DNA from: Sphingomonas sp. 67-36
Lineage (GTDB): Bacteria; Pseudomonadota; Alphaproteobacteria; Sphingomonadales; Sphingomonadaceae
Length of the DNA stretch: 64,000 nt
Assembly: GCA_001897375.1 (NCBI GenBank)
Contig: MKSU01000004.1
Location: forward strand, 353,621 to 417,620
Direction: 5' to 3'
In this document: positions 1 to 64,000 of the stretch, one piece after another
How the letters are laid out: each line of letters starts with the position of its first letter
How positions within the stretch are numbered: position 1 is the first letter of the stretch
Made by a program: the position numbers and the translations under genes
Notes under the pieces: generated by a model
What the model was told of the DNA's origin: nothing
What the model saw: only the letters and a program-made list of their open reading frames with translations
Database searches by the model: none

Positions 1-1645
1 GCGCGCCCTCATTGTCCATGACGAGGCTGACATGCTCGAGGAACGCGCCGAGGCTCTCATATTCTTCCATCGCGCGGACGAGTTCGCCGAGGTTCTCCAG
101 CCGCCCGGCGGCTTCGGCGGACTTCTCCGCCTGCCACATCGCGGTATAGCCGCTCTCGTCGAGGATCTGCCGCGCGAGATCGGGATGCGGAAGCTCGCGC
201 GCCATGTCTCGCCAGCGCGCGATATCGCCGACGAAATTGCCCAGCGCGCGCCGCGCCTGCGGGGTCAACTCGTCGGTGTCCAGGATGCGCGCGGCGGCGA
301 TGCTGAGTGGCAGCCCCTCCGCGCGGGCAAGCTGGTGCAGCCGCGCGACCGCCTTGTCGCCAAGCCCGCGTTTCGGCACGTTGACGATCCGCTCGAAGGC
401 TAGGTCATCCGCCGGCTGGTTGACGATGCGCAAATAGGCGAGCGCATCGCGGATTTCCGCGCGCTCGTAGAAGCGGAAGCCGCCGACGATGCGATAGGGC
501 AGGCCGATCGCGATGAAGCGGTCCTCGAACTCGCGCGTCTGGTGCTGTGCGCGGACGAGGATGGCGATGTCGTCGAGGCTCTTGCCATTCCGCTGGCATG
601 CCTCGATTTCCTCGCCGACGCGCCGCGCTTCTTCCGGCCCGTCCCATACGCCGATGACGCGGACTTTTTCGCCCGCGTCGATCTCGGTCCAGAGCGTCTT
701 GCCGAGCCGGCCGCTGTTGTTGGCGATCACCCCGCCCGCCGCGCCGAGGATATGGGGAGTGGAGCGGTAGTTCTGCTCCAGCCGGATCACCTTCGCGCCG
801 GGGAAATCGCGCTCGAAGCGCAGGATATTCTCCACCTGCGCGCCGCGCCACGAGTAGATCGACTGGTCGTCGTCGCCGACGCAGCAGATATTGCGCCGCT
901 CCTGCGCCAGGAGCCGCAGCCAGAGATACTGGACGCTGTTGGTGTCCTGATATTCGTCGACCATGATGTAGCGGAAGCGCTGCTGATAAAGGTGCAGCAC
1001 GTCGCGCTCTGTCTTGAGGATCGTCAGGACGTGGAGCAGCAGGTCGCCGAAGTCGCAGGCGTTCACCGACCTGAGCCGGTCCTGATATTGCTGGTAAAGC
1101 TCGCCGCCGCGCCCGTTGCCGTAGCGTTCGCTTTCGCCCGCGTCGATATCGGCGGGGGTGAGGCCCTTGTTCTTCCACTCGTCGATCAGCCCGGCGAGGC
1201 TGCGCGCGGGGAAGCGTTTCTCGTCGATATTCGCTGCCACGATCAACTGCTTGAGCAGCCGGAGCTGGTCGTCGGTGTCGAGGATCGTGAAATTCGATTG
1301 CAGCCCGACCAACTCGGCATGGCGGCGCAGCATTTTCGCACCGATCGCGTGGAACGTGCCGAGCCACGGCATCCCCTCCACCGCATCGCCGACCAGCCGG
1401 CCGACGCGCTCCTTCATCTCGCGCGCTGCCTTGTTGGTGAAGGTGACGGCGAGGATCTCGGAAGGGTAGGCTTTCCGGGTCCACAGCAGATGCGCGAGTC
1501 GCGCGGTGAGCGCCGCCGTCTTCCCCGTGCCCGCGCCGGCGAGGACGAGCACCGGCCCGTCGGTGGTCAACACTGCCTCTCGCTGCGGCGCGTTGAGGCC
1601 GGCGAGATAGGGAGGATCGGCGGGAGAAGGCACGGGAACGCTCAC
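1..1645 (-). CDS. uvrD: UvrD/PcrA-type DNA helicase, 3' part cut off by window edge
   Basis: Superfamily 1A 3'-5' helicase that unwinds DNA in nucleotide excision repair and replication restart. About 548 residues are visible; the family usually has 700-780, so the last quarter lies left of the window. In order: a Q-motif (LNAPQREAV, about 17-25), Walker A AGAGTGKT (36-43), motif Ia TFTNKAAREM, Walker B VDEYQDT (near 228), motif III DDDQSIYSWRGA (near 260) and motif IV EQNYRS. The visible end (LEHVSLVMDN) is the usual 2B/2A region. I chose the GTG at 1643-1645 because the Q-motif follows after a normal-length N terminus and a promoter with a LexA box ends 7 bases upstream; a TTG further upstream is possible but less likely. 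The gene is transcribed divergently from the GFA gene. The family is certain; whether it should be called uvrD or pcrA is not decidable here. Confidence 0.93.
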   Translation of the reverse strand, partial: MSVPVPSPADPPYLAGLNAPQREAVLTTDGPVLVLAGAGTGKTAALTARLAHLLWTRKAYPSEILAVTFTNKAAREMKERVGRLVGDAVEGMPWLGTFHAIGAKMLRRHAELVGLQSNFTILDTDDQLRLLKQLIVAANIDEKRFPARSLAGLIDEWKNKGLTPADIDAGESERYGNGRGGELYQQYQDRLRSVNACDFGDLLLHVLTILKTERDVLHLYQQRFRYIMVDEYQDTNSVQYLWLRLLAQERRNICCVGDDDQSIYSWRGAQVENILRFERDFPGAKVIRLEQNYRSTPHILGAAGGVIANNSGRLGKTLWTEIDAGEKVRVIGVWDGPEEARRVGEEIEACQRNGKSLDDIAILVRAQHQTREFEDRFIAIGLPYRIVGGFRFYERAEIRDALAYLRIVNQPADDLAFERIVNVPKRGLGDKAVARLHQLARAEGLPLSIAAARILDTDELTPQARRALGNFVGDIARWRDMARELPHPDLARQILDESGYTAMWQAEKSAEAAGRLENLGELVRAMEEYESLGAFLEHVSLVMDNEGA

Positions 1646-1681
1646 CGCCGAACAGGTAGGGAACAAGCGCGGTTGGGGCAA
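1646..1681 (-). promoter_or_regulatory. uvrD promoter with overlapping LexA (SOS) box
   Basis: On the minus strand a TTGCCCC element (1681-1675) is followed after 14 bases by CCTACCTG (1660-1653, hexamer TACCTG), which is a 17-base hexamer spacing. The GTG start follows 7 bases later. The sequence GTTC-N7-GTTC at 1664-1650 is an exact match to the known alphaproteobacterial LexA operator and covers the -10 region, where repressor binding would block RNA polymerase. SOS control of uvrD is established in other bacteria; here it is inferred from the motif. Confidence 0.6.
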
Positions 1682-1752
1682 GGCTCGGAAAACATCTTGC
1701 GCGATCGCAAGTGTTATGAGAACAAATGGGAAACATAGGTGGGAGAGAGTCG

Positions 1753-2154
1753 ATGACGACGAGCGGACGATGCCATTGCGGCGCGGTGAGGTGGCGCGCG
1801 ACGGGCGAGCCGAAGCATCATGCCATATGTCATTGCGACGATTGCCGGCGCTGGTCCGGCGCGCCGCTGGTCGGCTGGATCGCGTTCGACGAGAGTGAGG
1901 TGGAGATCGCGGGCGAGACGCGCGCCTATCATTCCTCCGAAACCGCGACGCGGGAGTTTTGCGCGGCCTGCGGCACCGGGCTGTTCTATCGCAATCCCAC
2001 CGCGTTGCCGGGGATCGTCGATATCCAGTCCGGCACGATGGACGATCCGGGGGCTTTCCCGCCGGGCGCGCATATCATGACGAAGCACCGGCTTGGCTGG
2101 ACGCGCGAGATGGATAAGCTGCCCGAATTCGAAAGCTATCCGGGGATGGATTGA
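1753..2154 (+). CDS. GFA (glutathione-dependent formaldehyde-activating)/CENP-V family protein
   Basis: Small zinc-binding protein of about 133 residues. It carries the family's cysteine sets: CHCGAV near the N terminus, CHCDDC about 20 residues later, and CAACGT near residue 75. These bind two zinc ions in characterised GFA proteins. The founding member speeds formation of S-hydroxymethylglutathione from formaldehyde, but most paralogs have no proven substrate, so only the fold is assigned. The start at 1753 has a GGGAGAG ribosome site 5 bases upstream; an in-frame ATG at 1726 has none. The stop overlaps the next gene by one base (TGATG), so the two are probably co-translated. Confidence 0.85.
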   Translation: MTTSGRCHCGAVRWRATGEPKHHAICHCDDCRRWSGAPLVGWIAFDESEVEIAGETRAYHSSETATREFCAACGTGLFYRNPTALPGIVDIQSGTMDDPGAFPPGAHIMTKHRLGWTREMDKLPEFESYPGMD

Positions 2155-2540
2155 TGACGTCTGGAGATCCCGTCGCGCGCTGGCACGATTACATGCACGC
2201 GCCGACGCCCGAGCGGCTCGCCGCGCTGCTGCACGACGATTGCGTGTTCCAGAGTCCGGCGGTCCATACGCCGCAGAAGGGCAAGGCGCTGACGATGAAA
2301 TATCTGCTCGCGGCGGCGCAGGTGCTGGGCGGGGAGAGTTTCCGCTACGTCGGGGAATGGCGCGCGGAACGGTCGGCGGTGCTTGAGTTCGAATGCGAGG
2401 TGGACGGGAAATACGTTAACGGCGTCGATATCATCGCGTGGGATGGGGAAGGGCTTATCACTGGGTTCAAGGTGATGATCCGGCCGATCAAGGCGTTCGA
2501 TGCGGTGGTGCCGAAGATGGCGGCGGTTTTGATGGGGTGA
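2154..2540 (+). CDS. NTF2-like/SnoaL-type fold protein
   Basis: Protein of about 128 residues with the pattern of the nuclear transport factor 2-like superfamily. An N-terminal helix with an aromatic pair (ARWHDYMHAPTPERLAALLHDD) is followed by CVFQSPAVHTPQKGKA and then alternating strands ending in FKVMIRPIKAF. Members are small cone-shaped domains that either catalyse isomerisation or hydrolysis, or simply bind ligands. No substrate can be read from the sequence. It overlaps the GFA gene by one base and is followed 8 bases later by a methyltransferase, so the three probably form one transcript. Confidence 0.75.
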   Translation: MTSGDPVARWHDYMHAPTPERLAALLHDDCVFQSPAVHTPQKGKALTMKYLLAAAQVLGGESFRYVGEWRAERSAVLEFECEVDGKYVNGVDIIAWDGEGLITGFKVMIRPIKAFDAVVPKMAAVLMG

Positions 2541-2548
2541 GGCCGGGC

Positions 2549-3280
2549 GTGGCCCAGAATATCTACGACGATCCGGATTTCTTCGCGGGCTATAGCCGGC
2601 TGCCGCGGCAGATACGTGGACTGGACGGTGCGCCCGAATGGCCGGCGATCCGGAATATGCTGCCCGATGTGGCGGGCCGGCGGGTAGCTGATCTCGGCTG
2701 CGGCTTCGGCTGGGCTTCCCGATGGTTGCGGGAACAGGGGGCGGCCTCGGTCCTCGGCTTCGATCTGTCGCAAAACATGATCGACCGCGCACGCGCGAGT
2801 ACTAACGATCCGGGGATCGAATATCGCATTGCCGATCTTGAAGACCTGATGTTGCCCGAAGCCGCGTTCGAGTTGATCTACAGCGCCCTGACCTTCCATT
2901 ATGTGCGGGATTTCGGACGGTTGATCCGGATGATCCACGCGGCGCTGACGCCGGGGAGCGATCTGGTGTTCAGCATCGAGCATCCGATCTACATGGCAGC
3001 GGCTGATCCGCGTTGGGTGTGGGACGCGGGCGGTCGCAAGACCTGGCCGGTCAACGGCTATGCGATCGAAGGGGAACGGCGCGCGAACTGGTTCGTCGCC
3101 GGCGTGCTGAAATATCACCGCACGCTGGCCACCACGCTCAATAAGCTGATCGATGCGGGGTTCGCGCTGCGCCGGATCGAGGAATTCGCGCCGACGGCCG
3201 AGCAGATCGGGCAAACGCCTGCGCTGGCCGAGGAGATGGAACGGCCGATGTTGTTGCTGATCTCTGCCCATCGGGCATGA
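2549..3280 (+). CDS. class I SAM-dependent methyltransferase
   Basis: Protein of about 243 residues with a Rossmann methyltransferase core. Motif I is VADLGCGFGWASRWL, the acidic end of strand 2 is GFDLSQNMIDRAR, motif II is RIADLEDL and motif III is ELIYSALTFHYVRDF. The later IEHPIYMA and WPVNGY segments resemble UbiE/Coq5-like small-molecule methyltransferases. The methylated substrate cannot be told. The likely start is the GTG at 2549, preceded by GGGGTGAGG; in-frame codons upstream run into the previous gene. It is the last gene of the plus-strand trio and converges on the minus-strand gene at 3300. Confidence 0.82.
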   Translation: MAQNIYDDPDFFAGYSRLPRQIRGLDGAPEWPAIRNMLPDVAGRRVADLGCGFGWASRWLREQGAASVLGFDLSQNMIDRARASTNDPGIEYRIADLEDLMLPEAAFELIYSALTFHYVRDFGRLIRMIHAALTPGSDLVFSIEHPIYMAAADPRWVWDAGGRKTWPVNGYAIEGERRANWFVAGVLKYHRTLATTLNKLIDAGFALRRIEEFAPTAEQIGQTPALAEEMERPMLLLISAHRA

Positions 3281-3299
3281 TCTCATTGCGATAAAGGCG

Positions 3300-3887
3300 T
3301 TATTTCTTTCCCTGCCGCCGTCCCCACGCGGCCTCCAGCGCAGCCGGCGAACCGTTGCGTGACGTAAGCGTCAGCCCGGTCAGTACCAGCTTCTTTCCGC
3401 GCAGGAAGCGCGCTTCGGTGCGCCACAGCACGTCGTAGAGCGCGGTTTCGCTGTGGCTCCTGTCGCCGTCCCACCAGCTTGTCGCGATCAGCACGGGGAG
3501 GCGGCCGTGGCGGGTGTCGTTGTCGTCGTTCGCCTTCAGCAGCGCGTCGGCGAACCAGTCGGCGACAATGCGCGGTCCGGGCATGGCGTCCTGCGGCGAG
3601 ACGCCCAAAGCCTTCGGGAAAGTGACGGTCGCGGCGCTGAAATTGCGATCGCCGTCGCTGAGCGTGATCGTGTTGCCGCCGTCCGCCACCTTGCCGACCA
3701 GCGTGACTACGCCGCGCGCGTGTTCGGCGCTGGCCGCTTGGGATGCCCGCGCCGCCTCGTCCGCGCGGCGGCCGGACCAGTTGAGGTAGAGCGTCGCGGC
3801 CCCGATCAGCATCCCAACCACCGCGACCAGTTCGGCCAGCGTGATCCAACGGCGGCGCGTCGCGGCCTGGTCGGCGGTCTCGTTCAT
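3300..3887 (-). CDS. hypothetical protein with one N-terminal membrane segment
   Basis: Protein of about 195 residues that I do not recognise. Residues 1-16 are polar, followed by one hydrophobic segment (LAELVAVVGMLIGAATLYLNW, roughly 18-38), then a soluble domain expected on the periplasmic side. That domain contains an even series of short strands (VVTLVGKVADGGNTITLSD, VLIATSWWDGD) and ends with a lysine-rich tail. The start ATG at 3887 overlaps the stop of the preceding mmcQ-like gene (ATGA), so it belongs to the purM-purN-mmcQ transcript. A longer open frame reaches 3965 but would overlap mmcQ by about 80 bases. Confidence 0.65.
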   Translation of the reverse strand: MNETADQAATRRRWITLAELVAVVGMLIGAATLYLNWSGRRADEAARASQAASAEHARGVVTLVGKVADGGNTITLSDGDRNFSAATVTFPKALGVSPQDAMPGPRIVADWFADALLKANDDNDTRHGRLPVLIATSWWDGDRSHSETALYDVLWRTEARFLRGKKLVLTGLTLTSRNGSPAALEAAWGRRQGKK

Positions 3888-4261
3888 CGCCCGCCCATCT
3901 CCAGCAGGCGGCGGGGGGCGATCAACTCCCAGCTCCGCGCGATTCTGTCCGCCACTCGCTCCCAATCGGTGTCGTCGCGGTTCAGCCGCATCGCCACCCA
4001 GCCGTAGGGGCCGAGATAGGCGGGGCGGAAATAGAAATCCGGGTCCATCTCGATCAGCATCGCCTGTTCCTCGCCGTCGCCGGCCTTGACGATCGCCACC
4101 GTCTCCCCGTCGCCGTGATGATCGTGCCAGAAATAGGCGAAGAACTTGCCCTTTTCGATATGGAATCCGGGCGCGCCGTGGCTCAGCCGCTCGGCGGCGG
4201 CAGGCAGCGCCAGCGCGATCTCGCGCACGCGGGCGAGCGCAAGATCAGGATCGGGGCTCAC
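3884..4261 (-). CDS. MmcQ/YjbR family protein
   Basis: Protein of about 125 residues with the CyaY-like fold of the MmcQ/YjbR family: ALPAAAERLSHGAPGFHIEKGKFFAYF, a lysine/aspartate strand region and PDFYFRPAYLGPYGWVAMRL near the C terminus. The family is thought to bind DNA, but no precise job is known. The likely start is the GTG at 4261, which overlaps the purN stop as GTGA; an ATG at 4273 would lie inside purN. A second, diverged member sits at 33947-34288. Its place after purM-purN is co-transcription, not proof of a purine role. Confidence 0.82.
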   Translation of the reverse strand: MSPDPDLALARVREIALALPAAAERLSHGAPGFHIEKGKFFAYFWHDHHGDGETVAIVKAGDGEEQAMLIEMDPDFYFRPAYLGPYGWVAMRLNRDDTDWERVADRIARSWELIAPRRLLEMGGR

Positions 4262-4821
4262 CGCGCAACCCATTCCGCAAGGACGCGCGGATAGAGGCGA
4301 TGTTCCTCCGCGAGCACGCGCGCGGCGAGCGTTTCCGCGTCGTCACCCGGCTGGATCGGGACGCGCGCCTGCCCCAGCACCTCGCCGCCGTCCAGTTCCT
4401 CGGTGACGAGATGGATCGAGCAGCCGGCTTCCGCGTCGCCGGCATCGATCGCGCGGGCGTGGGTGTCGAGGCCCTTGTATTTCGGCAGCAGCGAGGGATG
4501 GATGTTGACGATCCGCCCGCGCCAGTCCGCGACGAACTTGTCCGACAACAGCCGCATATAGCCGGCGAGCGCGATATATTCGGCGCCCGCCGCGCGCAGC
4601 GCGCCGTCCAGCGCGGCCTCATAGGCGATCTTGCCGATGCCCCTGGGCGACAGCGCGAAGGTGGGGATGCCGTGCTCGCGCGCCCAGGCGAGGCCGGCGG
4701 CGTCCGGCTTGTCCGACGCGACCACCACCACCTGATAGGCGTCGCCGGCCGCCTTCACCAGCGACTGCATGTTCGATCCGCGCCCGGAAACGAGGATCGC
4801 GATCTTCGCCGGCTCGCTCAT
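4258..4821 (-). CDS. purN: phosphoribosylglycinamide formyltransferase (GART 1)
   Basis: Third step of purine synthesis: transfers a formyl group from 10-formyl-tetrahydrofolate to GAR. The 187-residue length is normal. The N terminus has the phosphate-binding loop [13 protein letters not shown] (about 8-20). The catalytic region contains [20 protein letters not shown] (the Asn-His pair), followed by [19 protein letters not shown], which holds the second conserved His and the Asp. The start overlaps the purM stop (ATGA), so both purine enzymes are made from one message. Confidence 0.96.
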
Positions 4822-5921
4822 GCGTTATGCGTCGCGGTCCAGTCGCCGCGCGCGCTCCATGTCTCGGTCGAGCCGCGCACGGTGCAGCCGCGCTCGCCCG
4901 CGTCGATCGTGCCGATACGGAAGACGGTCTCGCCCGCTTCCTCCAGCGTGGTGGTCACGGCATCCGCCGCATCGGCCGCGACGATCACCGCCATGCCGAT
5001 GCCGCAGTTGAAGGTGCGCGCCATCTCCTCCGGCTCGATCGCGCCCTGCGCCTGCAGGAACGCCATCAGGCGCGGCTGCGGCCAGGCATCGGCGTCGACC
5101 GACGCGTGGCAGCCGGCGGGCAGCACCCGCGGAATGTTCTCCAGCAAGCCGCCGCCCGTGATATGCGCCAGCCCCTTGATGCGGCGCTGGCGGACCAGCG
5201 GCAGCAGGCTTTTCACATAGATACGGGTCGGCGCCATCAGTGTGTCGATCAGCAGCCGGTCGCGATCGAACAGCGCGGGGCGATCGAGCTTCCACGCCTT
5301 GTCGGCCGCCAGCCGCCGGACCAGCGAGAAACCGTTGGAGTGGACGCCGGATGAGGCAAGGCCGAGGATGACGTCGCCGGGCGCGATGTCCGCCCCGGTC
5401 AGCACCGCCGACCGCTCCACCGCGCCGACGCAGAAGCCGGCGAGGTCGTAATCGCCCTCGGCATACATGCCGGGCATCTCGGCCGTCTCCCCGCCGATCA
5501 GCGCGCAGCCGGCGATCCTGCACCCTTCCGCGATCGAGGCGACGACCTGCTCGGCCACCCCGTTATCGAGCCGGCCGGTTGCGTAATAATCGAGGAAGAA
5601 CAGTGGCTCCGCGCCCTGCACGATCAGATCGTTGGCGCACATCGCGACCAGATCCACGCCGACGCCCTCATGCCGCTCATGCTCGATCGCGAGCTTCAGC
5701 TTGGTGCCGACGCCGTCGTTGGCCGCGACCAGCAGCGGATCGGTGAACCCCGCCGCGCGCAGATCGAAGAAGCCGCCGAATCCGCCGAGATCCGCATCCG
5801 CGCCCGGCCGCCGCGTCGCGCGGGCGAGGGGGGCGATGGCGCGGACCAGCGCGTTGCCGCTGGCGATCGAGACGCCCGCATCGGCGTAGGTATAGGGCGC
5901 GTTGCGACGATCTGTGGTCAT
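4818..5921 (-). CDS. purM: phosphoribosylformylglycinamidine cyclo-ligase (AIR synthetase)
   Basis: Fifth step of purine synthesis: closes FGAM to AIR using ATP. The 367-residue protein shows the PurM/PurL fold with [17 protein letters not shown] at the N terminus, [10 protein letters not shown] in the nucleotide region, [22 protein letters not shown], and [11 protein letters not shown]. The C-terminal domain has [16 protein letters not shown]. The ATG at 5921 is preferred to a frame open to 6053 because the conserved N terminus begins right there and a -10-like GCTAGTCG (5937-5930) lies 8 bases upstream. It heads purM-purN-mmcQ-hypothetical, which is divergent from the exported-protein gene at 5986. 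Confidence 0.96.
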
Positions 5922-5942
5922 ATGGCGTGCGACTAGCCATAT
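5920..5942. repeat. 23-bp inverted repeat over the purM start codon
   Basis: The arms ATATGGC (5920-5926) and GCCATAT (5936-5942) are a perfect 7-base inverted repeat with a 9-base centre. The left arm includes the purM start codon and the centre holds its -10-like box. This is the size and place of a repressor site or of a small hairpin at the 5' end of purM mRNA, but a chance repeat cannot be excluded. Confidence 0.35.
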
Positions 5943-5985
5943 CTCGCTTGGATTTCCACGCCTGCTTCGCCAAAAGGCAGGCAAG

Positions 5986-7218
5986 ATGCGTCTTCGTCCG
6001 TTTTTCCTCACGACCGCCGCGGTCGCGCTGCTGCTCGGCACCGGCATCGGCATCGCGCAGATTGAGGGCGGCGATCGCGGCGTCGCGCCGGTCGACAGCT
6101 CATCCGATTACGAGGTGAGCGGCATTTCCGTCGACGTGGCGGCGAAGGATGCGGACAGCGCGCGCTACGGCGGCTGGCGGCTGGCGCAGCGCAAGGCGTG
6201 GATGCAATTGTCGCAGCGGCTCGGCGCGGGCGGCGGGCTGGTTTCGGACGGGACGCTCGATTCGCTCGTATCCGGCATCGTCATCGAGAACGAGCAGATC
6301 GGGCCGAACCGCTATATCGCGAAGCTCGGCGTGCTGTTCGATCGCGCCAAGGCCAGCGCGGCGCTCGGCGTCAGCGATTATGTCAGCCGGTCGGCGCCGA
6401 TGGTGGTGATTCCGGTGATGTGGTCCGGCGGCACAGCCACCGTGTTCGAACAGCGGACGCCGTGGCAGGAGGCGTGGGCGCGCTATCGCACCGGCAACAG
6501 CACGGTCGATTATATCCGCCCGGTCGGCAGCGGACCGGATCCGCTGCTGCTCAACTACGGCCAGACGCAGCGGCCGGGACGCGGCTGGTGGCGATCGGTG
6601 CTCAATCAATATGGCGGCAGCGACGTGCTGATGCCGACCGTCCGGCTCTATCGCCAATGGCCGGGCGGGCCGGTGGTCGGCGTGTTCCAGGCGCGGGGCG
6701 GGCCGGACAACCGGCTGTTCGGCCAGGTCGCGCTGCGCGTCGGCTCAGCGGCGGGCGTGCCGCAATTGCTCGATGCAGGCGTGAAGCGGTTGGACGATCT
6801 GTATCAGGCGGCGCTGCGCGGCGGCCTGCTGCGCGGCGATCCGGGCCTGTCCTATGTCCCGCCGGTCGAGGCGGCGAGCGATGTGGTGACGCCCGACGAT
6901 TCGCTCCCGGTGGAAAGCGCGACGATCGGCGGCACGATCATCTCCGTGCAGTTCGATTCGCCGGGCGCGCCGGCGGTGAACAGCACGGAGGGGGCGATGC
7001 GCGCGGTGCCCGGCGTCGCCTCGGCGGCGACCTCCAGCCTCGCGCTCGGCGGCATATCGGTGATGACGGTGAATTACGGCGGCACGCCCGACGCCTTCCG
7101 CGCGGCGTTGCAGTCGCGCGGCTGGCAGGTTTTCGGAACCGGCACGACGATCCGCATCCGCCGCGCGCCCCAGTTGCTCCCGCCCGATGTGGCGGCGGAC
7201 AACGCGACCGCCGGATGA
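5986..7218 (+). CDS. exported protein, DUF2066-like start and ferredoxin-like end
   Basis: Protein of about 410 residues with an N-terminal signal sequence ([22 protein letters not shown]), so probably periplasmic. After the signal, [34 protein letters not shown] resembles the start of DUF2066-type proteins. The last 80 residues (about 320-400) alternate strand-helix-strand-strand-helix-strand like a heavy-metal-associated domain but have no CxxC, so metal binding is unlikely. I know no function. The start ATG has the ribosome site AGGCAGG, which also lies in a hairpin (5960-5965 with 5977-5982). The stop overlaps the hda start (ATGA), so it is coupled to hda and ppk1. Confidence 0.75.
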
Positions 7219-7838
7219 GCCAGATCGCGCTGCCGCTGGAGTGGCCCGCCGATCCGCGCGACGAGGAGTTTCTGGTGACGCCCTCGAACGCGCGGGCGGC
7301 GCATCTCGTCGAGCATTGGGGCGCGTGGCCGGTGATGACCGCGCTGCTCACCGGCCCGCGTAAGTCCGGCCGCAGCCTGCTGGCGCGCATCTTCGCTTCC
7401 AAGAGCGGGGGCACGATCATCGACGATGCGGAGAAGCGCCCGGAGGCGGAGTTGTTCCACGCCTGGAACCAGGCGCAGGCGGAGCGCAAGCCGCTGCTGA
7501 TCGTCGCCGACGCCGCGCCGCCCGAATGGCGGATCAGGCTGCCCGACCTGCGCTCGCGGCTCGGCGCGTCGCCGGTGGCGGAGATCGGCGCGCCCGACGA
7601 CGAGCTGATGCGCGCGCTGCTGGAGCGGCAGTTCCACCGGCGCGGGCTGGATGCGCGGCCCGATCTGATCGACTGGCTCGTCGCGCGGATCGAGCGTAGT
7701 CATATTGCTGTCATGCGAACGGTCGATGCGCTGGATCAGGAAGTGCTGGAACGTCGCAAGCGGCTCTCGATCCCGCTGGCGCGCACCACGCTTGCCGAAG
7801 CCGCGCTGATCCCGCCACCGCCGATGGACCCCGCATGA
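7215..7838 (+). CDS. hda: Hda/DnaA-like regulatory inactivation protein
   Basis: Regulator of replication start: with the DNA-bound beta clamp, Hda proteins stimulate ATP hydrolysis by DnaA. The protein is 207 residues, as expected for a DnaA AAA+ core without the DNA-binding domain. Residues 3-8 (QIALPL) match the clamp-binding hexapeptide. The P-loop is degenerate: GPRKSGRS at 47-54 has Arg53 in place of the invariant Lys. A weak Walker B (GTIIDDAE) follows, then an Asp/Leu-rich lid. The lysine loss suggests weak or altered nucleotide binding, which is an inference. It overlaps both its upstream neighbour and ppk1 by 4 bases. Confidence 0.88.
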
Positions 7839-10012
7839 CCCGCCCAGCCCATATCGCCGCAAGCATAAGGGAAGACGACGACCCGTTCGAGCCGAGCACG
7901 GCCGGGCGCTATTTCAACCGCGAGCTTTCGTGGCTGGCGTTCAACCGGCGCGTGCTGGAGGAGGCGTGCAACCCGGCGCATCCGCTGCTGGAGCGGCTGC
8001 GCTTCCTGTCGATCTCCGGCTCGAACCTCGACGAGTTCTTCATGGTCCGCGTCGCCGGGCTGAAGGGTCAGCAATTGCTGGAGGTGGAGGCGCGCTCGGC
8101 CGATGGGCTGACGCCCTCGCAGCAGCTTGTCGCGATCACGGAAGCGGCGGACAAGCTGCTGATGGATCAGGAGAATGTGTGGCGCGATATCCGCCACGCG
8201 CTCGCCGATGCCGGCATCCAGGTGCTGGGTTCCAGCAAGGTCGACGCGGTGCTGTCGGTCGAGGAGATCGGCTGGCTCGAAACGCATTTCCGCGAGCAAC
8301 TGCTACCGGTGCTGACGCCGCAGGCGCTCGATCCGGCGCATCCCTTCCCGTTCCTGCCCAACAAGGGGCTGGCGGTGATGTTCGACCTGATGCGCCTGTC
8401 CGACGACGAGCCGATCCGTGAGCTGGTGATGCTGCCCGCGTCGATGCGCCGCTTCGTCCGCCTGCCGGGGGAGAAGGCGCGCTACGTGGCGATCGAATCG
8501 ATCGTGAAGCGTTTCTCGCCGGTGCTGTTCCCCGGCTATCGGGTGCTCGGCGCGGCGGAGTTCCGTGTGCTGCGCGACAGCGATATCGAGATCGAGGAGG
8601 AAGCGGAGGACCTCGTCCGCTATTTCGCCAACGCCATCAAGCGCCGCCGGCGCGGGCGGGTGATCCGGCTGGAGCTGGAGACCGGGATGCCCGAGGCGCT
8701 GGAGACGGTGCTGCGCGACGAGCTTGGCGAGGTCGGCGCGCTCGTCACCGAAAGCGGCTCTTTCCTCGGCATCGGCGAGTTGGACCAGCTTTACGAGGAG
8801 GACCGGCCGGACCTGAAGTTCCCGCCCTTCACGCCGCGCTTTCCCGAGCGCATCCGCGAGTTCGGCGGCGATTGCTTCGCGGCGATCCGCTCCAAGGACA
8901 TCATCGTCCATCACCCTTATGAGACGTTCGACGTGGTGCTTGCCTTCCTGAAGCAGGCGGCGGCGGACCCGGACGTGGTGGCGATCAAGCAGACGCTCTA
9001 CCGCGCCGGCAAGCAATCCGCCGTCATCAACGCGCTGATCGCGGCGGCGGAGGCGGGCAAGTCGGTGACGGCGGTGGTCGAGCTGAAGGCGCGGTTCGAC
9101 GAGGAGCAGAACATGCTGTGGGCCAGCGCGCTGGAACGCGCCGGCGTGCAGGTGGTCTATGGCTTCATCGACTGGAAGACCCACGCCAAGATCTCGATGG
9201 TGGTGCGGCGCGAGGGTGGGCAGTTCCGTACCTACTGCCATTTCGGCACCGGCAATTACCACCCGGTGACGGCGCGCATCTACACCGATCTCAGCTTCTT
9301 CACCGCCGATCCGCGCATCGGGCGCGATGCGGCGCAGGTGTTCAACTACATCACCGGCTATGTCGAGCCGCAGGGGATGGAACTGCTCGTCATTTCGCCG
9401 CGCGGGCTGCGCGACCGCCTGATCGAACTGATCGACGCGGAGATCGCCTTCGCCCGCGCAGGCCGACCGGCGGCGATCTGGGCGAAGATGAACAGCCTGG
9501 TCGATCCGGCGATCATCGAGAAGCTCTATGAGGCGAGCGGCGCGGGGGTGGAGATCGACCTCGTTATCCGCGGCATCTGCTGCCTCAGACCCAAGGTGCC
9601 CGGCATGTCGGACAATATCCGCGTGAAATCGGTGGTCGGGCGCTTCCTGGAGCACAGCCGCATCGCCTGTTTCGGCAACGGCGCAGCGCTGCCCAACGAC
9701 GGCGCGCATGTGCTGATCTCCTCGGCGGACTGGATGCCGCGCAACTTCGATCGCCGCGTCGAATATATGCTGCCGCTCACCAACGAGACGGTGCATGATC
9801 AGGTGCTCGACCAGGTGATGGTCGCCAACCTGATCGACGACGAGCAGAGTTGGGAGCTGGAGCCGGACGGCAGCTACGTCCGCCTGAAGCCGGGCGACAA
9901 GCCATTCAACCTGCATCGTTATTTCATGACCAATCCCTCGCTTTCCGGCCGTGGCGCGGCGCTGGAGGAGGGCGGGCAGGTGCCGACCCTTTCGTTGCGT
10001 CGGCAAGGCTGA
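7835..10012 (+). CDS. ppk: polyphosphate kinase 1
   Basis: Makes inorganic polyphosphate from ATP at the inner membrane. The 725-residue length is normal. The N domain begins [20 protein letters not shown], and the head domain contains [16 protein letters not shown]. The two phospholipase-D-like domains hold the active site: [39 protein letters not shown], then [13 protein letters not shown] with the autophosphorylated His. The second histidine region is [23 protein letters not shown]. The start overlaps the hda stop (ATGA), and ppx follows 10 bases after the stop, so synthesis and breakdown enzymes share a transcript. Confidence 0.97.
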
Positions 10013-10022
10013 AGGACACGGA

Positions 10023-11474
10023 ATGGCGGCGCCGCGCACGGCGATCATCGACATCGGCTCGAACTCGATCCGACTGGTCGTCTATCAGGGGCCAGCGCGT
10101 CTGCCGGCGATCCTGTTCAACGAGAAGGTGTTGGCCGGGCTGGGGCGCAGCCTCGCCCAAACCGGCGCGATCGATGCCGAGGCGATGGCCGCCGCCGCGA
10201 CCGCGCTCACCCGCTTCGCCGCGCTGGCACGCGAGATGCGCTGCGACACGGTGCGCACCGTCGCCACCGCCGCCGCGCGCGATGCTGCCAACGGCACCGA
10301 ACTGCTCGCGGTGGCGGAAGCGGCCGGGCTGACCGTGGAGCTTCTTTCCGGCACGGCGGAAGCACGCGGCGCGGGCTATGGCGTGCTTTCCGCGATCCCG
10401 CAGGCGGACGGCATCGTCGGCGATCTCGGCGGGGGCAGCCTTGAGCTGGTGCGGGTGAAGAACGGCAAGGTCGGCAAACATGCCTCCTTCCCGCTCGGCG
10501 TGCTGCGGATTGCGGCGCTGCGCGAGAAGGGCGGGCTGGATCGCCGCGTCGGGCGGCTGCTGCGCGAGGCCGGCTGGGGCGGCGCGGGCAAGGGGTTGCC
10601 GCTCTATCTGGTCGGTGGATCGTGGCGCGCGCTGGCGCGGCTGGACATGGATCGCACCCATTATCCGCTGCCGATCATCCACCAATATGCGATGACGGCC
10701 GAAACGGTCGCGCGGCTGGGGCGGACGATCTCGCACGTCGCGAAGGGGCGGCTGAAGGCGGTTCCGGGCCTGTCCTCCGGCCGTATCCCGACGCTCGGCG
10801 ACGCGGCGGCGGTGCTGGCGTCGCTGCTCAAGCATCTGAAGAGCAAGGGCACGATCGTCTCCGCCTACGGGCTGCGCGAGGGGTTGCTCTATGACGCGCT
10901 CGACGAGCGGACGCGCGCGCAGGACCCGTTGGTGGTCGCGACGCGCGACGAGGGGCGGCGCGCGGGCCGCTTCCCGGAGCATGGCGACCTGCTGCACGAC
11001 TGGATCGCGCCGCTGTTCGCCGGGGAAGGGCCGGCGGATGCGCGGCTGCGTCATGCCGCCTGCCAGCTCGCCGACGTTGGCTGGCGCGCCAACCCGGAAT
11101 TCCGTGCGGAACGCGGGCTGGAGATCGCGCTCCACGGCAATTGGGTCGGCGTCGACGCGCGCGGGCGGGCGATGATGGCGCAGGCGCTGTGGACCGGGCT
11201 GGGCGGCACCACCGCCAGTCCACCGCCGCTGCCCGCGCTGGCGAGCGACGCGGACCTGCGCCGCGCCATCGGCTGGGGACTGGCGATGCGGCTGGGGCAG
11301 CGGCTGTCGGGCGGCCTCGCCGGCCCGTTGCAGCGTTCCCGCCTGACGGTCGATGCGCGCGCCTTGACGCTCGGTCTCGATGCCGGCGACCACGGCCTCT
11401 ACGGCGAGGCGGTGGAGAAACGCCATAATGCGCTGGCGGCGGCGCTGGGCCGCGCGCCGATCCTCACCGCCTGA
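10023..11474 (+). CDS. ppx: exopolyphosphatase / Ppx-GppA phosphatase
   Basis: Releases phosphate from polyphosphate ends or from pppGpp. The 483-residue protein has an actin-like ATPase fold with AIIDIGSNSIRLVVYQG (about 6-22), the catalytic-glutamate neighbourhood near 115-120, and the second phosphate loop IVGDLGGGSLELVRV. The C-terminal HD-type half includes PEHGDLLHDWIAPLF. The start at 10023 is chosen because the conserved first strand begins six residues later and the ppk stop is 10 bases upstream; the longer open frame from 9951 runs inside ppk. It converges on the I78 gene 6 bases away. Confidence 0.94.
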   Translation: MAAPRTAIIDIGSNSIRLVVYQGPARLPAILFNEKVLAGLGRSLAQTGAIDAEAMAAAATALTRFAALAREMRCDTVRTVATAAARDAANGTELLAVAEAAGLTVELLSGTAEARGAGYGVLSAIPQADGIVGDLGGGSLELVRVKNGKVGKHASFPLGVLRIAALREKGGLDRRVGRLLREAGWGGAGKGLPLYLVGGSWRALARLDMDRTHYPLPIIHQYAMTAETVARLGRTISHVAKGRLKAVPGLSSGRIPTLGDAAAVLASLLKHLKSKGTIVSAYGLREGLLYDALDERTRAQDPLVVATRDEGRRAGRFPEHGDLLHDWIAPLFAGEGPADARLRHAACQLADVGWRANPEFRAERGLEIALHGNWVGVDARGRAMMAQALWTGLGGTTASPPPLPALASDADLRRAIGWGLAMRLGQRLSGGLAGPLQRSRLTVDARALTLGLDAGDHGLYGEAVEKRHNALAAALGRAPILTA

Positions 11475-11480
11475 GCGACA

Positions 11481-11774
11481 TCAGCCGCAGCTCAGGCTGC
11501 GCACGATGTTGCGCTCGCCGATCATGATGTTGAGCCGGTCGATGCGGTAATCCATCGTCGCCGGCTGGCCGGGATAGAGCACGCGGACGGTCCGCGCGCG
11601 CGCCGCCTGCTGCGCGCGGCGCTGGAGCTGCGGTGTGAACGGCATCCCGACGAAGCGCTGTGCCGCCTCGGCACGGCATTGGCGATGCGACGGTGGCCCG
11701 GGCATTCCGGGGCGATCATCGACACATCCGGCGAGCGCGATCAGCGGCAGCGCGGCGATCAGGGCCTTGTTCAT
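11481..11774 (-). CDS. small lipoprotein with peptidase inhibitor I78-like domain
   Basis: Protein of 97 residues. Residues 1-17 are a lipoprotein signal ending IALAGC, so the mature protein starts with lipidated Cys17. The remainder fits the I78 inhibitor family: QRFVGMPFTPQLQRRAQQAARARTVRVLYPGQPATMDYRIDRLNIMI, including the typical GxP, RTxR and MDxRxDRLN elements, then a final Cys-Gly. Fungal I78 proteins block elastases; bacterial ones are predicted periplasmic protease inhibitors. The start overlaps the rnd stop (ATGA), so it is made with RNase D. Confidence 0.8.
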   Translation of the reverse strand: MNKALIAALPLIALAGCVDDRPGMPGPPSHRQCRAEAAQRFVGMPFTPQLQRRAQQAARARTVRVLYPGQPATMDYRIDRLNIMIGERNIVRSLSCG

Positions 11775-12949
11775 GCGGCAGTCCCCTCCGTTCGGGTCAT
11801 CTTGAGCCTGCCGCCCTGGACCGCGAAGCCGAGTCGGCCCTCGACCAGATCGAGCGCGTCATGCCCGAACTGATCGTAACGCCAACCGTCGAGAATCGCG
11901 AGACCTTCGCGCTGCCCGGCGGCCAGCGCCTCCAGCTCGTCGCTGCGCGCCAGCAGGCGCGGCGCCACGTCGATATCGCGCGCGCGGATCTTGAGCAGCA
12001 GCTTGAGCAGGTCCGCGACCAGCGAGCCTTCCTTGCCCAGCCCCGGCTTGCGATCGTCGCGGGGCGGCATCTCGGCGGCGGAGAGCGGTTGCGCCTCGGC
12101 GATGGCGGTCATCAGGCGCTTGCCGATGTCGTTCGACGCCCATGTCGCGGAAAGCCCGCGCACCCTGGACAGGTCGACCTGCTTCTTCGGTGGGTGGCCG
12201 GCGAGGTCCGCCAGCGTCTCGTCCTTGACGATGCGGCCGCGCGGCAGATCCTTGCTCCGCGCCTCCATCTCGCGCCAGCGCGCGATCGCCTTCAGCCGCC
12301 CGAGCACCTCGGGCTTGCGGCCGGAGATGCGGACGCGCTTCCATGCGAGATCGGGATCGTTGGCGTAGTTGGCCGGATCGGCCAGCCGCTCCATCTCCTG
12401 ATCGAGCCACGCGCCCCGCCCGGTCTTGCGCAGCCGTTCGAGCATCCGGGGAAATATCTTCGACAGATGCGTGACGTCGCCGATGGCATAATCCACCTGC
12501 CGCTGATCGAGCGGCCGCCGCGACCAGTCCGTGAAGCGCGCGCCCTTGTCGATCTGGATGCCGAGCCAGCTATCGACCAGATTCGAATAGCCGATCTGCT
12601 CACCTTGCCCCAGCGCCATCGCGGCAATCTGCGTATCGAACAGCGGATGCGGCGTCTTGCCGGTGAGGTTGTAGATGATCTCGATATCCTGCCCGCCGGC
12701 GTGGAATACCTTCAGCACCTCCTCGTTATCGACCAGAAGGTCGAGCAGGGGCGTCATGTCCAGCCCCGGCGCCTTGGGATCGATCGCGGCGGCTTCCTCG
12801 GTATCGGCGATCTGGATCAGGCACAGCTCCGGCCAATAGGTGCTCTCGCGCATGAATTCGGTATCGACGCAGATGAAGGGGGCGTCGGCGAGGCGGGCGC
12901 AGAGGTTGGCGAGCGTCGCGCTGTCGGTGATCAATGGGTGAACGTGCAT
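11771..12949 (-). CDS. rnd: ribonuclease D
   Basis: 3'-5' exoribonuclease that trims tRNA precursors. The 392-residue protein has the DEDDy exonuclease domain: Asp29 and Glu31 in ICVDTEFMRE, HAGGQDIEIIYNL (second Asp), and YAIGDVTHLSKIFPRML (Tyr and last Asp). An HRDC-type region follows (LARWREMEARSKDLPRGRIVKDETLADLA reads as the domain entry). The ATG at 12949 is preferred to 12970 because a clear promoter ends 8 bases before it; there is no ribosome site, so the message is probably leaderless. Divergent from aspS. Confidence 0.93.
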   Translation of the reverse strand: MHVHPLITDSATLANLCARLADAPFICVDTEFMRESTYWPELCLIQIADTEEAAAIDPKAPGLDMTPLLDLLVDNEEVLKVFHAGGQDIEIIYNLTGKTPHPLFDTQIAAMALGQGEQIGYSNLVDSWLGIQIDKGARFTDWSRRPLDQRQVDYAIGDVTHLSKIFPRMLERLRKTGRGAWLDQEMERLADPANYANDPDLAWKRVRISGRKPEVLGRLKAIARWREMEARSKDLPRGRIVKDETLADLAGHPPKKQVDLSRVRGLSATWASNDIGKRLMTAIAEAQPLSAAEMPPRDDRKPGLGKEGSLVADLLKLLLKIRARDIDVAPRLLARSDELEALAAGQREGLAILDGWRYDQFGHDALDLVEGRLGFAVQGGRLKMTRTEGTAA

Positions 12950-12957
12950 ATGTCGCG

Positions 12958-12986
12958 CCCATAGCTCCACGCGCGCGCCTTGACAA
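12958..12986 (-). promoter_or_regulatory. rnd promoter, predicted leaderless start
   Basis: TTGTCAA (12986-12980), 14 bases, then GCTATGGG (12965-12958) on the minus strand. The hexamers are 17 bases apart and the -10 resembles the GCTAnAwC form known from Caulobacter. The rnd ATG begins 8 bases downstream, so transcription is predicted to start at or next to the A of the start codon. Confidence 0.5.
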
Positions 12987-13016
12987 AGAGGGGATGGAAG
13001 GGGAGGGCGCCGCGCT

Positions 13017-14846
13017 ATGACACAGATGCACGCTTATCGTTCCCACACCTGCGCCCAGCTTTCCGCCGCCAATGTCGGGGAGACCGTCCGCCTGTCCGGC
13101 TGGGTCCACCGCAAGCGCGATCACGGCGGGGTGCTGTTCGTCGATCTGCGCGATCATTACGGCATCACGCAGATCGTCGCGGATAGCGATTCGCCCGCGC
13201 TACCGGTGCTGGAATCGCTGCGCGCGGAATCAGTGGTGACGATCGACGGCAACGTGAAGAAGCGTTCCGACGCCACGATCAACCCGAACCTCGCGACCGG
13301 CGAGATCGAGGTGTTCGCGACCGGCGTGACCGTCCAGTCGATGGCGCAGGAGCTGCCGATGCCGGTGGCGGGCGAGGCGGAATATCCGGAGGAGATCCGG
13401 CTGCGCTACCGCTTCCTCGACCTGCGCCGCGAGACGCTGCACGCCAATATCATGCTGCGCTCGTCGGTGATCGCCTCGATCCGGCGACGGATGATCGACC
13501 AGGGCTTCACCGAGTTCCAGACGCCGATCCTCACCGCGTCCAGCCCGGAAGGCGCGCGCGACTATCTCGTTCCCAGCCGCGTCCATCCCGGCAAATTCTA
13601 CGCGCTGCCGCAGGCGCCGCAGATGTTCAAGCAGCTGCTGATGGTCGCCGGCTTCGATCGTTATTTCCAGATCGCGCCGTGTTTCCGCGACGAGGACGCG
13701 CGCGCGGATCGCTCGCCGGGTGAATTCTACCAGCTCGATTTCGAGATGAGCTATGTCACGCAGGAGGACGTGTTCGCCGCGATCGAGCCGGTGCTGCACG
13801 GCGTGTTCGAGGAATTCGCGAACTGGCAGGGTAAGGGCCGCAGCGTGTCGCCGCTGCCGTTCCGCCGCATCCCGTATCGCGAATCGATGCTGAAATACGG
13901 CAACGACAAGCCGGACCTGCGCAACCCGATCCTCATTTCGGATGTGTCGGGGCATTTCGTCGGTTCGGGCTTCGGCCGTTTCGCCTCGATCGTGGAAGCC
14001 GGCGACGTGGTGCGCGCGATCCCTGCGCCGAAGACCGCCGAGAAGTCGCGCAAATTCTTCGACGACATGAACGCCTGGGCGCAGTCGGAAGGCTTCGCCG
14101 GTCTCGGTTATGCCACGCGCAAGGGTGGCGAATGGGGCGGCCCGATCGCCAAGAATCACGGCGAGGACAAGATGAACGCGCTGGCCGCCGCGCTCGGCCT
14201 CGGCCCGGACGACGGCATCTTCTTCGCCGCCGGCAAGGAAGCGCAGGCGGCCAAGCTCGCCGGCCTCGCCCGCACGCGCGTCGGCGAGCAACTCGACCTG
14301 ATCGACCAGAATCGCTTCGAATTCTGCTGGATCGTCGATTTCCCGATGTTCGAATATGACGAGGACGCGAAGAAGATCGACTTCAGCCACAACCCGTTCA
14401 GCATGCCGCAAGGTGAGCTGGAAGCGCTGGAGACGAAGAATCCGCTCGATATCCTCGCCTATCAATATGATATCGTCTGCAACGGCGTGGAATTGTCGTC
14501 GGGCGCGATCCGGAATCACCGCCCGGAGATCATGTACAAGGCGTTCGAGATCGCGGGCTATACGCGCGCGGACGTCGATACGAACTTCGCGGGCATGATC
14601 AACGCGTTCAAATATGGCGCGCCGCCGCACGGCGGCTCCGCGCCGGGCATCGACCGCATCGTCATGCTGCTCGCCGATCAGCCGAACATCCGCGAGGTGA
14701 TCGTCTTCCCGATGACGCAGAAGGCGGAGGACCTGATGATGGGCGCTCCCAGCTTCGTCTCCGCGAAGCAGCTTCGCGAACTGAACCTGCGCTCGACGGC
14801 GGAGGTCGCGAACGTCGACAAGGCGGTCGCGCCCGACGCGGGCTGA
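13017..14846 (+). CDS. aspS: aspartyl-tRNA synthetase (possibly non-discriminating)
   Basis: Class IIb synthetase that charges tRNA-Asp in the cytoplasm. The 609-residue protein has an N-terminal OB-fold ([23 protein letters not shown], about 23-45). Motif 2 ([29 protein letters not shown]) follows, then the GAD insertion domain and motif 3 ([16 protein letters not shown]). In many alphaproteobacteria this enzyme also makes Asp-tRNA-Asn, which needs GatCAB; that cannot be read here. GGAAGGGGAGGG lies about 10 bases before the ATG at 13017. An ATG at 13026 is the alternative start. Confidence 0.97.
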
Positions 14847-14900
14847 GCGACGAATCGATCACAGCTGGCGTCCGGCCCGCTTTCGCGGCAGGCTGGCGCC

Positions 14901-15671
14901 ATGATCGACCTCGCCGACTACGAGAAGGGCAAGCGCTACAAAGGGCATTACCGCCGCGATCTGGCAGCGCTCCAGAAGCGGCTGAACCACATCCTCGTCG
15001 CGCATATCGTGCATGAGCGGCCGGCGGTGGTGATGCTGGAGGGCTGGGACGCCGCCGGCAAGGGCGGGATCATCCAGCGCCTCGTCGATACGTGGGACCC
15101 ACGGCATTTCGAGGTCTATCCGATCTCCGCGCCGACACCGGAGGAAAAGGCCCATCCGTTCCTCTGGCGCTTCCGCCGGCATCTGCCCGAGCCGGGCGAC
15201 ATCACGGTGTTCGACCGAAGCTGGTACGGCCGCGTGCTGGTCGAGCGGGTGGAGGGCTTCGCGACTCGCGCGGAGTGGAAGCGCAGCTACGGCCAGATCA
15301 ACGATTTCGAGACGCGGCTGATCGATTCGGGCACGACGCTGGTGAAGCTGTTCATCCATGTCGGGCAGAAGGAGCAGGACAAGCGCCTGCGCGAACGTCT
15401 CGACGATCCGTGGAAGCGCTGGAAAACGGGCCTTGAGGATTATCGCAACCGGGCGAAGCGCGCCGCCTATCTGGAGGCGATGCACGAGATGTTCGAGCGC
15501 ACCGATACCGGCGTCGCGCCGTGGCACGTTATCGACGGCAACAACAAGAAAGCGGCGCGAATCGCGGCGCTGACGGTGGTGGCGGATGTGCTTTCCGCCA
15601 ATGTGCCGATGGACCCGCCGGTGCTCGATCCCGAACTGGCGCGGGTGGCGCACGAGGCGCTGGACGGATAG
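14901..15671 (+). CDS. polyphosphate kinase 2 family protein
   Basis: Uses polyphosphate to phosphorylate nucleoside mono- or diphosphates. The 256-residue protein has one PPK2 domain: Walker A GWDAAGKGG (48-56), a lid-region TPEEKAHPFLWRFRRHLPEPG, and Walker B VFDRSWYGRVLVERVEGF. Ahead of it, EKGKRYKGHYRRDLAALQKRL matches the short N-terminal helix of PPK2 class I/III enzymes. Whether it makes ATP, GTP or ADP cannot be told. It sits 54 bases after aspS and about 3.4 kb from ppx, so polyphosphate genes are locally concentrated. Confidence 0.92.
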   Translation: MIDLADYEKGKRYKGHYRRDLAALQKRLNHILVAHIVHERPAVVMLEGWDAAGKGGIIQRLVDTWDPRHFEVYPISAPTPEEKAHPFLWRFRRHLPEPGDITVFDRSWYGRVLVERVEGFATRAEWKRSYGQINDFETRLIDSGTTLVKLFIHVGQKEQDKRLRERLDDPWKRWKTGLEDYRNRAKRAAYLEAMHEMFERTDTGVAPWHVIDGNNKKAARIAALTVVADVLSANVPMDPPVLDPELARVAHEALDG

Positions 15672-15695
15672 GTCGCCCGACAACGGGCCGCCGTA

Positions 15696-16328
15696 TCACG
15701 CCGCCGGCGCGAACTCCCCGTCCTCGCCCATCACCCACAGCACGCCGCCACGGATCGAGAACCATGCGCCGCGCAGGCTGAGCCGGCCCTCGGCCTCCGC
15801 TGTGCGCACGCAGGGGAAGGTGCGCAGGTTGTTGAGGCTGACGCGCACCGTCTCCAGTTCGAGCTGGTGCGCCGCTTCCTCGCTCTCGCCATATTGGGCG
15901 ACGATGCGGTCGCGCGCTTCGTCCAGCATGTCGATCCAGCGCGCGATGAATCCGCCTTCACCCGGCCGCGCATGGTGGAACCGGCGCGTGAGCGAGGCGT
16001 GGACGCCGCCGCACATGCCGTGGCCCATCACGACGATCTCCTCGACCTTCAACTGCGTCACGGCGAATTCCAGCGCGGCGGAAACGCCGTGGCGCGCCTC
16101 GTCGATCTCCAGCGGCGGCACGAGGTTCGAGACGTTGCGCACGACGAAGATCTCGCCCGGCGACACATCGAACACGGTGGCGGGATCGGTGCGGCTGTCG
16201 GAGCAGGCGATCACCATCACCTTGGGGCTTTGCCCCTCGGACAGTTCCGCCCATCGATCATGCTGCTCGACCCAACCATGTTCACGAAAACGCCGGTAGC
16301 CGGCGACGAGATCGGTGAAGTCGGTCAT
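15696..16328 (-). CDS. beta-class carbonic anhydrase
   Basis: Zinc enzyme that interconverts CO2 and bicarbonate, supplying bicarbonate for carboxylases such as the acetyl-CoA carboxylase whose AccD is at 25.4 kb. The 210-residue protein has the full metal and catalytic set: Cys42, Asp44 and Arg46 in ACSDSRTDP, then His103 and Cys106 in MGHGMCGGV. The FVVRNVSN strand is typical. The ATG at 16328 lies 7 bases after a -10-like GCTAAGAG, so it may be leaderless. Divergent from lipA and convergent with ppk2. Confidence 0.95.
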
Positions 16329-16335
16329 GGCGCGG

Positions 16336-16375
16336 CTCTTAGCGCGTTGTTTCGCGCGAGGGCAGTCGCTATTTG
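16336..16375. promoter_or_regulatory. divergent promoters for carbonic anhydrase and lipA
   Basis: Plus strand: TTGTTTC (16347-16353), 14 bases, GCTATTTG (16368-16375), then the lipA ATG 7 bases on. Minus strand: GCTAAGAG (16343-16336) with the carbonic anhydrase ATG 7 bases on; its -35 (near 16364-16358) is poor. The plus-strand element has exact 17-base hexamer spacing. Both mRNAs are predicted to begin at or next to the start codon. Confidence 0.5.
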
Positions 16376-16382
16376 CCGCTCC

Positions 16383-17300
16383 ATGAACGAAATGTCCCCC
16401 GTCGCCGCGCCGCGCCAGCGCAAGCCTGACTGGATTCGCGTCAAGGCGCCGACCTCGACTGGCTTCGCCGAGACGAAGCAGCTGATGCGCCGGCTGAACC
16501 TCGCCACCGTGTGCGAGGAAGCGGCGTGCCCGAACATCGGCGAGTGCTGGACGAAGAAGCACGCGACGGTGATGATCCTGGGCGACACCTGCACCCGCGC
16601 CTGCGCTTTCTGCAACGTCAAGACCGGGATGCCGCGCGCGGTCGATCCGCTGGAACCTGAGCATGTCGCGGTGGCGGCGGCCGAGCTTGGGCTGGAGCAT
16701 ATCGTCATCACCTCGGTCGATCGCGATGACCTGCCCGATGGTGGCGCGTCGCAGTTCGTGGAGGTGATCGAGGCCCTGCGCCGCAACACGCCGAACACCA
16801 CGATCGAGATCCTCACCCCCGATTTCCGCAACAAGGCGCAAGCGGCGGTCGAGTCGATCGTCGCGGCGCGGCCGGACGTCTATAACCACAACCTCGAGAC
16901 CGTTCCGCGGCTCTATCCGACGATCCGGCCCGGCGCGCGTTACTATGCCTCGCTGCGGTTGCTGGAGAGCGTCAAGCGGCACGATCCTTCGATCTTCACC
17001 AAGTCCGGCGTGATGCTCGGGCTGGGCGAGGAGCGGCTGGAGGTGCATCAGGTGATGGACGACATGCGCTCCGCCGACATCGATTTCCTGACGATGGGGC
17101 AATATCTCCAGCCGACGCCGCGCCATGCAAAGGTCGCCGATTTCGTTACGCCCAAGGCGTTCGACGCCTATGCCGCGATCGCGCGGGCCAAGGGCTTCCT
17201 GCTGGTCGCCAGCTCGCCGCTGACCCGGTCGAGCTATCACGCGGGCGACGATTTCGCGAAGATGAGGGCGGCGCGCGAGGCGCAACTTGCCAAGGCATAA
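16383..17300 (+). CDS. lipA: lipoyl synthase
   Basis: Radical SAM enzyme that inserts two sulfurs into octanoyl chains on lipoate-dependent enzymes. The 305-residue protein carries both iron-sulfur sites. The auxiliary cluster is bound by Cys44, Cys49 and Cys55 ([12 protein letters not shown]), and the radical SAM cluster by CTRACAFC (Cys70, 74, 77). The auxiliary-cluster serine is in the C-terminal [10 protein letters not shown]. The start at 16383 agrees with the short N terminus of the family and with the promoter ending 7 bases upstream. No ribosome site is visible, so leaderless translation is likely. Confidence 0.97.
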
Positions 17301-17772
17301 GGAAACCCGCCGGCTGCCCTATACGCCGGAACAGATGTTCGATCTGGTCGCGGACGTCGGCCGCTACGCCGAGTTCCTGCCGTGGGTGGTGGCGATGCGC
17401 GTGCGCAGCGACACGTCGACGGAGACGATCGCGGACATGATCGTCGGCTTCAAGGGGCTGCGCGAGACCTTCACCTCCCGCGTGGTGAAGGAACGGCCGG
17501 CGGCCGTGCATGTCGATTATATCGACGGGCCGCTGAAGTTCCTGCACAACGACTGGGGCTTCCGCGCCGATGGCGATGGCTGCTTCGTCGATTTCTCGGT
17601 CGATTTCGCGTTCAAGAATCGCGTGTTCGAGATGATGGCGGGGCAGGTGTTCGCCGCCGCGCTACGCAAGATGATCGGCGCGTTCGAGGATCGGGCGGCG
17701 GCGCTTTACGGCGCCGTGGGCGCCTCGGGCGAAGGCGGCATCAGCAGGTCGAGCGCGCACAGCGCCGCCTGA
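17287..17772 (+). CDS. RatA/Coq10-type START-domain protein
   Basis: Protein of 161 residues with the polyketide-cyclase/START fold: [35 protein letters not shown] at the N terminus, a glycine-rich [16 protein letters not shown] strand pair, and a C-terminal helix [21 protein letters not shown]. Coq10 homologs bind ubiquinone for respiration; the E. coli relative RatA acts on ribosome association. The start is TTG at 17287, inside the last codons of lipA, because the conserved N terminus begins there; no ATG fits. Its last 22 codons overlap the 3' end of pncC on the other strand (67 bases), and that tail ([14 protein letters not shown]) is not typical of the family. Confidence 0.82.
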
Positions 17773-18236
17773 AGGCGGATGCCGCCACGGCCAAGATCGC
17801 CGAACTGGTGCTTGTCGGCCACCACGTCCGAAGGATCGCCGCCGCGCTCGGCGCGGGCGAAGACGACGGTGCCGACCGGCTTCTTCTCCGATCCGCCGCC
17901 CGGCCCGGCGACGCCGGTGATCGCCACCGCGACATCGGCATGGGTGGCCTCCAGCGCGCCCTGCGCCATGCTCCATGCGACCGCGATCGATACGGCGCCG
18001 AACGTCTCGATCACGTCGTTGCTGACATTGAGCAGCGCGAGCTTGGCGTCGTTGGAATAAGTGACGAGGCTCGCCTCCAGCACGTCCGACGAGCCGGGAA
18101 TCTCGGTGAGCGCGGCCGCGACCAGCCCGCCGGTGCAGCTTTCCGCGATGGCGATGCGGCGCCCGGCGGCGCGATTCGCTTCCACCACGCGCGCGGCGGC
18201 GGCGGTGAGTTCGGGAGGGAGGACGCTATCGGTCAT
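17706..18236 (-). CDS. pncC: CinA-family nicotinamide-nucleotide amidohydrolase
   Basis: Deamidates nicotinamide mononucleotide in pyridine-nucleotide salvage. The protein of about 176 residues corresponds to the C-terminal CinA domain alone, as in E. coli PncC. The catalytic region AIAESCTGGLVAAALTEIPGSSDVLEASLVTYSNDAKLALL holds the Ser/Thr and Tyr, followed by ITGVAGPGGGSEKKPVGTVVFA. The start at 18236 is the ATG overlapping the stop of the preceding gene (ATGA). Its 3' end overlaps the convergent RatA/Coq10-type gene by 67 bases. Confidence 0.93.
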   Translation of the reverse strand: MTDSVLPPELTAAAARVVEANRAAGRRIAIAESCTGGLVAAALTEIPGSSDVLEASLVTYSNDAKLALLNVSNDVIETFGAVSIAVAWSMAQGALEATHADVAVAITGVAGPGGGSEKKPVGTVVFARAERGGDPSDVVADKHQFGDLGRGGIRLQAALCALDLLMPPSPEAPTAP

Positions 18237-18757
18237 TGGGACACCGTGGGACATACCGGAAGATCGGGAACGGCGGCAACCTGCTTCCCGCGTGACTTCC
18301 TGGCTTTCAGATATTGCAGCGTGGCGACGATGATCCCCGCCGTGTTACGCGCGGGCAGCGGCTCCAGCAGCGTCACCAGCCGGTCGATCGTCGGGCAGTC
18401 GCCGGGCTGGACATGGCCGACGATCTGCGGCGCGAAGATCGAGGTGAGCAGCGGCCGCGCGTAATCGGACTGGAGCAGCATATCGACCGCCGGATCGCTC
18501 AATTTGACGATTGCGGCGCGGGCGGCTGGCCATGCCGAGTCGGCGGCGGCCTCATACCGCGCGAGGAAGGCGCTGCTCGGCCGCCGGACGAGGCTGGCGG
18601 GCGGCAGCGCGGTGCAGACGCGCCCGGTCTCGCGGATGATATCCGGCATGGCGACCAGTGCGATCGCCTCCGCATCGGAGGCGGTGAGACAGGGGGCCTG
18701 CGCGCTGGCGGCGGCGGGCATGGCGATCAGCGCCAGCAGCGCGGCGAGGCGCTTCAC
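18233..18757 (-). CDS. hypothetical secreted protein
   Basis: Protein of 174 residues with a clear signal peptide (MKRLAALLALIAMPAAASAQA, cleavage after about residue 20). The mature part is mostly helical, with Cys residues in PCLTASDAE, RVCTALPP, GDCPTIDRL and the C-terminal LPVCPTVSQ that could form two disulfides in the periplasm. I recognise no family. It overlaps ispDF upstream and pncC downstream by 4 bases each, so it is the middle gene of an ispDF transcript. Confidence 0.7.
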   Translation of the reverse strand: MKRLAALLALIAMPAAASAQAPCLTASDAEAIALVAMPDIIRETGRVCTALPPASLVRRPSSAFLARYEAAADSAWPAARAAIVKLSDPAVDMLLQSDYARPLLTSIFAPQIVGHVQPGDCPTIDRLVTLLEPLPARNTAGIIVATLQYLKARKSRGKQVAAVPDLPVCPTVSQ

Positions 18758-19878
18758 AGCGCGCTTCCCGGCAGCGTCGCGGTGACGACGGCCTGCGCCG
18801 CGATGCCCTCGCCACGGCCGGTGAAACCGAGGCGCTCGGTGGTGGTGGCCTTCACGCTGATCCGATCGGTCGAAAGCTCAAGAAGTTCCGCGATCCGCGC
18901 CCGGATCGTCTCGCGATGCGGGCCGATCTTCGGCGCCTCGCAGATCAGGGTGAGGTCGACGAAGGTGACGCGGCCGCCGCGCGCCCGGAGCAGCGAGAGG
19001 GCGTGACGCAGGAATTGCCCCGATTCGGCTCCGCGCCATTGCGGGTCGCTCGGCGGAAAATGCATCCCGATATCGCCCGCCGCGATCGTGCCGAGCAGCG
19101 CATCGGTGATGGCGTGGAGCGCCACGTCCGCGTCGCTATGCCCCGACAGGCCCTGATGGTGCGGGATGAGCATGCCGCCCAGCCACAATTGCTCCCCGTC
19201 GGCGAGGCGGTGGACGTCGAAGCCCAGCGCCGAGCGGGTCTCCATGCCCAGTCGCGCCTCGGCAGCGGCGATGTCGCCCGGCCAGGTGATCTTTTCCAGC
19301 ATCGCATCGCCCTGCACCAGCGCGACCGATCCGCCAAGGGCGCGGACCATCTGCGCATCGTCGGTGGCATCGCCGCCGGCCCAGCGGCGATGCGCATCGG
19401 CCAGCGATGCGTAACGAAAGGCCTGCGGCGTCTGCACGCGATGGAGCGATTCGCGCGGCACCGTCTCGCCGTCGTCGCGCACCAAAGTATCGGCCACCGG
19501 CAGCACCGGCACCGCGCCGTCATGCGAATCGAGCGCGGCGAGCAGCCGGTCGATCACGGCGGCGGGGAGAAAGGGGCGCGCCGCGTCGTGCACCAGAATA
19601 CGGTCGGCGCCGGCCAGCGCGGCCAACCCGGCGGCGACGGACTCGCGGCGCGTCGCCCCGCCGGCGATGCTGGCCGCGCCGGGCAACGCCTCGGCGAACA
19701 GAGCCTCCTGCCCCGCGCCGATCGCGATTAGCACCGTGTCGATCTTCGGATGGCGGCTGAGCGCTTCGTGGCTCCACGCCAGCATCGCGCGGCCGCCGAT
19801 CGCGGCATATTGCTTGGGCAGGGCAGCGCCGGTGCGCTCCCCCTTGCCGGCGGCGACGATCAGGGCGACGGTCTTCAT
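18754..19878 (-). CDS. ispDF: bifunctional IspD-IspF enzyme
   Basis: Two steps of the MEP isoprenoid pathway in one chain: MEP cytidylyltransferase (IspD, about 1-215) and MECDP synthase (IspF, about 217-374). IspD shows ALIVAAGKGERTGAALPKQY and ILVHDAARPFLP. IspF shows RSALGFDVHRLADGEQLWLGGM with the metal Asp-x-His, then GLSGHSDADVALHAITDALLG and IGMHFPPSDPQWRG, and ends VKATTTERLGFTGRGEGIAAQAV. The fusion is common in alphaproteobacteria, where IspE is thought to bridge the non-consecutive steps. Dxr at 50.4 kb and UppS at 48.9 kb act in the same route. Confidence 0.97.
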   Translation of the reverse strand: MKTVALIVAAGKGERTGAALPKQYAAIGGRAMLAWSHEALSRHPKIDTVLIAIGAGQEALFAEALPGAASIAGGATRRESVAAGLAALAGADRILVHDAARPFLPAAVIDRLLAALDSHDGAVPVLPVADTLVRDDGETVPRESLHRVQTPQAFRYASLADAHRRWAGGDATDDAQMVRALGGSVALVQGDAMLEKITWPGDIAAAEARLGMETRSALGFDVHRLADGEQLWLGGMLIPHHQGLSGHSDADVALHAITDALLGTIAAGDIGMHFPPSDPQWRGAESGQFLRHALSLLRARGGRVTFVDLTLICEAPKIGPHRETIRARIAELLELSTDRISVKATTTERLGFTGRGEGIAAQAVVTATLPGSAL

Positions 19879-19886
19879 GGCGCGGC

Positions 19887-19915
19887 GCCTTAGTCCGGGA
19901 GCAGGCGGCGGGCAA
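19887..19915 (-). promoter_or_regulatory. ispDF promoter, predicted leaderless start
   Basis: TTGCCCG (19915-19909), 14 bases, ACTAAGGC (19894-19887) on the minus strand, then the ATG 8 bases later. The hexamers are 17 bases apart. It lies directly after the terminator of the RNA candidate at 19921-20060, so that RNA should end before ispDF begins. Confidence 0.45.
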
Positions 19916-19920
19916 TGGAA

Positions 19921-20060
19921 GGGAAAATCCGGGGCGGCCAGACAGGGGGAGGGCCGCCCCGTAGTTCAGGGAACGACCGGGAAAAGGGAGACCCGGCCAC
20001 CGTCGGTGCGAGGGGACGCCACCGACGCATCAAGGGCTAGGCCCGCGATGTTGCGGGAAT
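19921..20060 (-). ncRNA. candidate small RNA with four hairpins and C-rich loops
   Basis: No gene covers this stretch, yet the minus strand folds into four consecutive perfect stems. They are 20057-20053/20046-20042 (5 bp), 20027-20020/20008-20001 (8 bp), 19996-19992/19981-19977 (5 bp) and 19960-19952/19939-19931 (9 bp). The second to fourth loops read GCGUCCCCUCG, UCUCCCUUUU and CUCCCCCUGUCU. Each exposes a UCCC core able to pair with Shine-Dalgarno sequences, as in known anti-SD small RNAs. The last stem is followed by GGATTTTCCC and acts as a terminator. The 5' end is uncertain: a -10-like CCTAGCCC at 20041-20034 would start transcription near 20028 and leave three hairpins. No Rfam family is recognised by eye. 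Confidence 0.6.
19924..19960 (-). terminator. intrinsic terminator of the small RNA candidate
   Basis: GGGGCGGCC (19960-19952), a 12-base loop and GGCCGCCCC (19939-19931) form a perfect 9-bp GC stem; TTTT follows at 19927-19924. The orientation only makes sense for a minus-strand transcript starting between here and the MFS gene. Confidence 0.6.
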
Positions 20061-20133
20061 GTGTCTGCGGAGAACGATCGTGTTTCCGCCGCGAAATGTT
20101 GACGCATCGGCGATCAGCGGGGATGGAAGGCGC

Positions 20134-21423
20134 ATGACATCGGCCGCCTCGACCCGCCGCATCCTGATCGCCAGCCTCGTCGGCACGACGGTCGAATTCT
20201 ATGATTTCTATATCTATGCCACCGCCGCCGCATTGGTGTTCGGCCCGCTGTTTTTCCCGGCGGAGAGCGCCTCGGTGCAGCTCCTTTCCTCCTATGCCAG
20301 CCTCGCGGTGGCGTTCATCGCGCGGCCGGTGGGGGCGTGGGTGTTCGGCCATTATGGCGACCGGATCGGGCGGAAATCCACGCTCGTCGCCTCGCTGATG
20401 CTGATGGGCGGATCGACCCTCGCGATCGCCTTCCTGCCCGTTTACGCGACGATCGGCTGGTGGGCGCCATTGCTGTTGTGCGTGCTGCGCTTCGGCCAGG
20501 GATTCGGCCTTGGCGGCGAGTGGGGCGGGGCGGCGCTGCTCGCGGTGGAGAATGCGCCGCCGGGATGGCGCGGGCGCTACGGCATGGTGCCGCAGCTCGG
20601 CGCGCCGATCGGCTTCATTGCCGCGAACGGGCTGTTCCTCGTCATCGGCCTGATGATGACGCCGGCCGATTTCATGGCATGGGGCTGGCGCGTGCCGTTC
20701 CTGCTCTCGGTCGTGCTGGTCGGGCTGGGGCTGTGGGTGCGGCTGCGCATCGCCGAGACGCCGGCCTTCGCGAAGATGCTGCAGGAAGGCCCGCCGCCCG
20801 CCGTACCGATGGGCGAGTTGCTGCGCGATCACTGGCGCACCGCGCTGGGCGGCACGTTCGGCGCGATCGCCTGTTTCGCGGTCTATTATATCGCGACCGC
20901 CTTCGCGCTCGGTTATGCCACCACTACGCTCGGGATCGACCGGCAGACCTTCCTTGCGCTCCAGCTCGGCGCGATCCTGTTCATGGCGGTGGGGATCGTG
21001 CTTTCGGGCATCTGGGCGGATCGCAGCTCGCCGGCGAACGTGCTGACCTGGGGTTGCATCGGCGCGATCCTCGCCGGGTTCCTGCTGGTGCCGGGGCTTG
21101 GCTCCGGCTCGCTGGCGACGATCTTCGCCGCGCTGGCCTTCGCCTTGCTGGTGATGGGGTTCGTCTATGGCCCGCTCGGCGCGTGGTTGCCGGGGCTGTT
21201 CCCGGCGCGGGTGCGCTACACGGGCGTGAGCCTTGCCTTCAACATGGCGGGGATCATCGGCGGCGGGCTGACCCCGGTGGCCGCGCAATGGCTGTCCCAG
21301 CGCGGCGGCGGGGTCGCGGCGGTCGGCCTCTATCTCGCGGTGGCGGCGCTGCTGAGCCTGATCGCGCTGGTCGCGCTGCGCCCGCGACGCGGCGTCGCGC
21401 CGATGGTGGTCGAGGGGCCTTAG
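20134..21423 (+). CDS. MFS transporter, metabolite:H+ symporter type
   Basis: Inner-membrane protein of 429 residues with 12 hydrophobic segments. It begins RRILIASLVGTTVEFYDFYIYATAAALVFGPLFFP, the hallmark start of the MHS family (ProP, KgtP, ShiA). The loop between segments 2 and 3 is FGHYGDRIGRKSTLVASLM, and RFGQGFGLGGEWGGAALLAVENAPPGWRG follows. Family members move small acids or osmolytes; the substrate is unknown. The ATG at 20134 has GGAAGG 7 bases before it, while the longer frame from 20059 would lie inside the RNA-rich spacer. The last 4 bases overlap the convergent rsmD stop. Confidence 0.88.
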   Translation: MTSAASTRRILIASLVGTTVEFYDFYIYATAAALVFGPLFFPAESASVQLLSSYASLAVAFIARPVGAWVFGHYGDRIGRKSTLVASLMLMGGSTLAIAFLPVYATIGWWAPLLLCVLRFGQGFGLGGEWGGAALLAVENAPPGWRGRYGMVPQLGAPIGFIAANGLFLVIGLMMTPADFMAWGWRVPFLLSVVLVGLGLWVRLRIAETPAFAKMLQEGPPPAVPMGELLRDHWRTALGGTFGAIACFAVYYIATAFALGYATTTLGIDRQTFLALQLGAILFMAVGIVLSGIWADRSSPANVLTWGCIGAILAGFLLVPGLGSGSLATIFAALAFALLVMGFVYGPLGAWLPGLFPARVRYTGVSLAFNMAGIIGGGLTPVAAQWLSQRGGGVAAVGLYLAVAALLSLIALVALRPRRGVAPMVVEGP

Positions 21424-21959
21424 CTCAACCGAAGCAGCGTAAGCCGCGCGCGGCCGTGCTTGCGATCCGCGTCGATCGTGAAGCCGGCGACGTCGACCGG
21501 CTCGTTATGTGCGGTCTCGATGCTGACCCACGTCCCCGCGCCGACCCAGCCGAGCCGCGCCAGCCGATCGAGCGCGACATTGCCCGCGCCGGTGCCATAG
21601 GGCGGGTCCATCAGGATCAGGTCGAGCGGCTGCGACGCCTGCGTAAGCGACAGGACGGAGGTGGCGCGGACTTCCGCACCGCTTGCGCCGAGCTTGGCGA
21701 TATTGGCGCGCAGCGCGTCGAGCGCGGCCTTGTCCTGCTCGACGAACAGGCAATGCCCGGCGCCGCGCGACAGCGCCTCCAGCCCGAGCGCGCCGGAGCC
21801 GGCGAACAGGTCCGCCACGGCCAGCCCCTCGAAGCTGCCGACGCGGCTGGCGAGCATCGAAAACAGCGCCTCGCGCGTGCGATCGGTGGTGGGGCGGGTG
21901 GCGTCCCCCCTGGGCGCGACGAGCTGGCGGCCGCGCCACTGGCCGGCGATGATCCTCAT
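21420..21959 (-). CDS. rsmD: 16S rRNA (guanine966-N2)-methyltransferase
   Basis: Modifies G966 of 16S rRNA during 30S assembly. The 179-residue protein begins MRIIAGQWRGRQLVAPRGDATRPTTDRTREALFSML, the usual RsmD start. SAM-binding is at VADLFAGSGALGLEALSRGA and the catalytic motif DPPYG is in LDLILMDPPYGTGAG. The start overlaps the rluB stop (ATGA), giving a two-gene rRNA-modification operon. Confidence 0.96.
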   Translation of the reverse strand: MRIIAGQWRGRQLVAPRGDATRPTTDRTREALFSMLASRVGSFEGLAVADLFAGSGALGLEALSRGAGHCLFVEQDKAALDALRANIAKLGASGAEVRATSVLSLTQASQPLDLILMDPPYGTGAGNVALDRLARLGWVGAGTWVSIETAHNEPVDVAGFTIDADRKHGRARLTLLRLS

Positions 21960-22939
21960 TTGCGCGGTCTCGCCGGGCCGGAGCGTGGCTTGGGCTTCGC
22001 CCAGCCGGTCTTGCGGCGCGGCGGACGTGCCGGACGGGCGGGGCGTTCCGCCGTCGGGGTCGGTGTTTCGACGCGCGCTTCGGCCGGTTTGCGCGTTTCG
22101 GCCGGCTTGCGCGGTGCGGTCGGCGCGCGGCGGGGCGCGCGTCGTGCCGGTGACGCGTCGGTTGAGACCGCGATCGGTTCGGGCTTCGGCCCCTTGCGGT
22201 CGAGCGACTGGCGGAAGGCGACCAGATCATGCTGCCGTACCTCGCCGATGCCGCCGGCCGGCAGATCGCCGAGCACGAACGGGCCGTAGCGGATGCGGAT
22301 CAGCCGGTTAACCTCCAGCCCGAGATGCTCGAGCACGCGGCGGACCTCGCGATTCTTGCCCTCGGTCAGGATCATCTCGATCCACAGGTTCGCGCCGGTG
22401 CGCCGCTCGATATTCGCGTCGATCGAGCCGTAGCGGACGCCGTCGATCTCCACGCCCTCGATCAGCGATTCGAGCTGCGGCTGCGACACCTGGCCGAAGG
22501 CGCGCGCGCGATAGGCGCGCTCCACGCCGGTCGAGGGCAGCTCCAGCTGCCGCTTCAACTCGCCGTCGTTGGTCATCAGCAGCAGGCCCTCGGTACTATA
22601 ATCGAGTCGGCCGATGGGCACGAGGCGCGGCAGGTCCTTGGGCAAGCGGTCGTAGATTGTCGGCCGGCCGCGCGGATCGCGCTCCGTGGTGAGCACGCCG
22701 GCCGGCTTGTGGAACAGGAACAGTCGCGCGGGCACCGCCGCCGCGACCGGCTGGCCGTCGACCGTCACGCCATGGAGCGAGGCGAGCAAGGTCGCGGGCG
22801 TCTCGATCGTCGCGCCGTCCTTCGCGACGCGACCCTCCTCGATCATCCGCTCCACCTCGCGGCGCGAGGCGACTCCGGCGCGGGCGAGGAGCTTGGCGAT
22901 GCGCTGCATGGGGCGCTGGTCTGACGGGCGGCTCGGCAT
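21956..22939 (-). CDS. rluB: 23S rRNA pseudouridine synthase, RluB/RsuA family
   Basis: Makes pseudouridine in rRNA. The protein of about 327 residues has an S4 RNA-binding domain (QRIAKLLARAGVASRREVERMIEEGRV), then the synthase domain with catalytic Asp in PIGRLDYSTEGLLLMTNDGEL, and NREVRRVLEHLGLEVNRLIRIRYGPF. After residue 245 comes a basic, Pro/Arg/Lys-rich tail of about 75 residues, common in alphaproteobacterial members and probably an RNA-binding extension. ATGs at 22939, 22909 and 23035 are possible; none has a strong ribosome site. I chose 22939, which gives a short N terminus before the S4 domain. Confidence 0.9.
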   Translation of the reverse strand: MPSRPSDQRPMQRIAKLLARAGVASRREVERMIEEGRVAKDGATIETPATLLASLHGVTVDGQPVAAAVPARLFLFHKPAGVLTTERDPRGRPTIYDRLPKDLPRLVPIGRLDYSTEGLLLMTNDGELKRQLELPSTGVERAYRARAFGQVSQPQLESLIEGVEIDGVRYGSIDANIERRTGANLWIEMILTEGKNREVRRVLEHLGLEVNRLIRIRYGPFVLGDLPAGGIGEVRQHDLVAFRQSLDRKGPKPEPIAVSTDASPARRAPRRAPTAPRKPAETRKPAEARVETPTPTAERPARPARPPRRKTGWAKPKPRSGPARPRK

Positions 22940-23033
22940 GACGTGGCTGATACATTGCTTGCGTTGCATGCGCGAAAAAATTTGCGTCGAAAGTGCAATC
23001 GCGGCGTTAAGGCGCTGGGGTTTGGCAGGCGGC

Positions 23034-23498
23034 ATGATTCACACGATGTTGTTCGAGCGGAAAAAGCGGCGGATCACGCGCCTCCTGCTGGTCGAGGACG
23101 AGCCGCTCGTCGCGTTCGATGCCGAGCATCTGCTGATCGCGGAACATTATGAGGTGATCGCCACCGTCGATCGCGTCGCGCGGGCGGTGGCGATTATCGG
23201 TGACGGGCGGGCGATCGATCTCGTGCTGGTCGATGTGGAACTGGCCGACGGCAGCGGCGTGGACGTGGCGCGGGCGGCGGCCGGGCGCGGCATCCCGGTG
23301 CTGTTCGTCACCGCCAATTGCCCGGCCGAGGCTTCGGCGCTCGCGGTCGGCTGCCTCGTCAAGCCGTTCGCCCAGCGTGACCTGCTGGCGGCGATCCGCG
23401 CGATCGAGGCGACGCTGGATGGCGCCGCGCCGCGCCGCCTGCCGAGCGGTTTCCGCCTGTTCGCGCAGGCCGGCTTGTCCGAACCCGACGCGGCCTAG
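23034..23498 (+). CDS. stand-alone response regulator receiver protein
   Basis: Protein of about 154 residues with one receiver domain and no output domain. The acidic pair is in LLLVEDEP, the phospho-acceptor Asp in DLVLVDVELADG, the conserved Thr in VLFVTAN and the Lys in CLVKPF. Such single-domain regulators pass phosphate in relays or act by protein contact. No kinase gene is in the window, so its partner is unknown. The start at 23034 or 23046 is open; GGCAGGCGGC favours 23034. The 3' end overlaps the next minus-strand gene by 4 bases. Confidence 0.85.
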   Translation: MIHTMLFERKKRRITRLLLVEDEPLVAFDAEHLLIAEHYEVIATVDRVARAVAIIGDGRAIDLVLVDVELADGSGVDVARAAAGRGIPVLFVTANCPAEASALAVGCLVKPFAQRDLLAAIRAIEATLDGAAPRRLPSGFRLFAQAGLSEPDAA

Positions 23499-23929
23499 CG
23501 GAAGATCGGCCGTCCTTCGTCGGCGAAGGCCGCGGAAACGGCGGCGATGCTCGCCAGCACCCCGTCCGGCCGGCGGATGCCGAGCAGGTCGCCGAGCAGC
23601 AATGCGGCGATGTCGGGCGCGGTCTCGACGCGCGCGATGGTGGTCAGCAGCGCCGACTCGGCCACCGTCATCCGCGCGCAGCAGCACGGCGCGATCGCGA
23701 TCGGCACCGCAGCGTTGCCGGCGAGATCGGCCATCAGCGCGCGCAGCAGGGTGAGCGGCCGGCGGAACCCTTCGCGGAACAGGGTGAACATCGCGTGCGC
23801 CGCGCGGGCGTCGGCGAGGCCGTGCGCGCCCATTCGCCGGATCGCGAACAGCAGCACGCGCGCGTTTGGGCATGACGGCAACGGATAGGGGAGCGCGGTG
23901 GCGGCGGTGGTAGCGGCAGGCAAGGTCAT
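23495..23929 (-). CDS. DUF6628-like protein of sphingomonads
   Basis: Protein of 144 residues that I recall as resembling DUF6628, a family of unknown function. Visible features are RVLLFAIRRMGAHGLADARAAHAMFTLFREGFRRPLTLLRALMADLA (amphipathic helices) and the striking AIAPCCCARMTVAE, three adjacent cysteines that might bind a metal or a cluster. The C-terminal half is Ala/Leu-rich helix. A ribosome site AGAGGA lies 10 bases before the ATG. A Fur-box-like palindrome covers its promoter, which points to metal control; that link is inferred. Confidence 0.72.
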   Translation of the reverse strand: MTLPAATTAATALPYPLPSCPNARVLLFAIRRMGAHGLADARAAHAMFTLFREGFRRPLTLLRALMADLAGNAAVPIAIAPCCCARMTVAESALLTTIARVETAPDIAALLLGDLLGIRRPDGVLASIAAVSAAFADEGRPIFR

Positions 23930-23961
23930 AACGGACGATTCCTCTCGTCCACGACCTTCGC

Positions 23962-23989
23962 GGTTCAGCTATTGCAAGTCAATCGCAAT
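23962..23989 (-). promoter_or_regulatory. promoter with Fur-like 19-bp palindrome
   Basis: The sequence ATTGCAAGTCAATCGCAAT (23971-23989) has inverted outer arms ATTGC/GCAAT and near-symmetric inner bases, a size typical of Fur-family operators. On the minus strand it covers TTGCGAT (-35-like, 23988-23982) and reaches toward GCTGAACC (-10-like, 23969-23962). A bound repressor would shut off the DUF6628-like gene 42 bases away. Confidence 0.45.
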
Positions 23990-23998
23990 TAGAAAAGA

Positions 23999-25348
23999 TC
24001 AGTCCGGCGGCTCATCGTTCGCGGCAAGCACCTCGCCGGCGAGGTAGAGCGAGCCGGCGACCAGCACCGATTCGCCGGCGCCGAAGTGGGCGAGTTGGTC
24101 GAACGCCGCCGCCACATCGTCCGCCGTCGTTGCCGTTGACGCGCCATACTGCCGCGCCAATTCCGTGAGCGCGGCGGGCGGGTGGCAAGCGTGGTGCGGC
24201 ACCGGTACGGCGATGACGTGGCAGTCCGCGCGGCCGCCGATCAGGTGGCGGAGCACGCCCTTCGCGTCCTTGTTGGCGAGCATTCCGATGACGATCGCCG
24301 TGGGCGCGCCTTCCCCCCACGACCCGGCGATCGCGGCGGCGGCGGATTCGTTGTGTGCGCCGTCGAGCCACACGCCGAAGCGGCGCTGCGCCGGACGGAG
24401 GCGGCGGACGAGCGGGCCGTCGCCGAGCCGCTGCATCCGCGCCGGCCATCTCGCCGCGCGGATGCCCGCCGCCAGCGCGGCAGGATCGACGCGCACCGCC
24501 TGCTGATGCCGCAGCATGGCGACGGCCAGTCCTGCGTTGGCGGTCTGATATGGACCGGCGAGAGCGGGGCAGGGAAGCGTGAGTTCACCGGCGGCGTCGC
24601 GATAGCGTAGCGAATCGCCCTCTGGCGCGATCTCCCATTCCGCGCCGCGCACGACGAGCGGCGCGCCGCGCTTGCTCGCCACGGCGGCGATGCTCGCGGC
24701 GACCGAAGCAGGGTAATGTTGCGTGACCAGCGGGACACCGGGCTTGGCGATGCCCGCCTTCTCGAAACCGATGCGGTCGAGCGGTTCGGGCGGAGTGCCG
24801 GCTTCCTCCGCGAGCAGGAACGCCTCGTGGTCGATGCCGAGCGCGGCGATGCCGCACACCGCCGGCTTCGGAATGACGTTGGTGGCGTCGAGCCGTCCGC
24901 CCAGCCCGACCTCGATCACGCAGGCGTCGGCGGGGGTGCGCACGAAGGCGAGGAAAGCGGCCGCAGTCGTCACCTCGAAGAAGCTCGCGCCGATCTCGCC
25001 GCTGGCGTCGAGCACCTCTGCCAGCAGCGGGGCGAGCGCGGCGTCCTCGATCAGCTTCCCCGCAACGCGGATGCGCTCGTTGAAGCGCACGAGATGCGGG
25101 CTGGTATAGGCATGGACGCGATGCCCCGCCGCCTCCAGCGCCGCGCGCAGGAAGGCGCAGGTCGATCCCTTGCCGTTGGTGCCCGCGACGTGGAACACCG
25201 GCGGCAGGCTGAGGTGCGGGTTGCCGACCCGCTCCAGCAGCCGCGTGATCCGCCCCAGCCCCAGCACGTCCGCGCCGGGCGAGAGCGACCACAGGCGGTC
25301 GAGTTGCGCCTGCACCGCCGGGTCGGCGGATATCGCGTGATCCGCCAT
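23999..25348 (-). CDS. folC: dihydrofolate/folylpolyglutamate synthase
   Basis: Adds glutamate to dihydropteroate and folates. The 449-residue protein has the Mur-ligase ATP site HVAGTNGKGSTCAFLRAAL, then AYTSPHLVRFNERIRV, CVIEVGLGGRLDATNVI and the C-terminal VWLDGAHNESAAAAIAGSW. It is the last gene of the long minus-strand run and starts 13 bases after accD. Confidence 0.95.
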   Translation of the reverse strand: MADHAISADPAVQAQLDRLWSLSPGADVLGLGRITRLLERVGNPHLSLPPVFHVAGTNGKGSTCAFLRAALEAAGHRVHAYTSPHLVRFNERIRVAGKLIEDAALAPLLAEVLDASGEIGASFFEVTTAAAFLAFVRTPADACVIEVGLGGRLDATNVIPKPAVCGIAALGIDHEAFLLAEEAGTPPEPLDRIGFEKAGIAKPGVPLVTQHYPASVAASIAAVASKRGAPLVVRGAEWEIAPEGDSLRYRDAAGELTLPCPALAGPYQTANAGLAVAMLRHQQAVRVDPAALAAGIRAARWPARMQRLGDGPLVRRLRPAQRRFGVWLDGAHNESAAAAIAGSWGEGAPTAIVIGMLANKDAKGVLRHLIGGRADCHVIAVPVPHHACHPPAALTELARQYGASTATTADDVAAAFDQLAHFGAGESVLVAGSLYLAGEVLAANDEPPD

Positions 25349-25361
25349 CTTCGCGACCGGC

Positions 25362-26219
25362 TCAGGCGGCGGCGCGCCGGTGGCAGAGGTAGGCGATCAC
25401 CGTCGCCAGTTGCGCGCGCAGATCCTTGCGGTGGACGATCATGTCGAGCATCCCGTGCTCGAGCAGATATTCCGAGGTCTGGAAATCGTCCGGCAGCTTC
25501 TCGCGGATCGTATTCTCGATCACGCGCCGGCCGGTGAAGGCGAGCATCGCCTTCGGTTCGGCGATGTGGATGTCGCCGAGCATGGCATAGGCTGCCATCA
25601 CCCCGCCTGAGGTGGGATCGGTCAGCACGACGATATAAGGCAGGCCCGCGTCGTGGAGCATCTGGATCGCGACGGTGGAGCGCGGCATCTGCATCAGGCT
25701 GAGGATGCCTTCCTGCATCCGCGCGCCGCCCGACGCGGTGAAGACGATATAGGGCGCCTTGTCCGCGATCGCCGCCTCGACGCCCTGGATGAACGCCTCG
25801 CCGACCGCCTGACCCATCGAGCCGCCCATGAAGGCGAAATCCTGCACGCCGATCACGACGCGATGGCCCTCGATCGTGCCGCGCGCGTTGATGAAGGCGT
25901 CGCTCTCGCCGGTCTGGGCGCGGGCGGCCTTCAGACGCTCGGTGTACCGCTTCGAATCGCGGAACCTGAGCGGGTCTTCCGGGGTGCGCGGCGCGGGCAG
26001 TTCGACGCAGCTTCCCTCGTCCAGCAGTTGCGCGAAACGCTGCTTCGGGCCAATCCGCTCATGGTGATCGCATTTCGGGCAGACGCTGAGATTCTCCTCC
26101 AGCTCCTTGGTGAAGACCATCTGCCCGCATCCCTTGCACTTGTGCCAGAGAGTGTCGGGGGTGTCCTTCTTCGGGATGACGGAGGACAGGGCGTTGCGGA
26201 CGCTCGAAAGCCAGCTCAT
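25362..26219 (-). CDS. accD: acetyl-CoA carboxylase carboxyltransferase subunit beta
   Basis: Beta subunit of the carboxyltransferase half of acetyl-CoA carboxylase, first step of fatty acid synthesis. The 285-residue protein has the zinc ribbon Cys28, Cys31, Cys47 and Cys50 (CKGCGQMVF and [10 protein letters not shown]). A crotonase-like core follows with [25 protein letters not shown] and [20 protein letters not shown]. It follows trpA by 2 bases, an order (trpFBA-accD-folC) found in many proteobacteria. Confidence 0.97.
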
Positions 26220-26221
26220 TT

Positions 26222-27016
26222 CTATTCCTTGCGCGCGGCGCGGATCGCGTCGCTCAGGGTTCGTATATAGGCGGTGACGGCGGCGGGCGCATCCGCGCCG
26301 TATTGGCCGACGAGATCGACGATCGCCGAGCCGACCACCACGCCGTCCGCGACGCGGGCGATCGCGCCGGCCTGTTCGGGCGTGCGGACCCCGAAGCCGA
26401 CCGCGACGGGGAGCGTGGTCGCCGCCTTGAGCCGCGCCACCGCTTCCTCGATCGAGGCTTGCGCCGCCTGTTGCAGCCCGGTGATCCCGGCGACCGAGAC
26501 GTAATAGAGGAATCCGCCCGCGCCATCGAGCACCGCCGGGAGCCGCGCGGCATTAGTGGTCGGGGTGGCGAGGCGGACGAGCTCCACATCCGCCGCGCGC
26601 AATGCCGGGCCGAGCGCGTCATCTTCCTCCGGCGGCACGTCGACGCAGATCACGCCGTCCACGCCGGCGTCGCGCGCCGCCTGCGCGAACCAGTCCGCCC
26701 CGCGCCGCAGCATCGGGTTGGCATAGCCCATCAGCACGAGCGGCACGTCAGGATGCCTCGCGCGGAAATGGCGGGCGATGTTCAGGATATCCGCCGTGGT
26801 GGTGCCCGCCGCGAGGCTGCGCAGGTTCGCGGCCTGGATCGCCGGGCCGTCCGCCATCGGATCGGTGAAGGGCATCCCCAGCTCAATCACGTCCGCGCCG
26901 CCTTCGACCAGGGCGTCGAGGATCGCGCCTGTCGCGGCCGGAGTCGGATCGCCCGCGGTGACGAAGCAGACCAGCGCAGCGCGGCCGGCCGGGAAGGCGT
27001 TGGCGAGGCGGCTCAT
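26222..27016 (-). CDS. trpA: tryptophan synthase alpha subunit
   Basis: Cleaves indole-3-glycerol phosphate and passes indole to TrpB. The 264-residue TIM barrel holds the catalytic acids in [22 protein letters not shown] (Glu and Asp) and the phosphate loop [27 protein letters not shown]. The start overlaps the trpB stop (ATGA), which suits a complex made in equal amounts. Confidence 0.97.
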
Positions 27017-28224
27017 ATCTCCACCCCCAGCGCTTCGGCGACGGTGAAGATGTCCTTGTCCCCCCGGCCGGAGACGTTGACGAGGATCATCGCTTCCTTG
27101 CCATAGTCCTTCGCCACCTTGGGCAGCGCGGCGAGCGCGTGGGCGCTTTCCAGCGCGGGGATGATCCCCTCCAGCCGACAGCAGAGCTGGAACGCCTCCA
27201 GCGCTTCATTGTCGGTGATCGGCAGATAGCGGACGCGGCCGATCTCGTGCAGCCAGCTATGCTCCGGGCCGATGCCGGGATAATCGAGCCCGGCGCTGAT
27301 CGAATGCGCCTCGGTGATCTGGCCGTCCTCGTCCTGCAACAGATAGGTCTTGTTGCCGTGGAGGATGCCCGGCGCGCCGCCGCTGAGGCTGGCGGCGTGC
27401 TGCCCGGTCTCGATGCCGTGGCCCGCCGCCTCCACGCCGATCATCGCCACGTCGGCGTCATCGAGGAACGGGTGGAACAGCCCGATCGCGTTCGATCCGC
27501 CGCCCACCGCCGCGATCAGCAGGTCTGGCAGGCGGCCGGTGCGGGCGAGCATCTGCGCGCGCGCCTCCTTGCCGATCACGCTCTGGAAATCGCGCACCAG
27601 TTCCGGATAGGGATGCGGGCCGGCGGCGGTGCCGATGATGTAGAAGGTATCGTGGACGTTGGCGACCCAGTCGCGCATCGCCTCGTTCATCGCATCCTTC
27701 AGCGTCATCGCGCCGGAGGTGACGGGCACCACCTGAGCGCCGAGCAATTTCATGCGGAACACGTTGGGCTTCTGCCGCTCGACATCCTTCGCGCCCATGT
27801 AGATCACGCAGGGGATGCCGAAGCGCGCGCAGACGGTGGCGGTGGCGACGCCGTGCTGGCCCGCGCCCGTCTCCGCGATGATCCGCGTCTTGCCCATGCG
27901 GATCGCGAGCAGGATCTGGCCGATGCAATTGTTGATCTTGTGCGCGCCGGTGTGGTTCAGTTCCTCGCGCTTAAACCAGATTTGCGCGCCACCCAGCTCT
28001 TCCGTCAGCCGGGGTGCGAAATAGAGTGGGCTGGGGCGGCCGACATAATGTTCCAGCAGGTCGTCGAACTCGGCCTGGAAGGCGGGATCGGCCTTGGCCG
28101 CGCGATATTCGCGCTCCAGATCGAGGATCAGCGGCATCAGCGTCTCGGCGACATAGCGGCCGCCGAACGCGCCGAAATGCCCACGTTCGTCGGGCTGCGC
28201 GCGGAAGGAATTGGGCGTGGTCAT
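27013..28224 (-). CDS. trpB: tryptophan synthase beta subunit
   Basis: PLP enzyme that joins indole and serine. The 403-residue protein begins with [15 protein letters not shown], has the PLP lysine in [13 protein letters not shown], the catalytic Glu region [14 protein letters not shown] and the phosphate-binding loop GGGSNAIG. It overlaps trpF upstream and trpA downstream by 4 bases each. TrpE, G, D and C are absent here, so the trp pathway is split on the chromosome. Confidence 0.98.
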
Positions 28225-28856
28225 TGCGCGACCGCCTTAAGGAAAGCGGCGATCTTGTCCACGTCCTTCACGCCGGGCGCGCTTTCCACGCCGGAGGATA
28301 CGTCCACCAATGTCGCGCCGGTGCGGCCGATCGCCTCTGCCACATTCCCCGCGTCCAGCCCGCCGGAGAGCGCCCAGGGCAGCGGGTGGCGGAAACCGTC
28401 GAGCAGCGACCAGTCGAAACGCAAACCCATGCCGCCGGGAAGCGAGGCGCCGTCCGGCGTCTTGGCGTCATAAAGGATGCGTTGCGCCGCGCCGGCGTAT
28501 TCGCGCGCGCGATCGAGGTCGGCGCGGGTCTTCACCGCGACGGCGGCCCAGCTTTCCAGCCCGGTGCGACGGGCAAGTTCCGCGACGCGCCCGGGCGCGG
28601 TCTTGTGGAGTTGCAGCGCGTCGAGCCGGCCGGCGGCGACCGCCGTGTCGATCAGCGCGTCGTCGGGGTCCACGAACACGCCCACGCGGCGGACGTGGCC
28701 CGGCACGCGCGCCGCCAGCGCCCTTGCGCGCTCGGCGTCGAGATTGCGGGGCGAGGGCGGGAAGAACACGAAGCCGACATGGCTCGCACCGCCCGCGATG
28801 GCGGCGTCGAGCGTCTCGCGCGTGGTGAGGCCGCAGATCTTGGCGGTGATGGGCAT
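28221..28856 (-). CDS. trpF: phosphoribosylanthranilate isomerase
   Basis: Third step of tryptophan synthesis. The 211-residue TIM barrel begins [35 protein letters not shown] with the catalytic Cys, and has LQLHK, the Asp in [10 protein letters not shown] and the phosphate loop [15 protein letters not shown] then VDVSSGVES. It follows pyrF by 42 bases, a gap that holds a short GTTC/GAAC palindrome (28872-28887). Confidence 0.96.
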
Positions 28857-28898
28857 GACCTTGCCTTTAGTCCGTTCGCCCGAACGGCAGGGATTTAA

Positions 28899-29573
28899 CT
28901 ACAGCGTCGCCCCGATCGCCCGCGCCGCCGCGTCTGGGTCCTCGGCCTGCGTGATCGGTCGGCCGATCACCAGGATCGATGCGCCGTTGTCCAGCGCCGC
29001 GCGCGGCGTCACCACGCGCTTCTGGTCCGCGACCACGCCGTCCGCCGGGCGCACGCCGGGGACGACGAAGAAACCCTTCGGCCAGAGCTTGTGCGCCGCC
29101 TTCACCTCCTCGCCGGAGCAGACGATGCCGTCGACCCCCGCCCGCATCGCCAGCTCGGTCAGCCGCAGCACCTGATCGTGCGGCGTGCCGGTGATGCCGG
29201 TGGCGTCGAGGTCGCGCTGGTCGAGGCTGGTGAGCATCGTCACCGCCACCACCTTCGTTCCCGCCGGCGCGGCGGCCTTGGCGTCCTCCAGCATCGCCCG
29301 GCCGCCCGAGGCGTGGACCGTCAGGATCGCCGGCTCCAGCCCGCGCAATGCCTGCACCGCCTTGGCGACGGTGTTCGGAATGTCGTGCAGCTTGAGATCG
29401 AGGAAGATCGGCAGGCCGAGGTCCGCCATCTCGCGCACCCCGCTGCGCCCGTTGGCGGCGAAGAACTCCAGCCCCAGCTTGATCCCGCCGACATGATGAC
29501 GGACGCGCTCCGCCACCGCTTTGGCGCGGTCGATGTCGGGCGTGTCGAGGGCGACGAAGATGCGGTTGCTCAC
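28899..29573 (-). CDS. pyrF: orotidine 5'-phosphate decarboxylase
   Basis: Last step of UMP synthesis. The 224-residue protein has the catalytic Lys/Asp array in IFLDLKLHDIPNTVAKAVQAL, a start FVALDTPDIDRAKAVAERV with the first Asp, and a C-terminal phosphate loop VVPGVRPADG then SILVIGRPIT. It overlaps lapA upstream by 4 bases. Its position between lapA and trpF is a known alphaproteobacterial order. Confidence 0.96.
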   Translation of the reverse strand: MSNRIFVALDTPDIDRAKAVAERVRHHVGGIKLGLEFFAANGRSGVREMADLGLPIFLDLKLHDIPNTVAKAVQALRGLEPAILTVHASGGRAMLEDAKAAAPAGTKVVAVTMLTSLDQRDLDATGITGTPHDQVLRLTELAMRAGVDGIVCSGEEVKAAHKLWPKGFFVVPGVRPADGVVADQKRVVTPRAALDNGASILVIGRPITQAEDPDAAARAIGATL

Positions 29574-29884
29574 GACGAGGCTACTCCGGCTGCGGGGGCG
29601 GGGGGCTCGGCCGCCGGCGCCACGACCGGCGGCGCGGCGCGCATATCGGCCAGCGCGCGCTCGGCGTTGTTCAGCCGCTGCTTGAGACGCCAGCGCATCG
29701 CCCGCTGGTAGACCAGGGTCGGCACGAAGCCGACCAGGAAGGTGACGAGCAGGAGGAACGGCAGGTTCACCTCCGCGACAAGGTTACCGAACAACTGGAT
29801 CGTCACCCACTTCCAATTGCCGAAGGTGAATACCGCCGCGATGAAGGCGATCAGGCACCAGAACAGGATTTTCAGGAACTGCAT
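29570..29884 (-). CDS. lapA: LapA/DUF1049 inner-membrane protein
   Basis: Protein of 104 residues with two membrane segments, FLKILFWCLIAFIAAVFTFGNW and LPFLLLVTFLVGFVPTLVYQRAM, then a basic coiled stretch (RWRLKQRLNNAERALADM) and a low-complexity Pro/Ala tail. In E. coli LapA with LapB adjusts lipopolysaccharide synthesis through LpxC. Sphingomonads are known for glycosphingolipids in place of LPS, so the role here may differ. It heads lapA-pyrF-trpFBA-accD-folC. GGGAG lies about 9 bases before the ATG, and a -10-like GCTAGTCC is at 29915-29908. Confidence 0.8.
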   Translation of the reverse strand: MQFLKILFWCLIAFIAAVFTFGNWKWVTIQLFGNLVAEVNLPFLLLVTFLVGFVPTLVYQRAMRWRLKQRLNNAERALADMRAAPPVVAPAAEPPAPAAGVASS

Positions 29885-29939
29885 TCGGTGATCTCCCGCG
29901 CGAAAGGGGACTAGCGGCGGTCGCGCGGTTTTTCCAGCC

Positions 29940-32246
29940 TCAGCCGATCTCGTTGCGCAACTCCTCGATCAGCGCGACAGCGGTATGGAGGCGGGGGGCT
30001 TCCTCGTCGAGGATCGCGTGGAAGGCGGCGCGCTTGATTTCCGCGATGCGGCCCGGCCGCAGCCGCGCGTCGCCGGACAGGGCCGAAACGGCGATGTCGA
30101 TCATCCGCTCGGCGCCGTGCAGGCGGCCCCACAGATAGTCGTTCTCGCGATAGGCGCGGCTGAAGAACGCGCCGAAGCTGTTGAACTGGATGCCTTTCAG
30201 CGTCGCCTCCGCCCCGCCGCCGCGGATCGAGCGCGCATCGTCCGGCGCGATGCGATCGACCTGGATCGGATCATATTCGTCCATCCCCTCGCCCTGCAGC
30301 AGCGGCAGGGTGGCGACGTCGAAATAGGGGAAGCCGAGATAACGCAGCAGCAACGCGCGGCGCAGATCGCGCGGTAGCCCGGCGAGCGCCTCCGCCAGCC
30401 GCTCGTCGGTTTCCGCATCGAGCCGCTTCAGGTCCATCGATTCGGCCAGCCGGTCGAGCAGCGGTCCGGCGTCGCCGCTCAGCGCGCGCACCTCGCCGCG
30501 CAGTGCACGGTGCGATCGCGGGTTCTGGCAATCGAGATAGGCGGACAGCGATTCGTAGATCGCGTCGCGGATCGGCTGGAGGATCGCATCGTCCACGCCC
30601 GCCTCCAGTTCGGTCAGCCGCCGCGACATCAGCCGCAGCCGCCGGATGCGGAACCCGAGATCGAAGGTGCGCAGGAAGTCGATCGTCACCGCGCTGCCCG
30701 AGACGTTGGGCGCGGCCTCGTCATAGCCGCGATCGACGAGCGCCACCTCGATCCGGCGCCGGATGCGCTGCCAGCGCTGCGGACCCGGCTCGCCGCCGAT
30801 GCTGTGGAGCAGCGCGGTGATCGTCTCGATCACGCCGACGAGCTTTAGGTGGGCGTAGGCGGCATAGCTGTAGCCGGCGTGCTCCACCGCGGCCACCTGC
30901 GCGCGCCGCCGCCATGTCGCCATGCGCGCGTCGGTCGGGCGATCGAGGAACAGGGTGCGGCCGAACAGCGCCTCCACCTTCGCCTCCACCTCCGGGCGCA
31001 CGGCGGAAAGGATGCCGCGCATCCGCTCGATCCGGGCCGAGCGGCCGTTGATCGCCTCCAGATTGTCGCGGATCGGCTGCTGGCGCGGCAATTCGCTGAT
31101 CGCGCCGAGGATCGTCTGGAAGAAGCCCGGCACGCCCTCGCTCTCGCCGGAGAGGCGGAATTTCGTGCCGGGCGAGGGGTCGATATAGACGAAGCGCCGG
31201 TCGATCTGCCGCCGCGCCGGCCGCTTGCGCAAGGCGTCGAGCGCGGGGCGGAACGGCGCGTTGGCGAGCACCGATCCGTCGATCAGCACCGCCTTGTCCG
31301 CCGCATTGGCCGCCGCCTGACGCGGCAGCACGCGATAGAGGAAGGCGTCGCGGGTCGGCCAGTCCACCTTGCGATCCTTCAGCACCTCGTCAAGCTCGGC
31401 GACGGTGAAGGGCGGAAAGGCGCCGGGGAAGCTGGAGGTGGCGCGCGCCGCGAAGGCAAGTTCGGCCGTCGCCGCCAGCGTGTCGCGCTCCTCGCCGTAA
31501 TCGCTGAACGGGAAGACCAGCCGGTGCTCGGTCTCCACCACCTCCGGCGGCGAGTGGAGCCGCAGCCGTTCGGGGTGGCCGGTGAAGTCGGTGACGGTGA
31601 CGAACAGGTCCAGCGGCTGGCCCGGCGGAAGCAGACGCGGGCCGCGCGGGGCGGCTGCCATCGCGTCGAACGCATCGAGCAGCATTCCGGTGAAGCCCGC
31701 GCCGCTGAACGGCGGCTCGAACCAGCGCGAGCGCACGAAGTGGGAGAGCTTGCTGCGCACCTCCTCGCGCGTGTTCTCGTCCAGCGCCTCCAGCTTGTCC
31801 GCGCTGCGTCCGGCCGCCATCCACGCCAGCGGCAGCGCCCATGCCTTCGAGAAGCGCGAGGCGGGCGCAGCGGCGGCGTCGATCAGCGCCTCCACGTCGC
31901 CGCGCTCCAGCCACATGTCGGTCAGCGGATCGAGCGACTGGCCCGACGAGATCGCCTGCGCCAGGAAGATGCCGTTGATGCCCCCGGCGCTCGCCCCGGC
32001 AAGAATATCGGGCAGGACCCGCACGCGCAGCGCGCCTTCCCGCGCCATCTCGTCGAGCAGTTCGGCATAGACGCCGGCGGTGCCGCCCGGCCGCTCGCCG
32101 TCATGACTCGCACGGCTGGCGCGGGCGAGGTGCCACACCTCCTTGGTGATGCCGTGCATATAGACCGCGAGGCTGATCCCGCCGTAACAGACCAGCGCCA
32201 GCCGCAATTCCTTCTCGCGCGGGTGGGGATGCGGGGGCGCGCTCAT
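29940..32246 (-). CDS. large patatin-like lipid hydrolase
   Basis: Protein of about 768 residues. The patatin catalytic parts are present: oxyanion loop YGGISLAVYMHGI near 20-32, the nucleophile Ser in ILAGASAGGINGIFLA near 85-100 (GxSxG), and the catalytic Asp in LIDGSVLANAPF (DG-S/A). Long helical regions follow (to about 700), of the DUF3376 kind found in actinobacterial and alphaproteobacterial patatins. It probably removes acyl chains from lipids; no signal peptide is seen. The ATG at 32246 overlaps the stop of the EEP-family gene (ATGA), so both are made together. Confidence 0.85.
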   Translation of the reverse strand: MSAPPHPHPREKELRLALVCYGGISLAVYMHGITKEVWHLARASRASHDGERPGGTAGVYAELLDEMAREGALRVRVLPDILAGASAGGINGIFLAQAISSGQSLDPLTDMWLERGDVEALIDAAAAPASRFSKAWALPLAWMAAGRSADKLEALDENTREEVRSKLSHFVRSRWFEPPFSGAGFTGMLLDAFDAMAAAPRGPRLLPPGQPLDLFVTVTDFTGHPERLRLHSPPEVVETEHRLVFPFSDYGEERDTLAATAELAFAARATSSFPGAFPPFTVAELDEVLKDRKVDWPTRDAFLYRVLPRQAAANAADKAVLIDGSVLANAPFRPALDALRKRPARRQIDRRFVYIDPSPGTKFRLSGESEGVPGFFQTILGAISELPRQQPIRDNLEAINGRSARIERMRGILSAVRPEVEAKVEALFGRTLFLDRPTDARMATWRRRAQVAAVEHAGYSYAAYAHLKLVGVIETITALLHSIGGEPGPQRWQRIRRRIEVALVDRGYDEAAPNVSGSAVTIDFLRTFDLGFRIRRLRLMSRRLTELEAGVDDAILQPIRDAIYESLSAYLDCQNPRSHRALRGEVRALSGDAGPLLDRLAESMDLKRLDAETDERLAEALAGLPRDLRRALLLRYLGFPYFDVATLPLLQGEGMDEYDPIQVDRIAPDDARSIRGGGAEATLKGIQFNSFGAFFSRAYRENDYLWGRLHGAERMIDIAVSALSGDARLRPGRIAEIKRAAFHAILDEEAPRLHTAVALIEELRNEIG

Positions 32247-32938
32247 GCGGCGGCGATATCCGCCCAGATCGGCAGGTGGTCGCTCGCCTTGCGCGCCGCA
32301 TAGGAGGCGTGGACGCCGCAATCGACCACCTTCAGCCCCGAAGACACCATGATCCGGTCGAGCCGCCCGACCGGGCGCCGTGCGTGGAAGCTCGGGCCGG
32401 TGTCGGCGAAGGAGAACTCACGGTCGAAATCCTGGAGGCAGCCCGCCGCGCGCGTCCATTCGTTGAGATCGCCCATCATCACGGTGGGATGCTGGCGCAG
32501 GCTGGCGGCGACATGGGTGAGGATCGCATGGGCCTGCCGCCGCCGCCACAGGCCGGAAAGGTCGAGGTGCATACCGACGACGCGGATCGTCTGCCCGTTG
32601 ATGGCGAGATCCGCCATCACCGCGCCGCGCGGCTCCAGCGCCGGGAGGTGGATCACCTCGCAATCGATCACCTCGGCCGCCTTGGGCACCAGCAGCGCGT
32701 TGCCGTGCCAACCCATCGAGGCTGCGCGCGTACCGAAATCGACCGGCTTCCATGCGCTATGCTCGTCGATCAGGTGCGGCGGGATCACCGCCGATCGCGT
32801 GCCGAAGCGGCGATCCGCCTCCTGCAAGGCGACCACGTCGGCGTCGATCTCGCGCAGCACCTCCAGCGTGCGATCGGGATTGCGGCGCCGGTCGGTGCCG
32901 ATGCCCTTGCGCATATTGTAGCTGGCGACGCGGATCAT
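32243..32938 (-). CDS. endonuclease/exonuclease/phosphatase family protein
   Basis: Protein of about 231 residues with the EEP metal-dependent hydrolase fold: RVASYNMRKGIGTDRRRN (metal Asn), DADVVALQEADRRF (metal Glu), MHLDLSGLWRRRQA, MMGDLNEWTRAAGC (Asp-Asn pair) and KASDHLPIWADI (Asp-His). Family members cut DNA, sphingomyelin or phosphoinositides. Its coupling with a patatin-like acyl hydrolase hints at phospholipid breakdown, which is only an inference. The ATG at 32938 has AGGA 5 bases before it. Confidence 0.85.
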   Translation of the reverse strand: MIRVASYNMRKGIGTDRRRNPDRTLEVLREIDADVVALQEADRRFGTRSAVIPPHLIDEHSAWKPVDFGTRAASMGWHGNALLVPKAAEVIDCEVIHLPALEPRGAVMADLAINGQTIRVVGMHLDLSGLWRRRQAHAILTHVAASLRQHPTVMMGDLNEWTRAAGCLQDFDREFSFADTGPSFHARRPVGRLDRIMVSSGLKVVDCGVHASYAARKASDHLPIWADIAAA

Positions 32939-33005
32939 TGATCCTGTCCAACGCCCATGACGCGGGGCGGGTTGCCTCCGCGCGGGCAAAGTCGGGACGA
33001 AAGGA

Positions 33006-33081
33006 TGGTGCCGGTTGCAGGGATCGAACCCGCGACCCCCTGATTACAAATCAGGTGCTCTACCATCTGAGCTAAACCGGC
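33006..33081 (-). tRNA. tRNA-Thr (anticodon UGU)
   Basis: 76 bases including an encoded CCA. The acceptor stem GCCGGTT/AACCGGC is closed by discriminator A. The D arm GCTCAGATGGTAGAGC, the anticodon arm CTGATTTGTAATCAG (anticodon TGT at its centre, reads ACA and other ACN codons) and the T arm GCGGGTTCGATCCCTGC all fold with perfect stems. Confidence 0.98.
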
Positions 33082-33102
33082 TGACACCCCAGCGTCCATG
33101 CG

Positions 33103-33972
33103 TCAGGGAACGCCGAACGTCCAGCCCTCGCTTTGCGCGATCAGGGCGGACATGCGCGCAGGTCGCCACAGGTCACCGCGTCTGGCATTGGCGCGCAGCC
33201 AGGCGGCGGCAAGGATCGCGTCGGTCGAATGGTCATCGTACCGGGCCAGCGGATGATGGGCGTGCGAGCCGAGGGCGGCGAGCGCGCCGTCCAGCGCCTC
33301 GGGCGTCCGCAGCTTGCTCACTCCCTTGCGCAGCCCGGCGGCGCGGGCGGCGATGGCGGTGTAGATCTCCACCACCGCCGCGTCGCGCGCCGGCACCGGA
33401 TCGAACGGCCAGATCGCGATCCGGCGATCGAGCCGGTGGAGCAATCGCATCCCCGCGAAGCTTGCCTTGGCCACCTGTGCCGCGCCGATCGCGTCATAGA
33501 CGGTGGAGGGCTTGGTCGTCTGGTCCTCGCCCGTCTCGCACACGCGCCAATGGAGAAAATCGCGCTTCGCCCCGTCGGCCGCGCCGAGATAGAAATGCCG
33601 CCCGCGCCGTGCCTCCAGGAAGCTCGCCGCGCCGAGATCGGCGTCGTCGCTATGGTCGTCGACATAGCGCCACAATGCGCGCGCATCCGTGCTGTCGGTC
33701 TCTCCCGGCAGATGCGCGCCGCGCGCGACGAACGGGGCGGAGAAGCTGAAATCGAAGCCGACCAGCATCGGCTCATTTGCACGATCGAGCAGCCAGTGCA
33801 GCACATCGGTCCGCGACCAGATGCCGCCGGGCGGCGCGACCAGCGTGGGCGCGGCGTCGCCGGTTCCGCATTCCGCCATCGCGATGCCGCGATGTCGCGC
33901 GCCTTTCGCCCCCGACCAGTCGATCGCGACGAAGCGCGCGAATCGCTCAGGGGCGCTCGCCGAACGCGGCAC
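33103..33972 (-). CDS. DUF429-like RNase H-fold protein
   Basis: Protein of about 289 residues. The N terminus RFVAIDWSGAKGARHRGIAMAECG and the later MLVGFDFSFSAPF show two of the expected acidic strands of an RNase H-like fold, and RYDDHSTDAILAAAWLRANA gives a C-terminal Asp-x-x-Asp. It fits the DUF429 group, whose function is unknown. It overlaps the upstream MmcQ-like gene by 26 bases and ends 21 bases before the tRNA gene, so the tRNA may be transcribed with it. Confidence 0.72.
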   Translation of the reverse strand: MPRSASAPERFARFVAIDWSGAKGARHRGIAMAECGTGDAAPTLVAPPGGIWSRTDVLHWLLDRANEPMLVGFDFSFSAPFVARGAHLPGETDSTDARALWRYVDDHSDDADLGAASFLEARRGRHFYLGAADGAKRDFLHWRVCETGEDQTTKPSTVYDAIGAAQVAKASFAGMRLLHRLDRRIAIWPFDPVPARDAAVVEIYTAIAARAAGLRKGVSKLRTPEALDGALAALGSHAHHPLARYDDHSTDAILAAAWLRANARRGDLWRPARMSALIAQSEGWTFGVP

Positions 33973-34288
33973 GCTGCGCTTTCTTCGCGCGATCCCACCA
34001 CGCGCGGCGGATCACGTTGCGGACCCGCTCCTCGTCCGCCGCGCCGTAGCGCACCAGCAATCCCGGCCAGCCCTCGTAATGCGGGGTCTGCCAGAAGCTG
34101 TCGGGATCGGTCTCGAGCAGTACCGCCTTTTCCTCGTGCGGTGACATGACGTGGAAGCTGCCCGCCTCGCGCCCCGGCGAGACGAACGCCTTGCCGTTCA
34201 CCTTGGGGCAGGGCGTGCCATAGAAGGGCGCCATCTCCACGTCCGGGAGCGAACAGGCAAAATTCACCACGTCCGCCCAGTCCTTCAT
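33947..34288 (-). CDS. second MmcQ/YjbR-type protein
   Basis: Protein of 113 residues with the short MmcQ pattern: WADVVNFACSLPDVEMAPFYGTPCPKVNGKAFVSPG, a conserved strand HVMSPHEEKAVLLETDPDSFWQTPHYEGWPGLLVRYG, and an Arg/Lys-rich C-terminal helix. It is only distantly like the member at 3884-4261. The ATG at 34288 overlaps the stop of the serine hydrolase gene (ATGA). Confidence 0.83.
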   Translation of the reverse strand: MKDWADVVNFACSLPDVEMAPFYGTPCPKVNGKAFVSPGREAGSFHVMSPHEEKAVLLETDPDSFWQTPHYEGWPGLLVRYGAADEERVRNVIRRAWWDRAKKAQRAAFGERP

Positions 34289-35655
34289 GGCGTCGCGCCG
34301 ATAACCTCGGCGGAGAAGCGCGCGATGTCGAAGCGCGCCGCGCCCGGATCCTCTCCGCGCCGCACGATCACCAGCCGGTGCTGCGGGATCACCATCACGA
34401 ATTGCCCGCGATTGCCCTGCGCGGAATAGCTGCCGGCGGGCAGGCCTTGCTTCGGCCCGAACAGCCACATCGTCGCGCCATAGCCGGGTCCGTCTGCCGG
34501 TTGCGGGCCGCTCGGCGTGGTCAGATAGCGCATCCAGCCAGCGGGGAGCAGGCGGCGGCCCTGCCACACGCCGTCCTGCAGCCAGAACTGTCCGAGCCGG
34601 GCGAGATCGCGCGCGGTGGTCCATACCTGGCTGGAGATGATGTAATTGCCCTGCCAGTCGGTGCCGGTGGTGGTGTGCGCCATGCCGAGCGGCAGGAACA
34701 GCGAATCATGCGGCAGGCTGGCGTAGCGCGCCTCGCCGAGCGTCGCGCGCAGGCTCCGCGCGACGAGCATGATATCGTTGTTGGCGTAGCGGAAGCGCGT
34801 GCCCGGCACCGCCTCCAGCGGCCAGCCGGTCGCCTGCTCGGTGACGGCGGTGCCGCCGAAATAGATCGCATCGGTGCGGTTGCCGGCGGTATCGCTGTGC
34901 AGCCCGCTCGCCATGCGCATCAGGTTGTCGAGCGTGATCGCCGCGCGCGGGTCGCCGGGGCGCCGCCATTCCGGGATGTTCGCCGGTTTCGCCGAGTCGA
35001 TCTTCGCGCTGAGGGAGGCGATCCCGACCAGCGTGCCGGCGATGCTCTTGGCGGCCGACCAGGTGCGGTTGGGCACCATCGGGCCGAAGCCGGGCGCATA
35101 TTGCTCCGCGATCACGCGGCCGTCCTTCAGGATCAGCACGCCCGTCGTGACACTCTCCGCGCCGAAGCTCTCCCGGTCGAACGCGCGCGCGACGAGCGAG
35201 GCGAGCGATGCGGAGGGGCGCGGCGCGATGTTGGCGTCGCCCATCGGCCACGGGCGCGGATCGGCGGGCAGCGGCACGGGCGTCGCGGCGGCCGGATTGG
35301 CGCGCGCGACCGGCGTGCCGATCGGCGAGAGATAGCAGCCGTAGCGCGGCCGCCACATCGCGCGGCGCGGCGCGAGGCGGGCGTCGAACGGCACCGTCAC
35401 CACCCGCGTCTCGCGATCGACCGTGGCCGGAAGCGTCGGCACGATCGCGTCATATTCGGGGTAGATGCCGCGCAATTCGGTCGAGGCGATCTGCGCCTCG
35501 CTGCGGCCGGCGTCGAAAATGCCCTCGCACAAGGTCAGCGCCTTGTAGCCGGCGGCGATCGCGTGGTTGTACGGCTGCGGCGAGGAGGGGCGGATCTGCT
35601 GTGCGGAGACCGGCGTGGCGAGTGCGAGCAGCGCGAGGCTAAGGGTTCTTTTCAC
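34285..35655 (-). CDS. secreted class C beta-lactamase-fold serine hydrolase
   Basis: Protein of about 456 residues with a signal peptide (KRTLSLALLALATPVSAQQ). A roughly 150-residue N-terminal extension precedes the hydrolase domain. Catalytic Ser-x-x-Lys is in RTWSAAKSIAG, the Tyr-x-Asn motif is RYANND, and QGNRGQF replaces the usual KTG triad. Similar proteins include esterases and aminohexanoate-dimer hydrolases; true beta-lactamase activity is not implied. The likely start is the GTG at 35655, inside the rarA 3' end, because the signal peptide begins there. Confidence 0.82.
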   Translation of the reverse strand: MKRTLSLALLALATPVSAQQIRPSSPQPYNHAIAAGYKALTLCEGIFDAGRSEAQIASTELRGIYPEYDAIVPTLPATVDRETRVVTVPFDARLAPRRAMWRPRYGCYLSPIGTPVARANPAAATPVPLPADPRPWPMGDANIAPRPSASLASLVARAFDRESFGAESVTTGVLILKDGRVIAEQYAPGFGPMVPNRTWSAAKSIAGTLVGIASLSAKIDSAKPANIPEWRRPGDPRAAITLDNLMRMASGLHSDTAGNRTDAIYFGGTAVTEQATGWPLEAVPGTRFRYANNDIMLVARSLRATLGEARYASLPHDSLFLPLGMAHTTTGTDWQGNYIISSQVWTTARDLARLGQFWLQDGVWQGRRLLPAGWMRYLTTPSGPQPADGPGYGATMWLFGPKQGLPAGSYSAQGNRGQFVMVIPQHRLVIVRRGEDPGAARFDIARFSAEVIGATP

Positions 35656-36961
35656 GCCGCCGCTCGTCCCACCACGCAAGCCGCTCGGCAACCCTTTTTT
35701 CGTAGCCGCGCGCCGTCGGCTCATAGAAGCGCTGCGGCGTCATGCCTTCCGGCCAGTAATTCGCGCCCGAGAAGGCTTCGGCGGCGTCATGGTCATATTC
35801 ATATCCCTTGCCGTAGCCGACCTCTTTCATCAGTTTGGTCGGCGCGTTGAGGATATTGGCCGGCGGCATCAGCGATCCCGTCTCGCGCGCCGCCTGCCAC
35901 GCGCCCTTCATCGCCATATAGGAGGCGTTAGATTTGGGCGCGGTGGCGAGGTAGAGGCACGCCTGCACGATCGCCAGTTCGCCCTCCGGCGAGCCGAGCA
36001 GTTCATAGGCGTCCTTGGCGGCGATGCACTGCGGGAGCGCCTGCGGATCGGCCATGCCGATATCCTCGATCGCCATGCGCGTCAGGCGGCGCAACGCGTA
36101 GAGCGGTTCCTCGCCCGCCGTCAGCATCCGCGCGAGATAATAGAGCGCCGCCTGCGGGTCCGATCCGCGCACCGATTTGTGGAGCGCGGAGATCAGATTG
36201 TAATGCCCCTCGCGATCCTTGTCGTACACCGCGACGCGGCGCTGGAGGAAAGCGGACAGCCCGGCGGGATCGAGCGGTTCCCCGATATCGACCGAGAACA
36301 GCGTCTCCGCCTGGTTGAGCAGGAAACGCCCGTCGCCGTCCGCGCTCGCCACCAGTGCGTCGCGCGCCGCCGGGGTGAGGGGGAGGGGGCGCCCCATCTC
36401 CGCTTCCGCCCGGTCGAGCAGTTTCTCCAGCGCCGCGCGGTCGAGCCGGTGGAGGATCAGCACCTGCGCGCGGCTGAGCAGCGCGGCGTTCAGTTCGAAC
36501 GAGGGGTTCTCGGTCGTCGCGCCGACCAGGGTGACGGTGCCGTTCTCGACATAGGGCAGGAAGCCATCCTGCTGCGCGCGGTTGAAGCGGTGGATCTCGT
36601 CCACGAACAACAGGGTGCGCTTGCCCGCGCGCGCATGATCGCGCGCCTCGGCGAAGGCTTTCTTGAGGTCCGCCACGCCCGAGAACACCGCCGAGATCGG
36701 CGCGAAACGCAGCCCTACCGCATCGGCGAGCAGCCGCGCGATCGTCGTCTTGCCAGTGCCCGGCGGTCCCCACAGGATCATCGAGGACAATCGCCCGGCG
36801 GCGACCATCCGCCCGATCGCGCCTTCCGGCCCGGTCAGATGCTCCTGACCGACCACCTCGTCCAGCCGGCGTGGGCGCAACCGGTCGGCCAGCGGCGCGT
36901 CGGCGGCGAGGGTGTCGTCGGGCGGGGCGGCGGGTTCGAAGCCCGCGAACAGATCGGCCAT
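35639..36961 (-). CDS. rarA: replication-associated recombination protein A (MgsA/RarA)
   Basis: AAA+ ATPase that acts at stalled replication forks. The 440-residue protein begins MADLFAGFEP. Walker A is WGPPGTGKTTIARLLAD (64-80), Walker B is LLFVDEIHRFN, the sensor region is VTLVGATTENPSFELNAALLSRAQV, and the C-terminal tetramer domain ends PEGMTPQRFYEPTARGYEKR. A promoter ends 6 bases before the ATG at 36961, so the message is probably leaderless. Divergent from padR. Confidence 0.96.
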   Translation of the reverse strand: MADLFAGFEPAAPPDDTLAADAPLADRLRPRRLDEVVGQEHLTGPEGAIGRMVAAGRLSSMILWGPPGTGKTTIARLLADAVGLRFAPISAVFSGVADLKKAFAEARDHARAGKRTLLFVDEIHRFNRAQQDGFLPYVENGTVTLVGATTENPSFELNAALLSRAQVLILHRLDRAALEKLLDRAEAEMGRPLPLTPAARDALVASADGDGRFLLNQAETLFSVDIGEPLDPAGLSAFLQRRVAVYDKDREGHYNLISALHKSVRGSDPQAALYYLARMLTAGEEPLYALRRLTRMAIEDIGMADPQALPQCIAAKDAYELLGSPEGELAIVQACLYLATAPKSNASYMAMKGAWQAARETGSLMPPANILNAPTKLMKEVGYGKGYEYDHDAAEAFSGANYWPEGMTPQRFYEPTARGYEKRVAERLAWWDERRREKNP

Positions 36962-36967
36962 GCCGCC

Positions 36968-37031
36968 AAAATAGTGGCTCGGTGGTTTTTTGACAGGAGG
37001 GGCTTGCGCTCGCTCTATAAAGATATATCTT
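36968..37031. promoter_or_regulatory. divergent rarA/padR promoters sharing one -35, plus palindromic operator
   Basis: Plus strand: TTGACA (36990-36995) with TCTATA/CTATAA near 37014-37020 drives padR. Minus strand: the same bases read CTGTCAA (36996-36990), then 14 bases and ACTATTTT (36975-36968), 6 bases before rarA. AAGATATATCTT (37020-37031) is a perfect 12-bp palindrome at the expected padR start of transcription, a likely site for PadR to control its own gene. Confidence 0.5.
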
Positions 37032-37061
37032 AGACGCATCGTGATACAGAAAGGATATGAT

Positions 37062-37640
37062 GTGTTTCATGGTATGCACGGCCGCCGGGGCGGCCATTGC
37101 GGGCCGCGCGGCTGGGGGCGTGGCGGGTTCGCCGGCGGATGGGATTTCGGCGCGTCGCAGCGTGGCGGCGGTCGCGGCCGGCGCATGTTCGACGGGGGTG
37201 AGCTTCGCCTCGTCCTTCTCAAGCTGATCGCGGACGAGCCGCGCCATGGCTATGAGCTGATCCGCGCGATCGAGGAACTGACCGGCGGCGAATACGCGCC
37301 CAGTCCGGGCGTGGTCTATCCGACGCTCACCCTGCTCGACGAGATGGGCTTCATCGAGGAGCAGGCGTCGGACGAAAAGCGCAAGCGTTATGCCGCGACC
37401 GACGAGGGCCGCGCGCATCTGGAGGAGAATCGCGAGCAGGCCGAGGCGCTGATCGAGCGGCTCGCGCATGTCGGTGAGCGTCGCCAGCGGGCCGATGGCG
37501 CGCCGATCCGCCGCGCGATGGGCAATCTGCGCGTCGCGCTGGAGCAGCGGCTGACGCGGGGCGATTTCTCGCAGGACACGCTGCACGACGTCGCCGCGCT
37601 GATCGACGAGGTCGCGCAGAAGATCGAGCGGCTGCGGTGA
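37062..37640 (+). CDS. PadR-family transcriptional regulator
   Basis: Protein of about 192 residues. A glycine/arginine-rich start (about 1-45) precedes the PadR winged helix: GGELRLVLLKLIADEPRHGYELIRAIEELTGGEYAPSPGVVYPTLTLLDEMGFIEEQASDEKRKRYAATDEG. A long C-terminal helix for dimer formation follows. Such proteins repress their own promoter and often a transport or stress gene. I prefer the GTG at 37062 because AAGGA lies 6 bases upstream; the ATG at 37074 is the alternative. It overlaps the DUF2218 gene by 4 bases (GTGA). Confidence 0.87.
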   Translation: MFHGMHGRRGGHCGPRGWGRGGFAGGWDFGASQRGGGRGRRMFDGGELRLVLLKLIADEPRHGYELIRAIEELTGGEYAPSPGVVYPTLTLLDEMGFIEEQASDEKRKRYAATDEGRAHLEENREQAEALIERLAHVGERRQRADGAPIRRAMGNLRVALEQRLTRGDFSQDTLHDVAALIDEVAQKIERLR

Positions 37641-37927
37641 GCGTCTCCGTCGCCCGCGTACCCACCGCTTCGGCGAGCCGCTACCTACAGCAGCTCGCCA
37701 AGCACTGGAGCCACAAGATGACCGTCACCTTCTCGCCGGAGGAGGGGACGATCGACTTCCCCAACGGCAGCCGGCTCGAAATGCGCGCCGACAGCGAGAC
37801 GCTCGACGTGGCGCTGACGGTGCCGGAGGGGGAGGATGTCGAGCGGATGCGCGGCGTGGTGGCGAGCCACCTCGATCGCTTCGCCTTCCGCGAGGCCCCG
37901 CTGACGTTCGACTGGAAGGAAGCCTAG
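37637..37927 (+). CDS. DUF2218 protein
   Basis: Protein of 96 residues: RVPTASASRYLQQLAKHWSHKMTVTFSPEEGTIDFPNGSRLEMRAD then an acidic strand pair and FREAPLTFDWKEA at the end. This matches DUF2218, small proteins often found beside siderophore or transport genes; no activity is known. It starts with GTG overlapping the padR stop, so it is likely a target of PadR. It overlaps the convergent glycosyltransferase by 4 bases. Confidence 0.82.
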   Translation: MSVSVARVPTASASRYLQQLAKHWSHKMTVTFSPEEGTIDFPNGSRLEMRADSETLDVALTVPEGEDVERMRGVVASHLDRFAFREAPLTFDWKEA

Positions 37928-39063
37928 GCGCTCAGCGCCAGATAGGCATCCAGGACCGCCTGATTGGCAATATCCCAGCGATAGCCGGCTGCCTTGCGGT
38001 GGCCGGCTTCGCCCATTGACTGGCGCAGCCCGGGATCGGCCACGATCCGCGCGATCGCGTCGGCATAGGCGGAAACGTCGCGCGGCGGGACGAGGAAGCC
38101 GTTCACGCCGTCCTCGACCAGATCGACCGCCCCGGTTGCGCGCGCCGCGACGACCGGCACCGCGCTCGCCATCGCTTCCGTCGTGACGTTGCCGAACGTC
38201 TCGGTGACGCTCGGGTTGAAAAACACGTCCATCGACGCGACCGCGCGGCCCAGCGCGTCGCCGGACTGGAAGCCGGTGAACACCGCTTCCGGCACGCGCT
38301 CGGCGAACCATTCGCGCGCCGGTCCTTCGCCCACCACCAGCACCTTGTGCGCCACGCCGCGCCGCTTCAGCTCGCTGGAGACGTCGGCGAAGATGTCCAG
38401 CCCCTTCTCCTTCACCAGCCGGCCGAGAAAGCCGACCGCCATCTCGTCGTCCGCGATGCCGAGCGAGCGGCGCCATGCGAGGTCGCGGCGGTCCGGGCGG
38501 AATCGATCGTGGTTGATCCCGCGCGACCAGATGCCCATCGGCGCGGTCACGCCCCATTCGGCGAGCAGCGCCATCATGCTGTTGCTCGGCACCAGCACGC
38601 GATCGAAGCGGTTGTAGAAGCGGGTCATCAGCTTCTTGACCAGCGGCTCCAGGAAACCGAGGCCGTAATAGCTGCAATAGGTCTCGAACCGCGTGTGGAA
38701 CGAGGCGACCGCCGGTACGCCGTTCGCCTTCGCCCAGCGCGCTGCCGCATGGCCGAGGAACTCCGGCGCGGAGACATGGACGATATTGGGCGCGAACGCC
38801 TCCAGATCGGCGCGCGGTTTCGCCGGCAGACCGCGCGCGAGCTTGTATTCCCCGCGCCCCGCGATCATCGGGATCGAGGGCACGTCGACCAGATCGCCGA
38901 CCGCCGGAAAGGCCGGCTCGGCCACCGTCGGCGAATAGACCCGCACCTTCACGCCCCGCTCCAGCAGATAGCCGACGAGCAGGTTGAGCGATTGGTTGGC
39001 GCCGTCGCGCACGTAATTGTAATTGCCGCTGAACAGGGCGACGCGAAGATCGGACGGCTGCAT
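37924..39063 (-). CDS. family 4 glycosyltransferase
   Basis: Protein of 379 residues with a GT-B fold. The N-terminal domain starts RVALFSGNYNYVRDGANQSLNLLVGYLLERGVKVRVY. The C-terminal donor-binding domain has VGFLGRLVKEKGLDIFADV, VVGEGPAREWF and the EX7E motif in NPSVTETFGNVTTEAMASAVPVVA. It resembles SqdX/MgtA-type enzymes that put sugars on diacylglycerol or polyprenyl carriers; the acceptor is unknown. A glycolipid role would suit an outer membrane based on glycosphingolipids, which is an inference. Confidence 0.9.
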   Translation of the reverse strand: MQPSDLRVALFSGNYNYVRDGANQSLNLLVGYLLERGVKVRVYSPTVAEPAFPAVGDLVDVPSIPMIAGRGEYKLARGLPAKPRADLEAFAPNIVHVSAPEFLGHAAARWAKANGVPAVASFHTRFETYCSYYGLGFLEPLVKKLMTRFYNRFDRVLVPSNSMMALLAEWGVTAPMGIWSRGINHDRFRPDRRDLAWRRSLGIADDEMAVGFLGRLVKEKGLDIFADVSSELKRRGVAHKVLVVGEGPAREWFAERVPEAVFTGFQSGDALGRAVASMDVFFNPSVTETFGNVTTEAMASAVPVVAARATGAVDLVEDGVNGFLVPPRDVSAYADAIARIVADPGLRQSMGEAGHRKAAGYRWDIANQAVLDAYLALSA

Positions 39064-39096
39064 GAGGCGGCCGTTAACCGCCGATCGTGGCGAAAA

Positions 39097-40884
39097 CTAG
39101 GTTGCCCGTTCGCCCGCCGCCATCTCGCTCTTGCGCCTGATGCGGCGGATGCGCGGCTCGCGGGTGAGGGAGGCCTCGCGCCGGATCGTCTCGCGCATCT
39201 CGTCGCGCTTCTCGTGGATCGAGGCGATCACCGGGCCCATCGCCACGCCCAGATCGACCAGCACCGCCTCCGAAAGCTGGAGCGAGCTCTCCAGCGTCTC
39301 CGGCACCGCGTCGGTCACGCCGGCGCGGTAAAGCTCGGCGGCGTGTCGCGTGTCGCGCGCGCGGGCGATGATCGGCAGGTCCGGCACCAGCGCGCGGATG
39401 CGGCGGACGAGGCGGATCGTCAGCACCGGATCGTCCATCGTCAGGATCAGCGCGCGGGCGGCCGGCAGGTCCAGCCGGTCGACGAGCTGCCCGCGCGCTA
39501 CGTCGCCGAACATCACCGGATAGCCGGCGTGGCGCGCGGTCTTCACCGTGTCGATATCCGCCTCCACCGCGATATAGGGCTGGTTGTGGACCGCCAGCAT
39601 GTCCGCGACGAGCCGCCCGACGCGGCCGAAGCCGATCACCACCGTCCGCGTCGCGTCGCCCGTATCGGGCACCGCCTGATGATCGGTGTTCTCGATCCGG
39701 CGCGAGATCGCCGTCCCGGCCTTGGCGAGCAGCGGGGTGATGGTCAGCCCGATCGCGGTCACCGTCTGCCAGAAGGCGGCGGTGGAGGGCTGGATGAGCT
39801 GCGCCTGCGCCGCCGTCGCCAGCACGATCAGCGTGGTCTCGGACGGGCTGCCCATCAGCAACCCGGTCTCCGCCGCCACGCCGTGCCGCGCATTGGCGAC
39901 GCGCAGCAGCAGATAGGTGACGATCGCCTTGATCGCGACCACGCCCGTCACCGCCAGCGCGAGCGACACCCAATTCTCCACGATCGTCGAGAGGTTCACG
40001 CTCATCCCGACGGTGATGAGGAACACGCCGAGCGCCAGCCCCTTGAACGGCGCGGTCATCACCTCGACCTCGGTGTGATATTCGGTCTCCGCGATCAGCA
40101 GTCCGGCCAGCAGCGCGCCGACGATCGGGGAGAGGCCGGCGGCGGTGGTCGCGACGCTGGCGACGATCACCACCAGCAGCGAGGCGGCGAGGAACAGCTC
40201 GGGACTCTTGGTCCGCGCCGCCTGCGCGAACAGGCGCGGCAGCACCAGTCGCCCGCCGACATACATCGCCACCACCGTCAGCCCGCCGCGCAAGGCGACG
40301 CCGGCCAGCCCTTGCCAGCCGTCCGCGGTGGCGGTCGGCGCCATCGCGCCCAGCGCGAAGATGATCGGGACCAGCGCGATATCCTCGAACAGCAGCATGG
40401 CGAACGCGCCGCGTCCCACCGCGCTCGTCGTGCCGACCAGCGGCAGCACCAGCGCGGTCGAGGACAGCGCCAGCGCCAGTCCCAGTCCGATCGAGCCGGC
40501 CCAGTTCTGCCCGAGCAGGTGGAGCCCCGCGCCGATCAGCAATGCGGAGCCGATCAGTTCCGCCGCGCCGGTGCCGAACACCAGTTGCCGCATCGCCCAC
40601 AATCGCCGGAACGACAGCTCCAGCCCGATCGAGAACAGCAGCAGGATGATCCCGAACTCCGCCAGCGGCTCGATCGCATGGGGATTGGTGATCGTGAAAT
40701 AATAAAGCCATGGCGCCTGATCGACGAGACCGCCCAGCCCGGCCGGTCCGACAAGCATCCCGACGAGGATGAAGCCGATCACCGGGCTGATCTTGAAACG
40801 CGCGAAAGCCGGTATAACCATCCCGGCCGCGCCGAGAATCACCAGCGTGTCGCTGAAACCCTGATTGTCCAATCCGATTGCCAT
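39097..40884 (-). CDS. CPA2-type K+/H+ antiporter with NAD-binding TrkA domain
   Basis: Inner-membrane protein of 595 residues. About 12 membrane segments (1-380) include IGFILVGMLVGPAGLGGLV, LLLFSIGLELSF and SSTALVLPLV, the core of the KefB/KefC family. From about residue 410 a soluble RCK domain shows VVIGFGRVGRLVADML with the Asp/Glu pair AVEADIDTV, so NAD(H) or similar binding is expected. No KefG/KefF-type partner gene is adjacent. Divergent from the FAD enzyme; a promoter ends 6 bases before the ATG. Confidence 0.93.
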   Translation of the reverse strand: MAIGLDNQGFSDTLVILGAAGMVIPAFARFKISPVIGFILVGMLVGPAGLGGLVDQAPWLYYFTITNPHAIEPLAEFGIILLLFSIGLELSFRRLWAMRQLVFGTGAAELIGSALLIGAGLHLLGQNWAGSIGLGLALALSSTALVLPLVGTTSAVGRGAFAMLLFEDIALVPIIFALGAMAPTATADGWQGLAGVALRGGLTVVAMYVGGRLVLPRLFAQAARTKSPELFLAASLLVVIVASVATTAAGLSPIVGALLAGLLIAETEYHTEVEVMTAPFKGLALGVFLITVGMSVNLSTIVENWVSLALAVTGVVAIKAIVTYLLLRVANARHGVAAETGLLMGSPSETTLIVLATAAQAQLIQPSTAAFWQTVTAIGLTITPLLAKAGTAISRRIENTDHQAVPDTGDATRTVVIGFGRVGRLVADMLAVHNQPYIAVEADIDTVKTARHAGYPVMFGDVARGQLVDRLDLPAARALILTMDDPVLTIRLVRRIRALVPDLPIIARARDTRHAAELYRAGVTDAVPETLESSLQLSEAVLVDLGVAMGPVIASIHEKRDEMRETIRREASLTREPRIRRIRRKSEMAAGERAT

Positions 40885-40890
40885 CGCATT

Positions 40891-40919
40891 ATCCTAACCA
40901 GACGCAGCGGCTGCTGTCA
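40891..40919 (-). promoter_or_regulatory. kefB-type antiporter promoter, predicted leaderless
   Basis: On the minus strand TGACAGC (40919-40913), 14 bases and GTTAGGAT (40898-40891, hexamer TAGGAT), then the ATG 6 bases later. A -35 reading CTGACAG with 15 bases is the other way to count. Confidence 0.42.
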
Positions 40920-40930
40920 GGAGCGTAGCA

Positions 40931-42133
40931 ATGAAAAAACACGATATCGTCATTGTCGGCGGCGGACCGGCGGGGATGATGGCCGGGCTGCTGTTCGCGC
41001 GCGCCGGCCTCGATGTGACGGTGCTCGAGAAGCACGGCGATTTCCTGCGCGATTTCAGGGGCGATACGGTCCACCCCTCGACGCTGGACCTGTTCGACGA
41101 ACTCGGCCTGCTCGACGCGCTGCTGGCCGAGCCGCATGACAAGGTGGCGGAGATCGGCGCGGTGATCGGCGGGCGGAGCTATCGCGTCGCCGACTTCACC
41201 CATCTGCCGGGGCGGGGCCGATTCGTGGCGATGATGCCCCAATGGCACTTCCTCGATTTCGTCGCGCATCAGGCGCGCCGCTTCCCGACGTTCGGGTTGC
41301 GGATGGAGACGGAGGCGGTTGGCCTGATCGGGGGCACCGGGCGGATCGCCGGCGTCCGCACGCGGGAAGGGGAGGAGATCGCGGCGCGGCTGGTGATCCT
41401 CGCCGATGGCCGCACCTCCGCGCTGCGGGCGGCGGCCGGGCTGCCGTTGCAGGATCTCGGCGTGCCGATCGACGTCTTCTGGTTCCGCGTGCCCAAGCAA
41501 CGCACCGCCACGAACGAAACCGCCGGTTATCTCTCGCAGGGGCAGATGGTGGTGCTGATCGACCGCGGCGATTATTTCCAGTGCGCCCGCGTGATCCGCA
41601 AGGGCAGCGCGGCGGAGGTGCAGGCGCGCGGCATCGCGACGTTCCGCGAGGATATGGCGCGCGCCGCCCCGGCGATCGCGCGCGGCATCGCGGCGGTGCA
41701 GGATTGGGACGACGTGAAGCTGCTGTCCGTCTCGCTCGATCGCCTGACGCGCTGGCACCGGCCGGGGCTGCTCGCGATCGGCGACGCCGCCCATGCCATG
41801 TCCCCGGTCGGCGGAGTGGGGATCAACCTCGCCATTCAGGATGCGGTGGCGGCCGCCAACATCCTCGCGGCCGCGATGGCGGCGGGGCAAGACCCCGATC
41901 CGCTGCTGGAGAAGGTGCAGGCGCGGCGGATGCTGCCGGTGCGCGTCGTGCAGGCGATCCAGCGCACGGTGCATCGCGCGGTGCTGGAAAAGGCGCTGGC
42001 CGGCGAGATCGATCGCGCCCCGCTGGTGCTGCGGATATTGGATCGCGTTGCGCTGCTTCGCCGTATTCCCGCGCGCGTGCTGGGGCTGGGCGTCCGCCGC
42101 GAGCATATCCGCTCGCCGGCGTGGAGCGAATGA
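40931..42133 (+). CDS. FAD-dependent aromatic-ring monooxygenase-like protein
   Basis: Protein of 400 residues of the p-hydroxybenzoate hydroxylase fold. It has the N-terminal Rossmann motif DIVIVGGGPAGMMAGLLFARAGLDVTVLEKH, the DG motif LVILADGRTSALRAAAG, and the FAD ribityl motif GLLAIGDAAHAMSPVGGVGINLAIQDAVAAAN. Substrates are usually aromatic or quinone rings. No companion degradation genes are near, so the substrate is unknown. CAGGAG precedes the ATG by 6 bases. Confidence 0.9.
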   Translation: MKKHDIVIVGGGPAGMMAGLLFARAGLDVTVLEKHGDFLRDFRGDTVHPSTLDLFDELGLLDALLAEPHDKVAEIGAVIGGRSYRVADFTHLPGRGRFVAMMPQWHFLDFVAHQARRFPTFGLRMETEAVGLIGGTGRIAGVRTREGEEIAARLVILADGRTSALRAAAGLPLQDLGVPIDVFWFRVPKQRTATNETAGYLSQGQMVVLIDRGDYFQCARVIRKGSAAEVQARGIATFREDMARAAPAIARGIAAVQDWDDVKLLSVSLDRLTRWHRPGLLAIGDAAHAMSPVGGVGINLAIQDAVAAANILAAAMAAGQDPDPLLEKVQARRMLPVRVVQAIQRTVHRAVLEKALAGEIDRAPLVLRILDRVALLRRIPARVLGLGVRREHIRSPAWSE

Positions 42134-42134
42134 G

Positions 42135-42169
42135 AAGGCCGGCGCCCCGCTGATCGGGACGCCGGCCTT
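42135..42169. terminator. convergent-gene hairpin, FAD enzyme / icd
   Basis: AAGGCCGGCG (42135-42144) and CGCCGGCCTT (42160-42169) form a perfect 10-bp stem with an inner CCCG/CGGG. It sits between two converging genes and can serve both strands. No good T-run follows on either side, so it may depend on the stem alone. Confidence 0.5.
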
Positions 42170-42192
42170 ACATCATGGCATCAGGGGCCGGG

Positions 42193-43413
42193 TCAGGCCC
42201 AGCTTGCCATCTTCTTTTCGAGGTTCTCGCGGATCTTCTCGAAGAACTGCTCGGTGGTCAGCCACTTCTGGTCCGGGCCGATCAGGATCGCGAGGTCCTT
42301 GGTCATGTCGCCGGCCTCGACCGTCTCGATGCAGACCTTCTCCAGAGTCTCGGCGAAGCGGGTGACGTCCGGCGTATCGTCGAACTTGCCGCGATACTTG
42401 AGGCCGCCGGTCCAGGCGAAGATCGAGGCGATCGGGTTGGTCGAGGTCGCCTTGCCCTGCTGGTGCTGGCGATAGTGGCGGGTGACGGTGCCGTGCGCGG
42501 CCTCCGCCTCGATCGTCTTGCCGTCCGGCGTCATCAGCACGGAGGTCATCAGGCCGAGGCTGCCGAAGCCCTGCGCCACCTGATCCGACTGCACGTCGCC
42601 GTCGTAGTTCTTGCAGGCCCAGACGAACTCGCCGTTCCACTTCAACGCGGAGGCGACCATGTCGTCGATCAGGCGGTGCTCGTAAACGATGCCCGCTTCC
42701 TTGAACTTGTCCTTGAATTCCGCCTCGAACACCTCGGCGAAGATATCCTTGAAGCGGCCGTCATAGGCCTTGAGGATAGTGTTCTTGGTGGAAAGATACA
42801 GCGGCCAGCCGCGGCCCAGCGAGTAGTTCATGCTGGCGCGGGCGAAATCGCGGATCGATTCGTCGAGGTTGTACATCCCCATCGCGACGCCGGAACCGGG
42901 AAAGTCGTAGACGTCCTTCTCGATGACGGTGCCGTCCTCGCCCTCGAACTTCATCGTCAGCTTGCCCTTGCCGGGCACGCGGAAGTCGGTCGCGCGATAC
43001 TGGTCGCCGAAGGCGTGGCGGCCGACGACGATCGGATGCGTCCAGCCGGGGATCAGGCGCGGCACGTTGCGGATCACGATCGGCTCGCGGAAGATCACGC
43101 CGCCCAGGATGTTGCGGATCGTGCCGTTGGGCGACTTCCACATCTGCTTCAGGCCGAATTCCTCGACCCGCGCCTCGTCCGGGGTGATCGTGGCGCACTT
43201 CACCGCGACGCCGTATTTCTGCGTCGCGTGCGCGCTGTCGATCGTCACCTGATCGTTAGTGGCGTCGCGATGCTCGACGCCGAGATCGTAATAATCCAGC
43301 TCGATATCGAGATACGGCTTGATCAGGCGCTCGCGAATCCATTCCCAGATGATCCGCGTCATCTCGTCGCCGTCGATCTCCACGACGGGCGTCTTCACCT
43401 TGATCTTCGCCAT
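42193..43413 (-). CDS. icd: NADP-dependent isocitrate dehydrogenase, eukaryotic-like dimeric type
   Basis: TCA-cycle enzyme making 2-oxoglutarate and NADPH. The 406-residue protein begins [43 protein letters not shown], typical of the type II homodimeric class. Substrate-binding residues are in [20 protein letters not shown]. The metal Asp residues are in [34 protein letters not shown]. The adenine-binding region is [32 protein letters not shown]. The ATG at 43413 follows CAAGGA; an in-frame ATG at 43503 is too far upstream of the conserved start. Confidence 0.98.
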
Positions 43414-43446
43414 GTCCAAATCCTTGTCAGGGGAGGTTTGGCGTGC

Positions 43447-43475
43447 GCGATAGGGGGAAGGGCGCGGAGGATCAA
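43447..43475 (-). promoter_or_regulatory. icd promoter
   Basis: TTGATCC (43475-43469), 14 bases, CCTATCGC (43454-43447) on the minus strand, with hexamer TATCGC. Unlike the leaderless set, it leaves a leader of about 25-30 bases with a ribosome site before the icd ATG. Confidence 0.45.
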
Positions 43476-43520
43476 CCGTCGCGCGCGGCTGCGGCTTGTG
43501 CAAAATGCGCGTCGGATGCG

Positions 43521-43549
43521 TTGTGCGGGGCGAGACGCGCGGCTAAACC
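43521..43549 (+). promoter_or_regulatory. psd promoter, predicted leaderless start
   Basis: TTGTGCG (43521-43527), 14 bases, GCTAAACC (43542-43549), then the ATG at 43556 after 6 bases. The -10 box matches seven of eight positions of the Caulobacter-type GCTAnAwC. No ribosome site precedes the ATG. Confidence 0.55.
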
Positions 43550-43555
43550 GCGCCG

Positions 43556-44293
43556 ATGCCATCATTAGATAAACCGGAAGGCCCCGGCGGCCTTCCAGTC
43601 ACCACCACCGTCAAGTGGCGCTTTCCCGCCGTCCATCCGGAGGGGCAGAAGTTCGTCGCGATCGCATTCGGCCTCACGCTGCTGCTGACGATCGTCTCGA
43701 ATATCTTCTTCTGGCCGATGCTGGGGTTGACCGTGTGGGTCGCGGCGTTCTTCCGCGATCCGGTGCGTACCACGCCGCGCGGCGACGATCTGGTCGTCGC
43801 CCCCGCCGACGGGCTGGTGACGATGATCGAGCGCGTGCCGGTGCCGCGCGAACTGACCGGCGAGCTGGGCACGGAGCCGATGGTGCGCGTGTCGATCTTC
43901 ATGTCGGTGTTCGACGTGCACATCAACCGCGCGCCGATCGCCGGGACGATCAAGCAGGTCGTCTATATCTCCGGCAAATTCCTCAACGCGGACCTCGATA
44001 AAGCGTCCGAGGACAATGAGCGCCAGCATTTCGTCGTCGAGGGGCATGACGGCCGCCGCGTCGGCTTCACGCAGATCGCCGGACTGGTCGCGCGGCGTAT
44101 CGTCGGCTTCGCCAAGGTCGGCGATATCGTCGCGGTCGGCCAGCGCGTCGGGCTGATTCGCTTCGGCAGCCGTGTCGACGTTTACCTGCCCGAAGGTTGC
44201 GCGCCGCAGGTGGCGCTCGGCCAGCGATCGGTGGCGGGAGAGACGGTGATCGGCCGCTATGGCCTTCCCGCCGTGAGCGGAACGGCGCAGTGA
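43556..44293 (+). CDS. psd: phosphatidylserine decarboxylase
   Basis: Makes phosphatidylethanolamine in the inner membrane. The 245-residue protein has a short hydrophobic region ([34 protein letters not shown], about 33-66), then [15 protein letters not shown] and [17 protein letters not shown]. Self-cleavage occurs in RFGSR (202-206), where Ser205 should become the pyruvoyl group; the GS pair is intact. It is followed by pssA, the enzyme that makes its substrate. Confidence 0.96.
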
Positions 44294-44330
44294 TCCTCCA
44301 CCTCGTCTCCGCCGCGCGGGGCGCACGCGG

Positions 44331-45125
44331 ATGACCGTGCGGCCGCAACGCCGGCTCGGCGGCCTGCCGCTGCGCGCGGTACTGCCCAACGCGGTGACCG
44401 CGCTGGGGCTATGCTCCGGCCTGTCGGGCGTGCGCTTCGCCGTCGCCGGCTGGTGGGAGCTGGCGGTGGCGATGATCCTGCTCGCGGGCGTGCTCGACGG
44501 GCTGGACGGCCGCATCGCGCGGATGCTGCGCGGGCAGAGCCGGTTCGGCGCGGAGCTCGATTCGCTGGCCGACGCCATCTCCTTCGGCGTGTCACCCGCG
44601 CTGATCCTTTATCTCTGGTCGCTCTCCGCGCTGCCGCGCTTCGGCTGGACGGCGGCGCTGATGCTGGCGGTGTTCTGCGCGCTCCGCCTCGCGCGCTTCA
44701 ACGCCAATATCGACGTGACCGAGCAGCCGCACAAATCCGCCGGCTTCCTCACCGGCGTGCCCGCGCCGGCCGGCGCGGGGCTGGCGCTGCTGCCGATGTT
44801 CCTGTGGTTCTGTACCGGGGAGCCGCTGCTGCGCTCGCCCTGGATCGTCGCGCCGTGGACGGCATTGGTCGCGTTCCTGATGGTCTCCAGCCTCGCCACT
44901 TTCTCCTGGGGCTCGCTGCGCCTGCGCCGCAACATCCGCTTCGAGGCGCTGGCGGTGGTAGTGATCTTCGGCGCCGCCGCCGTCTCCGCGCCCTGGCATA
45001 GCGCCAGCGCGCTATGCATCATCTACCTGCTCACGCTGCCGTTCAGCATCGCCAGCTATGCGCGGGTCAGGCGGCAGCGCGTAGCGGCGCAGGCCGGCGA
45101 ACCGGCGCCGCCGCCGGCCGCCTGA
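44331..45125 (+). CDS. pssA: CDP-diacylglycerol-serine O-phosphatidyltransferase
   Basis: Makes phosphatidylserine from CDP-diacylglycerol and serine. The 264-residue membrane protein has the CDP-alcohol phosphotransferase motif in DGLDGRIARMLRGQSRFGAELDSLAD (DG-x2-AR-x8-G-x3-D-x3-D all present) and about eight hydrophobic segments. With psd it forms the PE pathway; CdsA at 49.7 kb supplies the CDP-diacylglycerol. The last 59 bases overlap a small minus-strand frame. Confidence 0.95.
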   Translation: MTVRPQRRLGGLPLRAVLPNAVTALGLCSGLSGVRFAVAGWWELAVAMILLAGVLDGLDGRIARMLRGQSRFGAELDSLADAISFGVSPALILYLWSLSALPRFGWTAALMLAVFCALRLARFNANIDVTEQPHKSAGFLTGVPAPAGAGLALLPMFLWFCTGEPLLRSPWIVAPWTALVAFLMVSSLATFSWGSLRLRRNIRFEALAVVVIFGAAAVSAPWHSASALCIIYLLTLPFSIASYARVRRQRVAAQAGEPAPPPAA

Positions 45126-45300
45126 CCGCCACGCGGCGCTCGACACGCAGCGGCTCAGTAGCCAGCGCCATCGCAAGAGGCGAGCGGCCCGCAAGCGCCA
45201 GCCGGATCTTCGTAAGGTTCGGCGCAACGCTCGCCGCAATGGCATAAGCCGCGATACCCAGTGCCGCGCCGAAGGTCACGATCGCCAGCAAAAACATCAT
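45067..45300 (-). CDS. small membrane protein, hypothetical
   Basis: Open frame of 77 residues. It starts with a credible membrane segment (MMFLLAIVTFGAALGIAAYAIAASVAP), then a short amphipathic part and a Pro/Arg/Ala-rich tail whose codons overlap the 3' end of pssA. The tail may be shaped by that overlap, but the N terminus lies in free spacer and looks like a real small membrane protein. GGAGG precedes the ATG by about 7 bases. Function unknown. Confidence 0.5.
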   Translation of the reverse strand: MMFLLAIVTFGAALGIAAYAIAASVAPNLTKIRLALAGRSPLAMALATEPLRVERRVAVRRPAAAPVRRPAPLRAAA

Positions 45301-45420
45301 CTTCGCCTCCTTGCCACCCGCGCATCGCCTAAACGCACGAGTCGGAATCCGGTGCCAGAGCCAGTGTTCTTGCTCTGTTCTGATCGACGTGTTCCATGTT
45401 TGTTCGCATCCGTCAAGCGA

Positions 45421-45449
45421 TTGCTTTTCGCCACGGCTTGCGCTAACGG
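45421..45449 (+). promoter_or_regulatory. rpsB-tsf promoter
   Basis: TTGCTTT (45421-45427), 14 bases, GCTAACGG (45442-45449). It gives a leader of about 95 bases with a stable stem-loop before rpsB. The 252-base spacer left of rpsB holds no gene. Confidence 0.45.
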
Positions 45450-45469
45450 CGCGACCCTCAACTCCGCAT

Positions 45470-45524
45470 GGGAAGCATCATCACCGGTGCGCCGGCTTCC
45501 AGCCGGTCGTCATTCTCGCTTCCC
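45470..45524 (+). promoter_or_regulatory. structured rpsB leader, possible S2 feedback site
   Basis: An outer stem GGGAAGC (45470-45476) with GCTTCCC (45518-45524) encloses an inner stem CCGGCT (45492-45497) with AGCCGG (45501-45506), loop TCC, and purine/pyrimidine-rich internal loops. The element lies between promoter and ribosome site of rpsB, where E. coli uses a different structure for S2 autoregulation. Function here is inferred. Confidence 0.45.
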
Positions 45525-45552
45525 AGAGGCTTAACCGGAAAGGAAAACACCT

Positions 45553-46353
45553 ATGGCGGCACCTGTCGTCACCATGCAGCAGCTCATCGAGACCGGCGCG
45601 CACTTCGGCCACCAGACCCATCGCTGGAACCCGAAGATGAAGCCCTACATCTTCGGTGACCGCAACGGCGTCCACATCATCGACCTGTCGCAGACCGTGC
45701 CGCTGTTCGCGCGCGCGCTGGAGTTCGTGTCGTCCACCGTCGCGGCGGGCGGCAAGGTGCTGTTCGTCGGCACCAAGCGCCAGGCGCAGGAGCCGATCGC
45801 CGACGCCGCGCGCCGCGCGGGCCAGCATTTCGTCAACCACCGCTGGCTGGGCGGTATGCTCACCAACTGGAAGACGATCTCCAATTCGATCAAGCGCCTG
45901 AAGGCCCTTGAGGAGCAGCTTTCCGGCAACACCGCCGGCCTCACCAAGAAGGAAGTGCTCCAGCTCACCCGCGAGCGCGACAAGCTCGAGCTGTCGCTCG
46001 GCGGCATCCGCGACATGGGCGGCATTCCGGACGTGATGTTCGTGATCGACGCCAACAAGGAAGAGCTGGCGATCAAGGAAGCCAACACGCTCGGCATCCC
46101 GGTCGTCGCGATCCTCGATTCGAACGTGTCGCCGGACGGCATCGCCTTCCCGGTGCCGGCGAATGACGACGCGAGCCGCGCGATCCGCCTCTATTGCGAG
46201 GCGGTGGCGATCGCCGCCACGCGCGGCAACCAGGAGCAGCAGCGCCGCGGCGGCGCGGACCTCGGCGCGATGGCCGAGCCGATCGCCGAAGAGGCGCTGG
46301 CGCCGGAGGTCGCGGAAGTGGCTGTCGAGGCGGAACGCCAAATCGACGCCTGA
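45553..46353 (+). CDS. rpsB: 30S ribosomal protein S2
   Basis: Component of the 30S platform. The 266-residue protein begins [33 protein letters not shown] and has [92 protein letters not shown] lies 9 bases before the ATG. tsf follows after 96 bases, the standard order. Confidence 0.99.
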
Positions 46354-46449
46354 CCGTCGCCGGAATGTCATGCGGGCGGGGCAGAGCGAATTTGGCGCTG
46401 CCCCGCCCGTACCCATATTCGACCGATAGCAAATTGAAGGACTAGGAAC

Positions 46450-47397
46450 ATGGCCGACATCACGGCTTCGATGGTCAAGGACCTGCGCGAGAAGAGCGGC
46501 GCGGGCATGATGGACTGCAAGAAGGCGCTCAGCGAGACCAACGGCGACATGGAAGCCGCGCTGGACTGGCTGCGCACCAAGGGCCTCGCCGCCGCCGCCA
46601 AGAAGTCGAGCCGCACGGCCGCCGAGGGCCTGGTCGGCATCGAGGTTTCCGGCAACAAGGGCGCGGCGGTCGAGGTGAACTCCGAGACCGATTTCGTCGC
46701 GAAGAACGATCAGTTCCAGACCTTCGTGCGCGACGTCACCTCCGTGGCGCTCGAGCTGGGCGACGATATCGCCACGATCAAGGCGGCCCCGCTGGGCGGC
46801 AAGACCGTCGAGGAGGTGCTGACCAACAACATCGCGACGATCGGTGAGAACCAGAACCTGCGCCGCGCGAAGAAGCTGGAAGTGTCGAAGGGCGCGGTCG
46901 TGGGCTATGTCCACAACCAGCAGGCGCCGGGTCTCGGCAAGATCGGCGTGCTCGTCGCGCTGGAGAGCGAGGCGTCGGACGACGTGCTCCAGAGCCTCGG
47001 CAAGCAGCTCGCGATGCACGTCGCGGCGGCCTTCCCCAAGGCGCTGAACGAGGAGGACCTCGACGAGGAGGAGATCGAGCGCGAACGCGCGATCGCGGCC
47101 GAGAAGGCGGCGGAGAGCGGCAAGCCGGCGGACATCATCGCCAAGATGGTCGAAGGCTCGATCGCCAAGTACCGCAAGGAGCATGCGCTGGTCAGCCAGC
47201 TCTTCGTGATGGACGGCAAGACCAAGATCAGCGACGTGGTCGCCAAGGCCGGCAAGGACGCCGGCACGTCGATCGTGCTGAAGGATTACGTCCGCTTCCA
47301 GCTCGGCGAGGGTATCGAGAAGGAAGCGTCCGACTTCGCCGCCGAAGTGGCCGCCGCTTCCGGCGTGCCGCAGAAGCAGGCCGAGCCGGCCGCGTAA
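46450..47397 (+). CDS. tsf: elongation factor Ts
   Basis: Exchange factor that reloads EF-Tu with GTP. The 315-residue protein begins [42 protein letters not shown] (N domain) and has the core [14 protein letters not shown], then the coiled-coil region rich in Glu/Lys/Ala and [29 protein letters not shown] lies before the ATG. A strong hairpin follows the stop. Confidence 0.99.
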
Positions 47398-47409
47398 TTC
47401 GCGAAAGCG

Positions 47410-47429
47410 GGGAGGGGCACGCCCCTCCC
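47410..47429 (+). terminator. hairpin after tsf
   Basis: GGGAGGGG (47410-47417), loop CACG, CCCCTCCC (47422-47429), then TCATTCTC. The 8-bp stem is strong but the T-run is weak, so it may end only part of the rpsB-tsf transcript. The rest of the 201-base spacer to pyrH shows no gene. Confidence 0.55.
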
Positions 47430-47598
47430 TCATTCTCAACGCCCCGGCCGAGACCGGAGTCCGGCAGCGCGCCACGCGCATGACCGGGCCCTGCTCCTCG
47501 CCGGGGCGACGCTTGTGCGGCCCAAGCCATTCGACGGTTGCGGCCTTATCCCGCCCCGCCTAAGGTCCGGCGCCTTGTCCCCAATAGCTTCGGAACGC

Positions 47599-48330
47599 AT
47601 GACCAGCCCCCGCTACAAACGCATCCTCCTGAAACTCTCGGGCGAAGTCCTGATGGGCGAGGGCGGCAAGTCGATCGACCCCGAAGTCACCGCTCGCGTG
47701 GCCGAGGAGATCGCCGGCGTGAAGGCGCAGGGCTATGAGCTGTGCGTCGTGGTGGGCGGCGGCAACATCTTCCGTGGCCTCGCCGCCGCCGCGCAGGGCT
47801 TCGAGCGCGCCACCGCCGACTACATGGGGATGCTGGCGACGGTGATGAACGCGCTCGCGGTGCAGAATGCGCTGGAGCAGATCGGCGTCGACACGCGCGT
47901 CCAGTCCGCGATTCCGATGCAGTCGGTGTGCGAGCCGTTCATCCGCCGCCGCGCCGCGCGGCATCTGGAAAAGGGCCGGGTGGTGATCTTCGCGGCGGGC
48001 GTCGGCTCGCCGTTCTTCACCACTGACAGCGGCGCCGCGCTGCGCGCCGCCGAGATGAACTGCGACGCCTTGTTCAAGGGCACCTCGGTCGATGGCGTCT
48101 ATGATGACGATCCCAAGAAGGTGCCGACGGCGAAGCGTTACGAGACAATCGGTTACGGTGAAGTCCTCTCGAAGAATCTCAAGGTCATGGACGCGAGCGC
48201 AGTTGCGCTGTGTCGTGACAGCAATATCCCGATCGTCGTCTTCAACATCCGCGAACATGGCAATTTCGCCGCCGTGCTGCGCGGTGAGGGGGTGTCGACG
48301 GTCGTCCGCAACGAACAGGAGACGAAGTGA
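47599..48330 (+). CDS. pyrH: UMP kinase
   Basis: Makes UDP from UMP. The 243-residue amino-acid-kinase-fold protein begins [23 protein letters not shown] and has [70 protein letters not shown] and [22 protein letters not shown]. The ATG at 47599 is chosen because the family starts about six residues before the KLSGE strand. One base overlap with frr (TGATG). Confidence 0.98.
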
Positions 48331-48887
48331 TGGCGGCCTATGACAAGGCGGATCTGGAGCGCCGGATGCACGGCGCGGTCGAATCGCTGAAGGGCGATCT
48401 CGGCGGCCTGCGCACCGGGCGCGCCTCCGTCTCGCTGCTCGATCCGGTGACGGTGGAGGTCTATGGCGCGCACATGCCGCTCAACCAGGTCGCGACCGTC
48501 TCCGCGCCGGAGCCGCGCATGCTCTCCGTGCAGGTGTGGGACAAGTCGAACGTCGGGCCGGTGGAGAAGGCGATCCGCTCGGCGGGCCTCGGTCTCAACC
48601 CGATCAACGACGGGCAGAACCTGCGCCTGCCGATCCCCGATCTGACCGAGGATCGCCGCAAGGAACTGGCCAAGCTCGCCGGTCAATATGCCGAGAAGGC
48701 GCGCGTCGCCGTCCGCAACGTGCGCCGTGACGGGATGGACGCGCTCAAGACCGACGAGAAGAAGGGCGTGTTCGGCGAGGACGAGCGCAAGCGCCACGAG
48801 AATGAGGTGCAGAAGCTGACCGACAGCACGATCGCCGAGATCGACGCGGCGGCGGCGGGCAAGGAAAAGGAAATCCTCGGCAAGTGA
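48330..48887 (+). CDS. frr: ribosome recycling factor
   Basis: Splits the post-termination ribosome with EF-G. The 185-residue length is exactly typical. It has [57 protein letters not shown] (helix and head domain start), then [27 protein letters not shown] and the C-terminal long helices. The start is the ATG at 48330, overlapping the pyrH stop by one base; a GTG 3 bases earlier is also open. Confidence 0.98.
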
Positions 48888-48924
48888 CCGCGCCCGCCCG
48901 CCCGGCTTTCGTGAGGTCGCGTTC

Positions 48925-49656
48925 GTGAGCAGCGCCCCGGCTCTCGCGAGCGGCGGCGGCGTGTTGCCGCGCCATGTCGCGATCATCATGGACGGCAACG
49001 GCCGCTGGGCGAAGAAGCGCTTCCTCCCCCGCGTCGCCGGCCATCGCGCGGGCGTGGAGGCGGTGCGCGCCGTCAGCCGCGCGGCGCGCGCGATGGGGAT
49101 CGAGGCGCTGACGCTCTATGCCTTCTCCAGCGAGAACTGGCGGCGGCCGGAGGAGGAAGTGGGCGACCTGATGGGCCTGCTGCGCCTGTTCATCCGTTCC
49201 GATCTCGCCGAGCTGGTGCGCGAGAATGTTCGGCTGCGCGTGATCGGCGACTTCCGCCGCTTTCCGAGCGACGTGGTGGCGCTGATCGAGGACGCTCTGG
49301 CGCGGACGGCGGCGAACACCGGGCCGGTGCTGGCGATCGCGCTCAACTACGGCGGGCAGGCGGAGCTTACCACGGCGGCGCAGCGGCTGGCGGCGCGCGC
49401 GGCGGCGGGTGAGCTGGATCCCGCGTCGATCGAGCCGGCGATGATCGAGGCGGAGCTGGAGACGCGTGATCTGCCGCCGCTCGACCTGTTGATCCGCACC
49501 TCGGGCGAGCATCGCCTGTCCAATTTCCTGCTGTGGCAGGCGGCCTATGCCGAATTGCTGTTCGTCGACACGCTGTGGCCCGATTTCGGCGCGGCGGAGC
49601 TGGAGGCGGCGGTGGCCGATTTCGGGCGTCGTCAGCGACGGTTCGGGGGCCTGTGA
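48925..49656 (+). CDS. uppS: undecaprenyl diphosphate synthase
   Basis: Makes the C55 lipid carrier for peptidoglycan and surface sugars. The 243-residue cis-prenyltransferase has HVAIIMDGNGRWAKKR (catalytic Asp), GHRAGVEAVRAVSRAA, YAFSSENWRRP, and LDLLIRTSGEHRLSNFLLWQAAYAELLFVDTLWPDF. The start is GTG at 48925. The stop overlaps cdsA as GTGA. Confidence 0.97.
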   Translation: MSSAPALASGGGVLPRHVAIIMDGNGRWAKKRFLPRVAGHRAGVEAVRAVSRAARAMGIEALTLYAFSSENWRRPEEEVGDLMGLLRLFIRSDLAELVRENVRLRVIGDFRRFPSDVVALIEDALARTAANTGPVLAIALNYGGQAELTTAAQRLAARAAAGELDPASIEPAMIEAELETRDLPPLDLLIRTSGEHRLSNFLLWQAAYAELLFVDTLWPDFGAAELEAAVADFGRRQRRFGGL

Positions 49657-50444
49657 CGGAAAGGCGCTCCGACCTGCCGAAACGCGCGCTGGCGGGCATC
49701 GTGATGATCGGCGTCGCGCTCGCGGCGCTGTGGCTGGGGGGCATCGCCTTCTGGCTGCTCGCGGTGGTCGGCGCGCTGGTGATGATGGCGGAATGGGGTG
49801 CCCTGCACGGCGCGTCGCCGCGCGACACGCGGCTGGCGCAATTCGCGCTTTCGGTGCCGCTGGCGGTGATGGCGCCCGCGTCGCTGACGATCGTGCCGCA
49901 TGATTTCTTCTCGCTCGGCCTGATCGGCGGAGCGGCGTTCTTCGTCGTCATCATCACGCGGCGGCCGCAACTCGCGGCGGGCGTGGTCTATTGCGCGCTG
50001 CCGGTGCTGGCGCTGATGTTCATCCGCCGCCAGCATGAAGGGATCGTCTTCACCCTCTGGGCGCTGGCTTTGGTCTGGGCATGCGACATCGGCGCCTATT
50101 TCGCCGGGCGCACGATCGGCGGGCCGAAGCTCGCGCCCCGCGTCAGCCCGAACAAGACCTGGGCGGGGCTGGCCGGCGGCGTCGTCGCGGCGGGCGCGTT
50201 CGGGCTGTTCATGCACTGGCGTTTCGGCCTGCCGTGGCGGATGACGGTCGCCACCCCGGCGCTGGCGGTGCTGGCGCAAGCCGGCGATCTCTACGAAAGC
50301 TGGCTCAAGCGCCGCGCCGGCGTCAAGGATTCGGGCACGCTGATCCCCGGCCACGGCGGCGTCATGGATCGGCTCGACGGCCTTGTGCCGGTCGCGCCGG
50401 TCGCCGCCTTCCTCATCGTCCTCCCGCATTTCTATCCGTCATGA
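49653..50444 (+). CDS. cdsA: phosphatidate cytidylyltransferase
   Basis: Makes CDP-diacylglycerol, the precursor for PssA. The 263-residue protein has about seven membrane segments and the signature VSPNKTWAGLAGG near 165, with KDSGTLIPGHGGVMDRLDGLVPVAP at the C terminus holding the catalytic Asp residues. The GTG start overlaps the uppS stop, and the stop overlaps dxr (ATGA). Confidence 0.96.
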   Translation: MTERRSDLPKRALAGIVMIGVALAALWLGGIAFWLLAVVGALVMMAEWGALHGASPRDTRLAQFALSVPLAVMAPASLTIVPHDFFSLGLIGGAAFFVVIITRRPQLAAGVVYCALPVLALMFIRRQHEGIVFTLWALALVWACDIGAYFAGRTIGGPKLAPRVSPNKTWAGLAGGVVAAGAFGLFMHWRFGLPWRMTVATPALAVLAQAGDLYESWLKRRAGVKDSGTLIPGHGGVMDRLDGLVPVAPVAAFLIVLPHFYPS

Positions 50445-51598
50445 GAACAGTCACCATCCTCGGCGCGACCGGATCGGTCGGCACATCGACGCTCGATCTG
50501 GTCGAGCGCGCGCCCGATGCGTTCCGCGTCCGCGCGCTGACCGCCAACAGCGACGTGGCGAAGCTCGCCGCCGCCGCGATCCGCACCCGCGCCGAGCGCG
50601 CGGTGATCGCCGACGAGACGCATCTGCCCGCCTTGCGCGAGGCCCTCGCCGGTTCCGGCGTGAAGGCGGCCGGGGGCGTGGAGGCGGTGACGGAGGCGGC
50701 CGGAGAGGGCGCGGACGTGACGGTCGCGGCGATCGTCGGCTGCGCCGGTCTCAAGCCGGTAATGGCGGCGATCCGCGCCGGCGGCACGATCGCGCTCGCC
50801 AACAAGGAATCGCTGGTCTCGGCGGGCGACGTGATGAAGGCGGCGATCGACGGCCACAAGGCGACGCTGCTGCCGGTCGACAGCGAGCATAACGCGATCT
50901 TCCAGTGCCTCGACGCGCGGCTCAGCCATCGTGCCCGCCGCATCATCCTGACGGCGAGCGGCGGCCCGTTCCGCGATCGCCCGCTCGCGGAAATGGCGGC
51001 GATCACCCCGTCGCAGGCGGTGGCGCATCCCAACTGGTCGATGGGCGCCAAGATTTCGGTCGATTCGGCGACGATGATGAACAAGGGGCTGGAACTGATC
51101 GAGGCGTTCCACCTCTTTCCGCTCGGCCATGAGCAGATCGAGATCGTCGTTCACCGCCAGTCCGTGGTGCATTCGATGGTAGAATATGTCGACGGATCGA
51201 CGCTGGCGCAGCTCGGCACGCCGGATATGCGTACGCCGATCGCCTACGCGCTGGCGTGGCCGGACCGGATGACGACGCCGGGCGAGCCGCTCGATCTCGT
51301 GCGCATCGGCCGGCTCGATTTCGAGGCGCCCGATCCCGTGCGCTTCCCCGCGCTGGCGCTGGCCCGCGCGGCGGTGGAGGCGGGCGGGGCGCGCCCCGCG
51401 ATCCTCAACGCCGCGAACGAGGTGGCGGTGGCTGCATTTCTCGGCGGCGCGGTGGGGTTCCTCGAAATTGCCGCAATCGTCGCCGATACCCTCGAACGCT
51501 TCGACCCGCCCGCGCCTCAAACGCTCGATGCGGTGCTGGATATCGACCGCGAGGCGCGGCGACTGGCGGCGGAGCGTGTAGAGGAACGCGTCGCTTGA
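50441..51598 (+). CDS. dxr: 1-deoxy-D-xylulose 5-phosphate reductoisomerase
   Basis: First committed step of the MEP isoprenoid pathway. The 385-residue protein shows NADPH binding TVTILGATGSVGTSTLDLVERA (3-24), ANKESLVSAGD, the metal and substrate site LLPVDSEHNAIFQCL, and NWSMGAKISVDSATMMNKGLELIEAFHLF. It lies between cdsA and rseP with 4-base overlaps on both sides. It works upstream of IspDF (18.8-19.9 kb) and UppS. Confidence 0.98.
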   Translation: MRTVTILGATGSVGTSTLDLVERAPDAFRVRALTANSDVAKLAAAAIRTRAERAVIADETHLPALREALAGSGVKAAGGVEAVTEAAGEGADVTVAAIVGCAGLKPVMAAIRAGGTIALANKESLVSAGDVMKAAIDGHKATLLPVDSEHNAIFQCLDARLSHRARRIILTASGGPFRDRPLAEMAAITPSQAVAHPNWSMGAKISVDSATMMNKGLELIEAFHLFPLGHEQIEIVVHRQSVVHSMVEYVDGSTLAQLGTPDMRTPIAYALAWPDRMTTPGEPLDLVRIGRLDFEAPDPVRFPALALARAAVEAGGARPAILNAANEVAVAAFLGGAVGFLEIAAIVADTLERFDPPAPQTLDAVLDIDREARRLAAERVEERVA

Positions 51599-52728
51599 TC
51601 CAGTCCCCGGGCCTTTTGCTGACCCTGCTGGCGTTCGTGCTGGTGATCGGCCCGCTCGTGTTCGTGCATGAGCTGGGCCATTATCTCGCCGCGCGCGTGT
51701 TCGGCGTGAAATCCGATATCTTCTCGATCGGTTTCGGCCGCGAGGTGGCGGGATGGACCGACCGGCGCGGCACGCGGTGGAAGGTTGGCTGGCTCCCGCT
51801 GGGCGGCTATGTCCGCTTCGCCGGGGACATGAACGCGCTGAGCCAGCCTTCGGCCGAGTGGCTCGCGCTGCCGGCGGAGGAGCGCCAGCGCACCTTCCAG
51901 GCGAAGCCGGTGTGGCAGCGCGCGATCATCGTCGCGGCCGGGCCCGTGGTGAATTTCCTCGCCGCGATCCTGATCCTCGCCGGATTCGCGCTGGCCTATG
52001 GCGACAGCGTGACGCCGACGACGGTGGGCACGGTCGTGCCGCAATCGGCGGCGGCGGCGATCGGGCTGCGGCCCGGCGATCGCATCACCGCGCTGAACGG
52101 GCGTTCCGTCGCGACCTTCGACGACATGGCGCGCTACGCCAAGATCCGTCCGGACGAGGCGATCCGCGTCGATTACCTGCGCGACGGCGCGCCGCATTCC
52201 GCGACGACGAGGCTCGGCGTGCGGCGTGAGCGTGACCGCTTCGGCAACGAATTCCGCATCGGCCAGCTCGGCATCGGCGCGACGACGCCGGTTTTCCGTC
52301 AGGTCGGCCCGATCGAGGCTCCGCTGGTCGCGATGCGGCAGACCGGGCAGATCGTGTCGATGATGGTGGAGACGGTCGGGCAGGTCGTGTCCGGCCGCCG
52401 CTCGGTCAAGGAGCTTGGCGGGCCGCTCTCGATCGCGAAGGTTTCCGGCGAGCAGATCACGCTGGGGCCGGAAGCGTTCGTTTTCCTGATCGCGCTGGTG
52501 TCGATCAATCTGGGGTTCATCAACCTGCTGCCAATCCCGATGCTCGATGGCGGACACCTGCTTTTCTACGCGATCGAGGCGGTGCGGCGCAGGCCGGTCG
52601 GGCCGGAGGCGCAGGAATGGGCCTATCGTGGCGGATTGGCGGCGATACTTGCGCTGATGCTGCTGGTGACGTTCAATGATCTCGGCAATTTCGGGCTGTG
52701 GCGCAGCCTCGCCGGCTTGATCGGTTGA
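51595..52728 (+). CDS. rseP: RIP metalloprotease RseP
   Basis: Site-2 intramembrane protease that cuts anti-sigma factors during envelope stress. The 377-residue protein has zinc motif HELGH (25-29) in its first membrane helix, one clear PDZ domain (VGTVVPQSAAAAIGLRPGDRITALNG) and the second zinc ligand in NLLPIPMLDGGHLLFYAIE. The start is a TTG overlapping the dxr stop (TTGA); no ATG or GTG is near, and codon one is followed at once by the first membrane helix. Confidence 0.95.
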   Translation: MIQSPGLLLTLLAFVLVIGPLVFVHELGHYLAARVFGVKSDIFSIGFGREVAGWTDRRGTRWKVGWLPLGGYVRFAGDMNALSQPSAEWLALPAEERQRTFQAKPVWQRAIIVAAGPVVNFLAAILILAGFALAYGDSVTPTTVGTVVPQSAAAAIGLRPGDRITALNGRSVATFDDMARYAKIRPDEAIRVDYLRDGAPHSATTRLGVRRERDRFGNEFRIGQLGIGATTPVFRQVGPIEAPLVAMRQTGQIVSMMVETVGQVVSGRRSVKELGGPLSIAKVSGEQITLGPEAFVFLIALVSINLGFINLLPIPMLDGGHLLFYAIEAVRRRPVGPEAQEWAYRGGLAAILALMLLVTFNDLGNFGLWRSLAGLIG

Positions 52729-52786
52729 GCAAGCTGGGGCAGGGCGCGCGGCACGCGGTCGATATGGGTATCTCCGGGGTGGATTG

Positions 52787-55498
52787 GTGAAGGCTTTGAC
52801 GACAACTCTACGCCCGCAACCGGTAGCGCTGCTGCTTGCCGGGACGATGCTCGCCGGCGTGCCGCTGGCGGCCGCCGCGCAGACCGCCCCGCCTCCCGCC
52901 GCGCAGCAGGCGCAGCCGCCCGCCGCGGTCGCGCCCGTCCTCGCGCCGCCCGTGGTCCGCACGATCCGCTCGCTGCGCGTCGACGGCTCGCAGCGCATCG
53001 AGCCGGAGACGGTGCTCAGCTACACCAAGCTGCGGGTCGGCGAATCCTATACGAACGAGACGCTCGACCAGGCGATCAAGGATCTCTACGCCAGCGACCT
53101 GTTCGCCGACGTCACCGTGGCGGGCGCGGAGACGGGCGACATCGTGCTGCGCGTGCGCGAGAACCCGATCATCAACCGGGTGATCCTTGAGGGCAACAAG
53201 CGCCTCAAGGAAGACAAGATCACCAAGGAGATCAAGCTCAAGCCGCGCCAGATCTTCACCCGCTCCGCCGTGCGCGCGGACGTGGCGCGGATCATCGAGC
53301 TGTATCGCCGGCAGGGGCGCTTCGCCGCCAGCGTCGATCCGAAGATGGTCAACCTCGACCAGAATCGCGTCGACGTCGTGTTCGAGATCAGCGAGGGGCC
53401 GAAGTCCAAGGTCCGCCAGATCAACATCATCGGCAACGAGGTGTTCTCGGACGCGAAGCTGCGCTCGCAGATGGCGACCAAGCAATCGCGTTTCTTCCGC
53501 TTCATGTCGTCGAACACGTCCTACGATCAGGACCGGCTGGCCTATGACCAGCAGAAGCTGCGTCAGTTCTATCTGACCAACGGCTATGCCGATTTCCGCG
53601 TCACCAGCGCGGTGGCGGAGCTGACCCCCGACAAGCGTGACTTCATCATCACCTATGTCGTCGAGGAAGGGCCGCGCTACAAGTTCGGCGACGTGACGGT
53701 CGACAGCGATATCCGCGATTTCGACAACAAGCGCATGGCGAGCACGCTCTCGATCAAGAAGGGCGACTGGTATGACGCGAAGAAGGTCGAGGATACGGTC
53801 GACAGCCTGAGCCAGACGGCGGGCCTGTTCGGCTATGCCTTCGCCGACGTGAACCCTGAATTCCAGCGCGACCGCGACGCGCTGACGATGTCGATCAACT
53901 TCCACATCGCCCAGGCGCAGCGCACTTATGTCGAGCGGGTGGAGATCACCGGCAACACCCAGACGCAGGACAAGGTGATCCGGCGCGAGGTGCGCCTCGC
54001 GGAGGGTGATGCCTTCAACAGCTTCCAGGTGAAGCGCTCGACCGACCGCATCAACAGCCTGGGCTATTTCCAGGACAAGTTCGAGATCAAGCAGACCCCC
54101 GGCTCCGCGCCGGACCGCGTCGTGCTGGAGGCGAACGTCGAGGAGAAGGCGACCGGCCAGCTCCAGCTTTCGGCCGGCTATTCGAGCCTCGAACAGTTCA
54201 TCATCCAGGCGAACATCACCCAGTCGAACTTCCGCGGCAAGGCGCAGGAACTGCGCGCGGGCGTGAACTGGTCGGCCTATTCCAAGTCGGTCGAGCTGGG
54301 CTTCACCGAGCCGTATCTGTTCGACAAGAACATCGCGCTCGGCGTGGACCTGTTCCGCCGCGATTACAACGCGTTCAACTATCTCGGCACCGATCGCCAG
54401 ACGACCTACAGCCAGACGTCGACCGGCTTCCAGGTTCGCGCCGGCGTGCCGATGACCGAATATTGGTCGTTCTCCGCGCGTTACGGCCTGTCCTACGACG
54501 AGGTGGGACTGGATCAGGCGACCTTCTACACCAACGGCGCATGCGATCCGCTGAAGGCCGGGCGCTATCTCTGCGATTCGCTCGGCAACCGCCTGACCTC
54601 GTCGGTCGGTTATTCCTTCATCTACAACAGCCTGAACAGCCGCCTGCGCCCGACGGCCGGTTCGCGCCTGTCGCTCAGCCAGGATATCGCCGGGCTCGGC
54701 GGCGACGTGCGCTATATCCGCACCCGCGCGGAGGGCGCGAAATACTGGGGCATCGGCAAGGGCTTCGTCCTGTCGGTGGTCGGCGAGGGCGGCTTCATCA
54801 AGTCGCTCGAGGGCAGCCGTGGGCCGGGGATCGATCCGGTGCGCATCACCGATCGCTTCTATCTCGGCGAGCCGCAGTTCCGCGGCTTCGACATCCGCGG
54901 CGTCGGCCCGCGCGTGCTGCGCCAATATTATACGACCGATTCGACCGGCAAGCAGGTGCTCGTCACCGATCGGAACCAGATCGTCGACGACGCGCTGGGC
55001 GGCAACGCTTATTATCTCGGGCGGCTTGAGCTTGAGCTGCCGCTCGGCTCGGGCGCGCGCGAACTCGGCCTGCGTCCGTCGATCTATGTGCAGGCGGGCA
55101 GCCTGTGGAGCATCACCCGTCCGCTGCCGACGGCGGTGTTCCCGGTCGCGAGCGACGGCACCGTCCTGCCGCTGCCGCAGAAGGATGCCAACGGCAACGC
55201 GCTCTACAGCTATACGATGGCCGACGGCACCGTCGCGACCACCATCTGCGCCACCGGCCTTCCGGACCCCAGCGGCAAGAACTGCAACGGCATCGTCCCG
55301 AATACGGCTCTGATCGCCTCGCAGCCGTTCAAGGAAACCTTCTACGGCGGCACGGCCAAGCCGCGCCTCTCGATCGGTTTCGGTGTGAACTGGACCTCGC
55401 CGTTCGGCCCATTGCGCATCGACGTCGCCAAGGCGCTGTTGACCCAGCCCGGCGACGACAAGAAGCTCGTAACTTTCAACGTAGGGACTCAGTTCTGA
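52787..55498 (+). CDS. bamA: outer membrane protein assembly factor BamA
   Basis: Central Omp85 subunit that folds beta-barrel proteins into the outer membrane. The 903-residue protein has a signal peptide (LLLAGTMLAGVPLAAAAQT) and a Pro/Ala linker. Five POTRA domains run from about 60 to 430 (first: VVRTIRSLRVDGSQRIEPETVLSYTKLRVGESY). The barrel ends KKLVTFNVGTQF with the terminal Phe that BAM clients need. The barrel has two long insertions (about 590-605 and 770-840). The GTG at 52787 is chosen; GGGGTGGA precedes it. Confidence 0.97.
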   Translation: MKALTTTLRPQPVALLLAGTMLAGVPLAAAAQTAPPPAAQQAQPPAAVAPVLAPPVVRTIRSLRVDGSQRIEPETVLSYTKLRVGESYTNETLDQAIKDLYASDLFADVTVAGAETGDIVLRVRENPIINRVILEGNKRLKEDKITKEIKLKPRQIFTRSAVRADVARIIELYRRQGRFAASVDPKMVNLDQNRVDVVFEISEGPKSKVRQINIIGNEVFSDAKLRSQMATKQSRFFRFMSSNTSYDQDRLAYDQQKLRQFYLTNGYADFRVTSAVAELTPDKRDFIITYVVEEGPRYKFGDVTVDSDIRDFDNKRMASTLSIKKGDWYDAKKVEDTVDSLSQTAGLFGYAFADVNPEFQRDRDALTMSINFHIAQAQRTYVERVEITGNTQTQDKVIRREVRLAEGDAFNSFQVKRSTDRINSLGYFQDKFEIKQTPGSAPDRVVLEANVEEKATGQLQLSAGYSSLEQFIIQANITQSNFRGKAQELRAGVNWSAYSKSVELGFTEPYLFDKNIALGVDLFRRDYNAFNYLGTDRQTTYSQTSTGFQVRAGVPMTEYWSFSARYGLSYDEVGLDQATFYTNGACDPLKAGRYLCDSLGNRLTSSVGYSFIYNSLNSRLRPTAGSRLSLSQDIAGLGGDVRYIRTRAEGAKYWGIGKGFVLSVVGEGGFIKSLEGSRGPGIDPVRITDRFYLGEPQFRGFDIRGVGPRVLRQYYTTDSTGKQVLVTDRNQIVDDALGGNAYYLGRLELELPLGSGARELGLRPSIYVQAGSLWSITRPLPTAVFPVASDGTVLPLPQKDANGNALYSYTMADGTVATTICATGLPDPSGKNCNGIVPNTALIASQPFKETFYGGTAKPRLSIGFGVNWTSPFGPLRIDVAKALLTQPGDDKKLVTFNVGTQF

Positions 55499-56142
55499 TG
55501 AATAGCAAGAAGACCATGCTGATCGCCGCGGCGCTGCTCGCGCCCGGCGCGCTCGTCGCCAGTGTTTCGCAGGCGCAGGTAAACGGGGTGGCGGTAGTCG
55601 ATCCCGACGGCGCGGTGGCTGGCAGCAACGCCTGGAAGACGGCGGCCGGACAGCTCCAGACCACGTACAAGGCGACCCTCGACCAGGCCGAGACGCGCCG
55701 TCAGGCGATCTCCACCGAGCTTCAGCCGCTCGTCACCAAGCTGCAGAACGACCAGAAGGCGAATGTCGCCCAGGCGCAGCTCCAGACCCAGCTCCAGACG
55801 ATCCAGTCGAAGGAGCAGGCCGGCAACGCCGAGCTTCAGCGCATGACCGCGCCCTATGTCCGCGCCCGTGCCTATGCGATCGAGCAGATCCAGCAGCAGC
55901 TCAAGGCCGCGATCGACGCCGCCGCCGCGCGCAAGCGGGCGAGCATCGTGCTCGGCCCGAACGACGTGGTGCACCTCGATCCCGCGGGCGATCTCACCGC
56001 CGACGTGACGACGGAGCTTAACCGCCTCGTCCCCAGCGTCAGCATCGCGCCGCCGGCCAACTGGCAGCCGGGCCAGCAGGGCCAGGCCGGCGCGCCGGCC
56101 GCTCCCGCCCCGACCAATACCAAGCAGCCGCAGGGCCGGTGA
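55498..56142 (+). CDS. skp: Skp/OmpH-type periplasmic chaperone
   Basis: Holds unfolded outer-membrane proteins for BAM. The 214-residue protein has a signal peptide ([26 protein letters not shown]), then [25 protein letters not shown] and a Gln-rich coiled coil ([28 protein letters not shown]) forming the tentacle helices, and a Pro/Ala/Gln tail. The tail and Gln content exceed the E. coli protein. It overlaps bamA by one base, the usual neighbour. Confidence 0.93.
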
Positions 56143-56621
56143 GCGAAGCGGAAGCGACGGGCGGGTCGATCGGCCCGCTCGACATCGCTCGGGTGATGGC
56201 GGCGCTGCCGCATCGTTACCCGATGCTGCTGGTCGATCGCGTCGAGGAGCTTGTCCCCGACCGGTCGATCGCGGCGATCAAGGCGGTGACGTTCAACGAG
56301 GGCTTCTTCCAGGGGCATTTCCCCGGTCGCCCGATCATGCCCGGCGTGCTGATCGTCGAGGCGCTGGCGCAGGCGGCGGGCGTGCTCGCGGTGGAGAGCC
56401 TTGGTCTCGCCGGCTCCGGCAAGCTCGTCTATTTCATGGCGATCGAGAATGCGAAGTTCCGCAAACCGGTCGAGCCGGGCGTGCTGCTTCGGCTCGAGGT
56501 GGAATTCGTGCAGAAGCGCAGCAGCGTCTGCAAGTTCGCCGGGGTCGCCCGGATCGACGGGCAGGTCGCGGCGGAAGCCAGCTTCACCGCGATGATCGCC
56601 GATCCGCCCAAGGCGGCGTGA
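56139..56621 (+). CDS. fabZ: 3-hydroxyacyl-ACP dehydratase FabZ
   Basis: Removes water in fatty acid elongation. The 160-residue hot-dog protein has [20 protein letters not shown], the catalytic His and Glu in [23 protein letters not shown], and [21 protein letters not shown]. The GTG start overlaps skp (GTGA). In bacteria with lipid A, lpxD normally separates skp and fabZ and lpxA follows; both are missing here. A hairpin follows 48 bases after the stop. Confidence 0.97.
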
Positions 56622-56660
56622 GGCGCGGCGACGCTTGTCCGATCGCCATTCGCACCGCTT

Positions 56661-56694
56661 TTGACTTTCGCGGGCGCCTGCGTTAGGCGCCCGC
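56661..56694 (+). promoter_or_regulatory. rpmE promoter overlapping a strong hairpin
   Basis: TTGACTT (56661-56667), 14 bases, GTTAGGCG (56682-56689) gives a good promoter for rpmE. The same DNA holds GCGGGCGCC (56670-56678) and GGCGCCCGC (56686-56694), a 9-bp stem followed by TTCCTTTCC that would end fabZ transcripts. So the terminator of one gene and promoter of the next are interleaved. Confidence 0.55.
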
Positions 56695-56741
56695 TTCCTT
56701 TCCGGCTGGTCGGAAACCAGCCACTTTCGAGGACCGACGAC

Positions 56742-56972
56742 GTGAAGAAAGACATCCATCCCGATTATCACACCATCAAGGTGCAGATGACCGACGGCAC
56801 CGTGTTCGAGACCCGCTCCACCTGGGGCAAGGAAGGCGACACGATGCAGCTCGACATCGATCCGCTGGCGCACCCGGCGTGGACCGGCGGCCGCGGCCAG
56901 ATGCTCGACACCGGCGGCCAGGTCGCGCGCTTCAACAAGCGCTTCGGCGGCGGGCTGACGCTGCGCAAGTAA
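56742..56972 (+). CDS. rpmE: 50S ribosomal protein L31
   Basis: 76-residue protein: [69 protein letters not shown]. This is the alphaproteobacterial form. It lacks the CxxC pair of zinc-binding L31, so it is of the zinc-independent kind. The start is GTG at 56742 after TCGAGGA; an upstream frame to 56661 crosses the hairpin and has no family similarity. Confidence 0.95.
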
Positions 56973-56977
56973 CGTCG

Positions 56978-57009
56978 TTAACGCTGCGTTAGGCATGTCG
57001 GGCTAGCGT
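56978..57009 (+). promoter_or_regulatory. CtrA-like box and promoter of the PilZ gene
   Basis: TTAA-N7-TTAG (56978-56992) matches the CtrA operator TTAA-N7-TTAA with one change. The -10-like GCTAGCGT (57002-57009) lies with proper spacing, so the box covers the -35, the place where CtrA activates genes. The ATG at 57017 is 7 bases after the -10. Confidence 0.45.
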
Positions 57010-57016
57010 GCCCGGC

Positions 57017-57352
57017 ATGTTCGCAGCGGAATTCGAGCCAGCACCCAGCGATATCCGGCGCCGCGGCCCGCGCGCGCCGGTTTCGTTCGATTCGTCGGCA
57101 ATAGGAGCGGGCGGCCTCGCCCGCGCCTTGTGCAAGGTGATCGACCTGTCGATCCACGGCGCGCGGCTCAGCACCTATTCGGCGCTGCGCAAGGGCATGT
57201 CGATCTGGCTGACGCTGCCCGAAGTCGGGCCGGTCGGCGCGGAGGTGATGTGGGCGGACGATTTCGCCGCCGGCTGCCGCTTCGATGCGCCGCTCGATCC
57301 GGCCGCTTTCGAGCAGTTGCTGCGCCGGGAAGGGCATGTCGCCGCGCACTGA
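57017..57352 (+). CDS. PilZ-domain protein
   Basis: Protein of about 111 residues with the cyclic-di-GMP-binding motifs in order: RRRGPRAPV (RxxxR region) and VIDLSIHGARLSTYSAL (D-x-S-x-x-G), followed by strands to RFDAPLDPAAFEQLL. It is a PilZ-only protein, probably an adaptor that reports cyclic-di-GMP levels to motility or cell-cycle targets. A GTG at 57008 is also in frame, but it lies inside the -10 box. Confidence 0.85.
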   Translation: MFAAEFEPAPSDIRRRGPRAPVSFDSSAIGAGGLARALCKVIDLSIHGARLSTYSALRKGMSIWLTLPEVGPVGAEVMWADDFAAGCRFDAPLDPAAFEQLLRREGHVAAH

Positions 57353-57370
57353 GCGCCTGCGCTGACTCCT

Positions 57371-57409
57371 GAAAAAGATAAGGCGCCCGGACCTTTCGGC
57401 CCGGACGCC
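57371..57409 (-). terminator. intrinsic terminator of hsp20
   Basis: On the minus strand GGCGTCCGGGCC (57409-57398) pairs with GGTCCGGGCGCC (57393-57382): 12 pairs including two G-U. The loop is 4 bases and CTTTTTC follows (57377-57371). The two mismatches on the plus strand show the direction. Confidence 0.75.
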
Positions 57410-57458
57410 CCGACGCCTCGGAAAGGGAGCAAGGAGGCGCCGATCTTCTGCTCCGGCG

Positions 57459-57923
57459 TTACGCCGCCTTGGCGTCGTCCGCCTTGGTTTCGACGGCGGC
57501 CAGCGGCGCGCCGGTCTTGATCGCGATGCTCTTGGGCTTCATCGCCTCGGGCACCTCGCGGACCAGATCGATCACCAGCAGCCCGTCGTTCAGCCGGGCA
57601 TCCTCGACGAACACGAAATCGGCGAGTTCGAAGCGGCGCTCGAAGCTGCGGTTGGCGATGCCGACGTGCAGGAAATTGGCGTTATCCTGCGTATCGGCCT
57701 TCTTGCCGGCGACGAGCAGCAGGTTCTGCTGCGCGGTGATCTCGATCTCCTCGCGGCTGAAGCCGGCCACCGCCAGCGTGATGCGATAGCGATCCTCGGC
57801 GAGCCGCTCGAGATTGAAGGGGGGGTAATTGTCGGCCGCCGAGCGCGCATTGGTCTCCAGCAGGTCGAACAGCCGGTCGAACCCGATGGTCGAGCGGCGG
57901 TAGGGGGTAAGGTCCAGTCGCAT
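57459..57923 (-). CDS. small heat shock protein (Hsp20/IbpA type)
   Basis: ATP-independent holdase that binds unfolding proteins. The 154-residue protein has YRRSTIGFDRLFDLLETNARSAADNYPPFNLERLAEDRYRITLAVAGFSREEIEITAQQNLLLVAG, the alpha-crystallin domain with RRFELADFVFVEDARLNDGLLVIDLVREVPEAMKPKSIAI. The upstream 85-base leader has a sigma32 promoter and a ROSE-like stem, so expression should rise with heat at both transcription and translation. Confidence 0.95.
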   Translation of the reverse strand: MRLDLTPYRRSTIGFDRLFDLLETNARSAADNYPPFNLERLAEDRYRITLAVAGFSREEIEITAQQNLLLVAGKKADTQDNANFLHVGIANRSFERRFELADFVFVEDARLNDGLLVIDLVREVPEAMKPKSIAIKTGAPLAAVETKADDAKAA

Positions 57924-57927
57924 ATCA

Positions 57928-58007
57928 AATCCTCCGTTGAGCGAATTGACGACATGGAACGCCCGAAAATCGCGGCGTCCCGCACGGCCCGGTCAGTAGC
58001 GCCGTGC
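57928..58007 (-). promoter_or_regulatory. candidate ROSE-type RNA thermometer in hsp20 leader
   Basis: Three tandem hairpins on the minus strand: GCACGGC/GCCGTGC (58007-58001 with 57988-57982), GGGACGCC/GGCGUUCC (57981-57974 with 57963-57956), and a weak last stem AUUCGCU-CAAC-GGAGGAU (57946-57929). The last one masks the Shine-Dalgarno GGAGGA with UCGCU, matching the known UYGCU anti-SD of ROSE elements, including a G-A mismatch and G-U pairs that would melt on warming. Confidence 0.65.
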
Positions 58008-58014
58008 AACGGAA

Positions 58015-58042
58015 AGATGGTATGAGCGGTGAAGTTTTCAAG
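58015..58042 (-). promoter_or_regulatory. sigma32 (RpoH) promoter of hsp20
   Basis: CTTGAAA (58042-58036) is an exact RpoH -35. TACCATCT (58022-58015) after 13 bases agrees with the CCCCATnT -10 in its last five bases. Transcription should start near 58008, at the foot of the first leader hairpin. Confidence 0.65.
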
Positions 58043-58066
58043 CAGGTGGGGTGAAATCCTACTTTC

Positions 58067-58095
58067 TTGGTCGGGATTGTATCCCGCATTAGCAT
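58067..58095 (+). promoter_or_regulatory. promoter of the TonB-dependent receptor gene
   Basis: TTGGTCG (58067-58073), 14 bases, ATTAGCAT (58088-58095). It leaves a 36-base leader with AGGGGAAA before the ATG at 58132. No clear Fur box is seen. It is divergent from hsp20. Confidence 0.4.
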
Positions 58096-58131
58096 CGACG
58101 GCGATAATCAACCTCGGTTCAGGGGAAATCC

Positions 58132-60513
58132 ATGTCGATCACGCTTGCCTTGCTGGCGGTTGCCGCCCAGTCCGTTCCCGCCACCGAACAGGCGCCGCCC
58201 ACCGCGCCGCCGCAGAGCGCCCAGCCAACCGACGATCAGGACGAACCCGGCCGACTCGGCCCGGCGCAGCAGAGCGGTGGCGATGTCGTCGTCACCGCGC
58301 GCCGCCGCGCCGAGACGATCCAGAGCGTGCCGATCGCCATGTCGGTGATCGGCGGCACGGCGCTGGCCGATACCGGCGCCTATAATGTCGGGAAGCTGAC
58401 GCAGCTCCAGCCCTCGCTGCAATTCTACTCGACCAACCCGCGCAATTCCGCCGCCAACATCCGCGGACTGGGCGCGCCGTTCGGCCTGACCAACGACGGG
58501 ATCGAGCAGGGCGTCGGCATCTATGTCGATCAGGTCTATTACAGCCGCATCGCCTCCGCGACGTTCGACTTCACCGATACCGACCGGATCGAGATTCTGC
58601 GCGGGCCGCAGGGCACGCTCTACGGCAAGAACACCACCGCCGGCGCGATCAACATCACCACGCGCAAGCCGAGCTTCGATCCCGAGGCGCGCTTCGAGCT
58701 GACCGGCGGCAATTACGATTTCCTCCAGGCGAAGGGATCGGTCTCCGGCCCGCTGGTCGGCGATGTGGTGGCGGGGCGCTTCTCCGCCTCCTTCACCACG
58801 CGGCGCGGCACGATCTGGAACACCACGCAGGACCAGTGGCAGAACAGCCAGGACAATCTCAGCCTGCGCGGCCAGTTGCTGTTCAAGCCGGCGCCGAACC
58901 TCGATATCACGCTCTACGCAGATTATAACCGGCAGGCGCCGACCTGCTGCGTGCAATATTACGCCGGCCTCGCGCCGACGCAGCGCCCGGCCAACCGCCA
59001 ATATGCCGCGCTGGCGGCCGCGGCGGGCTATGCCGTGCCCTCGACCGACGCCTTCGACCGCGTGACCGACGTCGACACGCCGCTGCGCGCGAAGCAGAAG
59101 CTGGGCGGCGCATCGGCGGTGGTGAATTGGGATCTCGGCCCGGCGACGTTGACCTCCGTCACCGCATGGCGCTTCTGGAACTGGGACCCGTCGAACGATC
59201 GCGACTTCATCGGCCTGCCGATCACCACGGTTTCCGCCAATCCCTCGCAGCAGGACCAGTATAGCCAGGAAATCCGCCTCGGCTCGAACGGCAAGCACGC
59301 GATCGATTATACGGTCGGCCTGTTCTGGTTCTACCAGACGATCGACACGCAGGGCCTCCAGGTGCAGGGGCCGGCGGCGAGCGCGTGGCTGCTCAACCCG
59401 ACGAGCGCGGCGGCGAAGGATCCGGCGACGCTCAACGGCCTCACCGCGCGCAACACGATCGGCTTCACCAACACCTCGGCCGCGCTGTTCGGCAAGCTCA
59501 CGTGGCATGTGTCGGACAAGTTGCAGATATCGCCCGGCGCGCGGCTCAACTACGACAAGAAGGAAGGCTCCTATGTCTCGGTCGTCACCAACGGACAGGG
59601 CAGCACGAACCTGACCAGCGACCAGCGCGGCGTGCTCGCGCCGCAGAGCTACGCGCCGAAGTTCGACAACTGGAACCTCTCCGGCGACATCACCGTCGCC
59701 TATCAATTCTCGCCGGATATCCACAGCTATGCGACCTATGCGCGCAGCTACAAATCGGGCGGGATCAACCTGTCGGGCCTGCCGCTCGACGCGAACAACA
59801 ACCCGATCCTGTCCACCGCCACGGTGAAGCCGGAGACGGTCAATCACTATGAGATCGGCCTCAAGACCCAGCTTCTCGATCGCCGCGCGACGATCAACCT
59901 CGCCGGCTTCTGGACCGACATCTACGATTATCAGGCGACGGTGAACAATTACCAACTCGCCGTGCTGCGCGGCTATCTCGCCAACGCCGGGCAGGTGCGG
60001 ACGCGCGGGATCGAGCTGGATTCGGCCTTCCGCCCCAGCACGGGACTGAACCTCTACGTCAACGCCGCCTATACCGACGCGAAATATATCCGCTTCACCA
60101 ACGCGCCATGCCCGCCCGAGCTGTCGGGGGGCAGCAACAGCCCGCCGTTCTGCGATATCTCCGGCCAGCGCCTGCCCGGCGTATCGAAATGGGCGTTCAG
60201 CTATGGCGCTGAATATAACTGGCCGGTGGGCGCGGGGCAGGTCTATGTCGGCTATGACGGCAGCTATCGTTCGGATTTCTCGTCCAACCCGTCGCCCTCG
60301 GCCTATATGAACGTCGACGGCTATTCGCTGTCGAACTTCCGGCTCGGCTATCGCAAGGGCGACAAGCTCAATGTCTTCGCCTGGGTGCGCAACGCCTTCG
60401 ACCGGAATTATTACGAGCTGCTGGCGACCCAGTCGGGCAGCACCGGGCTGATCGTCGGCCAGCCGGGCGATCCGCGCACCTTCGGGTTGACGGTGTCGTT
60501 CGGGATCAATTGA
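58132..60513 (+). CDS. TonB-dependent receptor
   Basis: Outer-membrane gated channel of 793 residues. A short signal (MSITLALLAVAAQSVPA) is followed by a Pro/Gln linker and a TonB-box-like GGDVVVTARRRAETIQSVP. The plug domain spans about 65-180 and includes NIRGLG, YVDQVYYSR and RIEILRGPQGTLYGKNTTAGAINITTRKP. The 22-strand barrel ends FGLTVSFGIN. The start of the plug and the barrel end are of the sphingomonad FecA/IroN-like group with many copies per genome. The substrate is unknown and no companion gene is adjacent. Confidence 0.93.
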   Translation: MSITLALLAVAAQSVPATEQAPPTAPPQSAQPTDDQDEPGRLGPAQQSGGDVVVTARRRAETIQSVPIAMSVIGGTALADTGAYNVGKLTQLQPSLQFYSTNPRNSAANIRGLGAPFGLTNDGIEQGVGIYVDQVYYSRIASATFDFTDTDRIEILRGPQGTLYGKNTTAGAINITTRKPSFDPEARFELTGGNYDFLQAKGSVSGPLVGDVVAGRFSASFTTRRGTIWNTTQDQWQNSQDNLSLRGQLLFKPAPNLDITLYADYNRQAPTCCVQYYAGLAPTQRPANRQYAALAAAAGYAVPSTDAFDRVTDVDTPLRAKQKLGGASAVVNWDLGPATLTSVTAWRFWNWDPSNDRDFIGLPITTVSANPSQQDQYSQEIRLGSNGKHAIDYTVGLFWFYQTIDTQGLQVQGPAASAWLLNPTSAAAKDPATLNGLTARNTIGFTNTSAALFGKLTWHVSDKLQISPGARLNYDKKEGSYVSVVTNGQGSTNLTSDQRGVLAPQSYAPKFDNWNLSGDITVAYQFSPDIHSYATYARSYKSGGINLSGLPLDANNNPILSTATVKPETVNHYEIGLKTQLLDRRATINLAGFWTDIYDYQATVNNYQLAVLRGYLANAGQVRTRGIELDSAFRPSTGLNLYVNAAYTDAKYIRFTNAPCPPELSGGSNSPPFCDISGQRLPGVSKWAFSYGAEYNWPVGAGQVYVGYDGSYRSDFSSNPSPSAYMNVDGYSLSNFRLGYRKGDKLNVFAWVRNAFDRNYYELLATQSGSTGLIVGQPGDPRTFGLTVSFGIN

Positions 60514-60520
60514 GGTGAAG

Positions 60521-60541
60521 GCCGGTGGCGAAGCCGCCGGC
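60521..60541 (+). terminator. hairpin after the TonB receptor gene
   Basis: GCCGGTGGC (60521-60529), loop GAA, GCCGCCGGC (60533-60541): 9 pairs with one G-U. No T-run follows, so termination may need more. It starts the 351-base gene-free spacer up to lolC, which also holds the minus-strand terminator at 60583-60620. Confidence 0.45.
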
Positions 60542-60582
60542 TGAACGTCGGACGGGTTCGGCCGGCGCCGACCCGCCGGCCC

Positions 60583-60620
60583 AAAAAACAAACGCCCGGA
60601 TCGGTATTCCGACCCGGGCG
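60583..60620 (-). terminator. strong minus-strand intrinsic terminator without an obvious gene
   Basis: On the minus strand CGCCCGGGTCGG (60620-60609) pairs with CCGATCCGGGCG (60604-60593) over 12 positions including one G-U. The loop is AATA, and the stem is followed by TTTGTTTTTT (60592-60583). On the plus strand one pair is a mismatch and an A-run precedes it, so it serves a minus-strand RNA. Confidence 0.75.
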
Positions 60621-60735
60621 CCTGCGTGACGATCGCTCGTCAGCCCCCTTATCCAGCCGCTGCCAGCGAACTTCTTGCGAAGCGCGGCGGCGGCATTCCC
60701 CGAACCACGGCCATTTGCCTGTGTGCCAGTACCCG
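60583..60735 (-). ncRNA. candidate short minus-strand transcript before lolC
   Basis: The terminator above implies a transcript from the right, but the only annotated genes there are on the plus strand. A -10-like GTTAGCAA (60747-60740) with a weak -35 near CGACACC (14 bases upstream) would start RNA near 60735, giving about 150 bases. It holds one 21-codon frame (60714-60649, MAVVRGMPPPRFARSSLAAAG), which has only a poor ribosome site. It may be a small RNA, a leader peptide message or antisense control of lolC; the sequence alone does not decide. Confidence 0.4.
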
Positions 60736-60864
60736 TATTGCTAACGGTTCGGGACAAGGGGTGTCGATGGAAATGAACGCCAGCTAAACAGATTGTCCCG
60801 GCCCTGTGATGATTCCGCCACAGCCCCGTTGCCAGCCGTGGAGCGGGGGGATAGACGGCAGGGC

Positions 60865-62115
60865 ATGATGCTGTCGCGCTATGAACGGATGATCGCGCGG
60901 CGCTATCTCCTTCCGGGCAAGGGTGAGCGGTTCATCGTCCTCGTCGCCGGCTTCAGCCTAGGCGCGGTGATGCTCGGCGTCGCGGCGCTGGTCATCGTGA
61001 TGAGCGTGATGAACGGCTTCCGCGCGGAGCTGTTCGACAAGATCGTCGGGCTGAACGGCCATGCCGTGGTGCAGGGCATCGACGGCCGCCTCGCCGACTG
61101 GCAGCAGATCGCGCGCTGGGCGAAGGAGACGCCGGGCGTCACCAGTGCGGTGCCGCTGATCGAGCAGCCGCTGATGTCCACCTATAACGGCCGGGTGGAG
61201 GGGGTGCTGGTGCGCGGGATGCGCATGGCCGACATCCGCGCCAACGCGACGATCGGCAACAAGGTCGTCGCCGGCTCGCTCGCCGATCTGAAGCCGGGCA
61301 CCAACCGCGTCGCGATCGGCGCGCGGCTGGCCGAGGCGCTGGGCGCGACGGTCGGGTCGGAGATCACGCTCATCAACCCCTCGGGCCAGTCCACGCCGTT
61401 CGGCACGGTGCCGCGTTATGTCAGCTACACGGTCGCCGCGATCTTCGAGATCGGCGTGTACGATTATGACAAGGCCTATGTGATCATGCCGATGGAGGAT
61501 GCGCAGACGCTCCTCCTGATGGGCGACACGGTCGGCATGGTCGAGCTTCAGACCGACAACCCGGACAAGGTGGCGCAGATCCTCGCGCCGCTCGCGCAGA
61601 AGGTCGGGCGGCTGGCGGTGATCTCCGACTGGCGGCAGATGAACGCGCAATTGTTCGACGCGCTGGCGGTGGAGCGGGTGGCGATGTTCACCGTCCTTTG
61701 CATCATCATCCTCGTCGCGGCGTTCAACATCGCCAGCTCGCTCATCATGCTGGTGCGCGCCAAGACGCGCGACATCGCGATCATGCGCACGATGGGCGCG
61801 ACGCGTGGGGCGATGATGCGCATCTTCATGACGGTCGGCGTGACGATCGGCGCGCTCGGCATCGTCGCCGGGCTGATCCTCGGCGCGATCTTCCTGTTCT
61901 ATCGGCAGGCGGTGGTGAATTTCGTTCAGCTCGTCACCGGGCAGAATCTGTGGGACCCGTCGATCCGCTATCTCACCGAGCTTCCCTCAAAGCCGGACCC
62001 GGTGGAGATCGTCGCCATCGTGCTCATCACCGCGCTGATGACGCTGCTCGCGACGCTCTATCCGGCGTACAAGGCGGCGAGCACCGATCCGGTGCAGGTG
62101 TTGCGCTATGAGTGA
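60865..62115 (+). CDS. lolC: LolC/LolE-type lipoprotein-releasing permease
   Basis: Inner-membrane ABC subunit that detaches lipoproteins for transfer to the outer membrane. The 416-residue protein has four membrane segments: one near 28-50 ([27 protein letters not shown]), then a large periplasmic domain, then three near the end. [19 protein letters not shown] is the coupling region. Only one permease gene is present, so it probably works as a homodimer, as alphaproteobacterial LolF-type proteins are thought to do. The start is ATG at 60865 (or 60868) after GGCAGGG; a TTG at 60793 is unlikely. An 8-bp inverted repeat (60750-60757 and 60793-60800) lies upstream. Confidence 0.92.
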
Positions 62116-62830
62116 CGCAAGCGAAGCGGCGCGCGATCCGCGCGGCGCCGCCGCGTCCGGCGGCTCGGTCCTCGAGACCCGGGAGCTGACGCGCAGCTTC
62201 ACGCAGGGCGGGGAGACGATCGAGGTGCTGCGCGGCGTGAACCTCGCGGTCGCGCCGGGCGAGATCGTCGCGCTGCTCGGCCCGTCCGGCTCGGGCAAGT
62301 CGACGCTGCTGCAGGCGGTCGGGCTGCTGGAAGGCGGGTTCGAGGGGTCGATCCGCATCGCCGGCGAGGAAGTGGCGAAGCTCGATCCGCACGGCCGCAC
62401 CATCGTGCGTCGCGATCACCTCGGCTTCGTCTATCAGTTCCACCATCTGCTGCCGGATTTCGACGCGCGCGAGAATGTCGTGCTGCCCCAGCTCATCCAC
62501 GGCGCGACGCAGGCGGAAGCGCAGGCGCGGGCGGATACGTTGCTCGCCGCGCTCGGCCTCGGCCACCGCCTGACGCATCGGCCGAGCCAGCTTTCCGGCG
62601 GCGAGCAGCAGCGCGTCGCGGTCGCCCGCGCGCTCGCCAACCGGCCCGCGCTGGTGCTGGCGGACGAGCCGACCGGCAACCTCGACGAGCATACGGCCGA
62701 CGTGGTGCTGGCGGAGTTCCTGCGGCTGGTGCGGGAGGAGGGCTCCGCCGCGCTGGTCGCCACGCACAATGTCCGGCTGGCGCTCAAGATGGACCGCGTG
62801 GTGCGGCTGCACGACGGGCTGCTGCGGTGA
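62108..62830 (+). CDS. lolD: lipoprotein-releasing ABC ATPase
   Basis: ATPase partner of the Lol permease. The 240-residue protein has Walker [24 protein letters not shown]-loop [21 protein letters not shown] (the FHHLLP motif is typical of LolD), signature [19 protein letters not shown] and Walker [14 protein letters not shown], then H-loop ATHNVRLA. It overlaps lolC by 8 bases and the GNAT gene by 4 (GTGA). Confidence 0.97.
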
Positions 62831-63420
62831 GTGTCTGGCGCGACACGCCGGTGTTGCGCGGCGAGCACGTCACCCTCCGCCCGCTGGCGGAGGGCGATCG
62901 CGACGCGCTGGTCGCGGCGGCGGCGGACGGCGACATCACCGGCCTGTTCTTCACCAACGTCTCCGCCCTCCGGGAACCCGATGCGTTCATCGCGGCGATG
63001 TTCCGCGAGCGCGATTACGGGCGCGCGATGCCGTTCGTGGTGGAGACGCCGGACGGCCGCGTCGTCGGCTCGACCCGCTTCCTGCGGATGAACGAGCAGC
63101 ATCGCCGGGTGGAGATCGGCGGCACCTTCTACGCCCGCTCCGTCCAGCGCACCGGCGTCAACACCGAGGCGAAGAAGCTGCTGCTCGCCCATGCCTTCGA
63201 CGTGCTTGGCTGCAACGTCGTGCAGATCCGCACCGACTGGTTCAACCGCGACTCGCAGCGCGCGATCGAGCGGCTGGGTGCGAAGCGCGACGGCGTGCTG
63301 CGCGCGCACCAGATGCTGAACGGCCGGATGCGCGATATCGTCGTCTATTCGATCATCGCTTGCGAATGGCCCGGCGTGCGTGTCAATCTGGAGCATCTGC
63401 TGACGCGCCATCGGGCGTGA
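62827..63420 (+). CDS. GNAT-family N-acetyltransferase, RimJ/RimL-like
   Basis: Protein of 197 residues: [30 protein letters not shown], then the acetyl-CoA core [64 protein letters not shown]. It belongs to the RimJ/RimL-type GNATs. The protein or small molecule acetylated is unknown. It starts with GTG overlapping the lolD stop, so it is made with LolCD; this neighbour relation has no known meaning. Confidence 0.87.
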
Positions 63421-63432
63421 ACGGAGGGCGCG

Positions 63433-63912
63433 ATGGAGGCGATCACCGATTTCGAGGTCAAGGCCGCCGATGGAGGCTCGGCCTCGCTCGATACGTGGCG
63501 CGGCAAGGTGCTGCTGATCGTCAACACCGCGTCGAAATGCGGCTTCACCCCGCAATATGAGGGGCTGGAGGCGCTGCATCGCAAATATGGCCCGCAGGGC
63601 TTCGAGGTGCTGGCCTTCCCCTGCAACCAGTTCGGCGCGCAGGAGCCGGGGGATGCGGAGGAGATCGCGAATTTCTGTTCGCTGACCTATGACGTCACCT
63701 TCCCGGTCTTCGCCAAGATCGAGGTCAACGGCCCGCATGCCGATCCGCTGTTCGAGCGGCTGAAGGCCGATGCGCCGGGCCTGCTCGGCTCGAAGGCGAT
63801 CAAGTGGAACTTCACCAAGTTCCTGGTCGATCGCGAAGGCCGGACGGTGGAACGCTATGCGCCGGCCACCAAGCCGGAGACGATCGCGGCCGATATCGAA
63901 AAGCTGCTCTAG
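63433..63912 (+). CDS. glutathione peroxidase-family thiol peroxidase
   Basis: Reduces peroxides, usually with thioredoxin or glutathione. The 159-residue protein has peroxidatic Cys36 in VNTASKCGFTPQYEGLE (Cys, not selenocysteine), the conserved Gln in AFPCNQFGAQEPG, and the Trp-Asn pair in KWNFTKFLVDREG. The extra Cys in PCNQF and NFCSLTY could act as resolving cysteine. GGAGGG lies 6 bases before the ATG. The TAG stop is part of a CTAG at which an IS5-type element begins. Confidence 0.94.
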   Translation: MEAITDFEVKAADGGSASLDTWRGKVLLIVNTASKCGFTPQYEGLEALHRKYGPQGFEVLAFPCNQFGAQEPGDAEEIANFCSLTYDVTFPVFAKIEVNGPHADPLFERLKADAPGLLGSKAIKWNFTKFLVDREGRTVERYAPATKPETIAADIEKLL

Positions 63913-64000
63913 GCGTTGTCTGCATTCATCGTAACCAGATGATGGCGCAGGCGAGGTGAACGAAGCCCATGAAGGCAGAAATGGTTTTCTCGCAGCGCAG
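63913..64000 (-). mobile_element. end of an IS5-family insertion sequence (cut by window edge)
   Basis: The DNA after the gpx stop encodes, on the minus strand, the final residues of an IS5-type transposase. The element edge appears to be right after CTAG (63909-63912), the kind of short palindromic target used by IS5-group elements of the IS427/IS1031 kind. The probable terminal repeat begins GCGTTGTCTGCATTC. Only 88 bases are in the window. Confidence 0.7.
63926..64000 (-). CDS. IS5-family transposase, C-terminal end only
   Basis: The minus strand reads, in a frame ending with TGA at 63928-63926, LRCEKTISAFMGFVHLACAIIWLR. This is the typical last part of IS5-family transposases (RYEKTxxxFxGFxHLACxxIWLR). 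The Glu-Lys-Thr belongs to the conserved DDE-domain end. The rest of the gene lies to the right of the window, so the state of the full gene is unknown. Confidence 0.75.
   Translation of the reverse strand: MRCEKTISAFMGFVHLACAIIWLR

Follow-up and report, generated by a model that had tools for sequence, protein, structure and literature searches.

Our data strongly support the presence of a structured small RNA displaying repeated C-rich loops on the minus strand of the window, the whole 64,000-nt stretch of DNA analyzed here. The element (positions 19924 to 20027, about 104 nt), whose strand, structure, conserved loops, and terminator are established below, is conserved, is independent of any one neighboring gene, and is almost certainly an RNA gene. 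With a probability of roughly 70%, we favor the reading that it acts in trans as a small RNA whose multiple seeds pair with mRNAs.

The gene lies in a structured, GC-rich stretch between ispDF (positions 18754 to 19878, minus strand; NCBIfam NF006899, 460.7 bits against a cutoff of 417), its downstream neighbor in the window lineage only, and a divergent gene for an MFS transporter of the metabolite/H+ symporter type (positions 20134 to 21423, plus strand; NCBIfam TIGR00883, 401.8 bits, under the cutoff of 443.45). Read from the minus strand, positions 19924 to 20027 fold at -54.7 kcal/mol, compared with -41.0 kcal/mol for shuffled sequences (z = -4.06, with none of 200 dinucleotide shuffles as good), whereas the plus-strand fold is weaker (-49.2 kcal/mol; z = -2.31; 3 of 200 shuffles as good). 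The initial annotation had described perfect consecutive stems on the minus strand, and the fold confirmed the hairpins and the terminator, although the first hairpin carries a bulge and is thus not perfect. Hairpin 1 (positions 20001 to 20027) presents the loop GCGUCCCCUCG at 20009 to 20019, and hairpin 2 (19975 to 19998) presents the loop UCUCCCUUUU at 19982 to 19991; both are followed by a linker core, UUCCCUGAACUAC, at 19961 to 19973. In the window copy, the linker folds into a 4-bp GUUC/GAAC hairpin, an insecure prediction on which covariation is silent because the linker is nearly invariant among relatives. The element ends in an intrinsic terminator (GGGGCGGCC/GGCCGCCCC, positions 19924 to 19961, minus strand), with the loop CUCCCCCUGUCU at 19940 to 19951 and a hairpin of 10 pairs spanning 19961 to 19930, followed by GAUUUU; the TTTT reported after the last stem is indeed present, at 19927 to 19924, and this U-run of four is short. 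Of this terminator, a simple scan picked up no more than a shorter, overlapping stem (19943 to 19927), and its total of 3 sites between 18700 and 21500 is not clearly higher than the 1.5 expected by chance. Judging from the base of the first stem and the position of a -10-like sequence, the 5' end would fall at about 20027. A weak CAUC/GAUG hairpin also folds above about 20028, overlapping the -10-like sequence, and the bases above that point are probably promoter rather than RNA.

Evidence that this structure is maintained came from two alignments of relatives. We collected 78 distinct sequences, some of them near-identical, selected for the core CCTG[AG]ACT[AG][CT]GGGG and a TTTT; conservation of the core and the TTTT within this set is by selection, because the filter required both. 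In a MAFFT alignment of 14 of the 78, picked because their lengths were regular, and with the structure assigned after inspection, 96.0% of cells were paired and 12 of 25 pairs had changes on both sides. Both-side changes occurred in 56 cells, against 18.4 in shuffled alignments and at most 19 in slid controls, and the covariation score was 0.484, against 0.183 shuffled and at most 0.175 slid; further pair types were unremarkable, their count being reached by 75 of 500 shuffles. The second alignment, which is model-fitted and therefore leans towards the structure, held 77 sequences from 74 loci recovered at E <= 1e-7 with a model, R2, built from 14 sequences with the structure supplied by hand; 14 of 88 loci, namely ten short or weak relatives (L131 and L136 to L144) and four suhB loci, had been dropped beforehand. 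Here 95.9% of cells were paired, with 410 both-side cells against 123 shuffled and a covariation score of 0.607 against 0.184, while the tally of 19 pairs changed on both sides, matched or exceeded in 14 of 500 shuffles, does not stand out. By element, both-side changes affected all 7 pairs of hairpin 1 (93.7% of cells paired) and all 8 pairs of hairpin 2 (94.0%) in the 77-sequence alignment, and 3 of 7 and 6 of 8, respectively, in the MAFFT-only alignment; the terminator was paired in 99% of cells of the 77-sequence alignment, with both-side changes in 4 of its 10 pairs and 5 pairs invariant.

The same alignments determine the strand. G-U pairs outnumbered A-C pairs by 123 to 12 in the 77-sequence alignment, a comparison in which model fitting favors G-U, and by 25 to 0 in the unfitted 14-sequence alignment; because of this excess, the minus strand can be taken as the transcribed one. 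One might argue that the locus holds a mere strong terminator accompanied by chance hairpins in a high-GC spacer, since such spacers fold easily and the result of the terminator scan, taken alone, is close to the chance level, but the z score, the compensatory changes in both upstream hairpins, the conserved loops, and the presence across the genus all oppose this explanation; it is refuted by the covariation, and we assign it a negligible probability. The lack of a reading frame that would explain the stretch was also borne out: no frame for a small protein is conserved among the 77 relatives, in which the number of bases preceding the core leaves all three remainders on division by 3 (32, 27, and 18 sequences).

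The loops are conserved together with the stems. Among the 77 sequences, loop 1 contains UCCC in 69, loop 2 in 58, and the linker in 75; 49 have it at all three positions, against an average of 0.8 such sequences, and never more than 5, after the unpaired letters were shuffled within each RNA. Counted over the whole RNA, 38 of the 77 carry three copies, 18 fewer, and 21 more, and in four the terminator loop bears CCCCCUGU, like that of the window copy. The linker follows the pattern UCCC[UC]G[AG]ACU in 72 of 77 sequences, and its CC, G, AC, and U columns are invariant in all 77. Within one RNA, the seed is similar but not identical between positions. Upstream of a variant core, UCCCCGAACUACGGGG or similar, the shorter relatives (L136 to L144 and L131) often have a single strong hairpin, whose loop is C-rich. 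The repeated C-rich loops named in the initial annotation are thus a property of the family, and stem covariation and loop conservation among relatives, which form the computable part of the refutation test that it had set beforehand, both proved favorable.

A separate observation concerns CAGGGGGAGGTGGCATG, a dispersed repeat with at least 19 sites in one genome (G157) and at least 3 in another (G326) among the matches listed. In both copies read (L296 and L322), it lies within the palindrome CCTCCCCCGCCAGGGGGAGG, and it contains the complement of the CUCCCCCUG loop of the RNA family; it could serve as a natural sponge or have no connection with the RNA.

The RNA is widespread in Sphingomonas. 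A blastn search of 100 genomes returned matches in 18, the window genome included, and these first 18 sequences differ in their upstream stems but hardly at all in the linker and terminator. A first model, R1, built from these 18 sequences in a MAFFT alignment with the first stems misplaced, matched 173 of 295 genomes of the genus at E <= 0.01, and R2 matched 121 of the same 295 at E <= 1e-6, both in runs whose stricter filters lose weak matches. The other 174 genomes gave no R2 match at that threshold, and therefore the RNA is not essential to the genus. Matched genomes carry a single copy, with the exception of four (G040, G268, G109, and G175), in which a second, diverged copy accompanies the first at a distance of about 0.2 to 2.3 kb (loci L018, at 1280-1383 and 1494-1609, L120, and L123).

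Within the order, R2 matches were confined to 17 of 396 genomes and to one of 84 genera, and the core pattern was likewise found in 17 of 396, all within the genus (17 of 46, by a count of rows); it was absent from the 350 other genomes of the order, and the reversed control gave no match. Among named genomes, the core pattern occurred in at least 119 stretches, and 12 of the 80 listed had titles other than Sphingomonas. R2 was used to score 11 of these 12 (L246 was left out), giving two good scores and nine that were weak or nil. The two good ones, an Arthrobacter-titled record (85.6 bits) and an uncultured bacterium (61.9 bits), are probably both Sphingomonas; four of the others scored 11.4 to 23.3 bits, the level of wrong-strand noise (up to 24.9 bits), and five gave nothing, and these nine are taken as chance matches. 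The RNA is present in S. melonis, and the main text of a transcriptome paper on S. melonis Fr1 (PMC6599016) contains no mention of small RNAs under the terms searched. In a literature survey of titles and abstract openings, covering few subscription papers, the RNA was not described, and the one described sphingomonad small RNA that we found, according to the partial text of its source, is SuhB of Sphingopyxis granuli (PMC6563040).

The genomic neighborhood of the RNA varies. Of 78 copies, 48 are divergent from the MFS gene, 22 lie beside an aconitase gene, which is downstream on the opposite strand, and 8 have neither neighbor, five of these 8 sharing one other neighborhood. Where the MFS gene is the neighbor, the closest downstream gene of the four tested is pcrA/uvrD-like in 22 copies, pitA-like and on the opposite strand in 16, ispDF in 6, amidohydrolase-like (presumably pyrC) in 3, and none of these in one; the core lies 147 to 258 bases from the start of the MFS match in 47 copies and 457 bases in one. 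These varied neighbors argue that the RNA gene is independent of ispDF or MFS.

The tie to ispDF drawn in the initial annotation therefore turned out to be incidental, with ispDF adjoining only 6 of the 78 copies. It is true that the TTTT of the window copy lies 45 bases before the ispDF start on the same strand, as would be expected of a cis-acting leader with an attenuator or terminator controlling read-through into ispDF. Nevertheless, the structure is retained without ispDF, the nearest tested downstream gene elsewhere being pcrA/uvrD-like, pitA-like, amidohydrolase-like, or aconitase, and such a role in cis is very unlikely.

Another alternative is that the RNA acts mainly on the divergent MFS gene, either through pairing with its mRNA or through a shared promoter region. 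In addition to its frequent association with the RNA, this gene is preceded in several loci (among them L011, L012, L089, L106, L132, and L133; by eye) by a G-rich stretch at its start that the UCCC loops could bind, and the MFS start in the window has GGGGATGGAAGG (by eye). However, a clear G-rich site is lacking (by eye) at many other MFS starts, the RNA and the MFS gene do not overlap, and no MFS match was found in the examined locus for 30 of the 78 copies, 22 of them being those beside aconitase. Action mainly on this gene is thus unlikely, and we regard it as one possible target among others of the trans-acting RNA.

Upstream of the RNA, an 18-bp box of the form GACACAT-N4-GCAACAT (positions 20048 to 20065, minus strand), a direct repeat with an 11-bp period, is present in its strict form in 51 of the 78 relatives; 26 of the remaining 27 show nothing closer than a loose GCAAC-like half-site in the upstream region, and such a half-site can arise by chance. 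The exact box matches once within the window. It was found in four of six genomes searched, always beside the RNA, and was absent from two; a regulon is not apparent, in that none of the six had exact sites away from the RNA, with seven one-mismatch sites elsewhere. The box is a probable promoter or activator site. A putative -10-like hexamer, CTAGCC (positions 20035 to 20040, minus strand), lies between the box and the RNA, and CTAGA- or CTATGA-like sequences recur there in many relatives (by eye); a sigma-70 scan found no site. An 11-bp spacing of direct repeats suits regulators of the OmpR type. A similar spacing, of about 10 bp, is given for CenR in the partial text of PMC9275681. Two candidate regulators were rejected. 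The ChvI motifs quoted in the extract of PMC9731502 do not match the box, and the CenKR motif is TGA-N8-TGA, in a system reported in the available part of PMC9275681 to be missing from Sphingomonadales.

As to its kinship with known small RNAs, no Rfam family exceeds its cutoff at the locus and none hits the window copy, which upholds the earlier description of the RNA as undescribed, although a resemblance to alpha-r8 (suhB/mmgR) RNAs is seen over its 3' half in seven of the first 18 loci. In those seven, cmscan with suhB/mmgR (RF00519) gave 24.4 to 32.2 bits, below the gathering cutoff of 41 bits; across all 18, no other Rfam family matches the element at E <= 1, and every suhB match falls on it. 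Like the alpha-r8 RNAs (suhB/mmgR, SisA to SisD of Caulobacter, and SuhB of Sphingopyxis granuli), the RNA carries CUCCCU-(G)AACU towards its 3' end before a GC-rich terminator, and its rho-independent terminator directly follows the seed. Unlike them, it lacks the single-stranded 10-mer UUUCCUCCCU in all 77 sequences, the nearest equivalent being (C)UCCCUGAACU, and in place of a weak hairpin before the seed it has one or two strong, covarying hairpins of 7 to 8 bp with C-rich loops. In the reverse direction, a weak test, R2 gave a suhB copy of the window genome 20.2 bits, within noise. The RNA possibly descended from an alpha-r8-like RNA, and the shared C-rich sequence and terminator could also reflect convergence.

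The other instructive comparison is with alpha-r14. According to the partial text of PMC10746234, NfeR1 also has several structured units with a repeated anti-SD-like seed and freely varying stems. There, however, an identical CCUCCUCCC occupies three unpaired regions, whereas here that sequence is found in 2 of 77 RNAs, once in each, and one of the seeds sits in the linker before the terminator. The same source links NfeR1/alpha-r14 by citation to the cuckoo RNA paper. By the tests applied here, the RNA is a member of neither alpha-r8 nor alpha-r14. It further resembles ChvR of Caulobacter, described in the extract of PMC6237742 as a free-standing small RNA with its own promoter and pairing through stem-loops (both putative here), but ChvR has a single reported target there, and the upstream box here is unlike the ChvI motifs quoted in PMC9731502.

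Considering these data, we propose a model in which the RNA would be independently transcribed and act in trans. Its two stable hairpins and linker, together with the terminator loop in the window lineage, would each display a UCCC-type seed; pairing of these seeds with G-rich ribosome-binding regions probably blocks the translation of several mRNAs, and Hfq, which the window genome encodes, probably assists the pairing. There are precedents for such action, as far as the partial texts go: the three anti-SD motifs of NfeR1/alpha-r14 silence mRNAs at translation starts, for example, that of ntrB (PMC10746234), and SisA/alpha-r8 lowers reporters with predicted seed pairing (PMC12559287).

Across 50 predicted genes of the window, the loops paired better at positions -22 to -1 than in three other regions, a comparison that is partly circular because the starts were chosen by SD strength. 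Letter-shuffled loops paired equally well or better at starts for five of six loop sequences, giving no clear preference beyond composition; loop 2 beat its own shuffles, but did so in every region, and the gap between starts and other regions was in some cases slightly larger than for shuffles (as a raw difference). The pattern CAGGGGGAG-N3..12-ATG occurred 89 times in 14 genomes, against 33 times for the reversed pattern, with 22 of the 89 coming from one repeat. Outside that one repeat, no matched string was seen in more than 3 of the 14 genomes, and 30 of the sites were read individually. Our confidence in any given individual target is low.

Protein decoys also use repeated similar motifs in hairpin loops, and the loop repetition seen here would fit a design of that kind. 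The RNA might likewise sequester G-rich RNAs as a sponge, for which there is a precedent in the Caulobacter RNA CrfA, which, in the extract of PMC12559287, pairs through a G/A-rich loop with C-rich alpha-r8 RNAs and acts as their sponge. No partner was identified here, however, and NfeR1 uses its C-rich seeds on mRNAs according to the partial text of PMC10746234, so that we consider sequestration of a protein or of RNAs improbable and favor pairing with mRNAs.

A wider reading, which we put forward tentatively and as somewhat doubtful, is that the RNA is a Sphingomonas-specific global riboregulator that arose from an alpha-r8-type RNA by hairpin gain. In this scenario, the C-rich seed, mostly in three and up to five or six copies, would be carried on freely evolving stems, with an extra copy in the terminator loop of the window lineage; the multi-seed design of alpha-r14 would have been reached independently; and the RNA would function alongside the ordinary suhB copies, in a cell with a two-domain fused Hfq. 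A conserved, usually single-copy, multi-seed RNA is a tractable case for asking why RNAs multiply one seed, offers a case for how alpha-r8-like RNAs may diversify, and would add a new family to Rfam.

The window genome has at least two suhB/mmgR RNAs over the cutoff elsewhere (L039, C2:81262-81339, and L040, C20:4337-4412), the first of which is preceded by a palindrome, GATTGCA...TGCAATC; comparable palindromes occur upstream in two other genomes (G018 and G036). A double Hfq is known from another sphingomonad. The Hfq of the window genome (L323, C16:81721-82152) is apparently encoded as one open frame of 193 amino acids with two tandem Hfq domains, scoring 103 and 91 bits and lying 243 bases apart.
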